Shown in pieces: positions 1 through 64,000 of a stretch of DNA of 64,000 nt; position 1 is the first letter of the stretch; every line of letters starts with the position of its first letter. The stretch lies in the NCBI GenBank assembly GCA_964017145.1, contig OZ024840.1, positions 1,860,001 to 1,924,000 of the forward strand, given 5' to 3'. Origin of the DNA: Agrocybe praecox. Its lineage: Eukaryota > Basidiomycota > Agaricomycetes > Agaricales > Agrocybaceae. The notes beneath the pieces were generated by a model. It worked only from the letters and a program-made list of their open reading frames with translations. It ran no database searches and had not been told where the DNA came from. The position numbers and the translations under genes are program-made.

Positions 1-499
1 ACATCCCGTGGTCCTTTGGACTGGGTTCAGTGCTTGACTTCTATTTTATTCGATCATGTAGAGGAGAAAGGAAAAGAAACTCACATATTGTAGAAACACG
101 AGGAAGACGGAAGCCTAAAAGGAGAGAAAAATGTTAGAAATCTTCGTAAATGCAGACAGACGACGAATGTCAGAAATTTGGGTATATAAATAACATTCAT
201 CGGTCTGTTGACCTCGAAGTAGCGATTCATATTTTTTCTCGTCTTTCGAAGATGGAGGAAAAGAAGATAAAAACATACCGAGAATGAGAACCGAGAAGAT
301 TCAAGAAGGAAGTTACAGCGGAGGACGAAAAAATTATGCGCGTTTTGTGTGAGAAACTTAGGGCAGGCCAAAAAGTCTAATGCACGTGACTTCACGCGGC
401 CCTTCGCGATGTGACATTACTTTAAGTGGATTTGTGACAAACTAGGCCACTATTAAACTCTTCTCTTTCCCTACATTCACTTCCAGTATTACGATTTTC
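1..499 (-). other. left-edge region, possible first exons of a minus-strand gene
   Basis: There is no confident gene. On the minus strand a GTATGT donor near 276 pairs with a TTTTAG acceptor near 117, and a GTGAGT donor near 84 pairs with an AATAG acceptor near 41. They would join short open exons leading off the left edge. This looks like the 5' part of a gene whose body lies outside the window, but no protein family can be recognised. The remainder is the promoter of the plus-strand gene starting at 500. Confidence 0.25.
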
Positions 500-1764
500 A
501 TGATGGCAAATGTTCTCCACCCACACGTAGACTTTCATTCAAGACCAAAACCACATTCAACGTCATCATTTGGCTTCGGATTCGCACTCGGTACATCTAA
601 TCCAATGTCCATGAGTTCAGCAGGCTGGGGATCTGCCACTACTCCAGGCCACACAAACCCTGCCGCATTTCACCAACTAGCATCTTCCGTCACACAGTCA
701 GCGTCTAATAGGCCTCAGAAACGGAGACACGATATCGAAGAAGAGTCTGAGAATGCCAGACATTCAATCTCAAGAGATGAATCAATGGACAGAAGCCCAA
801 CTCCCGAACGACCTAAGCGTGCTCCTCCCAAACGCGCACGTGTTGTAAATTCTTCCGAGTCTACCTCCTCAAAAGATGATGCGACTATTAAAGGGAACAA
901 GGCTCCTGGTAGCTCCGAAGACGACGACGTTGATGTCGGTGTGTTATTAGGTCGGTCTTTATAATTGTGTGTTCTGTACACGCACGCGTTTACCTGATGT
1001 CTATATTTGTAGCGAGTTTACCCCCTCAATCCCTTTTACCCCTCCTATCCTCCCTGATCCAGGCGCAACCTACCCTCAAGTCAACGATAATTCCCTTAAT
1101 TCCCCGACCAACCCTTGAGGTCGCCGTCCAGGCATTAGCACAGTCCGCCAAGAAACTTCGAGAAGCCTATCCCTATTCCATTACTACAAGTTTTGCACAA
1201 CTTTCTCATACCTTTGGCTCAAGCAGCACTACACCTCAAACACAAGCTCAGCCCGCAATGCGTGATTCGTATGTAATCTCCCGATTGAGGCCGCACATCT
1301 CAGAATATGTATCGACATGCATGTCGTACTTTCCGTATTTCTCGTGCATTCCGCCGCTTGGACGATCTATAAACACACCATCCGGGTCGAATTCAGCATC
1401 GACAATACACTCTTTACACAACGATAAATTCCACCCATCGGAAACATTTCTCTTCCTTTCTGCAGTGACTAGCCAAATTTTGCAGCAACCACCCCTTACG
1501 CTAAGCGAACTGGCCCCGATGATTATGCATCGACTTTCTCAGGAGTGGAAAACATGGGTTGACAAAATCGATGACCTCGTGAATCGACAAGCAGGTATGT
1601 TCGGAAGTGAGACGGTGAGAAATTGGGAACGAACGCTGGATGAGCTAGCAGAATCCAAGGCAGCTGGAGTATCTGAAGATATGCGAAGAATTCGAGATAG
1701 TTGGGTGTCGAAGGTGGGATGGCTGGTAGGCAGGATACCACAGCAATCTATGGACGAACTTTGA
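500..1764 (+). CDS. cut8: Cut8/Sts1-type nuclear proteasome tethering factor
   Basis: Two exons, 500-950 and 1013-1764, split by a 62-nt intron; the joined protein is 400 aa. The first ~140 residues are Ser/Pro-rich and basic (a stretch reading KRAPPKRARV looks like a nuclear localisation signal). The Cut8 core begins at the exon junction with VLLASLPPQ and continues through IPRPTLEVAVQAL and LREAYPYS, the conserved signature of the family. The C-terminal half is helical. Cut8/Sts1 proteins anchor 26S proteasomes at the nuclear envelope, which is the inferred role. Splicing at 951/1012 restores the conserved core across the junction; without it the frame stops at 964. Two ATGs lie in tandem (500 and 503) and either could be used. 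Confidence 0.85.
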
Positions 1765-1992
1765 ATTTGTAGCAATCTACTTCTGAAGCATGAATGATAT
1801 TAGAATTAGCTTTGCAAGTGTACAATATAAGATCAAACGTGATTGGCCTCGGAAATAAACACGTGTCTACACGAATCCCGGAAAGAAAAAAAGTTTGGCG
1901 GCGCTGTGCGCGCTACTCTTGTTCAACTGTGAACCAGACTTAACCGTCTCAGAATACATTGGCGGAATAGGGCAGCATACTCATTCCCATGC

Positions 1993-3834
1993 ATGCCCTT
2001 TCGCGCCCTTCGCCTGCTTCCCTTCCCGACAACTCCCGAGGCCTCTTTTGCCACCTCCTTCGCGTCCACTCTCCAACTTGCTGCCAGTCGAGCTTGGTCC
2101 AGACGTGTCATAGCACATTCACCAACCAACAATGTCCGAAAACGTGCTTTTCAAGCGTCTGCGCCGCGCCAATACGATCCTAAAGTCGTGAATGCGCCGA
2201 ATCAGAGCCGAGCCGGTCCATCTCATCCTCAGTAAGCCTCCTTAATGAATTGTTGTGGGAGAATATAAGCCAAATATCTTGATAGGACTGGAAACAGTAA
2301 ACTGGCATATCCGTCCGTGGTTACGGAAGTGAACAAGCTCTCTCAAAGCGACAAGCGTTCATGGCTAGATGAAGCTAGGAGACCACCTACTCGGGTTGAC
2401 CCCCAAAAGAAGGCGAAAGGGAAAGCATCGGATATTGCCTCTTCCGGACCAGAAACACTGGGTGAAATCGTACCCTCATCTTCTCCATCGGTGGCGAGAG
2501 AAGAACATTACCCCAGCAGTTATTCTTCCAGGCGTTACCCCCCTCGTCGCAATGGCCCTCGTTCTTTGAGTTCAATATATGCTTATACGGCATTGCACTC
2601 TCTGCCCCAAAGTCAAGATGAACTTTATTCTAATTTACTCCATCTCATCTACGAGCGTAAACCTGCAACGAGGTTACCTGTGTTACTTGATTACCATGAT
2701 CTATACCCGGCCCTACATTCTGCGCGGAGTTACAACCTACTTATTCGTGTTGCCTTGCGACATGGAGCCTATGGCGTTGTCTACCGTCTGCTGGTCCTTA
2801 TGCGCCAAGCCGCGATTCCGAAAGACCTGGAGACTTACAAACTAGAGATTCGATACTTTGTCGATAGAGGCTACTGGAACCATGCCTGGAGATATGTTAA
2901 CCAGCTAATCAAGGACGACCAGCTTCCGAGGGACAGGAATGACCGGTCTCAACTGCCTTACAAGATATGGCTCGAACTATGTCGTCCCCCGACCACTTGT
3001 CTATCGAGGCAACGTGTCTATGACAAGCATGGAGATACCGTTAGAGTATGTTACAGGAGAGTCGTAGAAGGGCAAGAAGTCCTACAACCTCGTAGATCAT
3101 TACTAATGGCCTCCAGACCGACTTCCACGCCAACATTGGCCAAATCATCACCGTACGCCGTATACTGTGTTATGAAATTACTCGTTCGCACAGGAAGCGA
3201 AGACCGTGCTACGGATCTCATCAAGGCCTACTTCAAGGCAATGCCACGGAGCATAACCCCCAGAGCTGCTTCTGGGTGTCTCGATATTATTCATCTCCAT
3301 ATGATATCATCAACCGCCAAAAACGGTCTACCCAAGTTTTATGATATGCGAAAGCGCTTATTCGCTCTTTTGAAGTTGCACCCCACATTGCAACCCAACG
3401 CACGAACATTATACCTCCTCCTTGGACCGGTCTTACGCGCCAAATCTTGCGGCTCCGTTGCATGGAATCTCTTACTCTCGTTTCGAAAAAATTGGGGGGA
3501 TATCATTGAAGACCAACGTGTACGACGACGGATACTACATTGTGCCCTCAAGCAAGGTCGTGTGGATGTGATCGACTGGGTAACTGCAGACCAGAAAGCT
3601 GACGACGAGCAGTCCTTGCTCCAAATGCAGGAAAGCACTGAGAGGGGTGTGGACCGAATCAAGGCACCGTCAGGATTTGAACCACCGCTCATAGATGCAT
3701 TTCCAAGGCATGGGAGGGAGGATCGCTGCTGGCTCCGACTCAGGGCAAGGATACGTCGAAGGAAACCCTTGTTACGCCTGAAGATAGAGAGAAGGGCGCT
3801 GGCATCGCCTCGCTTGTCGCAGGTTGTTGAATGA
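1993..3834 (+). CDS. mitochondrial pentatricopeptide-like (PPR) protein
   Basis: Two exons, 1993-2231 and 2286-3834, with a 54-nt intron; 595 aa. The N-terminus is rich in Arg, Ala and Ser with almost no acidic residues over ~60 positions, as expected for a mitochondrial presequence. The middle has helical pairs such as SYNLLIRVALRHGAYGVVYRL followed by IPKDLETYKLEIRYFV, which resemble degenerate PPR repeats. The tail is strongly basic (RRRKPLLRLKIERR). Fungal PPR proteins of this size act in organellar RNA maturation or translation. The specific target cannot be told, and no yeast orthologue is recognised. Confidence 0.65.
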
Positions 3835-4391
3835 GTACAAGAGCCGGAATCCTGGTCATCCCAAGTAGGCAATTGAAACGTTATACTACTATAAACTCTC
3901 GGAAATGATTATCGAGCGGTTTTTGCGTCATATTCAACATTAGCGCTTCCTTGATAGTGATACTCGGCATAATTTTTCACTCGATATCTTTTTTGGGAAT
4001 GTAAGATCCGCTAATTTATGACAACTCGAACGTATAGATCTCAACCGTGTTGGATTTGAGCGCTGAATTTGAGCGCCAATCAAGGTGGAATAAGTCAATT
4101 TTCTCCGTTTATCAAGGGGAGTCGTAAGTAGATAACGAACTTCAGCCTGTCATCGAAATCTTCAATGCCCGTTTACGTGGCGGTTGACTTTTTTGCAAGG
4201 CTCAGGAGGAGTGGATTGACGAGAAAGTTCGCTGTCAAGACACGATCAGCCGTCTTCTATAACCATTGACTCATATCCGCACTGATTAAAAACCTGTTTC
4301 TTGGCCACTAGAAGCTTCATACTTGAATGTTCTCTCAGCCCGGAATTTTCCTCAGTGGCCGTATTGGAATTTTCAGACACAGGCTCTGGCG
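3835..4391. other. gene-free stretch
   Basis: About 560 bp after the PPR-like gene with no supported gene or RNA. It is AT-rich near its start and probably holds the 3' UTR of the upstream gene. Confidence 0.5.
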
Positions 4392-4690
4392 ATGTGGAAA
4401 GAAAAGGCTAAGAGAAACTTTTTATTTTCTGAAGGATTCGTCGAGAATTCCGTTTATTTCGTGATCCGTGCGAGGTAAGTAGGAGGCCAAATTAAATTGT
4501 TCGATGCTAACTCATCACCTATAGAGTGGTGGTGCCTTTCTGCCAGGGAGGTGCTCAGTGGACGCACGATTGGACCGGACGTCGATCGCACTTGAGTGAT
4601 CTCCTCACTGTGTCAGTCTACCTTTCGCCGCCGTATCCGATATTCGTTGATTTGGTGCCATCCAAAAATTCCTTTTCCACCACTTCCTAA
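4392..4690 (+). CDS. possible small spliced gene, 82 aa, unknown
   Basis: ATG at 4392 opens a 28-codon frame that meets a textbook intron at 4475-4524: GTAAGT donor, GCTAAC branch-like site and CTATAG acceptor. The next exon (4525-4690) stays open for 54 codons and ends in TAA; phases match (2+1). No protein family is recognised. The intron is the main evidence, so this could equally be a spliced non-coding RNA or a 5' leader of the exonuclease-like gene starting at 4844. Confidence 0.3.
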
Positions 4691-4843
4691 CATGTCATAG
4701 TACGTTCTACCCTGTCCTTAAACTCATTTTCAGTCACGCAGCCCACCATTCAAGCTCAAGAGTCTATCATACCAAATACATGCGTCATGCTCAAATAAAA
4801 AGGCAGCCCAAAATTTTCTCTTAATAATTTCCATTCCCTCTCA

Positions 4844-5799
4844 ATGGCTCCATCTATCGATTCTTTCCTCGCCATCTCCTGCACTAACGTCGGCGTCGGT
4901 CCTGGTGGTACCACCCACTTATTGGCGTATACTATGCTCCTCTATTTTCCGTCCCCTTGATATTTATTTACTATATATCTACAGACGCATTGCCATAGTC
5001 GATTATCGTGGAAACACGGTTTTTGACAAGTATGTCTCCCCCACTACCACGGTCAATATAAAAATCTGTCTCTCCAGTGCACCGTTGGATTAAAACCATT
5101 TTTTAGGTGACGGATTATCGCACAGTGACCACAGGAATAACTGCCGCCCATTTGACTTCCTGTCAGTCTCGAATTCGCGTTCAATATACCTTTTCGCGAC
5201 TGACTTTTTTCTCCGTGTAGCGGAGGCTTGGTCCTTTGCTATGATCCAGAATTATGTTTCCAGTTTTTTTAGAGGCAAAATTCTCGTCGGGCATAGTCTG
5301 TGGAATGATCTTGCTGGTTTGTCATCTGGCATCAAGTCCTACGGGAAGCGGTCTTATTCAATTTATTGTATTATCAGTCCTCGGTTTACCTCACCCTGCG
5401 ATTGATACCCGGGATGTGGCCCTATATCAGGTTCGTACCATTTTTCCTTCTCCTTAAAAATGAGCGGTCGTTGAAAAAAAATAACAACATCACAACATCA
5501 CAACAGCCCTTCCGCAACGCCCTGCGTTCTCCACACCAAGCGGTCGGTTTACAAACTCTAGCGTGGCAGCTCATGTCACGACGCTGCCAAGAAGGACAAA
5601 TACATCCAGTGAGTAGAGAGATCACCTGCCCTCTGAGATGAGCAATGGTCTGATGTCACTGCTATCCGAGCAGGTGGAAAATGCACGAGCAGCTTTGGAC
5701 CTTTACCGCTCCGACGCCGCTGCATGGGAAGCATCTATTGCGAGCGGTAATTGGCCGTGTGTCCTTCCGCCAAGCACATTTTCGCGCTGTTACCTTTGA
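4844..5799 (+). CDS. REX4/ISG20-like DEDDh exonuclease fold, catalytically degenerate
   Basis: Seven exons (4844-4926, 4985-5051, 5107-5161, 5221-5316, 5378-5430, 5507-5608, 5674-5799) give 582 nt, 193 aa. The fold is clear: VGVGPGG near residue 16, DYRTVTTGIT, GHSLWNDL (residues 92-99), PAIDTRDVALYQ and VENARAALDLY. Family members carry AIDCEM in motif I. Here it is AISCTN, so the catalytic Asp and Glu are Ser12 and Thr14. Motif III has Asn155 in place of Asp, and the preceding His (151) is one position closer than usual. Only Asp98 of motif II is intact. All introns splice in frame with no stop, so this looks like an expressed pseudo-enzyme rather than a dead gene. The second intron has a weak GTCAAT donor. 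Confidence 0.7.
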
Positions 5800-6188
5800 T
5801 GTCAACACTGGTCTCGTAAACTCGAATTAAGTCTTCTCCCGAAACCTTTTTTTTGGTTTGGATCCTAGCACTCGCTTTCGCGACTATATACCGCACATGT
5901 ATATCACAGTAATGGACAACGTATATTTTACTCCCACATTAACGCCTTTTCGGAGGCCATGAAAACGATTTGCGACAAAAAAATATTTTGACCTAAGAAA
6001 AGATCTGCAAAGAAGTAAAAATAAATTGTCTCTATTTGGTATCTCACTCCCCAAAAGGAGACACACACACGAGGTCTCGACATGTGGTATGATTAGCATC
6101 GTTAAAAACGATTAAACTTAAATAAAAAAGCGAATAAGCGAATAGGTGTAGAACTTTTTAGACATTCGCATGTACGACAATCAAAACC
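5800..6188. other. convergent intergenic region
   Basis: About 390 bp between the 3' ends of the exonuclease-like gene and the mitochondrial carrier gene. AT-rich, 3' UTR-like; no other feature seen. Confidence 0.5.
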
Positions 6189-7845
6189 TTAAACGCGTGT
6201 CTGTTCAGGGTCGGAATATCAGAAAGGTCATCTTGGTAACGAAAATCTGGAAAGTAATCACCTGCTCTGCCCCTAGAATGCGCATGGTCCCTTCGTAGAC
6301 AAATAGCGCTGAAGCATTTACAGGGAAAGCACGTAAGAAGCACGGCGTTAAACCTCTGAAAAATCCAGCCACTCCGTCTTGGATGAAAATGTTGCGAGCA
6401 ACACGATGAAAAGATGGGCGCTTCAACTTAACTCCCGAAGGTCGAGGGTAAGGTTCAGGGTAGGGATATGCCATCATTCGGCTGTGCACATATGCATTTC
6501 ATGATGTCGTCAGGGCCATATCGAAGAAGTTGGAGACGTTTTCACGTACTTTTTGACGTTGTCAAATGGGATAGCCACGGCCCAGAACGCAAATGAACCG
6601 AGACCACCGGACAAAAAATTTGCAGCGCCAGTGCTTATCTACAGATAAATCATAAAAATTCAGACTAACCCCATTATTAAATTGAGAGTAAATACCTCGT
6701 ACGGTGTCCCTACAAGCCCGGAGAAAGCACGCATCAGCGCCTTTGGTCGGGTCGGATCCGGTCAATGAAAATTTTCTTGGTTTTTCGGAGCAGTGAGAAA
6801 AAAAAAACGCACTTCAAAAGATAGAAACATCCAGAAGAAGTTACTTCTGAAAGCAAGACTGCCGGTAAACCCCGACCATAGGCCACTAATACCCTGAACA
6901 CGGACGATCTGTTTGGCGCAATCTATGGGTCCTTTGAACCGGCGATCCGTTACAGCTTTCTGAGATTGAAGCTGCAACTTCACTATAGGAACACGTCAGA
7001 AGTTGGGCTTTTACATAAAAACATCAAGATTTTTAACAACACCTTTTAGTAACTCCACAGGCGTTGCAACTAATGCACTATGTTGAGAAATGAAGTCAGC
7101 TGCTGTGAAAAATACAACCTTTCGGACATAAAGACCCTGAGGAGGAAATGGGGACCGATGTTCCTAAACTAACCTAGTCCATCCTGCAAAAAGGCCTGCA
7201 ATTCCTTGAGATAACAAAGTGAGGCGAGGAACACCTGATGATGACATCTCTGTCATTCCATTTTTTAATAGGAACAAACGGTAATTGTGGAGAGAGCCAA
7301 GTAGCACAGAATCTATTGCGGCCCAGCCAACCGCGGGCGGTGTAGCACCTTTGTACAAGGCAAGGACTCCCTGTCATAGATAACAAGAGAACACTTAATT
7401 TTGAGCCCGACAAAAAGGTAAATTACAAAATACCTCATGTCTAATGACCTTGGTAAGTACGTCCAAGGCACCCCGGTAAGTCCCTGGTGGTGAACATTGC
7501 ATGCGGGTTTTGACCGTATCAAAACTTAAGGGAAGTTTTGAGTGTTATGAGCCTGAGGAAGTGATGAGATCTAGTAGCATTCTTTTGGCAAAATATACCC
7601 GTATACCTCTCAGGAAAAAAGCGTACACGTACCCATGACCAACAGCTACCTGTAGAATACGCATTTAATGACAGAAAATTCGGAGTCTGATAGAAAAGAC
7701 AACTTTGGTTAAGCCTTTTCAGATATATGCCCAGTCAGAAAAATGAGATTGAAGACGTAGAGAATCGAAGCTCACCGCTACCCATGCCTGCTGCAACACC
7801 TGCAAATCTGAGCTGGTGCCGCTTATTCCCTTCATCTTGGCTCAT
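6189..7845 (-). CDS. mitochondrial carrier family (SLC25) protein
   Basis: Ten exons, worked out from high to low coordinate: 7845-7776, 7645-7633 (13-nt micro-exon), 7524-7434, 7370-7174, 7077-7043, 6982-6813, 6740-6696, 6638-6550, 6481-6262, 6200-6189. Phases add to 942 nt, 313 aa, the usual carrier size. The three-fold carrier repeat is visible: GFDTVKTR, PVELLKVK and PFDNVKNR, each followed by the GxxALYKG/GLWSGF/GFFRGL type helix motif. The first signature has Gly where Pro is normal. The distinctive WAAIDSVLLGSLHNYR stretch is not one whose substrate I can assign. Expected in the inner mitochondrial membrane. The first two small exons are the least certain part. Confidence 0.85.
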
Positions 7846-8018
7846 TTGCCTGGAAGGAAGAGTGTCAAGTCAGAGCCTCAGAGGGACTGGTAAAGGTGTG
7901 GTCAACATTTGTCCCCTGCCACGGACCGGCAATCATAATTACGTTAAGCACTGTGACCACGGTTTCCCTCGTGCACCGTGTGCACCGTGTATGTCCCTTC
8001 AGTCCCACTACTCAGGTC

Positions 8019-8978
8019 ATGTCTGAACAAGAGAAACAATGCAGAATATGCTTCGATGGTGTAGAAGCAGAGTCCGAACTCGGCCGCCTTATTCGCCCTT
8101 GTCTCTGCAAGGGTTCTATCAGTGTGAGCTTTCTCAACGTCTTTACGACTGCGTCATGCCGATGAAGTTGTTCTGCGTCAGTTTGTCCATGTCAAATGCC
8201 TTGAGAAATGGAGGAGGATTTCACCCTCAAGGAGCGCTTTCTTCGCTTGCCCTCAGTGTAAATACCAATACAGATTTTCCCGGACACGGATTGCAGGCTT
8301 AGCTGCTAACCCAGGTATCATACGGTTCCTCTACTGTTCCTACCTTCTCTTCTAATTTATCTTGCAGTAATTGTTGGCGGCTTGTCCGGTCTACTCTTTA
8401 CGATGATTGTCATGATTGCTTCCTACATAACTACCTTCTTCCTGGAACATCCGGCAACCAACATCTTCTACATTTATTATCCATTTGAGGTTGCGCAGGA
8501 CTTGGTCAGAGCCGCATTCCGTGTACTGAGGGACGGTGATCTAGGAGACGTCTTCAATGACGCGACTTCAACGTCGCGCAGTAGCGGGCCCATTACGCCA
8601 CTCACAGATTCACCACCTAGCATAATCAAAAGTTTCATACGCCGATTTATCATCGGACTACCGCTTGTTGGTGCTACTTCGGTGGTTCAGATGCTTCTAA
8701 CGGCCCCAGGCCTTCTTCCTGTTCAATGGATGGCAAGATGGAGAGGCAGTCGCAGTCGAAGAAATAGGAACTCGCAGGACGTTGCTGCGGTAATTATTGT
8801 TGGACTTCTGCTCGTTGGAACCCTAAGGTGCGCACACTAGATATGTATCATTTATCTCTGACTTCAGTTAACGCACAACACCTAATACAGGGCCCTCCAC
8901 AAAGTTTATCAATTAACACAAAAGTTAACACAGAGGGCCTTGCTACGAGCAGAGGATGCCATTCTTGAGGTAAACTAG
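8019..8978 (+). CDS. membrane-anchored RINGv (MARCH-type) E3 ubiquitin ligase
   Basis: Four exons (8019-8123, 8182-8314, 8368-8827, 8891-8978), 786 nt, 261 aa. The N-terminus is a complete C4HC3 RING-variant: Cys8, Cys11, Cys28, Cys30, His38, Cys41, Cys58 and Cys61, with the typical RLIRPCLCKGSIS and FVHVKCLEKW stretches. The splice at 8123/8182 joins the two halves of the zinc site. Hydrophobic segments follow at about residues 80-105, 165-190 and 225-240, so the protein should sit in a membrane with the RING in the cytosol. RINGv ligases ubiquitinate membrane proteins; the substrate and exact compartment cannot be inferred. Confidence 0.85.
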
Positions 8979-9112
8979 TACAAAGTCTACCGAACGAATC
9001 GGGTGTATCTTGAAGATGTAAATAACTATTATTATTATTGAATAAATGGAAAGGCCATTGGACGGTTACAGTCTTTGGTACATATACAACAAAGCGCTGG
9101 GTTGTCCTGCTT

Positions 9113-12100
9113 CTACCAGTATCTGCGTAACTGACGTTTAGCGTTTTCGTATAGAGTTTTCGTCTCGGTACGGCCGGGTTGCAACTCTGCCAAGTATTGA
9201 TCAATCGCAGAATCGACACGCCCGACAGGGAATTCAGCTCGTAGAACATTGGCTTGTGGTCGAGTTGCTTCTGTTAGCCAGTCTGTAAGGAGAACCGCAA
9301 TCTCGGATGACGTGGTTTGCACGTTGGATTGTTCATTAAAAGGAGGAACCTATTGCAGGTGGGTAAGAAAGGTAGTCCCAAGAAAATATAATTGTTAATA
9401 CGCACATGCGACTCATACATCTCGTTGAATAGATCCCATATTTCAGAGAAGCGAACACCACATTGAACCAGAACTCTAGCAGCCCAGCCAGCCGGAAGGA
9501 CTTGTTTGTTTTCAAGTAAGAATTGTATCAATAAAGTGGTAATGTGCCCTGAATAGGCAGAACACCAGTTAGCCTGTAAAATCACAGAAAAAAATGAATG
9601 AAAGACGCACTCAAAGGGAAGGCACATTCTGAAGGGTAAAAGCGTTGTCCTAATGGAACGAATCGCGTCAAAATTAGATCCGCCCTGTCTTTGGGATCTT
9701 CCGTTTCCTGTAAAACTGCCCAAGAGTTAGCATAATATCGTATGGAATTGCAGAATATACTAACTTTCACCATAAATCTGGCTCCAGATAGCTCTTGAAA
9801 CGGTATCATCCGAATGTCCCGAAACATGCAGGCAAAGAAGCTTAATGGCGGGGAGGTCGAATGGTACAGCAAACTTTTGATACAGCTGACGAGAGTCATC
9901 AGGATGATTTTTTTTTTCATGACGCACGATAAGAAATACTCACATCGTTCATCGTGAACAGTTGTTTAGAAAGAGTGTTTATACGTTCACCAACAACGGG
10001 ATCGTCATCGACATGAGGAAGAAGCGTATTGTAAACTTCTAGTTGAACTTGAGCAACGTCGAGTCTCTCTTCCAGGTCTGTCAGGAAAGCTATTGCTGTT
10101 TCATGACGACCACCCGCAGAGATTGGATGGGACTTTGCATTAGCAACAGCCAAAGTCAAATATTCAAGGCGAGCTTCCAGATGAAGATCAAAGCTGCCCA
10201 AACGTCAGTAAAAGTAGCAATGTCGCGAAATAAACGTACTGTGTCGATTCAGCCAGAGCACCCAGCACTTCAGCAGCCCGCAATGGCTGACCATTTTTGA
10301 CGTAGAATTGCCACAACAATTGGAATTTCTGAACAGTGGCAGGTTCGCGTTTCAGGTGGGCTTCTAGGAAAGGAGGCCTCATCTTCAAACGAAAGTTAGC
10401 TCCAAGCCAAAAGGCACATGCACAGGAACCTACCTCCAGTAAGTCGTCTGCAAGATTCCTACTTATTAACCAGTCATATAGCACGGAGTGGAACATTTCA
10501 TCCTCGCTCGCGAAGGCAAGTTCGTAAGCATGACTGCGTACAGTTTCGGGATCATCCAAGGAAGGTACCCCCGGGACAGCAGCAGCAGGTTGCGCTTTGC
10601 TACATTTGTCTTCAAGGACCGTTAAAGAGTCCAAGATGAGATCATAGCATTGAAGCCTGTGGTTAGCAAGCTCAGAGCGTGGCTCTTTTGTTGTGATTCC
10701 CGCGCGCCAGTATTCCAAACCAGCATTGTCGATGTCTTGAACTTGGGCACATGTCAAAGGGAGATTTACAACGCCTATAGAGATGATTATTAGTTGAAAG
10801 GAAATAACTCAAAGAGATTTCTCGCCTTTGGCATAGTCTAATTGCTGGAAATCTCCAATAATTTCCCTGAGTTTCTCGAATTCCAGAATCTTTGCACCTT
10901 TAGTAAAAAGTCTACACGATATGTCAATAAAGGCAAAATATTAATAGAGTAGGGATCTCACCGTAACGATTCTGCCAGGTACTTTTGTCGCTCTGCTGGA
11001 TTTCTCGTTTCTGCCGCCTTTCGAATATTCTCTTTGGCCTTCGTAAAGTTCAATTATGAGGTAAAGATTACCAGGGCAACTTAGCATACCTTGTACAACA
11101 TGACATCGTCCGTGCTGCAGAAGGAACCACATCTGTGCTGGAGAACTTCACTGATGGTGTCAACCTGAAAGGAAGTTTGAACAAGATATGGAAAGAGTGT
11201 GTCAGGGCAATACGCACACTAATCTGCTGGCCTATCTGTTGATCGATGACTACATTGACGAGCGCCCTTGATATCGTCATCCCATGTTGAGAGGTTATGA
11301 GATCCTCGAAAGTCTGTTCTGAAATCAGCTTTTGTATATCGATTTCACACCTATTGGCATATCATAAATAAACACGTGGCACGGAAAGCAAAGAAAATGC
11401 TGTACTTAGATATCAAGTCCCCGAGTTGATAATCGTTAAGAAGCAGTACAAAAGACAATGCTTCTATTGTTCTCGAAAGTAGGCTTTGAAGCTCAGAAAC
11501 CGAGTTTTGCTCCGCCTGGCAAAGTAATAAGTTTCAAGGATTGCTATGTATGTAATATGCAAACTACTAACCTTCCATGCCTCTTGTTCGGTCACAAGAC
11601 TTCGCGTAGAGGATGGTTCGCTGGGCGATGAGTGAAATAAGTGTGGATTGCGTGCTAAGAAATCTTTCAAAGCATAGAGATTCTTCTGAACGTTAACCAA
11701 AGTTGTTTCCGAGGCATTCAGCACTTGAGTTCCTAACGGTCTTGAGTTGCATTAGTGGTGACGAAACAAAGGATTTGGATAGTAAGTACCCCTGAACCGT
11801 CAATTTGGCTTTCCAGAATGGTCGCACAAGCCGTGCGAAATATAACGCGAACCCTTCTCTTCTACCACTGAAGATAGTCAAACCCTTGTTTTCGGCTGTG
11901 GGAAGTTGAGAAGTAAGTGTATGTTGGCGTCAACCGGAGATATTGAATCCTCACCAGTCCCATACATGGCCCTCTCAGTCCAAATGGGTCGTTCACCAAA
12001 ATCATAGAATGCTTGCTTAGCTACAGCAGCAATCTCAGGACTGACAGTGGTTATAGAACCTGATTTTGAGGCATCAAATGGATCCAAAAATGTGTTGCCA

Positions 12101-14202
12101 CTGGCGAGACCGAGCAACATTGAGCAGGTCTGATCTCTTCCAAAGCTGCAGAAAAAGTCAGCAGCTTTTAATCGCTGATAGCTACAAAACCTGCCTGTCT
12201 CTGAATTCAATAATTGGCTGCACATTTCCTTCAGACTGGAGTTCTTCCAACACTGCTTTAAGGTAATCCACTGCACGTCTTTTCATCAAGAATGTCAGCC
12301 CAACGTTTGTCAGAAGCATGAACTGATTCGGGAATTCTGAAAATTCTGATGCAAGTTCATTGATAGTAGAGGGCGCAGGCGTCCCTGGAGGTGTTTCTAT
12401 TGGTTTCTTAGGGATGGATGCCATTGCCCATGTTCTACCGGGTATTGTTATCAATGTCGCGTATTCGGTCAGGGGAGGTCTATTCGTGACGCCAGGGTTA
12501 TTGTACTGGTTGTAAGTTGAACCAAATGGTGATTGTTGAGGTTGCTGGGGAAGATTGAGTTGTCCTATATTACCAATCCGAGTAAGATCAGGGGCCAGAC
12601 ACAGGGTATAATCTGTGCCATCGACGTCTCCTGGTTGAGTTGCAACAGTTAATCCATCTGCATAACATGAGTCGTCAAGAGAAGAGCAGATATATGGCCG
12701 ACTTGTTGGTTGAGCGTGAATGGAAGGTCCACCGTAGCTAGAAGCAGTGGGACGGTATAATTTTGCTTGTTCATCCGGGTGAATCAAGTTCAAAGGGGGG
12801 AGCCGAACATGAACCATTTGCAATGGGCGTAATGCAGTCGTAGTGGCAGAACTAGAGTTAAAAGAGTAACCGTAGCCCATGGAAGGCGCAAAGTAAAGAC
12901 GAACTCCGTTAGTTGTGAGTGCTATAAGCTGGATACCTGCTCGAGACTCCGAAGGGTCGAGCACATGGATATTGATGATCTGAAAGCTCTGTGGTGTCAA
13001 AGCAGGTGATCCGGGGGCCTTTTCCTGAGCAGTTTTATATAGAGAAGAGAGCGTCTGAATATGTTGGATTGCTTTGTCGCCTGCAGGAGTATACATTGAG
13101 ATCGCATTGCGGGAGGTGAGGGTGTAGAAACAATTTCTTTTGTTGTCAGAAACAATCGACACAATTCTCTCTTTGAAAGAAGTATGAATATCGGCACATA
13201 CAAGACAAAGGATAGCGTCTCACCATCTGTTCCCGATGCTGCAAAACGAGGGAGAAGACTCTGCACTCCGCCCACCGAATGATTTACAAGTTGGACCCTT
13301 TTACCGAACCATGATTCTTTAGCCTGGTAATGGAACTCGTACAAATTCCCATCCTGTTGCCCACACATGAAGATTCTGCCATCTGCCGTCCCAACCACGG
13401 AAGACATCTCAATTTCCGTGGAAATAGTAAGGTCAGTGGCATAAAGTTTTATTTCTTTCCGTGAGCGCCCATCGACGCCTACTTGGTTTTCATGAGCGAC
13501 TCCGATTAGAAGGACAGATATCGGTGTGCATATCACGAGGAGGGAGGTAATTTCATCAATAAAAAGTCCTTGTTTTGGTTTGACGAGGGCAACATGCGTG
13601 ATGACGTCGGGCTGGTCCATGAAGGAAGCAATTTCTTGACTGTAATCCATACATCTCAAATTCTAGGGGCAAGATAATAGATGAACTTACCCGTCGTTGT
13701 AATCCCATAAAAACAATTTATGGTCGATAGATATCCAAACGCGCTCGATTTCTGCCATCAAACCCATGTGCGAAGTGACGTTCACGCCTAGCTTTGTTTA
13801 GACAAAAGAACGACATGGTATTATTTCATGGATACTTACTATCATAGTATTGGAAAAGCCCGTCTGGAATCCCTACAAACTTCCGTTTCTGAAACGGTAC
13901 CCTGATGTCGTCAGGAAATATGCTATAAGAGGAGGAAACTTGGCTTCCAGCTATAGAGTATTAGGAAAAATATGTCGGGACATACAAAAGAACATACAAG
14001 ATGTGAGGGTTTCTCCGAGATCTGGAATAATTTGGGCATCCTTGGTGAGTTGCTCAAGGAGAATACGACTGGCATTTTGCAATGCTGGGAGATCTACGGA
14101 GGCGAGCTTTGAGCCAGGCGCCTGTCGAGTTGTAGTGTCATTGTCCTGATTTGACGAAGAGGGCGCTGGAAACTGGCGAGACTGAGCAAATGCAGATGCC
14201 AT
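9113..14202 (-). CDS. nup170: nucleoporin Nup155/Nup170, inner-ring scaffold of the nuclear pore
   Basis: A long, intron-rich gene (more than ten introns) starting MASAFAQSRQF at 14202 and ending QLRRYW before the stop at 9113; roughly 1,300 aa. The N-terminal propeller half is recognisable from PFQKRKFVGIPDGLFQYYD, MAEIERVWISIDHKLFLWDY and ADGRIFMCGQQDGNLYE. The second half is helical, as expected for the alpha-solenoid (for example ELEYWRAGITT-like and DYSWLISRNL-like segments of the Nup155 C-terminal domain). It encodes an architectural pore protein that anchors the inner ring to the nuclear envelope. A Gly/Gln/Asn/Pro-rich loop near 12480-12560 interrupts the propeller. Internal exon borders were not all fixed. 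Confidence 0.85.
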
Positions 14203-14406
14203 GGAGTATTGAGCGTCTATTACGACGATGGAGTGGTATTACAGGACGAGTTGGCGGTGGGTGCGCCTAGCATAGAAGGATCGGCTCAAGCCTAAGAATG
14301 AACCACGATCGCGTTCAAAACTAACAACACGTGCTTCGGGCAGGACTGCCTCTTTGGGACTCGGGATGGTCCACGATAATCAATCCCTCACTTGTACTTG
14401 ACCTTC

Positions 14407-15651
14407 ATGCGAGACCCACTATTTCCGTTCACCGATCCCAAATGCGATTATATACAGAGAAAGGTCGTTGGTCTAATTGAGAGCTCGCTTTTTTTTTTTG
14501 AACTCCCTGAACTTCCTATGAAGGCTTGGCAGGTAATTACCCAAAATAAGGCCGAGAAGGAACGATTGGAATTCTTGGGGGATGCACTTATTGGCTCGTT
14601 TGTCTCTGAAGAACTCCTTCGTGCGTGTCCTAAAAGATATCCAGGTTTTTATACGGTTAGCATGAGTCGAAATCTCTTTCTATCCTGTGCTTTGAATTTC
14701 TCTCCTACACTAGTGTATTCGCCAGGTTCTCGTCGCAAACTCAACTTTCGCTCATCTTATGCGTAAAGCGGGCTTTCACGATGATGACGACGACGTAAAG
14801 CGATCTGGCGATGCATTTGAAACAATGTTGGCAGTCCACCATGCTGATGTTGGTCACAAACCTTTTGAAAATTATGTGAAAAAATATTTCACGCCTTTGA
14901 TAACATGCGCAGGGGAGGCCTTTGACAAGTATAATAATTTCCAACGGTGTGTATGCAGCTCATCTTCTAAGGATTCTATGTGTTGAAGTTACTAATAATT
15001 ATTGGCAGTTCGAAAGGGCACCACACACAGTATAAACACAAACAACATGTTGTGCATGGCTCACGACCGAGCATGCCAAAGAAGATAATATACGAGAGAA
15101 ATTCTTTCCAACGGAACGAACAGGCAAATGCCAGAACGACCCCACTTGCCATCGATCTCACTCATCTTTCCGATGACTTGGAGATCGACCCGGATTCCTT
15201 CATAGCTCAGGGCAAACAAGTAAGTACTGAGAGACATCGGATATTATCGCACATTGTTCGTTTGAATATCGATATATGAGTATGCAGGCTTCGTCTGGGA
15301 AAGCGAACACCATCAACGGATACAAGTTGCCATATGCACGCCAACCTATGCTGATCAGCAATGTAAGTCGCCTAGTACTTGACAAGAATATAGGTACCTC
15401 TCATCGTCTTTTTGTCTCAGTCACTCGGTGAATCCAGCAAACAAGCATCTGCACACGTTCCCACTTTATTCAGCACTTCACTAAAGGTTGATTCTGGAAT
15501 TAAAGGGCAAACCACGGACAGTCCTCTAATATCCACCGCAAGCAAATCGGGTGACAGACTTCCTCATCCTTCAGGCAGTTCAATATCTGGTTTGCAAACA
15601 TGGGCATCTTTCGGCACCATTGACAATCCGATAACTATTGACTTTGACTAA
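14407..15651 (+). CDS. stand-alone RNase III domain protein
   Basis: Starts at ATG 14407 (an in-frame TAA lies upstream at 14377). The RNase III signature ERLEFLGDALIGSF is complete, and the second catalytic segment SGDAFETMLAV is present after the first intron, so both acidic clusters of one catalytic domain are kept. An Asp-rich insert (HDDDDDV) precedes it. Later exons encode a basic His/Lys stretch and a Ser/Thr-rich tail ending DNPITIDFD at 15651. I see no helicase, PAZ or obvious dsRNA-binding domain, so it is neither a Dicer nor a standard Rnt1. It may process a structured RNA in the nucleus, but the substrate is unknown. Confidence 0.75.
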
Positions 15652-16312
15652 GTTTCCGCATAAGCTGGAAGATTCTGTCTTTTATTTCTCTATCTTCCCG
15701 TCTTTAACCGCCATCTACATTGCCACATTCCTTCCTCTTGCATAGGCTATGGAACGACCTACCCTTGCCGGGTCGACTAGGCAATGGCTCACACATCGAT
15801 TCTTTATCTGAGAAGCATACAATTCATGCGGATTTCCAGGGCTTTGTGGATGCTTAGTTTATTCTTTAGAGGTTCAGTCTATGCCATCATTGCACCATTA
15901 GTAGTACAAGGGCTTTTAACTAATTAAATGTCATTATACAAGTCTTGTGAAGGAAGTATTTCGCGCGGCATGTGAGCGGATATATTTTGCTTCCGTTCTC
16001 AGGGCCCTCTGATATGATAGCTCGATCAGCCGGTCCGTCATGTATCACAGGCACTTTTGAATGTGCATTTGGATGTATACTTGGGGTTGCGCATGCAAAG
16101 AATACAAGGGCAAAATACTGCGCGATATAATCGAATCAAGAATATGCCTTGACGTATGTCAGTGCATCATCTCCGTTCTGGTCGTTGACATCAAATGAAC
16201 GGGAGTGACCACTGATGATACCACGGTGTTTCTAAGTAGAACTTGGAAGTCATCTCAATCTCGTTGTGTTAACACCTTTGACCAACCAGCCAGCAGCCCC
16301 GTATAAACGAGT
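15652..16312. other. intergenic region
   Basis: About 660 bp between the RNase III gene and the kinase gene. The first half is 3' UTR-like and the second half should hold the kinase promoter. No ORF, tRNA or repeat is supported. Confidence 0.5.
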
Positions 16313-18707
16313 ATGCACACAGGCGGCGGCAATCGTTTGGGCCTTCCGCTCGGTGAAGGGCCGTTTCGCCCATCTCGCCATTTTCCAGGGGTCAATGTGG
16401 TAACAGGCTGGGGCACCCGTGGGCCGACGGTATACAACCCAAGCCCACAGATTGCGGGACCTACCCCCAAGTCAAAAGCCAACAAATCTCCTCCATCGAA
16501 GGACAGTGGTTCGAAAGAGACGAATAAGAAGAAAGGTTGGCATCCACAGCCTGAGATCAAACTTATGCTGAACACACAACGATGTTTCAATCGGTTTGCA
16601 CAGTGACTTTCCGTTGGATGAAAGGCGAGTTACTTGGGAGGGGAAGTCAAGGAAGTGTGTACATGGCATTCAACGCCACTACTGGAGAAGTCATAGCCGT
16701 CAAACAAGTCGAGATACCCCAAACCGCGAGTGATAAAAGACGAGACGAGAGAAACAAATTCATCGAAGCCCTCATTGATGAACGCGATACGTTAAGGGAT
16801 CTCGATCACCCTAACATCGTCCAATACCTTGGATTTGAAGAGAACCCTGCGACTCTCAACATGTATGGCCACATCTCTCAGAATATCGCCTAGTTTTAAC
16901 CATTCTTGCCTAGTTTCCTTCAATATGTTTCCGGGGGGACGATTGGGACATGTTTAAAGCAATACGGTCCATTTTCCGATGAAGTCACTAGGCATTTCGC
17001 ATTTCAAATACTGGAAGGCCTCAAATACATTCATTCCAAGGGCATAATGCATAGAGTGAGTCTTTCGGATGTTTATACTGCAATACATTTTCCCAATGCC
17101 ATACCCTCAGGACTTAAAACCAGATAACGTTCTTGTGGAGGAGTCTGGTATATGCAAGATTTCCGACTTCGGCATATCCAAAAAACTAGAACGTGCTCAT
17201 ACCATGATGAGAGGCACTAGTTTCTACATGGCTCCTGAGATCATACAGACAGAAAGCGGGCGGAATAGCTACGACTCAAAAGTCGATATCTGGAGCATGG
17301 GTTGTATCACGATGGAGATGTGGACTGCAAAACGACCTTGGGAGGGTGTCAACAACCCGTTGACAATCTTTATCAAGGTAACAAAGTATTCGCTTTATTA
17401 TAGCTCGCCTATTTACATCTGAATTGTCTAGCTGCTGGAAAAGCTTGCACCTCCTCTTCCCGACGATTTCGAACCAACGAAAGAAGGTAAAGAATACCTG
17501 GATGCTTGCTTCACTTCGTAAGTCGAGTGTTACTATTGCAACATCATTATCTTACCGACTCGCTTATTGTTAATTCAGAGACCCAAAAGATCGTCCGTCA
17601 GCAGATGTTCTTCAAACATTCCCGTGCCTTCAATTGCCAAAAGACTGGTCGTTCCCTGGGATGGAGGACATGGGGGTTAAGCGCACGAGGTCGGGCAGAG
17701 AGTCACACATCGACGACGGGAGATATTATGCACCCACCAGGGGTGCAGAAACGATTGTTCCTAATGTTAAAACCTCTCTACCAAGACCAATCACACCTCC
17801 TTTGGTATACATCGACCCCCCAGCCCCTCGGAAACAACCCTCGCGCTGGCCCAGAGAACGAAGCTCATCAATAGCGTCCGAGTCTTCTGACAGTCAGCCA
17901 TCCAGTCAATCTGGATCGCGACCTGCTAAAAAGCTGGTGATTTATAATCCCGACGATCCAACAGAAAAGCGCCCAGCTATCAAACGACCGAGGACCCCAC
18001 CACCCGCACCTTTTGTATATAATCCCCCGCCTCTCCCCGAAACAAGAAATGAAGCACAGAATCAACCTGTACAATACTCTGCACGTCTCGGACCTCTGCA
18101 TCCAAATAGGTTCGTGGACCCTTTACCTAAGCCTCCCATCGACTACCCCCCGCCTCCCAAACCATCAGGTCTAGTAAAAGCATTGTTATCGCCGTTATCG
18201 CGCCGATCGCGCTCGAATGGACCTGCCACTTCGAGTCCTATATCACCAAGTACTGAGACAATGTTATCCGACACTGGGAGTGACTTCAGCACGTCCTCAA
18301 TATGGCAGAAACCCCCTACTAGACCATCTGCTGAGCCTTCCGCATCTTCTTCAAATCAGATCTCAAGGCATGCCAGCCTTGACAATATTACATTACGTCC
18401 GATGAACGGTGCCCATGACGCTCAGCAAATATCGCCTGTCGTAGGCGATACCAGACCCGCCATTAGCGAAGTTCTCGGGAGGTTCGAAGCTTTCTTTCCT
18501 GGTCATGACCTTGAACAACGGGTGGTAGAAAGGCCGGTCGACTCGAGGGCCAACATACAAGTTGATAAAGTGGAGCCTAATAGAACAGGCGTCAAGATGA
18601 GGAGTGTTAAGTCAATAATAGCAGAAGAACAAGGGGGCTCTCGTACTCGTCCACGTACTCAATTATGGGACAGCCGTATCGAGGAGATACCAAGACCTCC
18701 TAGGTGA
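16313..18707 (+). CDS. MAPKKK-like Ser/Thr protein kinase (Bck1/Ste11 group)
   Basis: First exon 16313-16535, then introns at 16536-16603 and 16863-16913 and three further ones. The kinase starts about residue 75: WMKGELLGRGSQGSVY (Gly-rich loop), IAVKQVE (catalytic Lys), IFLQYVSGGTIG, IMHRDLKPDN (HRD), ISDFGISKK (DFG) and MAPEII (APE), so it should be active. The RW-KGELLG entry and NATTGEVIAVKQVE resemble the Bck1 cell-wall-integrity MAPKKK. Unlike Bck1, only ~75 residues precede the kinase, and ~370 Pro/Ser-rich residues follow it, ending in a basic tail around RSVKSIIAEEQ. It could be a lineage paralogue of the cell-integrity kinase. Confidence 0.8.
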
Positions 18708-18944
18708 ACGGAATCTCGAATATTTGAAGTGTGATGGGGACTTTATATATGTACATTTATTCTTATTTTATACTCGTCTTAATTGTCATGAAGCACAGCA
18801 ATGCGGATTAATTGAAAGCTCTCAAGACGTAATTCCGACTAAATGCTAACAACAAGATGGCAATTAAATTAAGCATGGTACATCACTGGGACATTCCACT
18901 CATACAAGACGTGCACGTCAAGGTTCGCATATATGGCATGATGA

Positions 18945-21088
18945 TCAGAAATGTTCCTAAAGGGAGTGTCATTATCGCGAGGGATATTGATAGCATACAG
19001 GAGGACTGACCTTTGCAAAGAGGAAGTCCACGTTAGTGTTGGTGTTTGCGACTGTGGCTTCTTTGATAGCTTTCGCAAGGACTCCCGGTCCACAGAAATA
19101 GGTCTTTTTAAAATGAGAGTTATTCAACCGAAGAAACGACGACAATCAAGATATAGCACTTACGCCAACCTTTGTCCTGAGCTGCGAGGTTGCTCCGGGA
19201 AGGTATTGACCAGATTCAATGGCTTGTCTCATCTGGGAGTAGATTCCTTTCCAGTCTGGGCGACCGAACATGGTTCGAGAACGGAGAAGAGTCAATGGAT
19301 CGTACTCGGCACCAGCGTCATTGACAGCAATATTCCACAACATGTCCTCTCCAATCTTTTGGGTGAGATAGATGTTAATGCGCAGGAAGTTGGCTGGTAA
19401 CAATGCCAACGGCAGTTAGTGAAAGGCATCCCGTTTCGATGCAACTAAAACTCACGATCTGCTTGAGCAGCCTCGACCTCTTGAAGCAAGCTCTGGAACC
19501 AACCGAAAGAAGGTGCATCACGGCAAACCCAGAAGAACTCGACACGTCGAAGAGAGCCTAGCTTTCCTTTCTTTTGCCTGTACCAGATGTGTTTGAGAAT
19601 GGATGCAAATGGGGTGACACCTAGAAAGGCAAAGTGTTAGTACAACCCCATCAAGAAACAAGGAACAGCTTACCAATTCCAGCACCGATGAGAATGGCAA
19701 CCTCATTCTTGAAGACATCTTCTGCTGGAGCACCGTAGGGGCCATCAATGCGTACCTGGGGAAGAGTAATCGACGAAATTGTTGGGTCGAGTTCAACGAA
19801 ATCACCACGAGTGATTCCGGTCTTGGTGTCTTTCTCGGAACCTTTCATAGCGGCGGAGGTCATTGCGGCAACGACGGACGGGCCGACACCTAGACGATCA
19901 CCGAGCGCCTGAGTGAAGTCTCCAACTTGACGAATGTGAACAGAGACATAAGGGTCTTCGGGCGCTGAAGTGATGGTGAACTGATAATGAATCAATTAGC
20001 CTCAGATACTATTCATCATGATGGATAAAAATCCTGTGCGGTTTACTCACAGGATGCCATTGGAATCTAGACAATTCGGGGATCTGAATGAACAGCCATT
20101 GTCCGGCGGTATACTTGAAACTTGGCTTGACGATACGGAGTTCCATAGCACCTAAGGAGATAATGAGAATGGATCGCACAGACCATTCAGTAAGATAGCT
20201 AACCGCTGGGGTGAACCAAGACCTTGGACAAGCGAGTGGCTCTGCGCGCACGAATTTCTCGCCAGACTCTCTCCCCGAAGTAGATGATACCAGGCCAAAT
20301 GGTAAATCTCCAACTCAAATAACCGAGACAATGTTGAGTGTTGTAGAATGGGAAAGTGGCCTGGAAATCGGGTTCCGCTGAGTCACGGACGAAGCATCCG
20401 GTAGCATGGGTGTAGAGTCCTAACATGAAGAAGAATGCAAGGTGATGGGTATACCAGAAGACCTCGAAAGCTTGCTGGCGGATCTTGTTATGCGCGGTAG
20501 TGTACATCAACACCATGATGAGCAACATAAAATGACCAGTGATGCCACCCGGCTGGGTGTAGTGGATCTGCAGAGCAGTTTGCTTACGAATTTCTAGAAA
20601 ACAAAGAAATTTATGTTATTAATTCCACACTCGCGCAGGAAGAAACAAAGCATACGAGTGCGTTCGACATTGATGAAGTTGACATAATGGGCAGTAGTAT
20701 GTACCATAGCCCAGAATGCCATTGAGTATGCCACCTGCCTATGGAACCAAATGTTTTCGTCGGCAGGGAAGAGCCAGGCCAGCTTGGGACGGACGACACG
20801 AATGATATTTCGGAACATAGGGACGAGAATGAGACCGCCATCGAAAGCCAAAACCAGACCAGCTCCGCGTGAGGTCCACACAGAGAACTTGAGACTGTTC
20901 AGACCTGCCAATTTGGTATTGGTCGCCTATGGGAAAGATTAGGGAATGGGATGACCGATGGCGAAAGATAAACTGACCTGACTCCACCAACCGTAGGCAA
21001 AGAAAGCGAAATGTGCGCCATAGAAGAGGACGTTGAAGGCAAGACGACGAGGAGTAAGAAACTCGCGTTGGAACCAGCTTTCACCCAT
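18945..21088 (-). CDS. noxA: NADPH oxidase, NoxA type
   Basis: Starts MGESWFQREFLTPRR at 21088; the last small exon gives EHF before the stop at 18945-18947, completing the FLFAKEHF C-terminus typical of NOX enzymes. The N-terminal half has six membrane helices with the haem histidines (WFHRQVAYS, TTAHYVNF, YTHHLAFFF, YTHATGCF). Then come the FAD-binding WHPFTITSAPED motif, a NoxA-specific insert, RIDGPYGAPAED and the NADPH-binding stretch ending in the glycine-rich IGAGIGVTPF. No EF-hand is present, so it is not NoxC. It transfers electrons from NADPH across a membrane to make superoxide. In fungi it acts with NoxR/Rac in differentiation. At least seven introns. Confidence 0.93.
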
Positions 21089-21336
21089 AGATGTGTAGTT
21101 GAAATGTGCTCCTGGCCAGAGGAGAAATCAAAAAAAGAGTGGGTCTAGAACAAAGAAGAAAAGGAAAGGAAAGGCGGGCGGCACTGGCTTTGAATGGTAG
21201 AAACACTGGTATTATCAAGGGCCCAACACAGCGGAACCATGTCGCTTCCATGGCAATTGTCTCTTCACAATTGATCCCATCTCTCAACTTTTTTTTGACT
21301 GTTCATTCCCACCGTATCTACGTAGGTAACACATCT

Positions 21337-22203
21337 CTATTCCTCCTCGTCGTAGCGATATGCTACCATCGCTTCGATTCGGTGCACATCCGTGCTAAAG
21401 CTCCTCATCTTCACCTGCTGGCTCTTGCTCGCCTCTATTGCCAGCGGATCCGTATCAACCCATTCCCCGGCTGGTACGTCGGCGGACTCTGACGTGTATG
21501 CCAGAATATTGAACACAGTGGGCTCCTGGATCACCGGTAGGTATGTCACCATTGAGATGATTTGCTTTAAAATAGCTCGTATTTCTGATTGTATCTCGGA
21601 TTCGGGTTTGGGTGTCCGGCTGTACAAATATAATGTCAGTCGCTGCTCGACAATTGCTCAAACAACACTGTATTTTACCTCTCAGCGGACCCCTCCGGTG
21701 GCGGGTCGACCAACATGATATCAAATACCCAGCGCTCGAGTGGGGTCCGTGTGTCTTTAGAAATGATCGCAAGCACAAGCTGTGTAACGGACCCAGTGAG
21801 AAGCCATTCTAGCGTTGTCGTTGTCAGTATCAGTCAAAGGATTCTGCCATGGTTCCAAGTTAACATACTTTGAACTTGTTTGAGGATCCTGATGGGTGCA
21901 TCCGTCTGTTAGATTTAAAAGCTCAAACAGGAACGAGAGAGAGACAAAGGACACCTGTCAAGATAATTCTCCAGAGCGAGGTCTTGTGTTACCAGGACAG
22001 TTTGGCCATATTTCTTCACCATATGGAAGTCATCTGAAGGGTATACTTCGCGTTGAAATAAGATACTGTTCGTAAAGCATGAGAACCAAGTCGTGCAACA
22101 AGGAATTTACTTGCGTGTTCACAGCATATTTGAAGAAATCAGTTACCAAAGCAGTTGAACCTTTGAGGGTGATTGCTTGACGCTTCGCTTGCTTAGAAGC
22201 CAT
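21337..22203 (-). CDS. mad2: spindle assembly checkpoint protein Mad2 (HORMA)
   Basis: Five exons: 22203-22115, 22065-21955, 21888-21869 (20-nt micro-exon encoding RILKQVQ), 21808-21679 and 21619-21337; 633 nt, 210 aa. The sequence follows Mad2 throughout: ALVTDFFKYAVNTILFQRE, FHMVKKYGQTVLVTQD, KWLLTGSVTQLVLAIISK, PLERWVFDI, EIRAILKQIISMVTYLP and the safety-belt end MRSFSTDVHRIEAMVAY. It binds Mad1/Cdc20 and delays anaphase. The first intron (22066-22114) must use a GC donor (GCAAGT) to keep the conserved NTILFQRE junction; the GT alternatives break the frame. Divergent from TAF5 with 194 bp between start codons. Confidence 0.93.
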
Positions 22204-22397
22204 TGAAAATAAGGGAGACTGAGGTTGAGTTGCAAAACATAAATCCCGTTCCAAATTGTTCGACGCGCCTTTATGAACACGTCACATGACTCATATACGT
22301 GAACGTTACAAGAGGCCGTTACAGTCACCGAAGGCGAAGCAAGTAGTGTTTGGCGCTCAACTTGCTCTTCCTTGGGACTCCTGTATACCTCTTCTCA

Positions 22398-25195
22398 ATG
22401 TCAGTTGCTACGCCTTCGGGTGCCTCACAGTCACCTGCAGCAACATCACCTGCAAACCCAGACTCCACGTCTAATATACCCCAGACGGATCGTTTCATTG
22501 TCGAATTTTTGAAGGCGCGTGGACATCAACGAGCAGCCACAACTCTTCAAGATGAACTCGAATCGGGCACTCCAGGTGGTGCCGATAAACAAACGACTGT
22601 TCCAGCTGAAGATTTTGTCAAAGCTCTTGCCGTGTTTGCTCAAAAACCTTCTAAACCTGGCGAGAATGTCTTGAAAGACTCGGCGACTGTGTTGCAGTCT
22701 CTCACGGGAATGAACAATCCTGTCAATATACAGAACTTGATCAACAGTATAGGTCTCGTTGGAGCAGAAGAACTTCTTTCTCTCGATCCAACGGATAAAG
22801 AGGAGGGATTTCAAGAATTAGAGAATTGGGTCGATGGCTCATTGGATATGTACCGAGTATGTTCATTTGTTGCCCAACTCAAGCTACAATTCGCTGAAAG
22901 GCTACCGTAGCCTGAATTCCGTCCAATGCTATTTCCCATATTCTGTCACTTCTATCTTGATCTTATTCAACAAGGATATAAAGAAGCAGGTAGATGCTAC
23001 ACTTTTTCTCGTATGATATGATGTAACGTTCTTCATCTTCAGCCACAAGATTTTTCCAAAAGTCTTCCGGTTCATTAGCTCCAGCACACAACCCGACACT
23101 GCATCATCTATCGACCCTCTTACTTCCTGCTCATGTCCAGAGTGATGACTTAGCTCAACGATTCCGGTCCGAAAAATATGCCATCCATATGAGCAAGTCC
23201 GGATTCGGACTCCTTGTTGGTTGGCTAACGGAAGGCTTTGGTGGTGAAGCACTGGGTTCTGGCGATGGCTTTACTGGAGAGAAAGGAAAGCGAGGGCGGA
23301 CGGCTGTGATGCGGGTAGTGAACAATCATCTACAATTTTCCGGTAAGCAGTGCACTTTTTCTACCTTACTCACCATTTAATCGTCCGTAATCAAGTTACT
23401 ACATCGAATCCGACGACCATATCTCCTCATGCATGGGAAGAGTCGACGGGTCTTCTATCGTCCCTAATACCTCAAACTGCTGGCAGCACAACTAGTATAA
23501 CAAATCCACAAGCCTTTAACAGCAGCAAAGGTGCTTTAAAGCTAGGACCTGCTCCCATCAATGAAGAACTGCGAGCAGAAGCCGAACGCGTGGCCCGAGA
23601 ACATGCAATGATGGGAAGAGACCTCAACGCACAATTCGACTTCAACCTTGGCCGTCCAGTTATCCCGCCAGGTGTCATCGCTCCTACTGAGGCCGACCTA
23701 CTACCTCATCCCCCGAATTTTAAAGCCACTGACGTGGAGAGGGAAGTTAACAACGTACGAGATGCTCGAAAGCGGATTCGACTAGAACCTTCCTCGTTGA
23801 ACAACGTTGATCCCAACTCAACACAAGCCAATGCATTACGCGCCCGTGCACTACCAAGTATTTGCGCGTACACACTGCACGATGTCGCCGAAGGGTAATT
23901 CACATTTCGATCCTTTATGATTGCTTTCTCAGAAGTGTCTTGGATAGGTCTCCATGTTGTACATTTTCTGCGGATACCTCCTTAATGGCTGCAGGGTTTG
24001 CAGAAAGCTATATTCGTATATGGAGTCTGAAAGGTGAAAAATTACGAGGTTTGCGGAGTGACTTCCAATCTAGCTCCATTAAGGATGGTAAGCGACCAAT
24101 CTTTATCTACACTGTGTTTTGCTTAACTGGCAACCTTGCAGTGTCATCTTTAAATAAAATTCGGGAAAAGAAGGGTTCCACAACTAGAAAGCTTATTGGC
24201 CATAGTGGACCGGTGTATTCGGTTGATTTTGATTCGCTCAATGGCTCTGCTGCACCTCCCAGATACCTACTATCGTCTTCTGCTGATGCCACTGTACGAT
24301 TATGGTCAATGGATACTCTGACCAATGTTGTGGCTTTCCGTGGGCATGAAAATCCTGTCTGGCAGGTCAAGTGGAGTCCCATGGGCATCTACTTTGCTAC
24401 AGGTAGCAGAGACCGAACAGCAAGGTTGTGGTCAACAGACCGCACTTCCTGCCTTCGCATTTATGCTGGCCACTTGAGCGACGTCGACGTAAGTCTGTTG
24501 TTTTACCTCTCGAGTATCATGAATAAAACAAGGTGACAGTGCGTCGAATTCCATCCCAATTCACTATACTTGGCAACCGGGTCAAGCGATTGGACAGCAC
24601 GGCTGTGGGACGTACAACGAGGATCGTGTTTACGGGTTTTCATTGGCCACCAAGGCGCTGTATCATCATTGGCTCTCAGTCCTGATGGTAAATACCTTGC
24701 GACTGCAGGTATGTGGTTACTTCTTCAGATTTCGATGTCGGTCCGTCGGTTATTGATCTATTCCTTTACTTATAGGTGAGGACTTGGCCATCAATCTATG
24801 GGATCTTGGCTCGGGGAAGCGTATCAAGAAAATGACAGGACATACATCCTCGATTTACTCTCTTGCTTTCAGTGCAGAATCCTCTTTGCTGGTGAGCGGT
24901 GGAGCAGACTGGACAGTCCGATCGTGGGACGTCAAGGGACCTGGAGGTCCCCGACTTAAACCTCAGAAGAACGGCAGTATGCTGAATGGAAGTCGCAGCT
25001 ATGGCGAAGATGAAAGCATAGAAACGTATGTGGCTTGCTGTTCTTATCTCTGTTTTTGCTTATGATCAACCTTCGCACAGTTCTGATCTCTTAGCAACCT
25101 TCCCCACAAAAAGAACACCCGTCACGAACGTGCAGTTCACGTCTCGGAATCTTTGTTTAGTGGGAGGCGTATATTTATCGCCAGACTCTCGATGA
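22398..25195 (+). CDS. taf5: TFIID/SAGA subunit TAF5 (LisH + WD40)
   Basis: Begins MSVATPSGASQ; a LisH-like helix pair follows (DRFIVEFLKARGHQRAA), then the TAF5 N-terminal domain (YAIHMSKSG, LLVGWLTEGF) and a C-terminal propeller with at least five clear WD repeats (LRGLRSDF, LIGHSGPVYSVDF, FRGHENPVWQVKW, YAGHLSDVD, FIGHQGAVSSLALS, MTGHTSSIYSLAF). It ends RTPVTNVQFTSRNLCLVGGVYL, the conserved TAF5 terminus. TAF5 is a scaffold of TFIID and SAGA in RNA polymerase II initiation. Several introns, of which those between propeller repeats are easiest to see. The stop is at 25193-25195. Confidence 0.92.
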
Positions 25196-26093
25196 CGTCT
25201 TAAGCTTGTAATTACTAAGATCATTGTAATTGTAGAGGATATCCATGCTCCATGTTGAATTATTATATAAGGACCGTGTATAATTTTAGGAACTAATTAA
25301 ACCAACCCAAACAAATTAGGCCGAATTGAAATCAGACTGGAGGAACTTTAGTAATTTTCCATCGTATGGTATAGTGGTGTGTTCGAGTGGAAGTAGACTG
25401 TACTAAGACGTACGGCAGGCCCGAAGGGTCTGCTCTTTTGCCATGTAATTTAGAGGACTTGTGAATAAAGATAATTCACAAGATATTTTGTGATTAGTAC
25501 TAGGTTTGTAGAGACATTTGTTTCGGAATTGTGTTTAAGGGTGTTAAAAGGGTGCCCACGGCCGGTTTCCGAGGAAGTTAGATTTTTCTTCGAAGAAGAC
25601 TTACTCATGATCTGAAGGACTAAAGGAAGCGCCCAAGAGAAGTCTAAGCAGTGCTCGCAAAGTGCTCGCTTTTGTACAAGAAACCGTAAGGTTTGGATTG
25701 ATTGAAGCCTGTAAGAACTAAATTAATATATTCATGGATGTATCAATTCGACGCGTCATTCATGCTGTATGAAGAATAATGGTTGGAATAATGGGCCAAA
25801 ATTCAAAGACTCGTCGACCCGGAGCAGGGGCCCGAGTTGGCGAGCGGGAACTGAAAGTGGTAATTAGAGCACGTGACTCGTAATTGACTTTCGCGATGCG
25901 CTTCACCGCTTCCTCCACGACCTAACTCACTCCTGCTCATCTCATTCTTTTTCTCCCTTTGCCACGCTGAGGTGCCAATATTTCTCTTAATTTTACACCT
26001 AGATAGGTAAACACATTCTTATCCTATGTATTTCATCCTAGAAATGCTACTTACTTCATTATGTGATCTTAGTTTCAACCAGTGTGCCACGGG
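25196..26093. other. long intergenic region with two stem-loops
   Basis: About 900 bp without a supported gene. Two short hairpins are present: an 8-bp stem with a GAA loop at 25415-25433 (one G-U pair) and a perfect 9-bp stem with a 7-nt loop at 25458-25482. A direct repeat GTGCTCGC occurs twice close together near 25650. The last ~200 bp are pyrimidine-rich and look like a promoter and 5' leader for the gene at 26094. Confidence 0.45.
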
Positions 26094-26949
26094 ATGACGG
26101 ACGATACTATGGACATCGACAGCGTGCCGACTGGTAAGTTTGCGATCTTATACTTGTATATATACGTACTAATTCACACGGCCATTAGCAGGTGTGTCTA
26201 ATAGCTTCTCGATGTGTTAACGTTGGCCTCTTTTGTAACATTTGACGCTCAGTCACGCACGCACCTACTCCTACCATCCGGGATAACTTCCGCGAGATCC
26301 AAGTCAAAGTTCACGTTCGCCATCCTGGAAAGGATAGCTGGCATTACCTGGGAAGAGGCGCCGTATCGCAAGAAGTAACTGGTCACTCTTCTCGCGTTGG
26401 TAAGGTGTCTTCTTGCACATCACCCCGGAATCTTTATTCAACATCACTGCTCTCTTGCTCCCAGTGCTCAGAAATGTAGCGAATGGTAAAGTTATGACCA
26501 CATTTAGCGAAGTAAGTCCTGATAACAACCCTGTTATAAACTTTCCTTACTTTCCCCCAGTCGTCCGATCTTCAGGCAGAAAAGAGAGGAAACTTCGTGG
26601 TTATCAGCTGCGTTGATGGTCCCAAAGTTGTATCCTGGTCACTCAACGTACGTTATATTCTTATTTCTATCAATCATTCAAGTCTTTCAACGCTGTAAAC
26701 AAATAGGCTCTGAACAATTCCGAAACATTGCGCTTGCTTGCAGGTATTGAACTCGCATGCTACAAGTGTAAGCCCGATGGTCGAGGACAAGTCAAAAGTC
26801 GTCGAAAGATAGAGAAGACCATTAAGGATGATCGAAGGAAGAGGCACCGACGACGTAAAGAACAAGAGGCCATGATAGATGCCTTTGCTAGACAGGATCT
26901 TAGCAGAGAAACTATTGCGGAACCGGCGGGACCACCTATTGGATCATGA
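26094..26949 (+). CDS. conserved fungal protein of unknown function
   Basis: Starts MTDDTMDIDSVPT; after an intron of about 120 nt it continues VTHAPTPTIRDNFREIQVKVHV. The body reads RHPGKDSWHYLGRGAVSQEV, GHSSRV, NVANGKVMTTFSE, KRGNFVVISCVDG, VVSWSLNALNNSETLRLLAGIELACY. The last 60 residues are very basic (RRKIEKTIKDDRRKRHRRRK) and end PAGPPIGS. The compact beta-rich core with a GxxSWxYLGRG element suggests a small globular domain, and the basic tail suggests nucleic-acid binding or nuclear import. I do not recognise a named family. Exons are short and at least five; the gap 26135-26250 could hide another small exon. Confidence 0.6.
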
Positions 26950-27270
26950 ACATGCCCTGCCCATATTTTCCTGTTTGGAAATGCTAGAACAACATTTTCA
27001 GCATTCGTCTTTTTGTTGTAATCTTAATCGTCAGTAAACCAGTATGTGTTTATGTGTCTTGTATCTCTTTGACTTGCCTTCTTTCGCACCCTTCTTTGTT
27101 TTGTGAACCATTCATTCCAGCTTTATATCTAAAATTTTGTGCGTTAACGATGAACACTGATAACTAGAATAATATGCCCTTTTTTGCTCAGACAAGTAAA
27201 TTTGTACCATTTCAATAAATTATTGAAAGCCATATTATGAAAATATTATGAGGAAGTACATATGTACATG
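26950..27270. other. convergent intergenic region
   Basis: About 320 bp, AT-rich, between two 3' ends. Contains only 3' UTR-like sequence. Confidence 0.5.
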
Positions 27271-28859
27271 TTATATCTCCGGAATTAAAGCGGCTCCTGA
27301 TGATAACGAAGAGGTAACTGCAGGGACGTTTGAGGATAGTAGACCGGGGATTGGCGCTCGACTGTCCGAGTACTGAGGTGGTAATTCCATGGGCGCATCG
27401 TCTTCTGCGATGTCTGTATGCACAATAACACGTCCTCTGCCAGAAGTGTACATGGAGGTGGAGGTTCTAGGTTGTGATTGATCGACTGAGTATTCACTGG
27501 GCGTTCTGTAGTGGTGTGCTGGAGGATGTCCACTTAATCTCGAGGGACCGCTAGTATTATCATTGTAATCGAACATCAGAGCGCTCGAAGATGGGTCGTT
27601 CGCCATTTCCCTCATAATCTGTGCTTTTCGTGTAACAGGAGGTGGCGCGTCTGGGGAGGGCGCCTGATCGAACGGTGTAATCTCATGCACGACCGGCAGG
27701 CCGTGCCCTGGGTCCCGGTTATCTTCTTGGGGGTCGTATAGCAGATCTGGGACCTCATTGGACTTGTACACTTTGGTGCGAGAGTTTCTATCGCGACGCC
27801 TTTTCCAGCGGTAGATTAATAGGGCTGCGAGACCAATGAGAGCCATTGCAACGATTGTCCCTACTGCAACGCCAGCTATCAGAGCCACGGGCCTTTTGGA
27901 TTTAGTCGTGCTGTTTGCATTTGCAGCACATTGGGCGTTGGTGGACGAGAGCCTAACAGTCCTGATGTCAGACGTCCCTCCATCCCTCCCTTGCGCATCC
28001 GTCATTGCAAAGAAAACAGACGACCCTGCTGTTATGTTGTCATTCTGGAACGTAAAAGTATCTCCAGGAGGTGGGAAGAGCTTGAACGACTGACCACCAG
28101 CAATGAAAGCCTGTTGATACGACACGTCGTGTTGGTACGAAACATTATACAATTATACATGGCAGGGTCGGGATAACTCACTGTAATCACAACGGGTTGC
28201 ACGGCCCCATCATATTGAGTGAACGGAAATGGTCTGCAACGAGGTATGAGCTTATGTCATGAAGGATTCCTTTCAGAAGAAACTCACTTGCATTCCTCCA
28301 AATCATTATCCAAGGAGAAAAAGAAATCAGCTTCTATCGGATGGTAAGCATCAACATGACTGACAAGGAATATCGTCAACGCATACTTTTGCTTGTCGTA
28401 TCGCAGTTTTGTCCACTGACGGAGTTTGCGACAGTAAAGATAGGCGTGATCCCACTGGCGGTTTCTCCTGTTGCGTCCGACATAGTGAAGGACACACGGT
28501 CGCTGAACTTATATTTTAGTTGAGTAGTGAATTGGCCCCCATTGTTTTGAAACGCGTCAGGTGGAATCGAAAAATTGGTTATAGGTCTTAAAGGCTGTAA
28601 ATGTCTTCGAAGTCAGCTTCCGTCATTTCTTTTGAACTAATAGCATGCTTGCCGAAAGAATGAGCAAGTTAAATGGGGGATGCCCTCCTAGATAAGGAAA
28701 AATGTTCAGATACAATCTAAAGCAACATCTTTCTCAAGGAATTTCCCAACCTGTCCACTTCACTGTGAGATTGTCACAGCTCGAAGGTGAGGTATTAGTG
28801 AATGTGAAGGAGTAAACGAAGGTCGTTTGGAAGAGAATGCCCCAAATCCAACTATTCAT
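27271..28859 (-). CDS. single-pass membrane protein with PPxY tail, tandem paralogue 1
   Basis: Start at 28859: MNSWIWGILFQTTFVYS is a signal peptide, followed by FTFTNTSPSSCDNLTVKWTG. The lumenal part carries two similar modules (GGHPPFNLLIL...FTMSDATG and FKLFPPPGDTFTF...FAMTDAQGRDGGTSD). Then come a Ser/Thr-Asn stretch, one membrane helix (VALIAGVAVGTIVAMALIG), a stop-transfer RWKRRRDR and a ~170-residue Pro/Ser-rich cytosolic tail containing HTDIAEDDAPMELPPQYS. Alignment to the next gene over the GGxPPFxLL...SIPxxAF block keeps the same spacing only if the intron 28595-28652 uses a GC donor (GCAAGC). The PPQY motif could recruit a WW-domain ubiquitin ligase such as Rsp5. The function is unknown. 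Confidence 0.65.
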
Positions 28860-29473
28860 GACAATCTCGTCCCGCGTGTTTTCGGCGTGTCTTGTGGGAG
28901 GTCAACAAGAGGCCAGTGTGTCGGAACTTCCGTTCGTGCGCCAAAAGGTTCTAGTGCAGATAAACCTCAAGTCCAGAGAACAGAACACAGTGGCTCTCGA
29001 GAAAGGGGAGGGGAAAGGTCACGAAAAGTCGCTTGGGAGTTATGGGGAAATATAAACCTGTATGCATGTAAAACATGAGTATGCCGCTCGTTATCGGGTT
29101 TACGTTAGATGTTGAATAAGGCGATGATGTGGGTCTGATAAATCCTGACGCGTTGTGATGCACAATACACACATATGGGCAAATTGGTGGACCGATACAG
29201 CCGCTACGAGCTAGTCGAACGCGCTCTAAATTAGAGACAGACTACATGAACTTGAAATGAAGGGAAGATATGCCTCATGTGCATGCCCTTCGCCAGCCTA
29301 CGTCCGTTAATAGTTACATTACAAAAGTCATAAATAAAGGTTACGATGTGGCCCGTCAAGACACAAAACATAAGACGAAAGAGTACAAAGCAACGGTATC
29401 GTCCAGAGACTGTGACTGGTACATCAGCAGATATCCAAGAAAACGTACAGCAAAAAAAGAAAACCGGTATTGA
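28860..29473. other. intergenic region between the tandem paralogues
   Basis: About 610 bp holding the promoter of paralogue 1 and the 3' UTR of paralogue 2. Two overlapping open frames here have no recognisable content. Confidence 0.45.
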
Positions 29474-31307
29474 TCACGGAACATCGAGGTTACCGCCCAC
29501 ACTTTTGCCCGGTAATGGCGGGTTATCCCTGGGCGCACCTCGTCGCTCAGAATACTGCGGAGGTAATTCGACGACGCCTTCTTCATTAGGACCGGGTATG
29601 TCGTCTTCAACGTCCGTATGTAAGACGAACCGGGTGGGTCTGTACGGTGCTTGAGACGATGAAGCTCCCTTCGAAGACGACATTGTGTTTCTATTTCTCG
29701 GCGGGACTTGCTCCTGCACCATAGATAACGGATCAAACTCAGGTTCAGATGGCGGTAGAGGAGGAGGTGCAGAGAAAGAATCCGGAGGATGGAATTGTGT
29801 CGGAGGGTAATTGAAATTGGGAGGATAGGTTTGCGTGTATGGTAAGTACGCTGAATGACTGCCTACAGATTGCTGAAGGGTATTTGATGAATAGCGATTT
29901 GGGGTGTATTCTGTGGCATTTGTAGAAGAGAGTTGCCTCGTAGCGTGATACTGAGAAGTGGGATCAGAGGAATCCAAAAATGGGTTCGATGGATTAGGAC
30001 TATTTGGTGTGGAGGAATAAGGGTATGATGAATTTGCGGGACCGGAATAAGGACCATATCTTGCTACGGGAGGGGCCAGATTGGGAGATGAATCGTCAAA
30101 ACCGGCATTCATTCTTTGTGAAATGCGTTTGGAAGCGGTAGACGAGTCGCGTCGCTTCCTCAGGAAAAACAGACCAAGAGTGATGATGACGGCCAAAAAC
30201 AACAATGATCCAATGACAGTTCCTGCGATAGCTGCGATGGAGACGTTATTTTTCTGGGAAGTGCTGGAAGCGGCCAGAGTGGGGCCAGAAGTAGTAGAAG
30301 ATGTCGACGTCGTAGTGCTGGGTGACGCCGTGGCAGAAGGTGCATTGCTTGTTGTTGAGGGCGAAAGGCCGGTTAGACAGCTACTGTCATCGGAGGAACC
30401 AACGTTCAGAAGATCAGAACTCCCTCCAGTACGCCCCTGGGCGTCAAACATGAAGAATACCATGCTTGTACCACGGGCGACATTGGCGGCATCCCATGTG
30501 AAGAAAGTTGGCCCAACAGGAGGAGTAAGAATCAGAATGTCTCCTCCAGGTATAGCACCCTAAAAAGATATGCTATGTTTGAGACGAGAGGCAAAAAAAA
30601 GATGGAAGTATATAACCCACTCCAATTGTAACTGGTTGTTGAGCCAAGTCATAACCAGTAATTGGATATGGTCTCGAGATGACATGAGCCGACGCAGAAC
30701 TGCAGTGGATATAGCGTACATACCTGCATTGCTGAAGGGCCGTGTTTAGCTGGAATGAAAAGGGGACATCTTAAAATATCGCGGAGAGTGATTTAGAAAC
30801 GATAAATAAATTCTAGATTGGGCTCACTTGGTTCCGTGCTATTGCATGATCCTCCTTGCGATTGTGAGACGGTTATTAAGTTGCTCGTTCCTCCAGTGTT
30901 GAACCCAGTAGCGTCCGACATTGTAAGCATTAGCTGTGTGGTTTTTGGGTATTGGACGGGGAACGAGAAAGACCCTTGACCATTACTAAAGGCACTCGAT
31001 GGTATTGAAATATTCTGGGGCGTGCCAAATACCTGCAAAAAGTGGGTAAGCGGGACCCTGAAGGATAGAAGATGGATAAGAAATTACGCACTGGTATCAG
31101 CAGAAGCTGAAAGGGCGGAGTTCCTCCTGTATATGTGTAGTCAGCTTCAGTAGCGCGCTAGTTGAGAAAAAAGGTCGAACCCGTCCATGCTAGAGGTAGA
31201 TTATCGCATTCTGAGGGTGCGCCAAAGGAAAAAGTAAAGGCGTTCACTTGAAGGAGAGTGGAAAAGAGAGAGAGAGCAAGAGATATGGGATACAAATGCG
31301 GGGACAT
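29474..31307 (-). CDS. single-pass membrane protein with PPxY tail, tandem paralogue 2
   Basis: Start at 31307: MSPHLYPISLALSLFSTLLQVNA is a signal peptide (cleavage expected after A), then FTFSFGAPSECDNLPLAWTG. The lumenal modules match paralogue 1: GGTPPFQLLLIPVFGTPQNISIP, LMLTMSDATGFNTGG, and DILILTPPVGPTFF...MVFFMFDAQGRTGGSSD. A Ser/Thr-rich linker precedes one membrane helix (IAAIAGTVIGSLLFLAVIITLG) and a KKRRD-type stop-transfer. The cytosolic tail is long and rich in Pro, Ser, Asn and Tyr, and ends with the shared element RFVLHTDVEDD...VVELPPQYSERRGAP. Same orientation as paralogue 1, ~610 bp apart, so it is a local duplication. A cell-surface sensor or adaptor role is possible but not shown. 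Confidence 0.65.
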
Positions 31308-31547
31308 GCGCGATAAATAGAGGAAAGGGAGCCACTGCGACGAAGAGACGAAGGGAACGACCAGCTTGACCACTCGACGACTCCATCAGCATCTAATACC
31401 AGGTCGCGTTCATCATTTTCTTACGTAACAGGCACGTCAAAATTCATCTTCCGTTGCTAAGTGCACTTTCACCACGTGATTTTTAAAAGTCTATATGGTA
31501 GGTATCTCCGAAGGCGCAAGAAAAACAACTACAATATATTATATGTA

Positions 31548-33828
31548 TCACTGACGACGCTGCCAGAAATACCCAAACGTTTTCCTCAACATCCACTTCA
31601 GTGCCGAGACAAATCCTCTTGAAACTCCTGTCAAGTCTGACGTCGTATTGTCCGTGTAGGTAGGCAATATAGGCACGCGCAACCAAGGCGGACTGGGCAA
31701 GGTCATGCCAAATTTGAGAGGCGACCTTGTCACTGGAGTGGATGCAGGAGCAGTTATGCCCCGTCGTGATACCAAAGGCGTGTCGGGATAAGTCAAACTA
31801 TTACCCAATTGTTCAGCGCCTTCGGTGTTTCCAACCGGTGTGGCAGGTATTCCGTCATCCAAATAATCGTCCGGTTTCGCACTAGAGAAACACTTTGAAG
31901 ATCCTTTCTCCATCTCATCTATATCGTCAATTCTCGGTTTCTTCAACTTTTTAACCCGAGTAATAGAGGCTGCAGGAGCGAGAGTGTGAACAACGTTCGA
32001 CGCTGATTTACCCAAGGTCCTGAGGATCGACGGACTGCTTGGCATCCTAGATTTGGAGCTGTCCGAAGTACCACTAGGACTTTCAAACTTCTTTGTGTCG
32101 CCTTCTTCATGAATGGGCTTATTCGAAGAAAATACACCGTCGTCACCGGCGAAACCGGGGGGAGAAGGATGTAAAATGTAACTAGAAAACTTTTGCTGTG
32201 GGGTAACAGGATCGATATTTTGCATGCTTCTCGATATTTCTGCGCTAGTCGCTCTAGACGGTCCGACAAGCGTACTGTCCTCAAGGGCAGGAAGAGGGTA
32301 AATGATACGTCCAGGACGGGTATTCGGTATGCGTGGCCTAACGACCATACCAAAGAGATCATCGGCATCTATGGGGTCCGATGAAGATTTACTACCAGTC
32401 GGAAACGCATTCGCCGAGTTCTGTGATTTATCTAAAGCAAAATCACCAAAGTATCCTGTAGCAGAGTGGGCGGTAGAAGAGTTCGATCCCCATTCACAAG
32501 TATCGTCCATTTGAAACGGAACAAGCGCACTTGTACAGTCGGGCAGTCCTAGCCCGTTCATACCAGATGAATTGGCACGAGATACATCCACAGGACCTTG
32601 AATCCCAGTTACTGTATTTGAAGGCCCGGACAGCACAGACCCAGAGGATAAAGAAGATCCTAAAAAATTATATGGGACATAGGGCTCCGTAGACTTTTGC
32701 ACAGACGTGCCTGCCTTGCTAGCTAACTCTCGGTACTCTTCCAGGCTGTCGTAAGACGTTTCAAACCAATATTTAGACCGGTATTTCGCAGGATCCAGAG
32801 GGTCGCTGAAAATGAAGGGTTTGTTGGAGCCTTCCTTGGTACAGACACGAGAGGAATTCACAGACGAGGCTCCAAAGCGTACCGAGCGAGATTTACGAAC
32901 CACAGAGTTAGCAATCGAAGAGGGCAAAGCGGTATGTGTCTTATCAGAGTTAACAATCTGAGTGTATGCGCAATATCGTAAGCCTGTATGCATGGGTAAG
33001 ATCATCCGAGGATACAACTGACCTGATTATTAGCCATTGGCATAATCTGAGCTGAACTGTTAGGAGTTGATTCAATTCGAACAGCTTCGCAATCATCCTT
33101 CAAGCCAGATGAAGATGATCCAAGGAGACTTTTATCGCCCCAGAAAGGATCAGTCACGATTTCAATGTCCAAGTGTGGCGCAGTGACTGGAGGGGGCTCA
33201 AAGACTAGGTCCGAACCCGGAGAAAGAAACGGAGAAAGAGGGGGAGGTGCAGCATTAGGTGTATTGGATCCCAGCCTAGAAGACTCATTTTGCAAGTGAT
33301 CCTCAGCAAGTCTTTCATGAGCGTTGCCAGTCAATAAATCGTCCAGATTTTCGCCCAGCTGCAGCGAGATAAGAGAGGTGTTTATAAAGGCGTTGCGCAT
33401 TGTCTGCTCTCTATCCGAGGTGACGGTCCCATTTTCAGTGATATTTTCAAGAATATCAGACCGTGAGGCATCGCCTTGTTCCAAAAATCTAGTAGCGGTT
33501 AAAAGATAATGAATTAGCAAAGGCGGGACAAGAGCGATGAGCAGCCAAAGAATCACGTCGTTGCGTTCTTTTTTGCCAATCTTCTAACTTGTGTTCGTTG
33601 ACGATTCTTTTCCCATTTTCTTCTTGCTTGTTCCAATGCAGGATACCCGAGACGTCTAGAACGTGTTCTTTTACTTTGAGGCAAAAGGAAGTTGAGATGC
33701 TCCTTGGGTTCACCCGACACTGAGGGGTTGATCCCATTTTCGACTTGGGCGACACGTCTTTGTTCTTTCTCCAATTTGTCTAGCTCTCGCCGAGATGGAG
33801 GAGGTAGTTTGGGTCCAAGTTTAACCAT
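31548..33828 (-). CDS. unknown low-complexity protein
   Basis: Starts MVKLGPKLPPPSRRELDKLEKEQRR at 33828 and ends KTFGYFWQRRQ at 31548. The N-terminal 90 residues are basic and predicted helical. The rest is Ser/Pro-rich and probably disordered, with short conserved-looking patches (IFSDPLDPAKYRSKYWFETSYDSLEEY; IIYPLPALEDSTLVG; RVPILPTYTDN). The apparent hydrophobic segment read at ~33480-33555 lies inside an intron (GTGATT donor to CTACTAG acceptor); splicing joins AKKNAT to FLEQGDAS in frame, so no membrane helix is expected. Another intron lies near 32960-33020. No family recognised. Confidence 0.5.
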
Positions 33829-34160
33829 TGCGGGGAGAGAAATCACTCAGAAGGAGCACCGTCAAGGATGAATGAAGTCAGAGCAGTTTATGTCATAAAT
33901 AATTTCTGTGACATTTGTTTTTACGGCAACATCCGAAAACAAACAAACAAACATATGGAGATGTTATGCCGAACCACCCATTGTAGGCGCTCATCAACAC
34001 GAAATAGATTCGTCTCATAAATTCTAACATGTAGGTAAATATAATGAGTACATAAAATGTCATAAAATACAACAATATAAACGCAAGCTTATATTGCATA
34101 TCATCAGATGAGAGCGCGGCCTCAAATATAGAACACAAATTCTGGCAATCGCGTCAGAAT
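33829..34160. other. intergenic region
   Basis: About 330 bp, AT-rich. Promoter of the unknown gene on one side and 3' UTR of the MetE-like gene on the other; nothing else seen. Confidence 0.5.
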
Positions 34161-36052
34161 TTAGTTCGAGTCCTGTGGCCAAATCTGCTTCGCCGTTTCG
34201 ACCAACAGAGCCAATTTCTTGATTTCATCCTTTGTAGATATAGTCAGAATGTGGCAAAATCTATGCATGGACAGAATCTTATTACCTCTTCGGTGACCGG
34301 ATTGCCTTCCCACACCGAGGCGAAGCCACACTGCGTGCTGATACAGAGTCTACAGATCCAGAATTAGATCAGGAGACCTGGTAATACACATGGTTACTCA
34401 CTGGTTAAGTGCTACTTCCTTGGAACGTTTCGGACTTCCTTGAGAAATGACTTCTGCCGCCTCATATACACGAGCCTTGAGGTCAGTAATCGATTCCAGC
34501 TGCAGAAACGTCGATTAGGCTCAATGTGGACAGGAATGAAAATAACGAATCCACTAACCTTTGGATTCTTGGTCGTTACAAGTCCAAGAACGACTTTTTT
34601 GCCGAGAGGGAGATGCCTAAGGGGCGCGAAATCTCCAGCACGCTCTGTATCGTACTCGAGCTATCAAAAATATTAAACGATACACATATTCACGAGCACA
34701 GAAAGGACATACGTAGAATACGTCGACATCCAAAGTGTTGAATAATTTCATGGCGATTCGTTCGTAACCGCCTTCCGAGAAATGTACTCCACCCTGCACG
34801 GAGAACTCGCGTAAATCCTCCAAGGAATTAAGGATGAAAAGACGTGGGACCGTACCTTGAAGTTTCCACGACACATATGGACGCTTATTGTTAGGTCCTC
34901 TGGTCGGTCCTCTGTTATAACATTGATTGCACGAATATATGTATCGAGAAGGGCTTCATGGTCGACTCCAGCCTTTTCCATGCCCGATATCATGAACTCG
35001 CTGCAGAAGTAACAAAACGTAGGGTCGTCAATCTGGATATGACCTAAGCAAATTTAAATATAAATGAGTTTTGAAACCAAGTTGTGGGCCCGCTGGCACT
35101 TACGGCAACCCAAGCTATACAGTTCCGTTATCTCTTGGCGGAAAGCTTTCCCTAAATCGTCGAAGAATGCGTCTGTAGGCGCACATCCATTGAGTCCGGT
35201 TTACGGGCAAAACAGAAGAATAAGGAAATACCGTCGTTTTCATAAACCGACAAGTCATATGTTTCATCGGAACCATGGCGTTGGTGAAACCATGAAGGGG
35301 AGCACATCGTAACTTTGATGTTTTTAACGTCCTATGAGAAAATATAACATAACCGTCAATAACGTTAAAGGGTAAATCACACAAGACTCACTTCGGAAGC
35401 GACAAGCGACTTCAGGTATTTGAATTCATCAACGTAAAACGGTTTCGTTCGTTTTATTTTACCCTGAACGTGGTGGAACTGAGTAAGTACCAGCCGAAAA
35501 TAGAGAGAAAGTGTCTATCTTACGTCGCAATAAATGGTTTCCGCCTCCTGCATTCCTGCAGCGTACATGAAAGCAATATGAGGAATGTATGGCTGGCATG
35601 AAGAATATGATTAGTCGGATTGCCTGTACAAGGTTAAGGGTGCTCTTTACCTTGAAGGTAGAAATGGGCCCTGAGAATTTATAAATTAGGGGTAAAGGGT
35701 CCGAGGGAAAAATAGACATACGATTTGGAATGTAAGTCATCCCCTCTAATTTCTCAAAGACACCCTCAAAGAAGTAGCCCCTAAGGTCGAAATAGGATGA
35801 ATATTAGATACATGGAAGAGAGTATCGTACCAACCTTCGCATCTCGCCATCTGTGATGGTCTTAATGCCTACATCTTGCTGAAGCTTAAGGACATGCTTC
35901 ACAGCCTGGTCCTCGACCGACTTTAAATCGCACGCGGAACATTCTCCGGCCTCAAGTGCTCTACGTTTCTCGTACAGTGCCTGCGGACGAAGAAGCGACC
36001 CAACGTGCTCTGCGCGGAATGGAGGAGAAAGATGCATCGAGGAAGAAGACAT
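34161..36052 (-). CDS. UROD/MetE-like protein (cobalamin-independent methionine synthase C-terminal domain family)
   Basis: Starts MSSSSMHLSPPFRAEHVGSLLRP at 36052 and ends LALLVETAKQIWPQDSN. The FRAEHVGSLLRP start, KTITDGEMRR, the central ERIAMKLFNTLDVDVFY-like region and CRGNFK are features of the single-domain MetE-like family common in fungi. About ten exons. The reaction of these short homologues is not established; full MetE transfers a methyl group from a folate to homocysteine using a zinc site in this domain. At ~400 aa it is half the size of true MetE and lacks the N-terminal domain, so it is probably not the housekeeping methionine synthase. Confidence 0.75.
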
Positions 36053-36580
36053 TGACTAGAAGGAGACAGGGGGACAGGTAAAAATCGGATAGAGGGAGGG
36101 AGTGATTTATCATGAGCTTCTTATATTACTGGACAAGTATTCATGTCCTGAAGTCAACGTAATAAGATACATAGCCGTAGTGTTAGGTTAGAATTGTGGG
36201 TGTTTCCATATTTTTGCAGGGTTGGACCGGTCGGGTGTGGGACTTTGAACTAGCGATAGGAATCTGAGCCGACGGACCTGACATAGTTTAACCATTTTTG
36301 TGCAACCACGGAAAGCAAGACGGGGAAGACTGAATAGACGGGGATCTCGTAGAGGATTGTGAAACAAGAACCCCTACGACGAAAACAGATTAAGGAAGAC
36401 TTTTAGCGACTAAGCACCGCAGAGATCCAGAGGAGTAGCTCAGGGAATGAGGCAAAGACGAATTAAGCAACAGAGATGGATCCTATATTATCGGCCAGCA
36501 CAGAATATTACGACGGGCAGCAGCCGCGGACGAGTTGGACGCGATTAGAGCGTGAGCGCGCTAAAGTCACGAGCTTCAGG

Positions 36581-36589
36581 TTAGGGTTA
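36581..36589 (+). promoter_or_regulatory. telo-box-like TTAGGGTTA upstream of eL13
   Basis: A perfect TTAGGGTTA lies 181 bp before the eL13 start codon. Such telomere-like boxes are known upstream of ribosomal protein genes in several eukaryotes. A single 9-bp match can occur by chance, so this is suggestive only. Confidence 0.3.
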
Positions 36590-36697
36590 CGGAGTTAGCC
36601 GACGGTGCTGCCTAGTTCATCGCAAGCCACACGACTCGATTGGGCTGTACTATCAAAAGTATTGGCATCGGCCTCCTCGACGACTTCAAGACACAAG

Positions 36698-36753
36698 GTA
36701 TGCCCCTACGCAACACCCTACAATGTTGAAAACGTATTTATCGTGTTTTACAG
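36698..36753 (+). other. 5'-UTR intron of eL13
   Basis: A GTATGC donor after GACACAAG and a TTTTACAG acceptor lie just before the ACTAAGCC-ATG context at 36762. Splicing leaves a short leader. The leader exon resembles that of the uS9 gene (see findings). Confidence 0.6.
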
Positions 36754-36761
36754 ACTAAGCC

Positions 36762-37555
36762 ATGGGTTTCGCCCACAACAACGGTGAGAGAGAAATCAAT
36801 TTTGGGCCCTGAAGACTATGTTTATATCACAAATCTCGTTCAGTCCTCCACGCCAACCACTTCAGGAAGGACTGGCAGCGCCGGGTCCGTACCTGGTTCG
36901 ACCAGCCCGGACGCAAGCTCCGCAGACGCACAGCGCGCAAGACTAAGGCCGCTACCCTTGGCGTTCGTCCCCTCACTCTCCTCCGCCCTGCCGTCCGTGC
37001 CCAAACCGTCCGCTACAACCGCAAAGTTCGCGAGGGCCGTGGATTCACCCATGCTGAACTTAAAGAGGCAGGAATTGGAAGGAAAGAGGCCCGTGGTGTT
37101 GGAATTGTTGTTGATCACAGGAGGAGAAATCTGAGCGAGGAGGGCAAGAAGATCAACGTTGAGAGACTGCAGGCTTACAAGGCACGCCTGATTGTGTTCC
37201 CCCGCAAGGCTGGCAAGCCCAAGAAAGGAGACTCTTCAGTGCGTTTATTTTTGATTTTAGTGCATTCACTACAATGTCAATTAACTTGCATCTAGGCGGA
37301 AGACCTCAAAGCCGCCACCACCCGTGCCCCCATCGCCCTCCCCGAAGCTTTCCCCGTCGAAGCTCCCCGCAAAATTACCGCAGAGGAAAAAGAGTTCAAG
37401 GCTTTCAGGACTCTCCGTGTTGCTCGTGCCAACCAGCGACACGAAGGTTCGCGCAAGGCGCGGGCTGCCAAGGTACGTTCTGAACACGCATTCTTTGTGG
37501 TTTCTGCTAACAGTTTCTACAGAAAGAGGAGGAAGAAGCCGCAAAGAAGAAGTAA
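36762..37555 (+). CDS. rpl13: 60S ribosomal protein eL13 (RPL13)
   Basis: Four exons (36762-36783, 36844-37238, 37296-37472, 37523-37555), 627 nt, 208 aa. MGFAHNNVLHANHFRKDW, RVRTWFDQPGRKLRRR, LGVRPLTLLRPAVRAQTVRYN, RGFTHAELKEAGI and GIVVDHRRRNLSEEG are the eL13 signature; the tail is Lys/Glu/Ala-rich and ends AAKKK. It is a structural protein of the large cytosolic subunit. The first coding exon is only 22 nt and is fixed by phase and by the conserved HNNVL junction. An alternative frame through exon 2 is open but has no family match. Confidence 0.95.
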
Positions 37556-37775
37556 TCTGCCTCTACCTTTGTACTTACTTTTCCTTCTTTCTATGTTCAT
37601 ATACACCAATGTCCGAGGCTTCACAAAATGTCGGGGAATTGCGCGCCTTACCTTTTTCGCACTATATGCCTTATGCAGTCACGAATATGAATGCGATTCT
37701 CAGTGATCGGAGTGTACTTTTTAGATGGTCTATATTTTGGAGTGATATTTGTCCAATATGGAATGCTTGAATATC

Positions 37776-39630
37776 TCAGTGTGCAGAATGTGTTCCGTTG
37801 CCATTTTTATGGCTAATCCCCAACATCGCGTCAGTGGCCGCCATCTTCTTTTCAACAGCCTCTTTGACTTCGACCTTTGCCACTTGACCCATAATCTTGA
37901 CTTGCTCAGCTACGTGCTTGAGGGTTCCGATTACTTCGTGGTTTCCATCGATGAAGCCGAATTCAGCGTATGTGAGGCCTTCCTCCTTCGCGAACTGCTT
38001 GACTAGTTCGCTAGCGCGGCGCAGATTGTGGCGTGGTAGCCGAGGGAATAGGTGGTGGGTGACTTGCAAATGTAGACCGCCATGAATGAATTCTATGGAT
38101 TCCGCACAGATAACGTCCGTGGTAGTACGCATCTGACGATGCGGGAAAGACTCTACCGGTCCCAGATCCCCTGTTGGCATGCTGAAATGGGATAACACGA
38201 TCTAGAGAAAGAGGCTCAGAATTGGAACGATCTGCTGAGCTATAAAATTTACCTGAACGTGCAGTGGACTGGTGACTGCATGGCTGACGATCAGGTAGAC
38301 AAGTGCGGTTTGCCATGAACCACATCCATAAAGGACTCTGCTGAACCATGTCCAGAAGAAAAGTATACCGGTCACTTCCAATCTCCATGCCCAATTACCA
38401 CCCCGAGCGCGTTTGGTATCGAAGTACTTTTGGTAGAGGTAAGTATAAGAATTAGCGTATAAGTTGAATCGAGCAAACGCCATGACGACGTAAAATAGTT
38501 TATGTTGGATCTTTAGGAAGAATTTGGCAAAGACATCTAGCTTCATGGTGCGCTTATAATAGGAGGACCATAGAGAGTCGAGAAAAGCGGGTGAGATGGC
38601 GAAAAAGGGGATATGTTCAATGTCGGGGTCACTTAGGGGTCATGAGGATAATGTAAACTTTCAGGTAGAGTATGCTCACTGAGATGGGTGGTTCGTGACC
38701 ACTGTGAGAAGATAAGTTTGTTGTTAGGGATTCGAAAAAGAAAGACGGCTTACAATGATGGACGTTATGATTCTGGACAAAATTAAATTAGTATGATATA
38801 CTAGACAGAAAAGCACAGAATGTACATGCCTGGACCCACCAGCCTATACTGAGGCCGCCAATGAAGTCTGCAATGATGGTAGCTATAATGCGGTCCAGAG
38901 TCCAGTTGTGTGTCACACCCATGTGTCCTAGATCATGGGCGGAGAAAACAAGCTGGTGCCAGAACAATCCCAGGAATACTGCGGACGTGACAAACCATTG
39001 GTGAGAGTAGGTATAAGCAGAGAGAGACGCGAGGAGGGTATATCGAAGTAATTCTGGCCCGTAGCCAGTGATATAGCGCGTCTTGTAGAGACCAGCATCT
39101 ATGATGCGCTTGTGCAGCTCGCGATAGGCTTTCGACTGCCTGGCTTGCTGCTTAAGCGACAGACCTGAGGGCGGAGGTCGGATAGACAAGAGCGTTGGTC
39201 CGGACAGTTGCGACTGTGAGTCTGTATTTTCTACCAAGACGACGGAAGAAGACGGGGTGAACTCGGTTTCTTCTTTTGCAAACAACTCGACTGCCTCCTT
39301 GTACCACTCCATTTTGCCTGCCGTGCCACGTCGTCGTATCCAACCAGCTGCTATTGGGGGAAGAAATGGTTCCCAAACACCATCGGTGAGCTCTACTCTG
39401 CCTATGGAATACTTGGGAATGAGATTCATGGTGTCATCCTGGTGGTTTGCCTGTATTTCGTCAGTCGCGTCACGACCGACAAAGTGAAGAAGAGCGAGAG
39501 AGCCTCCTGGATGTGCTTCGAGCCATTTTTGAGGAATAGAGAGGAGATGACCGTCGTATACGATGAGAGTATCCCCGTTGAGGATGCGAGCAGCGACCTG
39601 GTCTCTTGTCCAGAGGGTAGTCGGACGCAT
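37776..39630 (-). CDS. delta-8 sphingolipid desaturase with cytochrome b5 domain
   Basis: Five exons: 39630-38830, 38772-38754 (19-nt micro-exon), 38701-38680, 38631-38253, 38201-37776; 1,647 nt, 548 aa. The N-terminal b5 domain has the haem motif LEAHPGGSLALLHFVGRDAT. The desaturase core carries HDLGHMG (box 1), HNVHH (box 2) and QVTHHLFPRLPRHN (box 3, Gln variant typical of front-end desaturases), with paired membrane helices. It acts in the ER on the long-chain base of ceramides/glucosylceramides. Box 2 is encoded by the micro-exon. The preceding intron (38773-38829) needs a GC donor to keep the usual three residues between WW and HN. Divergent from Pal1 with 121 bp between starts. Confidence 0.92.
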
Positions 39631-39751
39631 TGAGTGAGGGGCGTGGGAAATGATGGGTCAGAAATAAAGGGGTGGCCCTTGCGGGCCGAGCATTTCTTGT
39701 CAGACTTGGCGTGTGAAGGTAAGCTTGAACCATCCGTCTCCCTCAACTATC

Positions 39752-41173
39752 ATGGCGGCTACGACAGCGAGTACAAGACAGCAACATCCACATTCCCGTC
39801 TTCGTTCATCATCAGACCCCTTTGTAGATCCCGCTCCTCGTTCTTCAAAGCAGCATCAGCGTCCCCCTCCACCTCCCCCAAAGTCAGCCAAGATGCCAAC
39901 AGCAACTCAGAACGATATCACAGAGGCTGTCCGCGACACAGTCACCGTTCGTCCAATCCAAGATTCTTCCAGAGCAAAGATCACCCGTACCCAGACAGGA
40001 GTGTATGTTCTATCTCTGCTAATCGCTTCGGATCTATCTCTCTCATGCATGGTCTGTTTTTAGTGTCCCCGCTGTATCCAGCTCACGCCCTCCAGGCAAG
40101 AGATCCCAGTCGGATGATTCCGCTGCCATTTTGGAGAAACCTCGTTCCTCAGGAAAATCGAAGCCTGGTAGCAAAAAGGGCTCCCAGCATGCAGATGTTA
40201 TCGACAGGCTCGACTTTACGGGCGTGGGACCCAGTAAGCATGACAAATCTCAATAAAATATTCACCTGACGGATTCACCATAGTGTTCCACCACGATGGC
40301 CCTTTCGATGCTTGCGCTCCATCCCGCAACAAACATCGTAACAAGGCTCCTATGTATGCTTGGGGCACAAATGAAGAACCTCCAGCTCAACAATATGGCG
40401 ATAGCGCCTACCCCGCAGCTAGTGCCTATGCCGCTTTTTCAAATGATTATCCAGAGCAACCCAAAAAGAAAGTGGATGCGATAGCCGAGGCATGGGGTAT
40501 ACATGAACCGGAACCTTTTGAGGAATTCTTCGCTGGTGGTGGTACAGGCCGTCCAGACGGCGATACTCCTACCAGCTCTATCTACAATGGTAGGGAATCC
40601 AACTCAAGGAATCCCCAGTCCACTCGACGCCCCCGGGAACACCGCGATGACAATCGTTCACGAATGGTTACCCGCCGTTCTGTTGTTCCACCTCCGCAAC
40701 CCATTTTTGTAGGTGAACCTACGGAGATGGAGGCTCCTCAAGGCTCTCCTCCCCCTTCCTCCCCTGGCTTCCCCAAACGGTCCAAATCCCTCATGCATCG
40801 CATCCGCAAAATGCGGGATGCTCCCAACGTTCCCGTAGGAAGGGATTATGAACAAGCACCGCCTTCGCCATCTTCCCCGACTGAGCCTATGAACAGCTCG
40901 CGGCCAACACACCGGCCGCAGAACTCTTTTTTAGGTCGTTTTGCCGGTAACAAGAGCCCGAATCCTTCTACTGAGCAGTCCGAGCCTTTCGTATTTATTG
41001 ATGCTCATACGAACAAGGATTTGCCCGCCCCTCCTCCTGTTCAGGAAGCTCGGTCTGCACCCGGGGAAATGTACTTTGAAGCAGAGCAACCCGCGACCGG
41101 AGCAACTTCCGGACTAGGCCGCAAGACCAGTCTAATGAAGAAAGTCGGTCGAGTCGTCAGAGGATCAAAGTGA
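39752..41173 (+). CDS. pal1: Pal1-family cell morphology protein
   Basis: Three exons (39752-40002, 40064-40233, 40284-41173), 1,311 nt, 436 aa. The Pal1 core is ADVIDRLDFTGVGPMFHHDGPFDACAPSRN, followed by KAPMYAWG and DAIAEAWGIHEPEPFEEFFAGG, all characteristic. N- and C-terminal parts are Ser/Pro-rich, with a basic end (KKVGRVVRGSK). Pal1 proteins work at the cortex with endocytic factors to set cylindrical cell shape. The splice at 40233/40284 forms the Met of GPMFHHDG. Confidence 0.9.
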
Positions 41174-42040
41174 TCAGTTGTTCAGTGACATCACATATTC
41201 CGTTGCTCTGTGTACTCTAATCTCTAGCCGATCATGATCGATTCAGAGCCCACTCCAACCGCCTAATCCTCTCTGAGAATTTTTTCCTGCAAGACACAGA
41301 TCTTAGCCCCTTCTGGATGTCCGCCCCACCTTACATCTCCTCAAATCACCAACAACCACAAGCGCGAATGTTTTCCTCGCCATCGATATCTTTCTTGTAT
41401 TTAAATCGGAACTCCTCTCCTTCTCGTCTTTTGTTCTGTTATTTCCTTCACGTCTCCGTACTTTTTGCTATCCACGATTCATCTACGTCACTCCTTCTGG
41501 TCGCATATGTATTCATTGCCAATCAAGACCATAATAGCGACATAGTCGACTCCGCTCTTTCTCCTATTTTTTTTACTCTCCAGTTTCTTCTACGACAACG
41601 ACACCGTATCAATGGTTACGAACTTTTTTCCCCCTGTTATGACAGTACTTCTCAACCGACAATTATCGAGGAAAATATGTAATCGATATTCGCCATTATA
41701 CCTCCGGATATCCCTTGTGGTTGTAACTACTGTAAATGTTCTTTTGCTTTTTCCTTATTCACCGATTATCTTTTTCGTCTCCTTGTATGCGATACTTCTT
41801 TTTCTTTTGGCAGTGTCTCACTTATCGGAGTCACTTTGTATGACTTAGTAATATGTCAACCTACTTCCCTTGCCTGAAATCGTGTATTGTTACGTACTTC
41901 TTCTAATATATGCAAGATCTACTCTTTTTGCGTAGTATCCGAAGCCGAGTGATCAAAATGAGTAGTTTTGCATGATAGATGGTACGATACATAAATTTAG
42001 ATTGATACTCCACGAAAAGAAACCGTTTATTACTTTAACC
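41174..42040. other. convergent intergenic region, pyrimidine-rich
   Basis: About 870 bp between the 3' ends of Pal1 and HIS7. It is unusually T/C-rich on the plus strand, with long stretches such as those at 41400-41600. The open frames there look like by-products of composition; it is probably long 3' UTR. Confidence 0.45.
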
Positions 42041-43797
42041 CTATGAGTCCCTAACATTGATGTTCGCTGCTCTCATCAAGGTCTTCACTTCAGAGATGCC
42101 AACCTCTTCTCGGTGGAATATGCCGGCCGCCAATGCGGCTTCCACATTGGTCTTGGTGAAGGCGTCCACGAAGTGTTGTGCAGATCCAGCACCGCTACTT
42201 GCGACGACGGGGATCTTGACGCTCTTCTTAATGAGATTGACGAGCTCTAGATCAAATCCAAGCCCCGTGCCATCACGATCAATACTGTTCACGAGAATTT
42301 CGCCGGCGCCTAAAGCTTCTACGCCTTGAGAAAGCTGCACAACGCTCAGAGGGCGCGATTCTCGTCCGCCGGATACAGTGCATTGATACCACCATGCCTT
42401 GGCCCTCTCGTTCTCAGGTCCATCTGGTTTTCCGTACACGAGTTCCGAGGAGCATGGGCCGTCGTATGTTGAGGGATCGACGTACACCCTACGGGGATCG
42501 ATGGATACGACAACTGCTTGTCTGCCGTATGCGTGAGCTATTGACTCAATGGCGCCAGTGCCGTCCGATTTGAAACCTGCCTCACGGAAGCGCTCGACGG
42601 CATACACCGCTTCTGATCCGATACTCACTTTGTCTGCACCAGCACGGAAATAAGCGCCTGCTACTTCTAGGGCACTGCGCTTCGTGCCATCTGGATCGAC
42701 AGAATCTTTGATTCCACCCCCTATCGTGAGAGGAACATACACACATTCAGCTGCTGCACGTACAACTGCGAGCATTGGCTGATCGTGCAACGGGGAGTGG
42801 CGGAAGGAAGTGATGTTGAGTAGGCAAAGTTCATCTGCACCGGCATCGTAATAGCGTGCAGCAAGTGCAACTGGTTTCCCGAGGTTTCGTACAGCACCTG
42901 CTGTTTCTGCAGTCATAGATGATGTCGGTAGCTTTTCGCGAACATCGTATTGGTCTCCTTTAGTTACAACAAGATCCCCCTGGTCGTTCGCACGGACGTC
43001 CATGCATGCGACTATTCGCTTTGTTAGCTTATGTTTAGGGGCGGGAGTGATCCTGGTAAGAGGAGCACCCGGAGCACGGGTTTGTGCCAACTCTGGTTTA
43101 CGCAACCAGGCGTCTAGGAGAGCGAGACCTGCCCTGCCAGACTTTTCGGGATGGAATTGCGTGGCAAACACATTACCCTTGCGAACCGAAGAGATAAATA
43201 ATTCCTGTCCGTATTGTGTCGTGGTGTGTGCCCATGACATGGCTTCTGGGTACTGCTCTGGACTGTACTTGGCGCAGAATGAATGGACGAAATAATAATA
43301 TGATGATCCATCGACTTCTTCCACGCTGGCCTCTTGCTCTGCAGTGACGTTGATCAGCGCGGCGGCGTTCCAGCCCATGTGAGGTACCGCCTTGTCCGAG
43401 TCATCGAAGCGGTCTATAGGACAAGGGATAATCCCCAAGCCACGCGAGGGAGCTTCGGCCGATGACTCGAAGAGGACTTGCATTCCTATACAAATTCCAA
43501 AATACGGTTTGCCAGAGAGGACATAATCTCGTAAAGGTTGCAACAGCCCACGAGATACTAGGTGACCAATAGCAGTCTCAAAAGCCCCGACACCGGGAAA
43601 TATCAAGCTCTGTGTTGGCAAAATGAAACTGGTCATGATCTTGAATGAATAGAGTATAATTAGGAGTAGAGACTTACAGTGGCTTTTGCGAAATCGGAAG
43701 GATCTCTTATCCATTGAAAGGAGTACCCGAGGGAAGTGAGAGAGTTTGCGAGACTTTGCACATTTCCTGCGCCATAGTCGAGAAGATAGAGACACAT
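42041..43797 (-). CDS. his7: imidazole glycerol phosphate synthase HisHF (HIS7)
   Basis: Two exons, 43797-43678 and 43609-42041 (intron 68 nt); 562 aa. N-terminal class I glutamine amidotransferase: LLDYGAGNVQSL, PGVGAFETA, nucleophile in GICIGMQ and the His/Glu pair in ATQFHPEKSG. C-terminal HisF barrel: RIVACMDVRANDQGDLVVTKGDQYD, GGGIKD, DKVSIGSEA, EILVNSIDRDGTGLG and VVASSGAG. The fused enzyme makes imidazole glycerol phosphate and AICAR from PRFAR and glutamine-derived ammonia, the fifth step of histidine synthesis. Fusion of the two domains is the normal state in fungi. Confidence 0.96.
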
Positions 43798-44026
43798 TAT
43801 GGTGGTTGTGGTGATAGGAAGAGTAGGAAAAAGAGAACGAGTCAGCGGATCTACCGGGCCGTAGATAAATTTTGATTGCTTACAGGTGTCATGCTTATGG
43901 AGTCATGATTTTTGGTCCAGGTTTATTCCGAATACTCTTTTTCTTTTTTTCTATAAAATCCTCCTTGTTTTTTTTTTGCCAACGAAACATTTCATTCCTT
44001 CCCCCACCCCTTTTCTTTCTTCCAAG

Positions 44027-45467
44027 ATGATGTCCATTTCCTCAAACCCTGCCACGTTCGCTGCCTCCCCTACTGGGTCGACGATCCATGAGCGCCTCCG
44101 TACTGCTCGTCGTCAGGGTTCCATCTCTGATATTCGCCAGCCAAAGATTCTTCATCCTCTTGAAAACGAGGGTCTTCGACTTCTTATTCTCGAGAATATC
44201 AGTCTTGATGCCGTCGCCGCTTTCCGTGCTCAGGGGTACCATGTGGATCACTTTGCCAAAGCAATGTCTGAAGATGAACTCGTCGAGAAGATCGGCACCT
44301 ATCACGCTATTGGTATCCGGAGCAAGACCAAAATCACAGAAAGAGTACTCAAGGCTGCTTCCAAGGTATGTACATGCTCTCAGGAAATATTTTAAACATG
44401 CGTCGATTGACTGTTCGTGCTTGCAGCTTCTAGTCATTGGTTGTTTCTGCATCGGAACCAATCAGGTAGACCTCACGGCAGCTGCCAGAGCTGGAATTCC
44501 AGTCTTCAATTCACCCTTCTCAAATTCACGCTCGGTCGCAGAGCTCGTCATGTCCGAGCTCATTGCCCTTTCCCGACAACTTTTCCAGAGAGCCTATGAA
44601 CTGCGAACAGGCATCTGGAACAAGCAGTCGAAGGGTTGCTGGGAGATTCGTGGCAAGACATTAGGCATCGTCGGATATGGCCACATTGGCGCACAGCTCT
44701 CCGTCCTGGCAGAAGCTTTTGGCATGCGCGTCCTATTCTACGACGTGGTCAACATCATGCCTTTGGGTCAGGCCCGTCAAGTTGAAACCCTCTCAAAACT
44801 TCTCGGAGAATCCGACTTCGTCACACTTCATGTACCGGAACTCCCTGAGACAATCAACATGATGTCCAAGACACAGTTTGCACAGATGAAGAAAGGTTCT
44901 TATCTCATCAACAATGCTCGTGGTCGTGTCGTCGACATTCCCGCTCTCATCGATGCCATCAAGTCGAAACAAATTGCTGGAGCCGCCATCGATGTTTTCC
45001 CCTCCGAGCCAGGCGCCAACGGTGCTCCATTCGACGACCAGTTGAACTCTTGGGCCACCACTTTACGTGAACTTCCAAACGTCATACTCACTCCTCACAT
45101 CGGTGGTTCGACGGAGGAAGCACAGAAAATGATTGGTGACGAAGTTGCGCAAGCTCTCTCTCGCTATCTCGGTTACGGTTCAACTGTTGGAGCTGTCAAC
45201 TTCCCTGAGGTCGATTTGCGTGCAATCTCAGCCGAAAACGTTGGATATATCCGTGTTTGCCACGTGCACAGAAACCAACCCGGTGTGCTCAAGCAGGTCA
45301 ACGAAGCGCTGTCACCATACAATGTCGAGAAGCAATATTCTGACTCGAAAGGCGAGGTTGCTTATCTTATGGCAGACATTGCCGACGTCAGCTTCAAGGA
45401 GTTGCCTCAATTAAAAGAGCGAATCAGCTCCACGGATGCCAACATCATCACTAGATTCCTGGCGTAG
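44027..45467 (+). CDS. ser33: D-3-phosphoglycerate dehydrogenase
   Basis: Two exons, 44027-44365 and 44427-45467 (61-nt intron); 459 aa. An N-terminal extension of ~50 residues precedes LRLLILENISLDAVAAFRAQGY. NAD-binding motif GYGHIGAQLSVLAEAFGM, catalytic region NNARGRVVDIPALIDAI, and ILTPHIGGSTEEAQ containing the catalytic His. The C-terminal ACT domain (VCHVHRNQPGVLKQVNEAL) implies serine feedback. It catalyses the first step of phosphorylated serine synthesis in the cytosol. ATGs at 44027 and 44030 are both usable. Divergent from HIS7 with 229 bp between starts. Confidence 0.95.
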
Positions 45468-45815
45468 GGAGAAAAACTGACGACCCATCTATACTCAAAA
45501 ATCGATACGGACGGTTCCCCTCCGGTTTTGTTACATTGCATTTCATCCTGCATAGATATCCACTTATCTGGTCATACCTTTCACCATTCAACTGGATCTC
45601 TCCACTCATTCATTCTCTTTTGTCCGTAATCTTCAAGCATATAAAGCCAAATGTATCACAAATGTATAGTGTGTATAATAGTATCATTAGAGACTTAGAG
45701 TCGCAATCAGCCGCTCGAATTTCCCCAGTCTGTGTGAGTATCAATTCCAATGGAAAAAAGGTTTGTATATGCGAAGCAAAAGGAAAAAGAGGCTCGCTCA
45801 AGCTCTCGCTTACGA
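45468..45815. other. convergent intergenic region
   Basis: About 350 bp between two 3' ends; 3' UTR-like, nothing else supported. Confidence 0.5.
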
Positions 45816-47155
45816 CTACGTCTCTTCTTCTGGGTCACCTATTCCAGAGGAAAGAATGGCGAAGTGAGTCTCCGACTCCGGCAGACAGGGTGAATCATAA
45901 ATCTTGCAAGAACGTGTGTTGCCTCGTGCTTTCTTCAACTGCAATCTAGGATTTCTATCAGTTAGGCTATCTGTAAAAACAGGGTCAACAACTAATATAC
46001 ACTTACCGAGTGGTAGAAGCATGAGCCATGATATTACCACCAATCGGCTTCTTTTCATTGCCCGCGTAGGGACCCGCAGCGGCGTCAGGGCTCGACATGA
46101 CTTGATTTGTCACGACAACAGCAATCCCAAACTTTAAGAGAGCCATTCGTTAGCTTAGACCCGAATAAAAGATGAACAATGTACTTCATCTGCCAGCCGC
46201 TGCAGCGTGCGTAAGAATTTTCCCAGATGATTCTGTCTGGAGGAAAGTTCTCCACGACCACTGAAGTCCGTTCGATATAACGCTGTACATGAGTCCACGA
46301 TTAGAAGACAGAATCTGTCCACAAAGATGTTAGTTAGAAGTTTTCTCGCATATCGGTATAAACTAAGCTTGCCTGGACTCGGACATCAGCGCACTAGCGC
46401 TCGTAAGTAAAGCATTCTGGTGATCCGCGTTGTACGCCCTTGCATAGGCTACATTATCTAACACCTCTTCTCCATTCAAACCATATCTCTCCGCCACCGC
46501 AAGCAAACGGACGGGTCGAAAAGTACCCTCCGTGTCGATGTATAGGCATTTGCCTTCTCCACCTCCCATGCTAACAGGTAGTTGACAAGTAACGGCGAGT
46601 GTATGACATAGCTGGGATTTTCCTGTCCTAAACTCTCCAAATAGTTCCGTAATCGCACCGGTTTCAATGCCACCTATAATGAAAAAAAAAACAAGGACAT
46701 AGTACGATGAACCAACTGCACGCGTGAAATTATTGTTAATTTTGCTTACCACCCAACAGCGCATCCAACTGCTTTGACCCTGTCGTAATGTGAACAAGCT
46801 CTGACCGACGTGCGTGTACTTCTGTGGCACTTTGAAATCCAAGTGGTACAATCTTGAGAGCTGAGGCGATTTATAATCAATAATGCGGTGGGGGCGTGTC
46901 AAGGAGTCAAATCTATGCACCTTCAGCCAATATCTTATCTGCCTTTTGCTCTGATATTCCTTTGATGGTCAACAAGACTTTCTTTGGTGTAAATGCCACG
47001 GCCTCCACTGTATTCAACCCGAACTCTGAAAGCTTTTTAATATCATTTGGATGGATGCCAGCTTCTTGAAGCTTGTTCACTAAGAGAGGCCCAGTCATTT
47101 GGAATTGATCTTCTCCATCTTCGCCTTCTTGCTCATACTGAGAGGGTTGAGACAT
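45816..47155 (-). CDS. rad51: RAD51 recombinase
   Basis: Six exons: 47155-46921, 46860-46750, 46673-46373, 46314-46185, 46131-46007, 45945-45816; 1,032 nt, 343 aa, the standard length. A helix-hairpin-helix N-domain ([21 protein letters not shown]), [12 protein letters not shown], Walker [21 protein letters not shown], Walker [23 protein letters not shown], and the loop region VTNQVM are all present; it ends GDPEEET. It forms filaments on single-stranded DNA and drives strand exchange. Intron 46315-46372 uses a GC donor (AG/GCAAGC); this alone keeps the conserved [13 protein letters not shown] junction. Confidence 0.96.
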
Positions 47156-47632
47156 GAAAGTGAATGTATGCGCGTGTGTGGTAATTGAGTAATTGGTGAG
47201 CAAAGCAAAACGACTCTGGTCAACCAGCCAAGTTCATTACGGAACGTTCCCACGAGAATAAAACACGACGCGTTAGGTCACGTGCTCGTGACAAATCGTC
47301 CGACGACCAAGCCAACCTCATTTTGTCGCCCAACGAAATTCCTTCCACCTTGTTGAGCGTGTAAATGCGTATACTACTTATTAATATCAACTACACAATG
47401 CCACAAGGGATAACCATCTTGAAGGAACGTCATCACAAATTCCAAAAGCTATTGCCCGAAGTTCCCAGAAGGAGAAAAAAATAACCATCGGTATTGAGAG
47501 ATTTTTATAGCGACAACAGGTAGCCCTAAGTCAAGACCTACAAATGGATGTAGTCAGGTCTGCCTTCCAGAATAAGCTAAATATTTGCATTAAGACGAAA
47601 GTGTAGAAACGGTATGGCAACAATGTACAAGA
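47156..47632. other. intergenic region with a small basic ORF
   Basis: About 480 bp between the RAD51 start and the uL4m stop. The plus strand carries a 28-codon ORF at 47398-47484 (see that entry). The rest is RAD51 promoter and uL4m 3' UTR. Confidence 0.45.
47398..47484 (+). CDS. candidate micro-ORF, 28 aa, strongly basic
   Basis: ATG to TAA, starting MPQGITILKERHHKFQKLL and ending PRRRKK. Twelve of 28 residues are Lys, Arg or His. It lies ~240 bp from the RAD51 start on the opposite strand. No family is recognised and the length is within chance expectation, so coding status is open. Confidence 0.2.
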   Translation: MPQGITILKERHHKFQKLLPEVPRRRKK

Positions 47633-48649
47633 TTATAGGGTGGGTTGAGTGGATTCGGGGACAACAGGCTCGGTAATAACAGGCTCGGAAAAGGTAGGTG
47701 TAGACAAAGCAATTTCCTCAACAGCAATGAGGGGTATAGGAACAGTCGGAATGTTCTTGCGTTTCAGCTTTTCTTCAAAATATTGGACAGCTTTCAAGTC
47801 CAAAACGATACGGTCCCACTTCATGATGTCGTAGATAGTCACGTCGGTAGTAGTGGTCAGCTGAACTTGAGGAATATTTCTGATAGCCTGCTCGAGGCCT
47901 TCATGAACGACGGGTTCCCCACTGATGAAGAGAGTTTTGCGTAAACCAAGCTGCTCTATCCTTCGTGATAGGAACTTCGTTTTTCCATTCGGCCAGTATA
48001 GTCGTGTCATTACGCCGAGTCGTTGTTCCCTGAGTTTCACACTCAAAGCAACGCGCATGCCCATTTCAATGACCTTCCTTGGAAGCTTCGTGCTGAAGTC
48101 GCGTGGTTTAGGACCGAACGCGACACCACCACCACGCAGCATGGGACTTTGGCCGTCGCCCAAACGCGCTTTTCCAGAACCCTTCTGCCGCCGAATTTTG
48201 ATTCCAGAACCCCGGACTTCCCCTCGAGTTTTGGTATTGGCTGAACCCTGTCGAAGTCCGTCGAGGTGTTGCACGACACATAAATGTAAAATATCTCGTC
48301 GGATAGGATGCTTGAAGACAGTTGGTTCGAGAACGGCGACGCTCTTCTCAGCAGGAGGGTCCCATCGACCGCGCCTCAGAGAAGGTGTAAGGGAGAGATA
48401 GACAGGTTCGTTTATGAGTTGTGCTTCAATTTCCCTATTCAATGTAGGTACGCCAAGAACCACATACAATGACAACACACCTTCCTGCTGAACCAACGGC
48501 CTTGGCTTCACATTCACGAGAGGTTTCTTCGCATGAGTAAGAACCCTCTTGGCTCGAGAAGGTATACGAGAGACCTAGGACTGAATGAATTTATGTTCAA
48601 GATACGAATTTGAATAACAACACACAGAAGAAGCAGTGGTTCTGAACAT
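47633..48649 (-). CDS. yml6: mitochondrial large-subunit ribosomal protein uL4m
   Basis: Start at 48649: MFRTTASS, then a 51-nt intron (48575-48625), then VSRIPSRAKRVLTHAKK; the N-terminus is basic and fits a mitochondrial presequence. The uL4 core is clear: RRDILHLCVVQHLDGLRQGSANTKTRGEVRGSGIKIRRQKGSGKARLGD with the GGGVAFGPKPRDFS loop that lines the exit tunnel. A Pro/Thr/Glu-rich tail ends ESTQPTL. It is a structural protein of the mitochondrial 54S subunit. It shares a 290-bp divergent promoter with the cytosolic uS9 gene. Confidence 0.92.
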
Positions 48650-48846
48650 AACAAGAGCAATATACTGACAACGAGAATTAGCAAGCGCCGCCAACCCCAG
48701 CCAGCAGATGACCGTTCGGAACGAAAATAGCTTAGTAAGCGGCAAAGTCGGAAATACCCGGTAGCAACTGGCCAGTTGATACAAGCCACAACACCCTTTT
48801 CGTCTCTAATATTACCGGCGCTGGCCTCAACGACCTCAAGAACAAG

Positions 48847-48900
48847 GTGAGTCGCTGTCGGTCTGCTATACGAACAAATCTCATATCTATCCTCTGCTAG
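48847..48900 (+). other. 5'-UTR intron of uS9
   Basis: GTGAGT donor after AAGAACAAG and CTGCTAG acceptor, 54 nt, 40 bp before the ATG at 48940. Its preceding leader exon resembles that of eL13 (see findings). Confidence 0.6.
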
Positions 48901-48939
48901 ACTTCTGTGACCCGCCGCCAAACCGGGATTTTCGTCAAA

Positions 48940-49485
48940 ATGGCTTCATCAGTTAAGGCCGTCCAGACGTTCGGCAAAAAGAAAGTACGTCGCAAAGGCC
49001 AAAGAATGAGCGACTGGCCGTATTTATGCATTGGTTAATTAGACCGCGACTGCTGTCGCCCATGCTCGCGAAGGTCGCGGACTCATCCGTGTCAACGGCT
49101 CCCCCATCAACCTCGTTCAGCCTGAAATCCTCCGTCTCAAGGTTTATGAGCCCGTCCTTGTTGCTGGTGAAGAATCCTTTGCCCCCCTCGACATCCGCGT
49201 CCGCGTGAAAGGTGGAGGACACACTTCGCAAGTTTATGCTATCCGCCAGGCTATCGCCAAGGCTCTCGTTGCCTACTACGCCAAGTACATCGATGCTTTC
49301 AGCGCTATGGAGTTGAAGAAGAAGCTTGTTGCTTACGACCGAACACTGTTGATCGCTGATCCCAGACGGATGGAGCCCAAGAAGTTCGGTGGTCATGGTG
49401 CTCGTGCTCGCAGACAGAAGAGGTGTGTAGGTTTCTGGTCGACTAATTATGGATACTTACCAACTTGGACTACAGTTACCGTTAA
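48940..49485 (+). CDS. rps16: 40S ribosomal protein uS9 (RPS16)
   Basis: Three exons (48940-48984, 49043-49422, 49476-49485), 435 nt, 144 aa. [75 protein letters not shown] and the conserved ARARRQKSYR terminus. The last coding exon is only 10 nt and supplies the C-terminal SYR that reaches the decoding centre. It is a cytosolic small-subunit protein. Confidence 0.96.
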
Positions 49486-49901
49486 AAGGATTCTCCTTGT
49501 GTCTTATACACTTGCATCATGTTCTCACTCTGTATGCATTTTCATTACTGTAATCTATGCTCTATGCAAAGCGATGAACATGAAGCACCGCCTAGGCTTT
49601 CGAGGATCTTTGTTGCCGCCCCATTACTTGACTGTCCCTGTGCGAAGTTTAAGCATGAAATGACCACGTCATTGCCTTAATGTCTGAAAGAGTAGCCAAA
49701 GTCATTACTTTGTGTAAAAATTCTACCAATTGTTCAAATGCGATATTTAGTTAACAATAAAACTCACATCTTTTTCGAGTGAATACAATTGGACGTTGCG
49801 TGACTCATGACCGTGACCATCGCGCTCACGCGGTCTCGACAGTATGACATTGATGATCGCTTGCCGTGTGGGTGCCAGCCTCACTCTCTCAAGCCACGCT
49901 T
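49486..49901. other. intergenic region
   Basis: About 415 bp; uS9 3' UTR followed by the promoter of the BRCT protein gene. No separate feature is supported. Confidence 0.5.
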
Positions 49902-52523
49902 ATGATGGCGAGTACCGATGAGTTAATCTCGTCGCAAGCGACTCAAGCAGGGCATGAGCTCATATTCGTACATGACGATGGTTCTGCTATACAAGTCTTC
50001 ACCGAAGCAGGAGGCATTAACAATCGTCCAAAGCTCATGAGAAAGCTCAAGGTTTGTGTTTTGCAACTTTTAACTTTCCTCCCCATTTACTTTTTCTCTA
50101 CTTTTCAGAATCATGGCGCAGCGATTTGCAATGATCCTACCACTGCTGAACTAATCATTGTAAACCAAGACACTTCACAAGGAAGACACTTTATTCGCAA
50201 CTGGGGCACCGACGATAGCAAAGTTGTTTTACATGAGTTGTGGGTTAGAAGATGCATCGAAGCTGGGCGGGCTCTTCTGCACGACGATCAATGGGGTGAC
50301 TGCATTGCTCGTGATAATGGTTCGTTCTCGGAAGAAGAAGAAGACGATATGCCACAAAAGTCAGTTTCCATTTTTGTTTCGCAAATACAGATTCTAAGCA
50401 GCATTTATAAGAAGCCCATTACCCACTCCTCGCGAGACCCCTTCAGAAAAGCGTGGCACACCATTGGCAACGACTGATGCCATTCCCCTCGTACCAACAA
50501 GGCAAATTCAACCTCAAGATCCTAACGTGATGCCACCTGCACTCACTTCTGAACCTACACCATCTATATCTACCAACGGTTCCATGCAAAATCCTTCCCT
50601 CACGCCATACAGTTTAATGAATGCCATGCCACCTTTCATGCAATTTCCTTCTCAAATGGCATCCATGTTCAACGGCGCAACCCCGCAGCAAATGATGGCT
50701 GCTAGTACCATGCCCCAACAACTTATGTCAAACCTCATGGCGCAACAGATGATGGCCAATATGAGTATGATGATGCAGTCTTCTGGTATGCCTTTCAATC
50801 CTGAGTCTTTTAGCGTGGCTGTCGCGGACGCGATATCAAAATATGCTTCGGGTTCGCAACCTACATTCAGTCAGCCGACGCGGTCAGAATCGCCAGACCC
50901 AGCACCAGCTCTACCTTATCCTGATGTGCCAGTTCGGTCAAGTGACAAGGGGTCATCCAGAAAATCTTCGTGGTCAAACCCGGTTTCTTTGGTTAGGCAA
51001 CGCTCCCTTAGTCAATCGTCAGACACACCATCGACACAAATTTCTGCTGTTAAAAAGGGCAAAGACCGGGCTGCTACTCCTTCTCCTAAACGTCGCAAAA
51101 CTTCTACAGGGTCATATCCACATGCTTTTGGACCGAACGGAGTCGCTTCTCAGAAAAAGGTATTTCAGACGAAGTCCGGACAAGAATTGGCATTTTTCGT
51201 GCAAATTGACATGTATAATCGCTTCAACCTCGTCGATGCAATCAAGGTAATGAATTCTTTAGTTTTGGGTAATCTGTTCACTGCATAACGCTTCTGCTTT
51301 TTTTATAAGAAAAATGGAGGGAGGATTGAGAAGGAGCAAGAACTCGCAGATTATGCAGTCCTATACTCCGGTCATAAACAACAGAAGGCCTTCAAAGGAT
51401 TGCTAGCATCAGCTCAAATGGCTGGAAAAATCGCAATACCCTCAAGATATATCTATGACTGTGTAGAACAAGGCGCTCTTTTGGACCCGTCTGATTACGA
51501 GTTTGGGGTCATATCCAAAACTCCGAAAAAGAGTCGGCCATCCACTCTGAAGGCAAAGGCTGGATCGGAATCTAATGATGACGATGAAGCAGCGAAAGAA
51601 GCCGAAAGAAAGCGACTCAAAAAAAACCAGCGAGAAGCGGAGAGAAGAGAAGCAATCAAGAGGAGAAAGGAAGACGAAAAGGCTAACCTGCCGCAGAAAC
51701 GAAAGAAGGATGCAGAAACACCTGCAGAAAAGATCAGTGCTTCAAAGGTGGATACAGGCGATGTATCGAAACCGCTAGGTCGTCGCACCCCTACTCCACC
51801 ACCAGAACACACCAGAGAACCTTGGGGAAACGGCTATAAATTTTCTTTGGCTGAAAATCAATTTGCTATGGCTTATGCAGAGTTGCTTGTTACTCGTGAC
51901 CACTCAGTTTCTTTAAACTCTGTGTGCAGTGCGATACATAAAAAGGTTCGCTCTCATCTGTGTTTATTTTTCGCTATAGTCAATCTAACTTCAAGCAAAG
52001 CTACCACATCATACTTTAGGGTCATGGCGTACCCAGTGCAATCGAATAATGTCGACCGAATTTGAGACGTGGCGCAAAAGGTCGAGTATCGCTTTTCGCA
52101 AAGCTTTGCGGGAATCGCAGACTGCTCCTCCAACGTCTGCTCCTCCTACCCCCATGATACCAGCAAGGGAGCACGTCACTCCCACCATACAGCCGCCTGT
52201 TACACCGCAGAATGCTGTTGATTCAAGCAGTAAAGCAGCGGCTCGTAAAGATTCAAGCACTATCTTTCAAGACGACCTAAACGTGATATCTCGGTACTTC
52301 GTCCAGGCTGATGAACATGAGACCGAAGAATCTCTTTGGACGCGCTTAGCAGCGACGGTACGTTTGCACTATGACTTATTTTGATTGTTCTTAATTATAT
52401 TCCTCCATCTTTCAGCATCGCTGCCACACGAGTTCCACCTGGGAAGACTTTTATCGAGAATATTATGAAGACGTCCAGAAACGTCATGCTGAATTTGTGG
52501 AGGAAATGGGTATAACGCAATGA
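49902..52523 (+). CDS. BRCT and Myb-like domain protein, possible Rap1-type telomere factor
   Basis: Starts MMASTDELISSQ at 49902. First BRCT about residues 15-100 (ELIFVHDDGSAIQVF, AICNDPTTAELIIVNQ, VVLHELWVRRCIEAGRAL). A Met/Gln/Pro-rich linker follows. The second BRCT is KVFQTKSGQELAFFVQ ... AVLYSGHKQQKAFKGLLAS ... SRYIYDCVEQGALL. Next is a long Lys/Arg/Glu helix. Two SANT/Myb-like units end the protein: FSLAENQFAMAYAELLV ... LGSWRTQCNR and FQDDLNVISRYFVQ ... SSTWEDFYREYYED; the SW-R and TW-FY helix-3 pattern is that of the Rap1 Myb family. BRCT plus this Myb type fits Rap1, but the second BRCT and doubled Myb are unusual. Five or more introns. Confidence 0.6.
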
Positions 52524-52706
52524 TTTATATTTGATTTATTCCTTCGACTTCAACCTGTAAAATATCTTGTACTTGCGTCTCGATTCATTCTCTCATGCTT
52601 AGTGTAAGAAAACCTTTAATATCATGCACGTTCCTGATCTTTACCTGGTAGAATGCTCTATTTTGCAATGCTCTATTAGGCAGCTTGGTATTTCTGGCAA
52701 AGCATA

Positions 52707-53315
52707 TTAGTTGGATATAGGCTCTACTTCTAGATGCTTTGGTGGAGTTTTGAAGAATCTCTTTCGTTTCTCCTCTTTCGTCTCCGTTGATTCTCCAGCT
52801 AAGGATCCGGTATATTCCAATCCACCGAGCGCTGCTCCCAAGAAAACGCAACCAGCAAGAGCCTGTGGCAAGGAACGTGCTATGGAGGAGAGTCAATCTC
52901 AAAACTTGCGCTGACATACAGCGCGACTCCTTACATCTAACACCAGCGAGAAAACCAGCTGCGCAACCCGCAGAAGCACTGCTAACAGCATCTCTCTTCT
53001 CTCGCTCATTGGCAACGTAGTTTTCCGTGAATGTATATGTGGCACCCATAGCAGCTATTTGGCAAAAATAATTAGTTTCTGGCCAAATAACAGTAGTTCA
53101 AATGATGCACTGAACGCACCAAACACGCCGATTGTTCCTCCCGTTCTCGTGAAGACACCCATCGCACCATGGGAGTGAGTGCCTAGCGCATTCTGGATTG
53201 CACTGAAGAAGAGACCAAGAGCGGCACCCTGTAAGCCTGTTCGCGCGGCTTCTTGGATTGGGGATTTGGCCTCGAAGGGTTTGGTTGCTGGGGTGCTACC
53301 CTCTGAATCTGACAT
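52707..53315 (-). CDS. complex I accessory subunit, Tim17/NDUFA11-like
   Basis: Starts MSDSEGSTPATKPFEAKSP at 53315. Membrane segments with the small-residue Gly pattern of the Tim17/22/23 family are visible: TGLQGAALGLFFSAIQNAL, FTRTGGTIGVF, AMGATYTFTENYVANERE, ASAGCAAGFLAGV and AGCVFLGAALGGLEY. The C-terminus is KHLEVEPISN before the stop at 52707. Length (~170-180 aa) and order match the fungal 21.3-kDa/NDUFA11 (B14.7) subunit of NADH:ubiquinone oxidoreductase in the inner mitochondrial membrane. An import-pore protein of the Tim17 family is the alternative. Confidence 0.75.
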
Positions 53316-53476
53316 GGTGGCTTTTTCGAACGGCGGTGAGCGGATTGGCCAACGGGTTACAGGACTGTGATCGACTGCCTTTTTGGGACACAAACCGACG
53401 CGTGAGATTGAGACTTTGTCTCTCTGATTGAAACTACTATCTCCTTTCTTTGTAGGACGCTCTCATACTCACTGCG

Positions 53477-55746
53477 ATGGCTGACAATGGCGACGAATAT
53501 ACTGGTGATCTGCTGATGGAGGAGGAATATCATGCGTGGTACCAAAATCAAGCAACACCACCTCCTTTCAAACTGAGTAGAAAGATAAACGTTGGTTTTC
53601 GTGTTCTTGACAACAATTAGGCACTGGATATGAACATTATTCTGCTAGTTGAAAAATCCTGTAGACCTCCAAACCGTTTCTCCGTATCCCTGGAATGAGG
53701 AATCTTTAAACACATTATGGGGAGGTGGTCTAAACACTATCGAGAATGTTCATGCCTGGAAAGAAATTATTTCTGAATTCTGGGACGCTGTCGCTGTGGG
53801 CTCTGATTCCAGCGTGCATATATTTTTTGCTCATCAAAATAAGGCTCCCGTATCTATCAAAATCCCTGTGGTAAGTCACCTTCTTTTTTCTTGAACATTT
53901 GAGTGGCTACTGATGTGTCAATAGCGAACACCAGCTCCAGAGAACAAACCAATAGAGGTACTACAAGCTGATAAGACTTGTGTTGCTTGGGCCATGCCAA
54001 AATCAATTCTTGAACCACTTCTCATCATAACTCGTGGCAGTATAGTCTACATCTATAACGTTATTCGAGTAGGCATTTCAGGATGTTTACGCGGTCATGG
54101 AGATGTAAGTCCTTACTAATTCTTGTAATCGAGGAGTACACAATCGTAACCTATTCATATAGACTATAACATCTATATCTGTGCATCCAAGTATTCCAAA
54201 TCTGTTCTGTACCACTTCGCGGGATTTCACCACTCGTATATATGACCTCGCACTCCCTGCTCAGTATACAATAGACGAAATCGATATGACGACTCAACGC
54301 AGAATGAGGAAAAACAAGGGCAATTTTGCCCCGAACCCACATTGGCCGCCTGGCAAGGAGCCAAGCTTGGCAGGAGCAGCTCATGGCTTAAGGTTGCCCT
54401 TAAACGAGTGGGAGGGGAAAGGAGATGGGAGGTGTATCATCGTTTTACAGGGTGGCCGGTCGGGCGGACATCAGGCTGCAGTTTTATGCTCGGCAAGTCT
54501 TCTTCATTGGCTCGTTGGTACAAGACTCTCTGACATATATCGATATATCTCAGGCATTTCATCCTACACTTCCGTTGATTGCGACAGGTGGAGTATGTAT
54601 ATCTATTTGCGGCATATAACTTTTAGTAAAGACTGAACCGAACAGCTTGACAGAGTGGTCAAGATCTGGCCAGTAAGGACAGCGAAGAATTACACGTATC
54701 TTAAACGAGAGGACAAGCCTCTATTCAGCAGTGGAAGGGTGCACAAAGCGCGAGTCCATTCTATTTCCTGGTGAGTTCACGTCTACCAGAATCACCATTA
54801 TCACTCTCTAGTCATCTTTTGCTGAAGTGAAATCAAATTCAAGGTTGCAAGATGATCTGTTGTTAACCCACAGTGCACCAGCTATCATGCGCAAATTCCC
54901 ACACGACAAGGAGAAAAAGGACTGGTACACTGAGCCTGGAGAACTGATAGTATGGCGTTGGCTCGGACTCGACCGTTTCTTTCCACCTGCATGGGAAAGC
55001 AATACTATAGAATCTCTGAAAAACCTTCGAGGGTGCTCGTCGGTAAGACTGCCGCTACTTGATGATGTTTTTATAAACCGAAGCTAATATTCAAGGGCGC
55101 CACCCCAGGACTACCAAGAAAGCGGTAGGTCTCTTCCTGTCGTACAGTGATATAGAGAAACTAATTTTCTCTTCTAGCGTCTTTTAAAGTTATATCTATC
55201 CACTCCTTCAAAGGTGGTCCTAATCTCTCACAACTATACGCCCCAAACCTCAATCTATACCAATCCCCAACGCACGACCCATTGGCCGTGTACGTCTACC
55301 CCGGAGAAAACTCCGTATGCTTGTTTAACATAGCCCACATGGTCCCCCGAGAGAAACCCCCCTTCCCGCCTGAACTACAGAAGCTGTTGGATGCTGAGAA
55401 GAATAAACAGAATGATACCAAGTTGTCAAACGCTATTCGGGCGGTGAACCTCAACCCACAAGCTGCTGGGCAGTCACGGACACGAACGGATGAAGAACAA
55501 CTTGAGGACAATTTGGGTCGAGGAGTGGAGAACCGTGATCGCGATGAAGAGGAAGGAGAAGCGGATCCGATGAAGATGTTTATAAGGCCAAAGGTCCCAG
55601 TTCCAGATATCAATTGCCGCCAGCTTGTTGTTGAGGTTCCCGACGACGTAGCCTTGGTTAGCAGCGCTATGGGTGCAGATGGGCGGCTTATTATAGGAGT
55701 CGGAAAGAAGGGTATGCTCTGGGTGTGGAAGAAGACTGACGAGTAA
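53477..55746 (+). CDS. WD40 protein, EED/ESC-like (possible PRC2 subunit)
   Basis: Starts MADNGDEYTGDLLMEEEYHAW; an intron links to LKNPVDLQTVSPYPWNEES. The propeller shows CVAWAMPKSILEPLLIITRGSIVYIYNV, CLRGHGDTITSISVHPSIPNLFCTTSRDFTTRIYDL, FHPTLPLIATGG, VVKIWPV, KARVHSISW and a last blade DGRLIIGVGKKGMLWVWKK. The order 'integrated value, GHGD-I-S-HP-PNL-SRD--RIYD' and ELIVWRWLGLDRFFPP match EED/ESC, the H3K27me3-reading subunit of Polycomb repressive complex 2. An acidic insert (~55450-55560) precedes the final blade. About eight introns. If not EED, it is another nuclear WD40 protein. Confidence 0.65.
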
Positions 55747-56457
55747 TCTTGTTGTGCCATCTTTCTATAATATCTCTTGTAGCTGTGTTATATGTAGTGC
55801 ATCGGCTGGTAAATTTCATACACTTGTCCCTCCTTTGTTGACGTGAAAAAATCGTATATAGTACTAATACTAAGTATGCCATGCTTGTTTGTACATACAA
55901 ACTGTAAGAAACTACTGCCGATGTCCGAAAAAAATAACCAGAAAGAAGAAATAAAATGATACAACCATGCCGATGCAGAAAGGCAGAAAAAAATGTTGTT
56001 TATGCCGTGATATGATGGATGGTAGGTGATTGATGGATATGTGCATTATTATTGGGCCTCTCCGCAAAGATAGAAAAACCGTCGCACGAGCATGGGTGAG
56101 TGAGTGCACAAAAGCATGGTCATAAGCTCTAGATCGTAACCGAGAAGGAAAAAAAACTACTCTAAGCAAGACGTCCAATAAAGAAAGTCAATGAGAATGG
56201 ATTGAGATAAACATGGGATTTTCGTTCCGATTCCGTGCGTAATGCACAATGCATAACGTGAATCTGCGATATCGGAGGATCGTCGGACATGTCGTGTCGA
56301 TTTTTTTTGTTCTTCGGAGGGTCGGAAGGAAGGCTAGAGGTGGTACGATGATAGCTAAGCTGACGGCAGGGAAGCTAGGAAGGTGACTAAACCATCCCTA
56401 GCGTCGTAAGAACGTGCAGAGGAACAATTGAAAATGTGCACATCGATAACGGAGCCA
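55747..56457. other. intergenic region, possibly containing an alternative 3' end
   Basis: About 710 bp between two convergent genes. A minus-strand open stretch at 56355-56520 (starting MEEANNTIYVGVSANGSV) overlaps the end of the next gene in another frame and could be an alternative last exon. Otherwise 3' UTR-like. Confidence 0.35.
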
Positions 56458-57862
56458 TTAGCCGATACTCCGACGTAGATAGTGTTGTTTGCTTCTTCCA
56501 TGAGCATAATCGTATGCATTTCCCTGGAGTGTAGGTGGGACATAAAGCAGATCATTGGAGTACGAAGGACCACTATCATTCGGTCGTAGGCCGAGATAAG
56601 GAGCAGAAGCAGAAGCCATGGCGGAATGTATTCCTTGATACTGAGGAATGTTGGCAAAATAATGTGTCTGCTGTGGGTGCGTGGGGGACGGTGTCGTCAT
56701 AATTACTGCAAATGCGCCTGTTTCCGTTGAAGCAGACATGGCAGAGTGAGAAGGAGATGCGACGCCATAGGACCATGAGTCAACGCCTGGGAGCATCGGA
56801 GGAGGAAAAGCAGCGGATTGAGATGTTTGTGCTGGGACATTAGCTTGGAAGTAGGAGCCGCCGCCGCCGCTGCTGGATACTTGTGATACTCCTGGTGAAG
56901 TCGGCAGACTGAAGCCTGTTACATTGGCAGGTGCCGAGCGTGGTGGCGGCGGAAGATCCGATGACTACAATCGACGTTTTAGACGTATTGCATGTTCCAT
57001 GTCCATAGGTTTGCGGGATTTTCAAAGGATGAGAATTAGAACCCATATAAACCAATAAAAATCCATAACAGAAAGATGGACAGCAAAAAAGAGGGGGGCA
57101 ATTTCAGCGACGGTGACGCATTTTAGGACATATACTGGAAAAGAGAGAAAGAAAGAGAAAAGAGTAAGAACGGTGCTTTCCAGCGGTAACAAAGGTGGGT
57201 GGTGGACAAATAAATTATTGACAAGTCGTACTCACCATGTAAGGCATGGCCCTGGGTTGTTGGGGCTGCATTAGCATGTACCCTGGATGTGCACCTCCCA
57301 TCATCTGAGGGTATCCGTACTGATATCCCGGTGAGACTGGTGGAGATGGCACGCCGTAGTATCCTGGCACAGAGTGCGAATGTGACCGGGAATGGGGTGA
57401 CCGACGACGGTGATGTGAAGACGACTTGTGGTGAGGAGCAGTCATGTAGGTCTGCGGCATGACCATAGGAGCATGAGGCATCATCGGCATCGGTGCCAAC
57501 TGCTGTTGGTAAGGGGCGGGGTACTGATGCTGTTGAGGATACACGATGCCGGGGCTTGCCAGACGCATGGGCCCTGGGCCATCGCCATAATCATCGGATG
57601 ATTCTGATGCTGGAGATGGCGGATGGATGTACAACTGACGGGGCTGCTGAGAATGATGAGGACGCTTCAACTTGTTATGGTGGGATCCCGGTTGTGTTGG
57701 ACGAGCAGGGGGCGACGGGGAACGACTGCGAGGAGGACTTGGCTGGATTGCATGCTCAAACTGCGACCGATGCTGCTCCGTTTTGTCCACCCAATTCGCA
57801 ATCCGCACCTGAGTAGCCAAATATCGCTCATAAGCCTCTGGTGAAAAGTCGTACTCTGTCAT
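56458..57862 (-). CDS. low-complexity Pro/His/Ser/Tyr-rich protein, unknown
   Basis: Start at 57862: MTEYDFSPEAYERYLATQVRIANWVDKTEQHRSQFEHAIQ is a well-formed helical N-terminus. The rest is compositionally biased: Ser/His-rich (HHKSSSHHRRRSPHSRSHSHS), then Met/Pro/Gln/Tyr-rich. A large intron of about 270 nt runs from ~57240 to ~56967 and links to SSDLPPPPRSAPANVTGFS. A run SSSSGGGGSYFQ follows and the frame ends YLRRSIG at 56458. Such proteins in fungi are often transcription cofactors or RNA-granule proteins, but nothing here decides. The C-terminal exon choice is uncertain. Confidence 0.5.
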
Positions 57863-58293
57863 CGTCCAAGAAGAAAAGAAATAAAAAAAGAGGGAGAAGG
57901 CTCGAAAGCTGATGCTGATAAAGGTGGAAGAAGAACAATAGAGCAATTTATAGTAGTTGTAATGAGTCCGGCTATGAGCGTTACATGACAACACTATGGA
58001 GACTGTTCATCCGGAAGGCTCTGCTATTATCTAAAGGCTGTACTCCGTTGTATGTAACAAAACCGGATCTAACCTTCGGAACCCTGTTGTACCATTCATT
58101 GCCTTGCTTCATGTCATATAAATCCATCCAATCTGATCCATGTATTAAGAAAAAGCCACAACTATCAATGGAACGACGTTCTACGCCAATATGCAAGGTA
58201 TGTAGTACACTAAAATGACAATCCTCCTCAACAACATGAGGACTACACGTTCACATCTTTCCCATGAACCCGCGGAAACCTGTGCCCAACAGT
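57863..58293. other. intergenic region
   Basis: About 430 bp: promoter of the low-complexity gene and 3' UTR of the repeat peptide precursor. No gene supported. Confidence 0.5.
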
Positions 58294-59195
58294 TTAATAA
58301 GGCACAATGACGCCGTTGGGAGCCTTCGTAGCTTCCTCAGCAGGGATTGTGTTGATTGCCCGCTTCCTGTAGGGTACAATGACACCATTCGGCGCCTTGG
58401 TCGCCTCTTCAGCAGGGATTGTGTTGATTGCTCGCTTGTAAGGTTGAATGACTCCGTTGGGCGCTTTGGTTGCCTCCTCTTCGGGAATGCTGTTAATTGC
58501 TCGTTTTCGGTATGGCACAATAACACCGTTGGGCGCCTTGGTCGCTTCCTCAGCTGGGATAGTGTTAACTGCCCGCTTCCTGTAAGGCACAATAACACCA
58601 TTGGGCGCCTTGGTGGCCTCCTCAGCTGGGATTGTGTTGATGGCTCGCTTCCTATAGGGCACGATGACACCATTGGGCGCTTTGGTCGCTTCTTCAGCAG
58701 GGATTGTGTTAATTGCTCGCTTGTAAGGTTGAATAACTCCGTTGGGCGCTTTGGTTGCCTCCTCTTCGGGAATGGTGTTTACAGCCCGCTTGTATGGCTG
58801 GATAACACCGTTAGGCGCTTTGGTGGCTTCCTCCTCTGGGATTGTGTTTACCGCACGCTTCCTGTAGGGCACAATCACACCATTCGGCGCTTTTGTTGCC
58901 TCTTCGGCAGGGATGGTGTTGATCGCTCGCTTCCTGTATGGCACGATCACGCCGTTGGGAGCTTTAGTCGCCTCCTCGGCAGGAATGGTATTTACAGCGC
59001 GGACGTAAACTGGGATCGTCTCCAAAGGTTGAGGGGAGCGCTTGGCTACGGCGACCTGGAAATTATATGTTATTTTTGCTCGCAGCTTACGACAGTGACA
59101 AAACTTACCTTCATGGGCATTGGCATAGGAGCAGCCATAACATGGCCAGCCAAGAACCCAGTCAAGAGAGCAAGAACGACTTGTCGTGAAAGCAT
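58294..59195 (-). CDS. secreted Kex2-processed repeat peptide precursor
   Basis: Two exons, 59195-59109 and 59055-58294 (53-nt intron), 282 aa. Residues 1-21 (MLSRQVVLALLTGFLAGHVMA) are a signal peptide; APMPMPMK and VAVAKR follow, the latter a Kex2 site. A spacer SPQPLETIPVYVR leads into ten tandem units, each A[I/V]N[T/S]IP - [A/E]EEATKAPNGVI - [V/Q]PY, joined by RKR or KR. The last unit ends at PY with the stop codon, which shows the likely mature C-terminus after removal of the basic residues. Predicted products are 21-residue peptides without Cys. This is the layout of yeast alpha-factor, Ustilago Rep1 repellent and fungal RiPP precursors (UstA, GigA). No DUF3328/UstY-type modifying gene is present in the window, so an unmodified secreted peptide is the simpler reading. 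Confidence 0.85.
58297..58998 (-). repeat. ten tandem 63-72-bp coding repeats
   Basis: Units in coding order: 58998-58927, 58926-58855, 58854-58786, 58785-58717, 58716-58645, 58644-58573, 58572-58501, 58500-58432, 58431-58360, 58359-58297. Units 3, 4 and 8 are 69 bp (Glu/Gln/KR type), the last is 63 bp, the others 72 bp (Ala/Val/RKR type). Many differences between units are synonymous while the peptide hardly changes. Confidence 0.95.
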
Positions 59196-59620
59196 GTTGG
59201 TCGAAATGATTGTGTTAGGGGGGACGAAGTGAAAGTTGGCTAGCGCTACAGTTGCAAACTGGTAGATCGAAAGATAGGGCGCGCCTGCGGCCGGGGCTGA
59301 AATGTACAAGAAAAACTGGATGGGCGATTAATTGGAAAGAAAAATAACAAAAAATGTCAAATACTTACAAAAAGGAAGGACGAAAGGAAGGGGGGAGAAA
59401 GAGAGAGTGCGAACCGTGGTATTTAAGAGATCATACTGCCGACGACAACCCAGGAACATGGGACGGTTGATGAGCAGATGGTCGTAAGCAGCAACCAATG
59501 ATATTTAGATCGCGACCGGCACCTTAAATTAGCTCACACGTGATTGGCTATATTTTTACTTGGCCAATTTCTCACTTCGGCGCTGCATTACCTGCCTCCG
59601 CTCTCTACTACAAAAAAATT
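59196..59620. other. divergent promoter between the repeat peptide precursor and ESF1
   Basis: About 425 bp separating two start codons. It should carry both promoters; I see no distinct regulatory motif I can support. Confidence 0.5.
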
Positions 59621-62088
59621 ATGTCTGATCCCCGTTTCGCCAGACTAAAGTCTGATCCTCGATTCAGACGCCCAAAAAAGAAGAATTCAAAGGTCGTAAT
59701 TGATGAGCGTTTCAAAAGCGTGTTCGAGCAGGGCAAGAAGAAAAATGGTGCGTTGTGTTTTTTCGTGTTCCAATACCCGGGTTGCTGATGGCGAGAATGT
59801 CACTTTATCCACTGAACATTCAGCGGGTCGCAAAGTTGATAAATACGGTAGACCCATCTCTGATACCCAGGAGCAGGAAGACTTGAGACGGTACTACCGC
59901 TTGGAGGATGATGCCGAGAATGCAGAAGGAGAAGACGTCCCTCCCCCGTTACCAGATCTTGCCCGTGGTGCCGTTTTGCTGGAGTCTTCGGACGAGGAGG
60001 ACGAGGATAACGACAAGGACAAGGACTCGGAGTCTGAGGACGACGGATTCGTTACTCTCGGTGGAGACTCTTCCAGACCTATTGCCATCCCGGCGGACGA
60101 GGACGCTGAGATCGATCTCAACGAAGACGATAATTACGCTGGACTCGAAGCACAAGCCGCTAGATATGCCGAAGAACACGAAGATGAAAATGAAGAGGGA
60201 CAAGAAGAGCAAGCCCGAACGCGTCGTCTGGCCGTAGTAAATCTCGATTGGGACCATGTTCGCGCGAATCACTTGTATAAAATCTGTGCCTCACTGGTCT
60301 CTCCTACCGCGCCCATTGTTCGTGCATCTGCAGCTCCATTACCCAAGGAAAGAGTAAAAGGTGATGATCGCCGCAAGGGAAAGAACGGAGAATCAGGTAC
60401 TGGACCTGTAACTGTTGCTCGCGGCAAAGTTCTGAGCGTCCGCGTATATCCCAGCGACTTTGGGAAAAAGCGAATGGAACGTGAGGAAAAGGAGGGACCT
60501 CCAGCAGAAATATTCAAGAGGAAGGAACTCGACTCTGATGAAATCAACGAGAAGACTATTTTCGAGGTTGGAGGTGAGGAAGAGTACGACGAGGATGCAC
60601 TACGAAAATATCAACTGGAAAGGCTGAGGTATGGACTTTTTTATGCACTTATTGTTAGGTTTATTCATTGATGGTGATATACTCAAGATACTACTATGCA
60701 GTTATTACTTGCGACACCATAGATGCTGCATCGCATATCTACAACGAACTAGAGGGCACGGAGCTGGAACGTTCAGCAAACGTGTTCGACATGAGCTTTG
60801 TTCCTGACGACATGGAATTTGAAAATGTGCCTCGGTATGTGCCTCTTTGTCTGACCATCCGTAGTTTTTAATGTATTCACAGAGATGAAGCTACTGAGGA
60901 CCTTAATACAACATACAACCCAGTAGACTATGTCACTGATGTAAGTCACCTAGTTTCATAGACAGGAAACTATTATTGACTCATGTTTCAAGGCCTTACG
61001 ACACTCAAAAGTCAAATTGACTTGGGATGACGACGATCCGGAACGCAATCATATCACGCGCCGTACACTCACCCACAAAGAAATTGAAGAAAACGATTTC
61101 AAGGCCTACATAGCCAACTCATCTTCGGATGACTCTGAGGAGGAAGCCACCGCTCCCAGGAAGAAAGACAAGAAGGCGTCAAGGAATAAACTAAGGTCTT
61201 TGCTTCTCGGTGGCAATGAAGAAGCCATGCCAGAGGGATGGGGTGACGATGACAATGGGGGCGACGGTGATGTGGATATGGAAATCACGTTCACGCCAGG
61301 ATTGAGTGCGAAGAAGGATGAAGATGACGAAACTACTCTCGAAAAATACCAACGCAAGATGAGGGAAAAGAGGAAGAAGAGGAAGGAAGAAGTCAAGCAA
61401 AGTGATGAAAAGGAGACTTCCACACAGAAAGCCAAGGAGGAGGACGACTTCTTTGAGGCTGGCAGTGATGACGAGCGCGAGGATCTCGAATCGTCCCAAA
61501 AGTCGAAAGGGAAGGGCAAGAAGGGCAAGAAGGGCAAGAAGGATGTGGCGGAGAAGGATGACGTCCCCGCTCGTACAGAAGCCACTGCCGAAGAGCTTGC
61601 GCTGCTCGTCGGTTCCGATAATCCTACCGCTGAACCCAAACATTTCAGCCTTAAATCTGTCATCAAAGCTGAGAAGAAAAAGAAGAAAAGAAAGGGCAGG
61701 AAGGATAAAGGCGACGATGACAATGAGGCCCAAGAAGATTTCAACGTTGATGTCAAGGATGACCGTTTCAAAGTCCTTTTCGAGGATCATCAATTCGCTA
61801 TTGATCCAACTAACCCTCAGTTCGTGTGCTTTCCCCGTCTTATTATGAAATTCACGCTGACGATATTGTAATTGTAGCTTCAAGAAAACAAAGGCCATGA
61901 CAACCCTGTTGGAAGAACGCCAGCGAAGGCAGAAAGAACTGCGCGGGGGACAGGATGAGAGCCTCCCCAGTAAACCAAAGACAGCTGCAGTTGACAGCAC
62001 AAAAAGCCTGCAAAATTTGGTGGAGAGTGTAAAAAGGAAGAGCGCCAATATTGATCCTCCAGGCCAAGGCAAACGAAGAAAACTCTAA
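59621..62088 (+). CDS. esf1: ESF1 pre-rRNA processing factor
   Basis: Starts MSDPRFARLKSDPRFRRPKKK. Intron 59748-59823 restores KKKNAGRKVDKYGRPIS, the family hallmark. Then a long acidic stretch, RRLAVVNLDWDHVRANHLYKICASLV, VLSVRVYPSDFGKKRMEREEKEGPP, YYYAVITCDTIDAASHIYNELEGTELERSANVFDMSFVP, LTWDDDDPERNHITRR, and near the end the NUC153 motif DDRFKVLFEDHQFAIDPTNPQF followed by SFKKTKAM. Lys/Glu-rich coiled regions lie between. ESF1 is a nucleolar protein of the small-subunit processome needed for 18S rRNA. Five or so introns. Confidence 0.93.
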
Positions 62089-62228
62089 TAGTTTATATAT
62101 CATTGCGGTTTGGATAATTTGGTTATATAAATTGTAAGACGATTCGTGGGGGTCGGAAAACTTCGAATATTTGAATAAACACCGACGTTACGTATATGTG
62201 CACTGCAATACATGAGTGACCTGTACGA

Positions 62229-63080
62229 TTAGGAGATCTTCGCGTTGGAAAAGTCGAGTTCTGGGTGAGCAGCTTGGAACTTTTTCAAAGCTTCCATCTT
62301 TTTCAGTTCATCTGATGTGGGCTTTCCAAGTTGCTGAAAATTTGATGTTAGTTATGGACTACTATTAACCAAAAACGACAATACCTTTTGCTGATTGTCA
62401 AACTACAGACAGAGCAGTTAGCGTTGGTCTTGTATCACCTTGAATACTGGGTCTTACCATCATCTTCTCTACCATACCCCTAAGAAAGTAATTAGCTCGA
62501 ATATGTTGGAATATATTGCTTATTAAAACTACCTTGTTTCGACATCTAGATCAGATAGCTTGCTGTTTTCCGGTTCGATTTTCGTGGTGTCGATCTTTGG
62601 ATGGTGAGCCAAGACGTTTTCCCACCACGTTTGTTGATTTAGCTTTTCCAGATGTATCAGAAGAATGCGATTGTCCTCTAATATATGTCGTGAATGAATG
62701 ATTAGGGTGATAAAGCTGGAGATGTTGACTAACGTATTGTCCAAGTACTGTCTTCGACTTTGATCTCTCTGCATAAATCTCCCTTCATGATAGGTTCTTG
62801 ACCTTTGAGACCAGCGATGAGTCTGTCCTTAGCGATAATGACTTGAAGATCCTTGGCGCGAGTGCCCTGTGGGACTGGAAGGGTTATATCGACTTCTCCC
62901 AATTCTTGCGTCCATCGGTAAGCGAGAGCTGCAACATTATCGAAGGGCGTTTATTAGATGGCAAAGCAGCCTCCAACGCCACACTTGCATACCAGCCTGT
63001 TCTTGTTCTTCGCGAAGCTTCGCATTTTTGTCGCGGGCTTCTCTTTCCTGAGGAGTTGGTTCGCCTTGGCCAGTAGACAT
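62229..63080 (-). CDS. nudC: NudC-type nuclear movement protein (CS domain)
   Basis: Starts [22 protein letters not shown] at 63080. The CS (p23-like) domain reads [77 protein letters not shown]. The end [34 protein letters not shown] is the NudC terminus. Two micro-exons encode GMVEKMM (62458-62479, 22 nt) and FDNQQK (62385-62402, 18 nt). NudC works with dynein/LIS1 and Hsp90 in nuclear migration. Divergent from the SUMO ligase gene with 245 bp between starts. Confidence 0.93.
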
Positions 63081-63325
63081 TAACCGGGTAGATAATCAGT
63101 GAGCGATGCACGAGTAAGTGATTTAAATAAACTCCGACTCTGTCACGGCGGCTACTCGTGCGCTTTTCTAATCGACGGCTGACTAAGCGATGCGCGTCTT
63201 TCCCTGATGATGATGTTTGCTCGGGTTTGTTCTCAAGGGACCCTTTCCTCGCTGCAACATCCTTCACTTTCCAAAGTCCCGCACGCTCTCATTCCTTGTG
63301 AGACAACTCCATCGCCGAAGGTGAA

Positions 63326-64000
63326 ATGGAAAACAACGCATGGGCTGATTATGATGCAAGTTTTTTCTTTCTTTAAAAATATATGCTGGTCACTACAACT
63401 CCTTTTTGTTCACAGTCAATTAGACATGGTGTTAAGCATAACACGGTGGATAAGCTGAAGCAGATTCTGAGTGGCTTCAATGACGAATGTGGCACACACT
63501 TTTCCAAGACAGGAAAGAAACAAGATTTAATAGACCGGATTGCCAACGCATTGGATTCATGGCGAAATGGCAATTTTGAGGACAAGTGGCTGAAAGCGAA
63601 GGGTGTGGTGCAGCAAGTTCGAGAACATGGATCGTGAGTGTTCCAGAATGATTTAATGTTAGAATCTTTATCGCTCACTACAATACTTTTGCTTCTTTAC
63701 CTTTTGAAAGTTACACACCCCCAAGTCGCTTACCTCCCCAATCCGGTCCTGTATCTCTAGGACACACGCAGCTTCCGTCTTTCGACGGTCCAAAGCATAT
63801 CCCTTACAATCCAAATGGCGCTGGATCATCGAGTAATATTCCACCCTACGATCCTTATGCACCTCCTAGGAGACCCGCTGCCCCGTCTTCCTCTTCTGGC
63901 CTGAAAGTCCCAGGTTTGACATCTACCCGCACTTATCGTAAAATCTCGTTAATGTTTGATATAGGCATTCGCTTCAAAGATTCACCGTTCTTTAGAATTG
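63326..64000 (+). CDS. SIZ/PIAS-type SUMO E3 ligase, 5' part
   Basis: Truncated by the window edge. First exon 63326-63355 encodes MENNAWADYD; intron 63356-63415 has a GC donor (GCAAGT) and joins to SIRHGVKHNTVDKLKQILSGFNDECGTHFSKTGKKQDLIDRI, a complete SAP domain. After a Pro-rich linker the PINIT domain begins (GIRFKDSPFFRI) at the edge. SAP plus PINIT defines SIZ/PIAS ligases; the SP-RING should lie beyond 64000. The only in-frame GT alternative would start at a later ATG (MMQ) and lose the WADYD lead-in that the family keeps before the SAP helix. Confidence 0.85.

Follow-up and report, generated by a model that had tools for sequence, protein, structure and literature searches.

A predicted ten-unit KEP precursor of Agrocybe praecox resembles Coprinopsis cinerea KEP 497993 in sequence and is under purifying selection in every copy

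A 64,000-nucleotide (64-kb) stretch of the Agrocybe praecox genome (hereafter, the window) carries a gene predicted to encode a precursor of ten 21-residue units, and comparison of the unit sequences indicates that this precursor is a relative of KEP 497993 of Coprinopsis cinerea, not an undescribed kind. The encoded peptide is under purifying selection in all ten copies. The reading that we favor, with real reservations, is that of a Kex2/Kex1-processed KEP, related to KEP 497993, that would release linear 21-mers likely to act as an extracellular signal. What the present analysis adds to an earlier sequence-only reading of this DNA is the constraint on the copies, the existence of two unit types, a corrected first processing site and the published relative.

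The precursor gene is located on the minus strand, with the ATG at 59195 and the stop codon at 58296-58294, and the spliced translation reproduces exactly the limits, 58294-59195, at which a ten-copy precursor had been placed. The spliced product is 282 amino acids long. Because the unspliced frame stops after 41 amino acids, the reading frame is open only once the single predicted intron, a GT-AG intron of 53 nt at 59108-59056, is removed. Exon 1 (59109-59195, minus strand; 29 codons) encodes a hydrophobic N-terminus, likely a signal peptide, and the start of a pro-region, and exon 2 (58294-59055, minus strand) encodes the end of the pro-region, the ten units and the stop. A scan for donors and acceptors additionally predicts a possible 5' UTR intron at 59297-59368 (minus strand), with a GTAAGT donor at 59368 and an acceptor ending at 59297 or, alternatively, at 59316. 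The precursor begins with the hydrophobic sequence MLSRQVVLALLTGFLAGHVMA, and the mean hydropathy of residues 6-15 is 2.71, in agreement with the N-terminal signal peptide proposed previously; by this simple hydropathy criterion, residues 1-21 likely constitute the signal peptide, with cleavage after residue 21 and VMA preceding the cut. Neither Cys nor Trp is present anywhere in the precursor.

The organization of the pro-region had been described only in part correctly. This short region indeed ends with a dibasic site (AKR, with KR at residues 34-35), but the site does not adjoin the first unit: SPQPLETIPVYVR intervenes between the KR and unit 1, so that the residue directly in front of unit 1 is a lone Arg (VYVR). 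The segment between the KR and the lone Arg, SPQPLETIPVYV, corresponds to precursor residues 36-47 (window positions 58998-59090, minus strand) and opens with XP dipeptides; the fragment released after the KR would begin SP-QP and would fit the XP dipeptides of the Ste13 type. Because C. cinerea KEP 497993 yields, besides its longer peptide, pyro-QVPVDEPA, which was found in both the supernatant and the mycelium (PMC9769878), SPQPLETIPVYV may, by analogy, be a separate small peptide.

Searches of known domains and structures with the precursor yielded weak matches at most. Pfam listed three families, none above the curated cut-off (best E 0.0029), and the sequences of the PDB gave four weak matches with E from 0.015 to 1.4 (E8, LRRTM, a designed protein and a leucine-rich repeat protein). 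A single-sequence structure model of exon 2, with a mean pLDDT of 41.7 and 236 of the 253 residues below 50, is too poor to judge the fold. A simple scan of the 64-kb window revealed no second KEP-like frame, and among the matches listed for the exon-2 protein in the 59.17-Mb genome, there was one, the protein itself.

The ten units follow the consensus A[IV]N[TS]IP[AE]EEATKAPNGVI[VQ]PY, with a mean pairwise identity of 92% at the amino acid level in the sense frame. As stated in the earlier reading, all ten are 21 residues long, free of Cys and start with AIN or AVN, and the nine gaps between them are without exception basic (RKR in six, KR in three). Each unit contains three Pro, one Gly and a single, C-terminal Tyr, and GRAVY ranges from 0.16 to -0.48. 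The array accounts for the two top rows reported by Tandem Repeats Finder (scores 725 and 635), against a score of 64 for the single remaining row in the window; likewise, a degenerate DNA pattern for [K][R]A-I-N-T-I-P, with at most two mismatches, has 9 matches compared to 0.01 expected. The final unit reads VIVPY and then stops, with no basic residues, as had been noted, and the detection of the matching C. cinerea peptide with PY and PYK ends (PMC9769878) is in line with the mature C-terminus deduced from this observation.

The units, all on the minus strand, fall into two linked types. Seven have Ala7 and Val19, and the six of these that are followed by another unit are followed by RKR: unit 1 (58936-58998, AVN, with the single Arg before it), unit 2 (58864-58926, AIN), unit 5 (58654-58716, AIN), unit 6 (58582-58644, AIN), unit 7 (58510-58572, AVN) and unit 9 (58369-58431, AIN), whereas unit 10 (58297-58359, AIN) ends with PY and the stop. 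In the remaining three, with Glu7 and Gln19, the linker that follows is KR: unit 3 (58792-58854, AVN), unit 4 (58723-58785, AVN) and unit 8 (58438-58500, AINS). Three randomly placed Glu7 units would coincide with the Gln19 units with a probability of 1 in 120; shared descent of units 3, 4 and 8 is enough to explain this linkage. The predicted monoisotopic masses are 2167.15 or 2153.14 Da for the A7/V19 peptides and 2240.13 Da for the E7/Q19 peptides, the two sequences of the latter type being isobaric; the corresponding [M+H]+ values are 2168.160, 2154.144 and 2241.140. Given that, in Pichia, several C. cinerea KEP products apparently originate from cuts after a single Arg (PMC9769878), unit 1 may be freed as well despite the lone Arg, perhaps less efficiently.

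The sequence-only reading recognized no relative in sequence and considered that the peptide could be undescribed. This view has to be abandoned because KEP 497993 has been reported, together with at least 13 homologues from further agaricomycete species (Vogt et al. 2022, PMC9769878). When expressed in Pichia, C. cinerea KEP 497993 gave rise to pyro-QIPAELPTKSINGNIEPYKV along with four forms shortened at the C-terminus (PMC9769878). In C. cinerea itself, pyro-QIPAELPTKSINGNIEPY and a form ending with PYK were detected by mass spectrometry, primarily in premature caps (PMC9769878). The peptide forms described for this KEP are pyro-QIPAELPTKSINGNIEPY, -PYK and -PYKV (PMC9769878).

Aligned with the A7 unit, QIPAELPTKSINGNIEPYKV is identical in 11 of the 17 ungapped columns, with the core IPAE..TK..NG.I.PY, in a comparison that involves one short published peptide. 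With each of the four unit variants, none of 3000 shuffles scored as well, although for one variant the best shuffle reached 45 compared to 49. When the C. cinerea peptide was compared to the 64-kb window in six frames, the ten best places were the ten units, with scores of 49-53; the next-best place scored 42, and the best score over 60 shuffled peptides was 44. Three other published KEP peptides attained best scores of 27, 28 and 34 in the window, all away from the array. A search of the 59.17-Mb genome with the C. cinerea 20-mer gave no match, the query being too short for this emptiness to be informative, and the likeness to KEP 497993 therefore rests on ungapped scoring. In the freely available main texts searched, NGNIEPY occurs in PMC9769878 only; of the unit fragments, neither NGVIVPY nor NGVIQPY is present, and neither are the variants NGVIEPY and NGVIIPY. 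No relatives of the array were confirmed among prokaryote genome contigs (25 pattern matches) or viral contigs (2 pattern matches).

The two precursors thus share the KEP layout and the core IP[A]E..TK..NG.I.PY, and the detected PY and PYK ends of the C. cinerea peptide fit the PY end predicted here. The differences are in the number of copies, ten in this case, and at the N-terminus, where the A. praecox units are three residues longer, with A[IV]N preceding the residue that aligns with the Gln of the C. cinerea peptide. This N-terminal Gln is missing in all ten units, which have Thr or Ser in the aligned place. Because the units lack a starting Gln, the 21-mers are not expected to carry the pyroglutamate cap seen in C. 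cinerea.

Purifying selection is apparent from the comparison of the units with one another. Over the 45 unit pairs, pN/pS is 0.069 (mean pS 0.735, mean pN 0.051). No two units are identical at the DNA level; in 12 of the 45 pairs, the peptide is the same, and these pairs differ on average by 10.7 silent changes. All 21 third codon positions vary between units, compared to two first and three second positions. In the five non-sense frames, the identity between units is 40-77%, and the frame with the highest value (antisense, offset 1) contains stops in seven of the ten units. An antisense ORF of 322 amino acids (58264-59232, plus strand) spans the whole array, remaining open since the repeats are spaced by multiples of three nucleotides; with the units 43% alike in its frame versus 92% in the sense frame, we rejected it as a gene. 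The closest pair, units 4 and 8, differs by three silent and two replacement changes. Full saturation of the silent sites was also rejected: there are 10.42 same-residue differences per pair compared to 11.65 when the codons are dealt anew, and none of 2000 deals was as low, so that some shared history of the units remains. Because the silent sites are near saturation and no two units are alike in DNA, the array is old and has not been subject to recent evening-out at the DNA level. Furthermore, because all ten copies are kept even though they could replace one another, the constraint suggests that either the dose of the peptide or freedom from faulty peptide is important.

Under the favored reading, the precursor would enter the secretory pathway, a kexin (Kex2) would cut after the KR and RKR linkers, and a Kex1-type carboxypeptidase would then trim the Lys and Arg residues. 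Up to ten linear, PY-ended peptides of 21 residues, in the two isoform classes A7/V19 and E7/Q19, would be exported and would act as an extracellular signal. We infer the splicing, secretion, cleavage, mature ends and signaling role alike, drawing for the processing on the C. cinerea case and on general knowledge of Kex2. The units, the linkers and the N-terminus all support the Kex2-type multi-peptide architecture and the predicted secretion envisaged in the sequence-only reading.

Candidate genes for this processing are present in the 59.17-Mb genome, where the numbers of profile matches are lower bounds. P_proprotein has at least five matches at three loci, and upstream of each locus, on the same strand, lies a Peptidase_S8 match; likewise, three kex2 genes are reported in C. 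cinerea and other agaricomycetes (PMC9769878). Two of these kexin-like loci, approximately 3.3 kb apart on the same strand of contig C13 (2727459-2731167), look like a tandem pair. There are at least 31 matches to S10 carboxypeptidases, Kex1 and others together, at least three to DPPIV_N, all in one place, and at least 13 to M28, glutaminyl cyclase and others together. Those C. cinerea KEP peptides that were examined remained present in every kex knockout measured, which the authors read as redundancy (PMC9769878), so no single kexin has been shown to be needed; two cap peptides were measurable only in those kex-knockout strains that fruited (PMC9769878).

Besides this persistence in the kex knockouts, two observations speak against our reading. 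One is the lone Arg in front of unit 1, where a dibasic site is missing. The other is that the knockout of KEP 497993, in which pyro-QIPAELPTKSINGNIEPY, its PYK form and pyro-QVPVDEPA were all gone, showed normal growth and fruiting (PMC9769878). Given that growth and fruiting were normal in all six kep knockouts, 497993 included, the C. cinerea authors favor a role towards the biotic environment and not in development (PMC9769878). Accordingly, it is quite possible, if not our first choice, that the same processing takes place and that the released peptides act on animals, bacteria or other fungi instead of signaling to the fungus itself. Against such a role, synthetic KEP peptides were reported to cause no inhibition of five bacterial strains (PMC9769878), and a pN/pS of 0.07 would be strong constraint for a peptide engaged in an arms race. 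For the function, our best inference is an extracellular signal, which we rate as only modestly more probable than an action on other organisms.

The remaining alternatives concern the fate of the precursor or of its products and are much less probable. Rep1 of Ustilago maydis has the identical layout of repeats separated by Kex2 sites, and its products are amphipathic peptides of 35-53 amino acids that form amyloid-like fibrils (PMC4617103). Surface-active fibrils on hyphal walls, as formed by these repellents, appear improbable in the present case, with units of 21 amino acids compared to the 35-53 reported for Rep1 (PMC4617103), three Pro and one Gly in each and GRAVY of 0.16 to -0.48. Here, Rep1 is set apart by its description rather than by sequence comparison, and the earlier claim that Rep1 and the mating factors are similar in layout only stands.

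A dikaritin-like fate, in which UstYa-type enzymes cyclize the peptides at Tyr, is at least as improbable. The precursors of the dikaritins ustiloxin, phomopsin and asperipin combine a signal peptide with repeated Tyr-containing cores between Kex2 sites (PMC9769878); the present precursor is alike in layout, with one C-terminal Tyr in each unit, and the genome contains at least 17 UstYa (DUF3328) matches. However, none of the matches listed is in the 64-kb window, the nearest one on the same contig being approximately 2.46 Mb away, and the peptide detected for the relative in C. cinerea was linear and bore no modification other than pyroglutamate (PMC9769878). Because a UstYa match is absent from the window, the 21-residue product is likely linear. 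The UstYa matches, on contigs C1, C3, C7, C9 and C10, form groups on C1 at 4.38 Mb, C3 at 4.02 Mb, C9 at 3.14 Mb and C10 at 1.70 Mb, and these neighboring matches are possible dikaritin-like gene clusters. Finally, that the uncut precursor serves as a structural repeat protein of the cell wall is hardly credible: cleavage in A. praecox is a prediction from sequence, but all nine linkers are KR or RKR, none follows the last unit, where no cut is needed, and C. cinerea was found to contain the relative's peptides in free form (PMC9769878).

The preferred reading, a processed KEP with a likely signaling role, also has to be placed among the other known systems. KEPs are widespread in fungi, and most are reported to have no known role (PMC9769878). 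The features of KEPs are found here in the form of the repeats, the Kex2 sites in all nine gaps between units and, by the simple hydropathy criterion, the N-terminal signal peptide. Among the KEP types delineated previously, G-1/P-2 (#7) includes 64 KEPs from 62 strains and 49 genera, or 1.03 per strain, with high Tyr content (Umemura 2020, PMC7329392). A DUF3328 gene was reported within 15 genes of none of these 64 KEPs (PMC7329392), and the genera represented include Coprinopsis, Pleurotus, Hypsizygus and Panaeolus (PMC7329392). The present gene resembles the reported type in that its product contains Tyr, that one copy was found in the genome and that no DUF3328 match lies in the window; the genera fit as well, and our guess is that this type is the family of KEP 497993 and of the present gene. 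The precursors of ascomycete alpha-type pheromones and the alpha-like basidiomycete KEPs similarly consist of a signal peptide and repeats separated by Kex2 sites (PMC6339444, PMC9769878). The layout is shared, whereas the units described here start with AI or AV, without the XA or XP of the Ste13 signature, and lack Trp.

The precursor gene stands among housekeeping genes. An ESF1-like gene (RRM_ESF1, NUC153), at approximately 59.6-61.9 kb on the plus strand, adjoins it on one side. To the left, an ORF of 215 amino acids at 57215-57862 (minus strand) has no Pfam match, and further left of the array, Pfam identifies ribosomal S9 and L4, a histidine-biosynthesis gene and Pal1; altogether, 10 of the 20 frames compared to Pfam matched at E <=0.001. 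The last two of these genes are in keeping with a fungal genome, and the KEP relative and the three kexin loci would suit an agaricomycete. Elsewhere in the assembly, only four matches to 5.8S rRNA were listed (39 of 2062 candidates scored), all on contig C217 at 8538-51530, the first three at a spacing of approximately 12.25 kb and the last one a further 18.3 kb away. Their sequence is divergent and looks more animal- or nematode-like than fungal; it may represent contamination or fast-evolving rDNA.

Taken together, these results identify a gene whose product resembles a peptide reported to be conserved in agaricomycetes and truly made in C. cinerea, where the knockout appears normal in the laboratory. 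With the two isoform classes and their exact masses, targets for mass spectrometry are now available. It is conceivable, although we consider it unlikely, that the product acts as a peptide hormone conserved among mushroom-forming fungi, a linear extracellular signal in two isoform classes for which dose or purity would be so critical that selection polices each of the ten copies on its own, with silent sites nearly saturated and the peptide scarcely altered. The constraint on every copy points to a genuine function that went unnoticed under laboratory growth.
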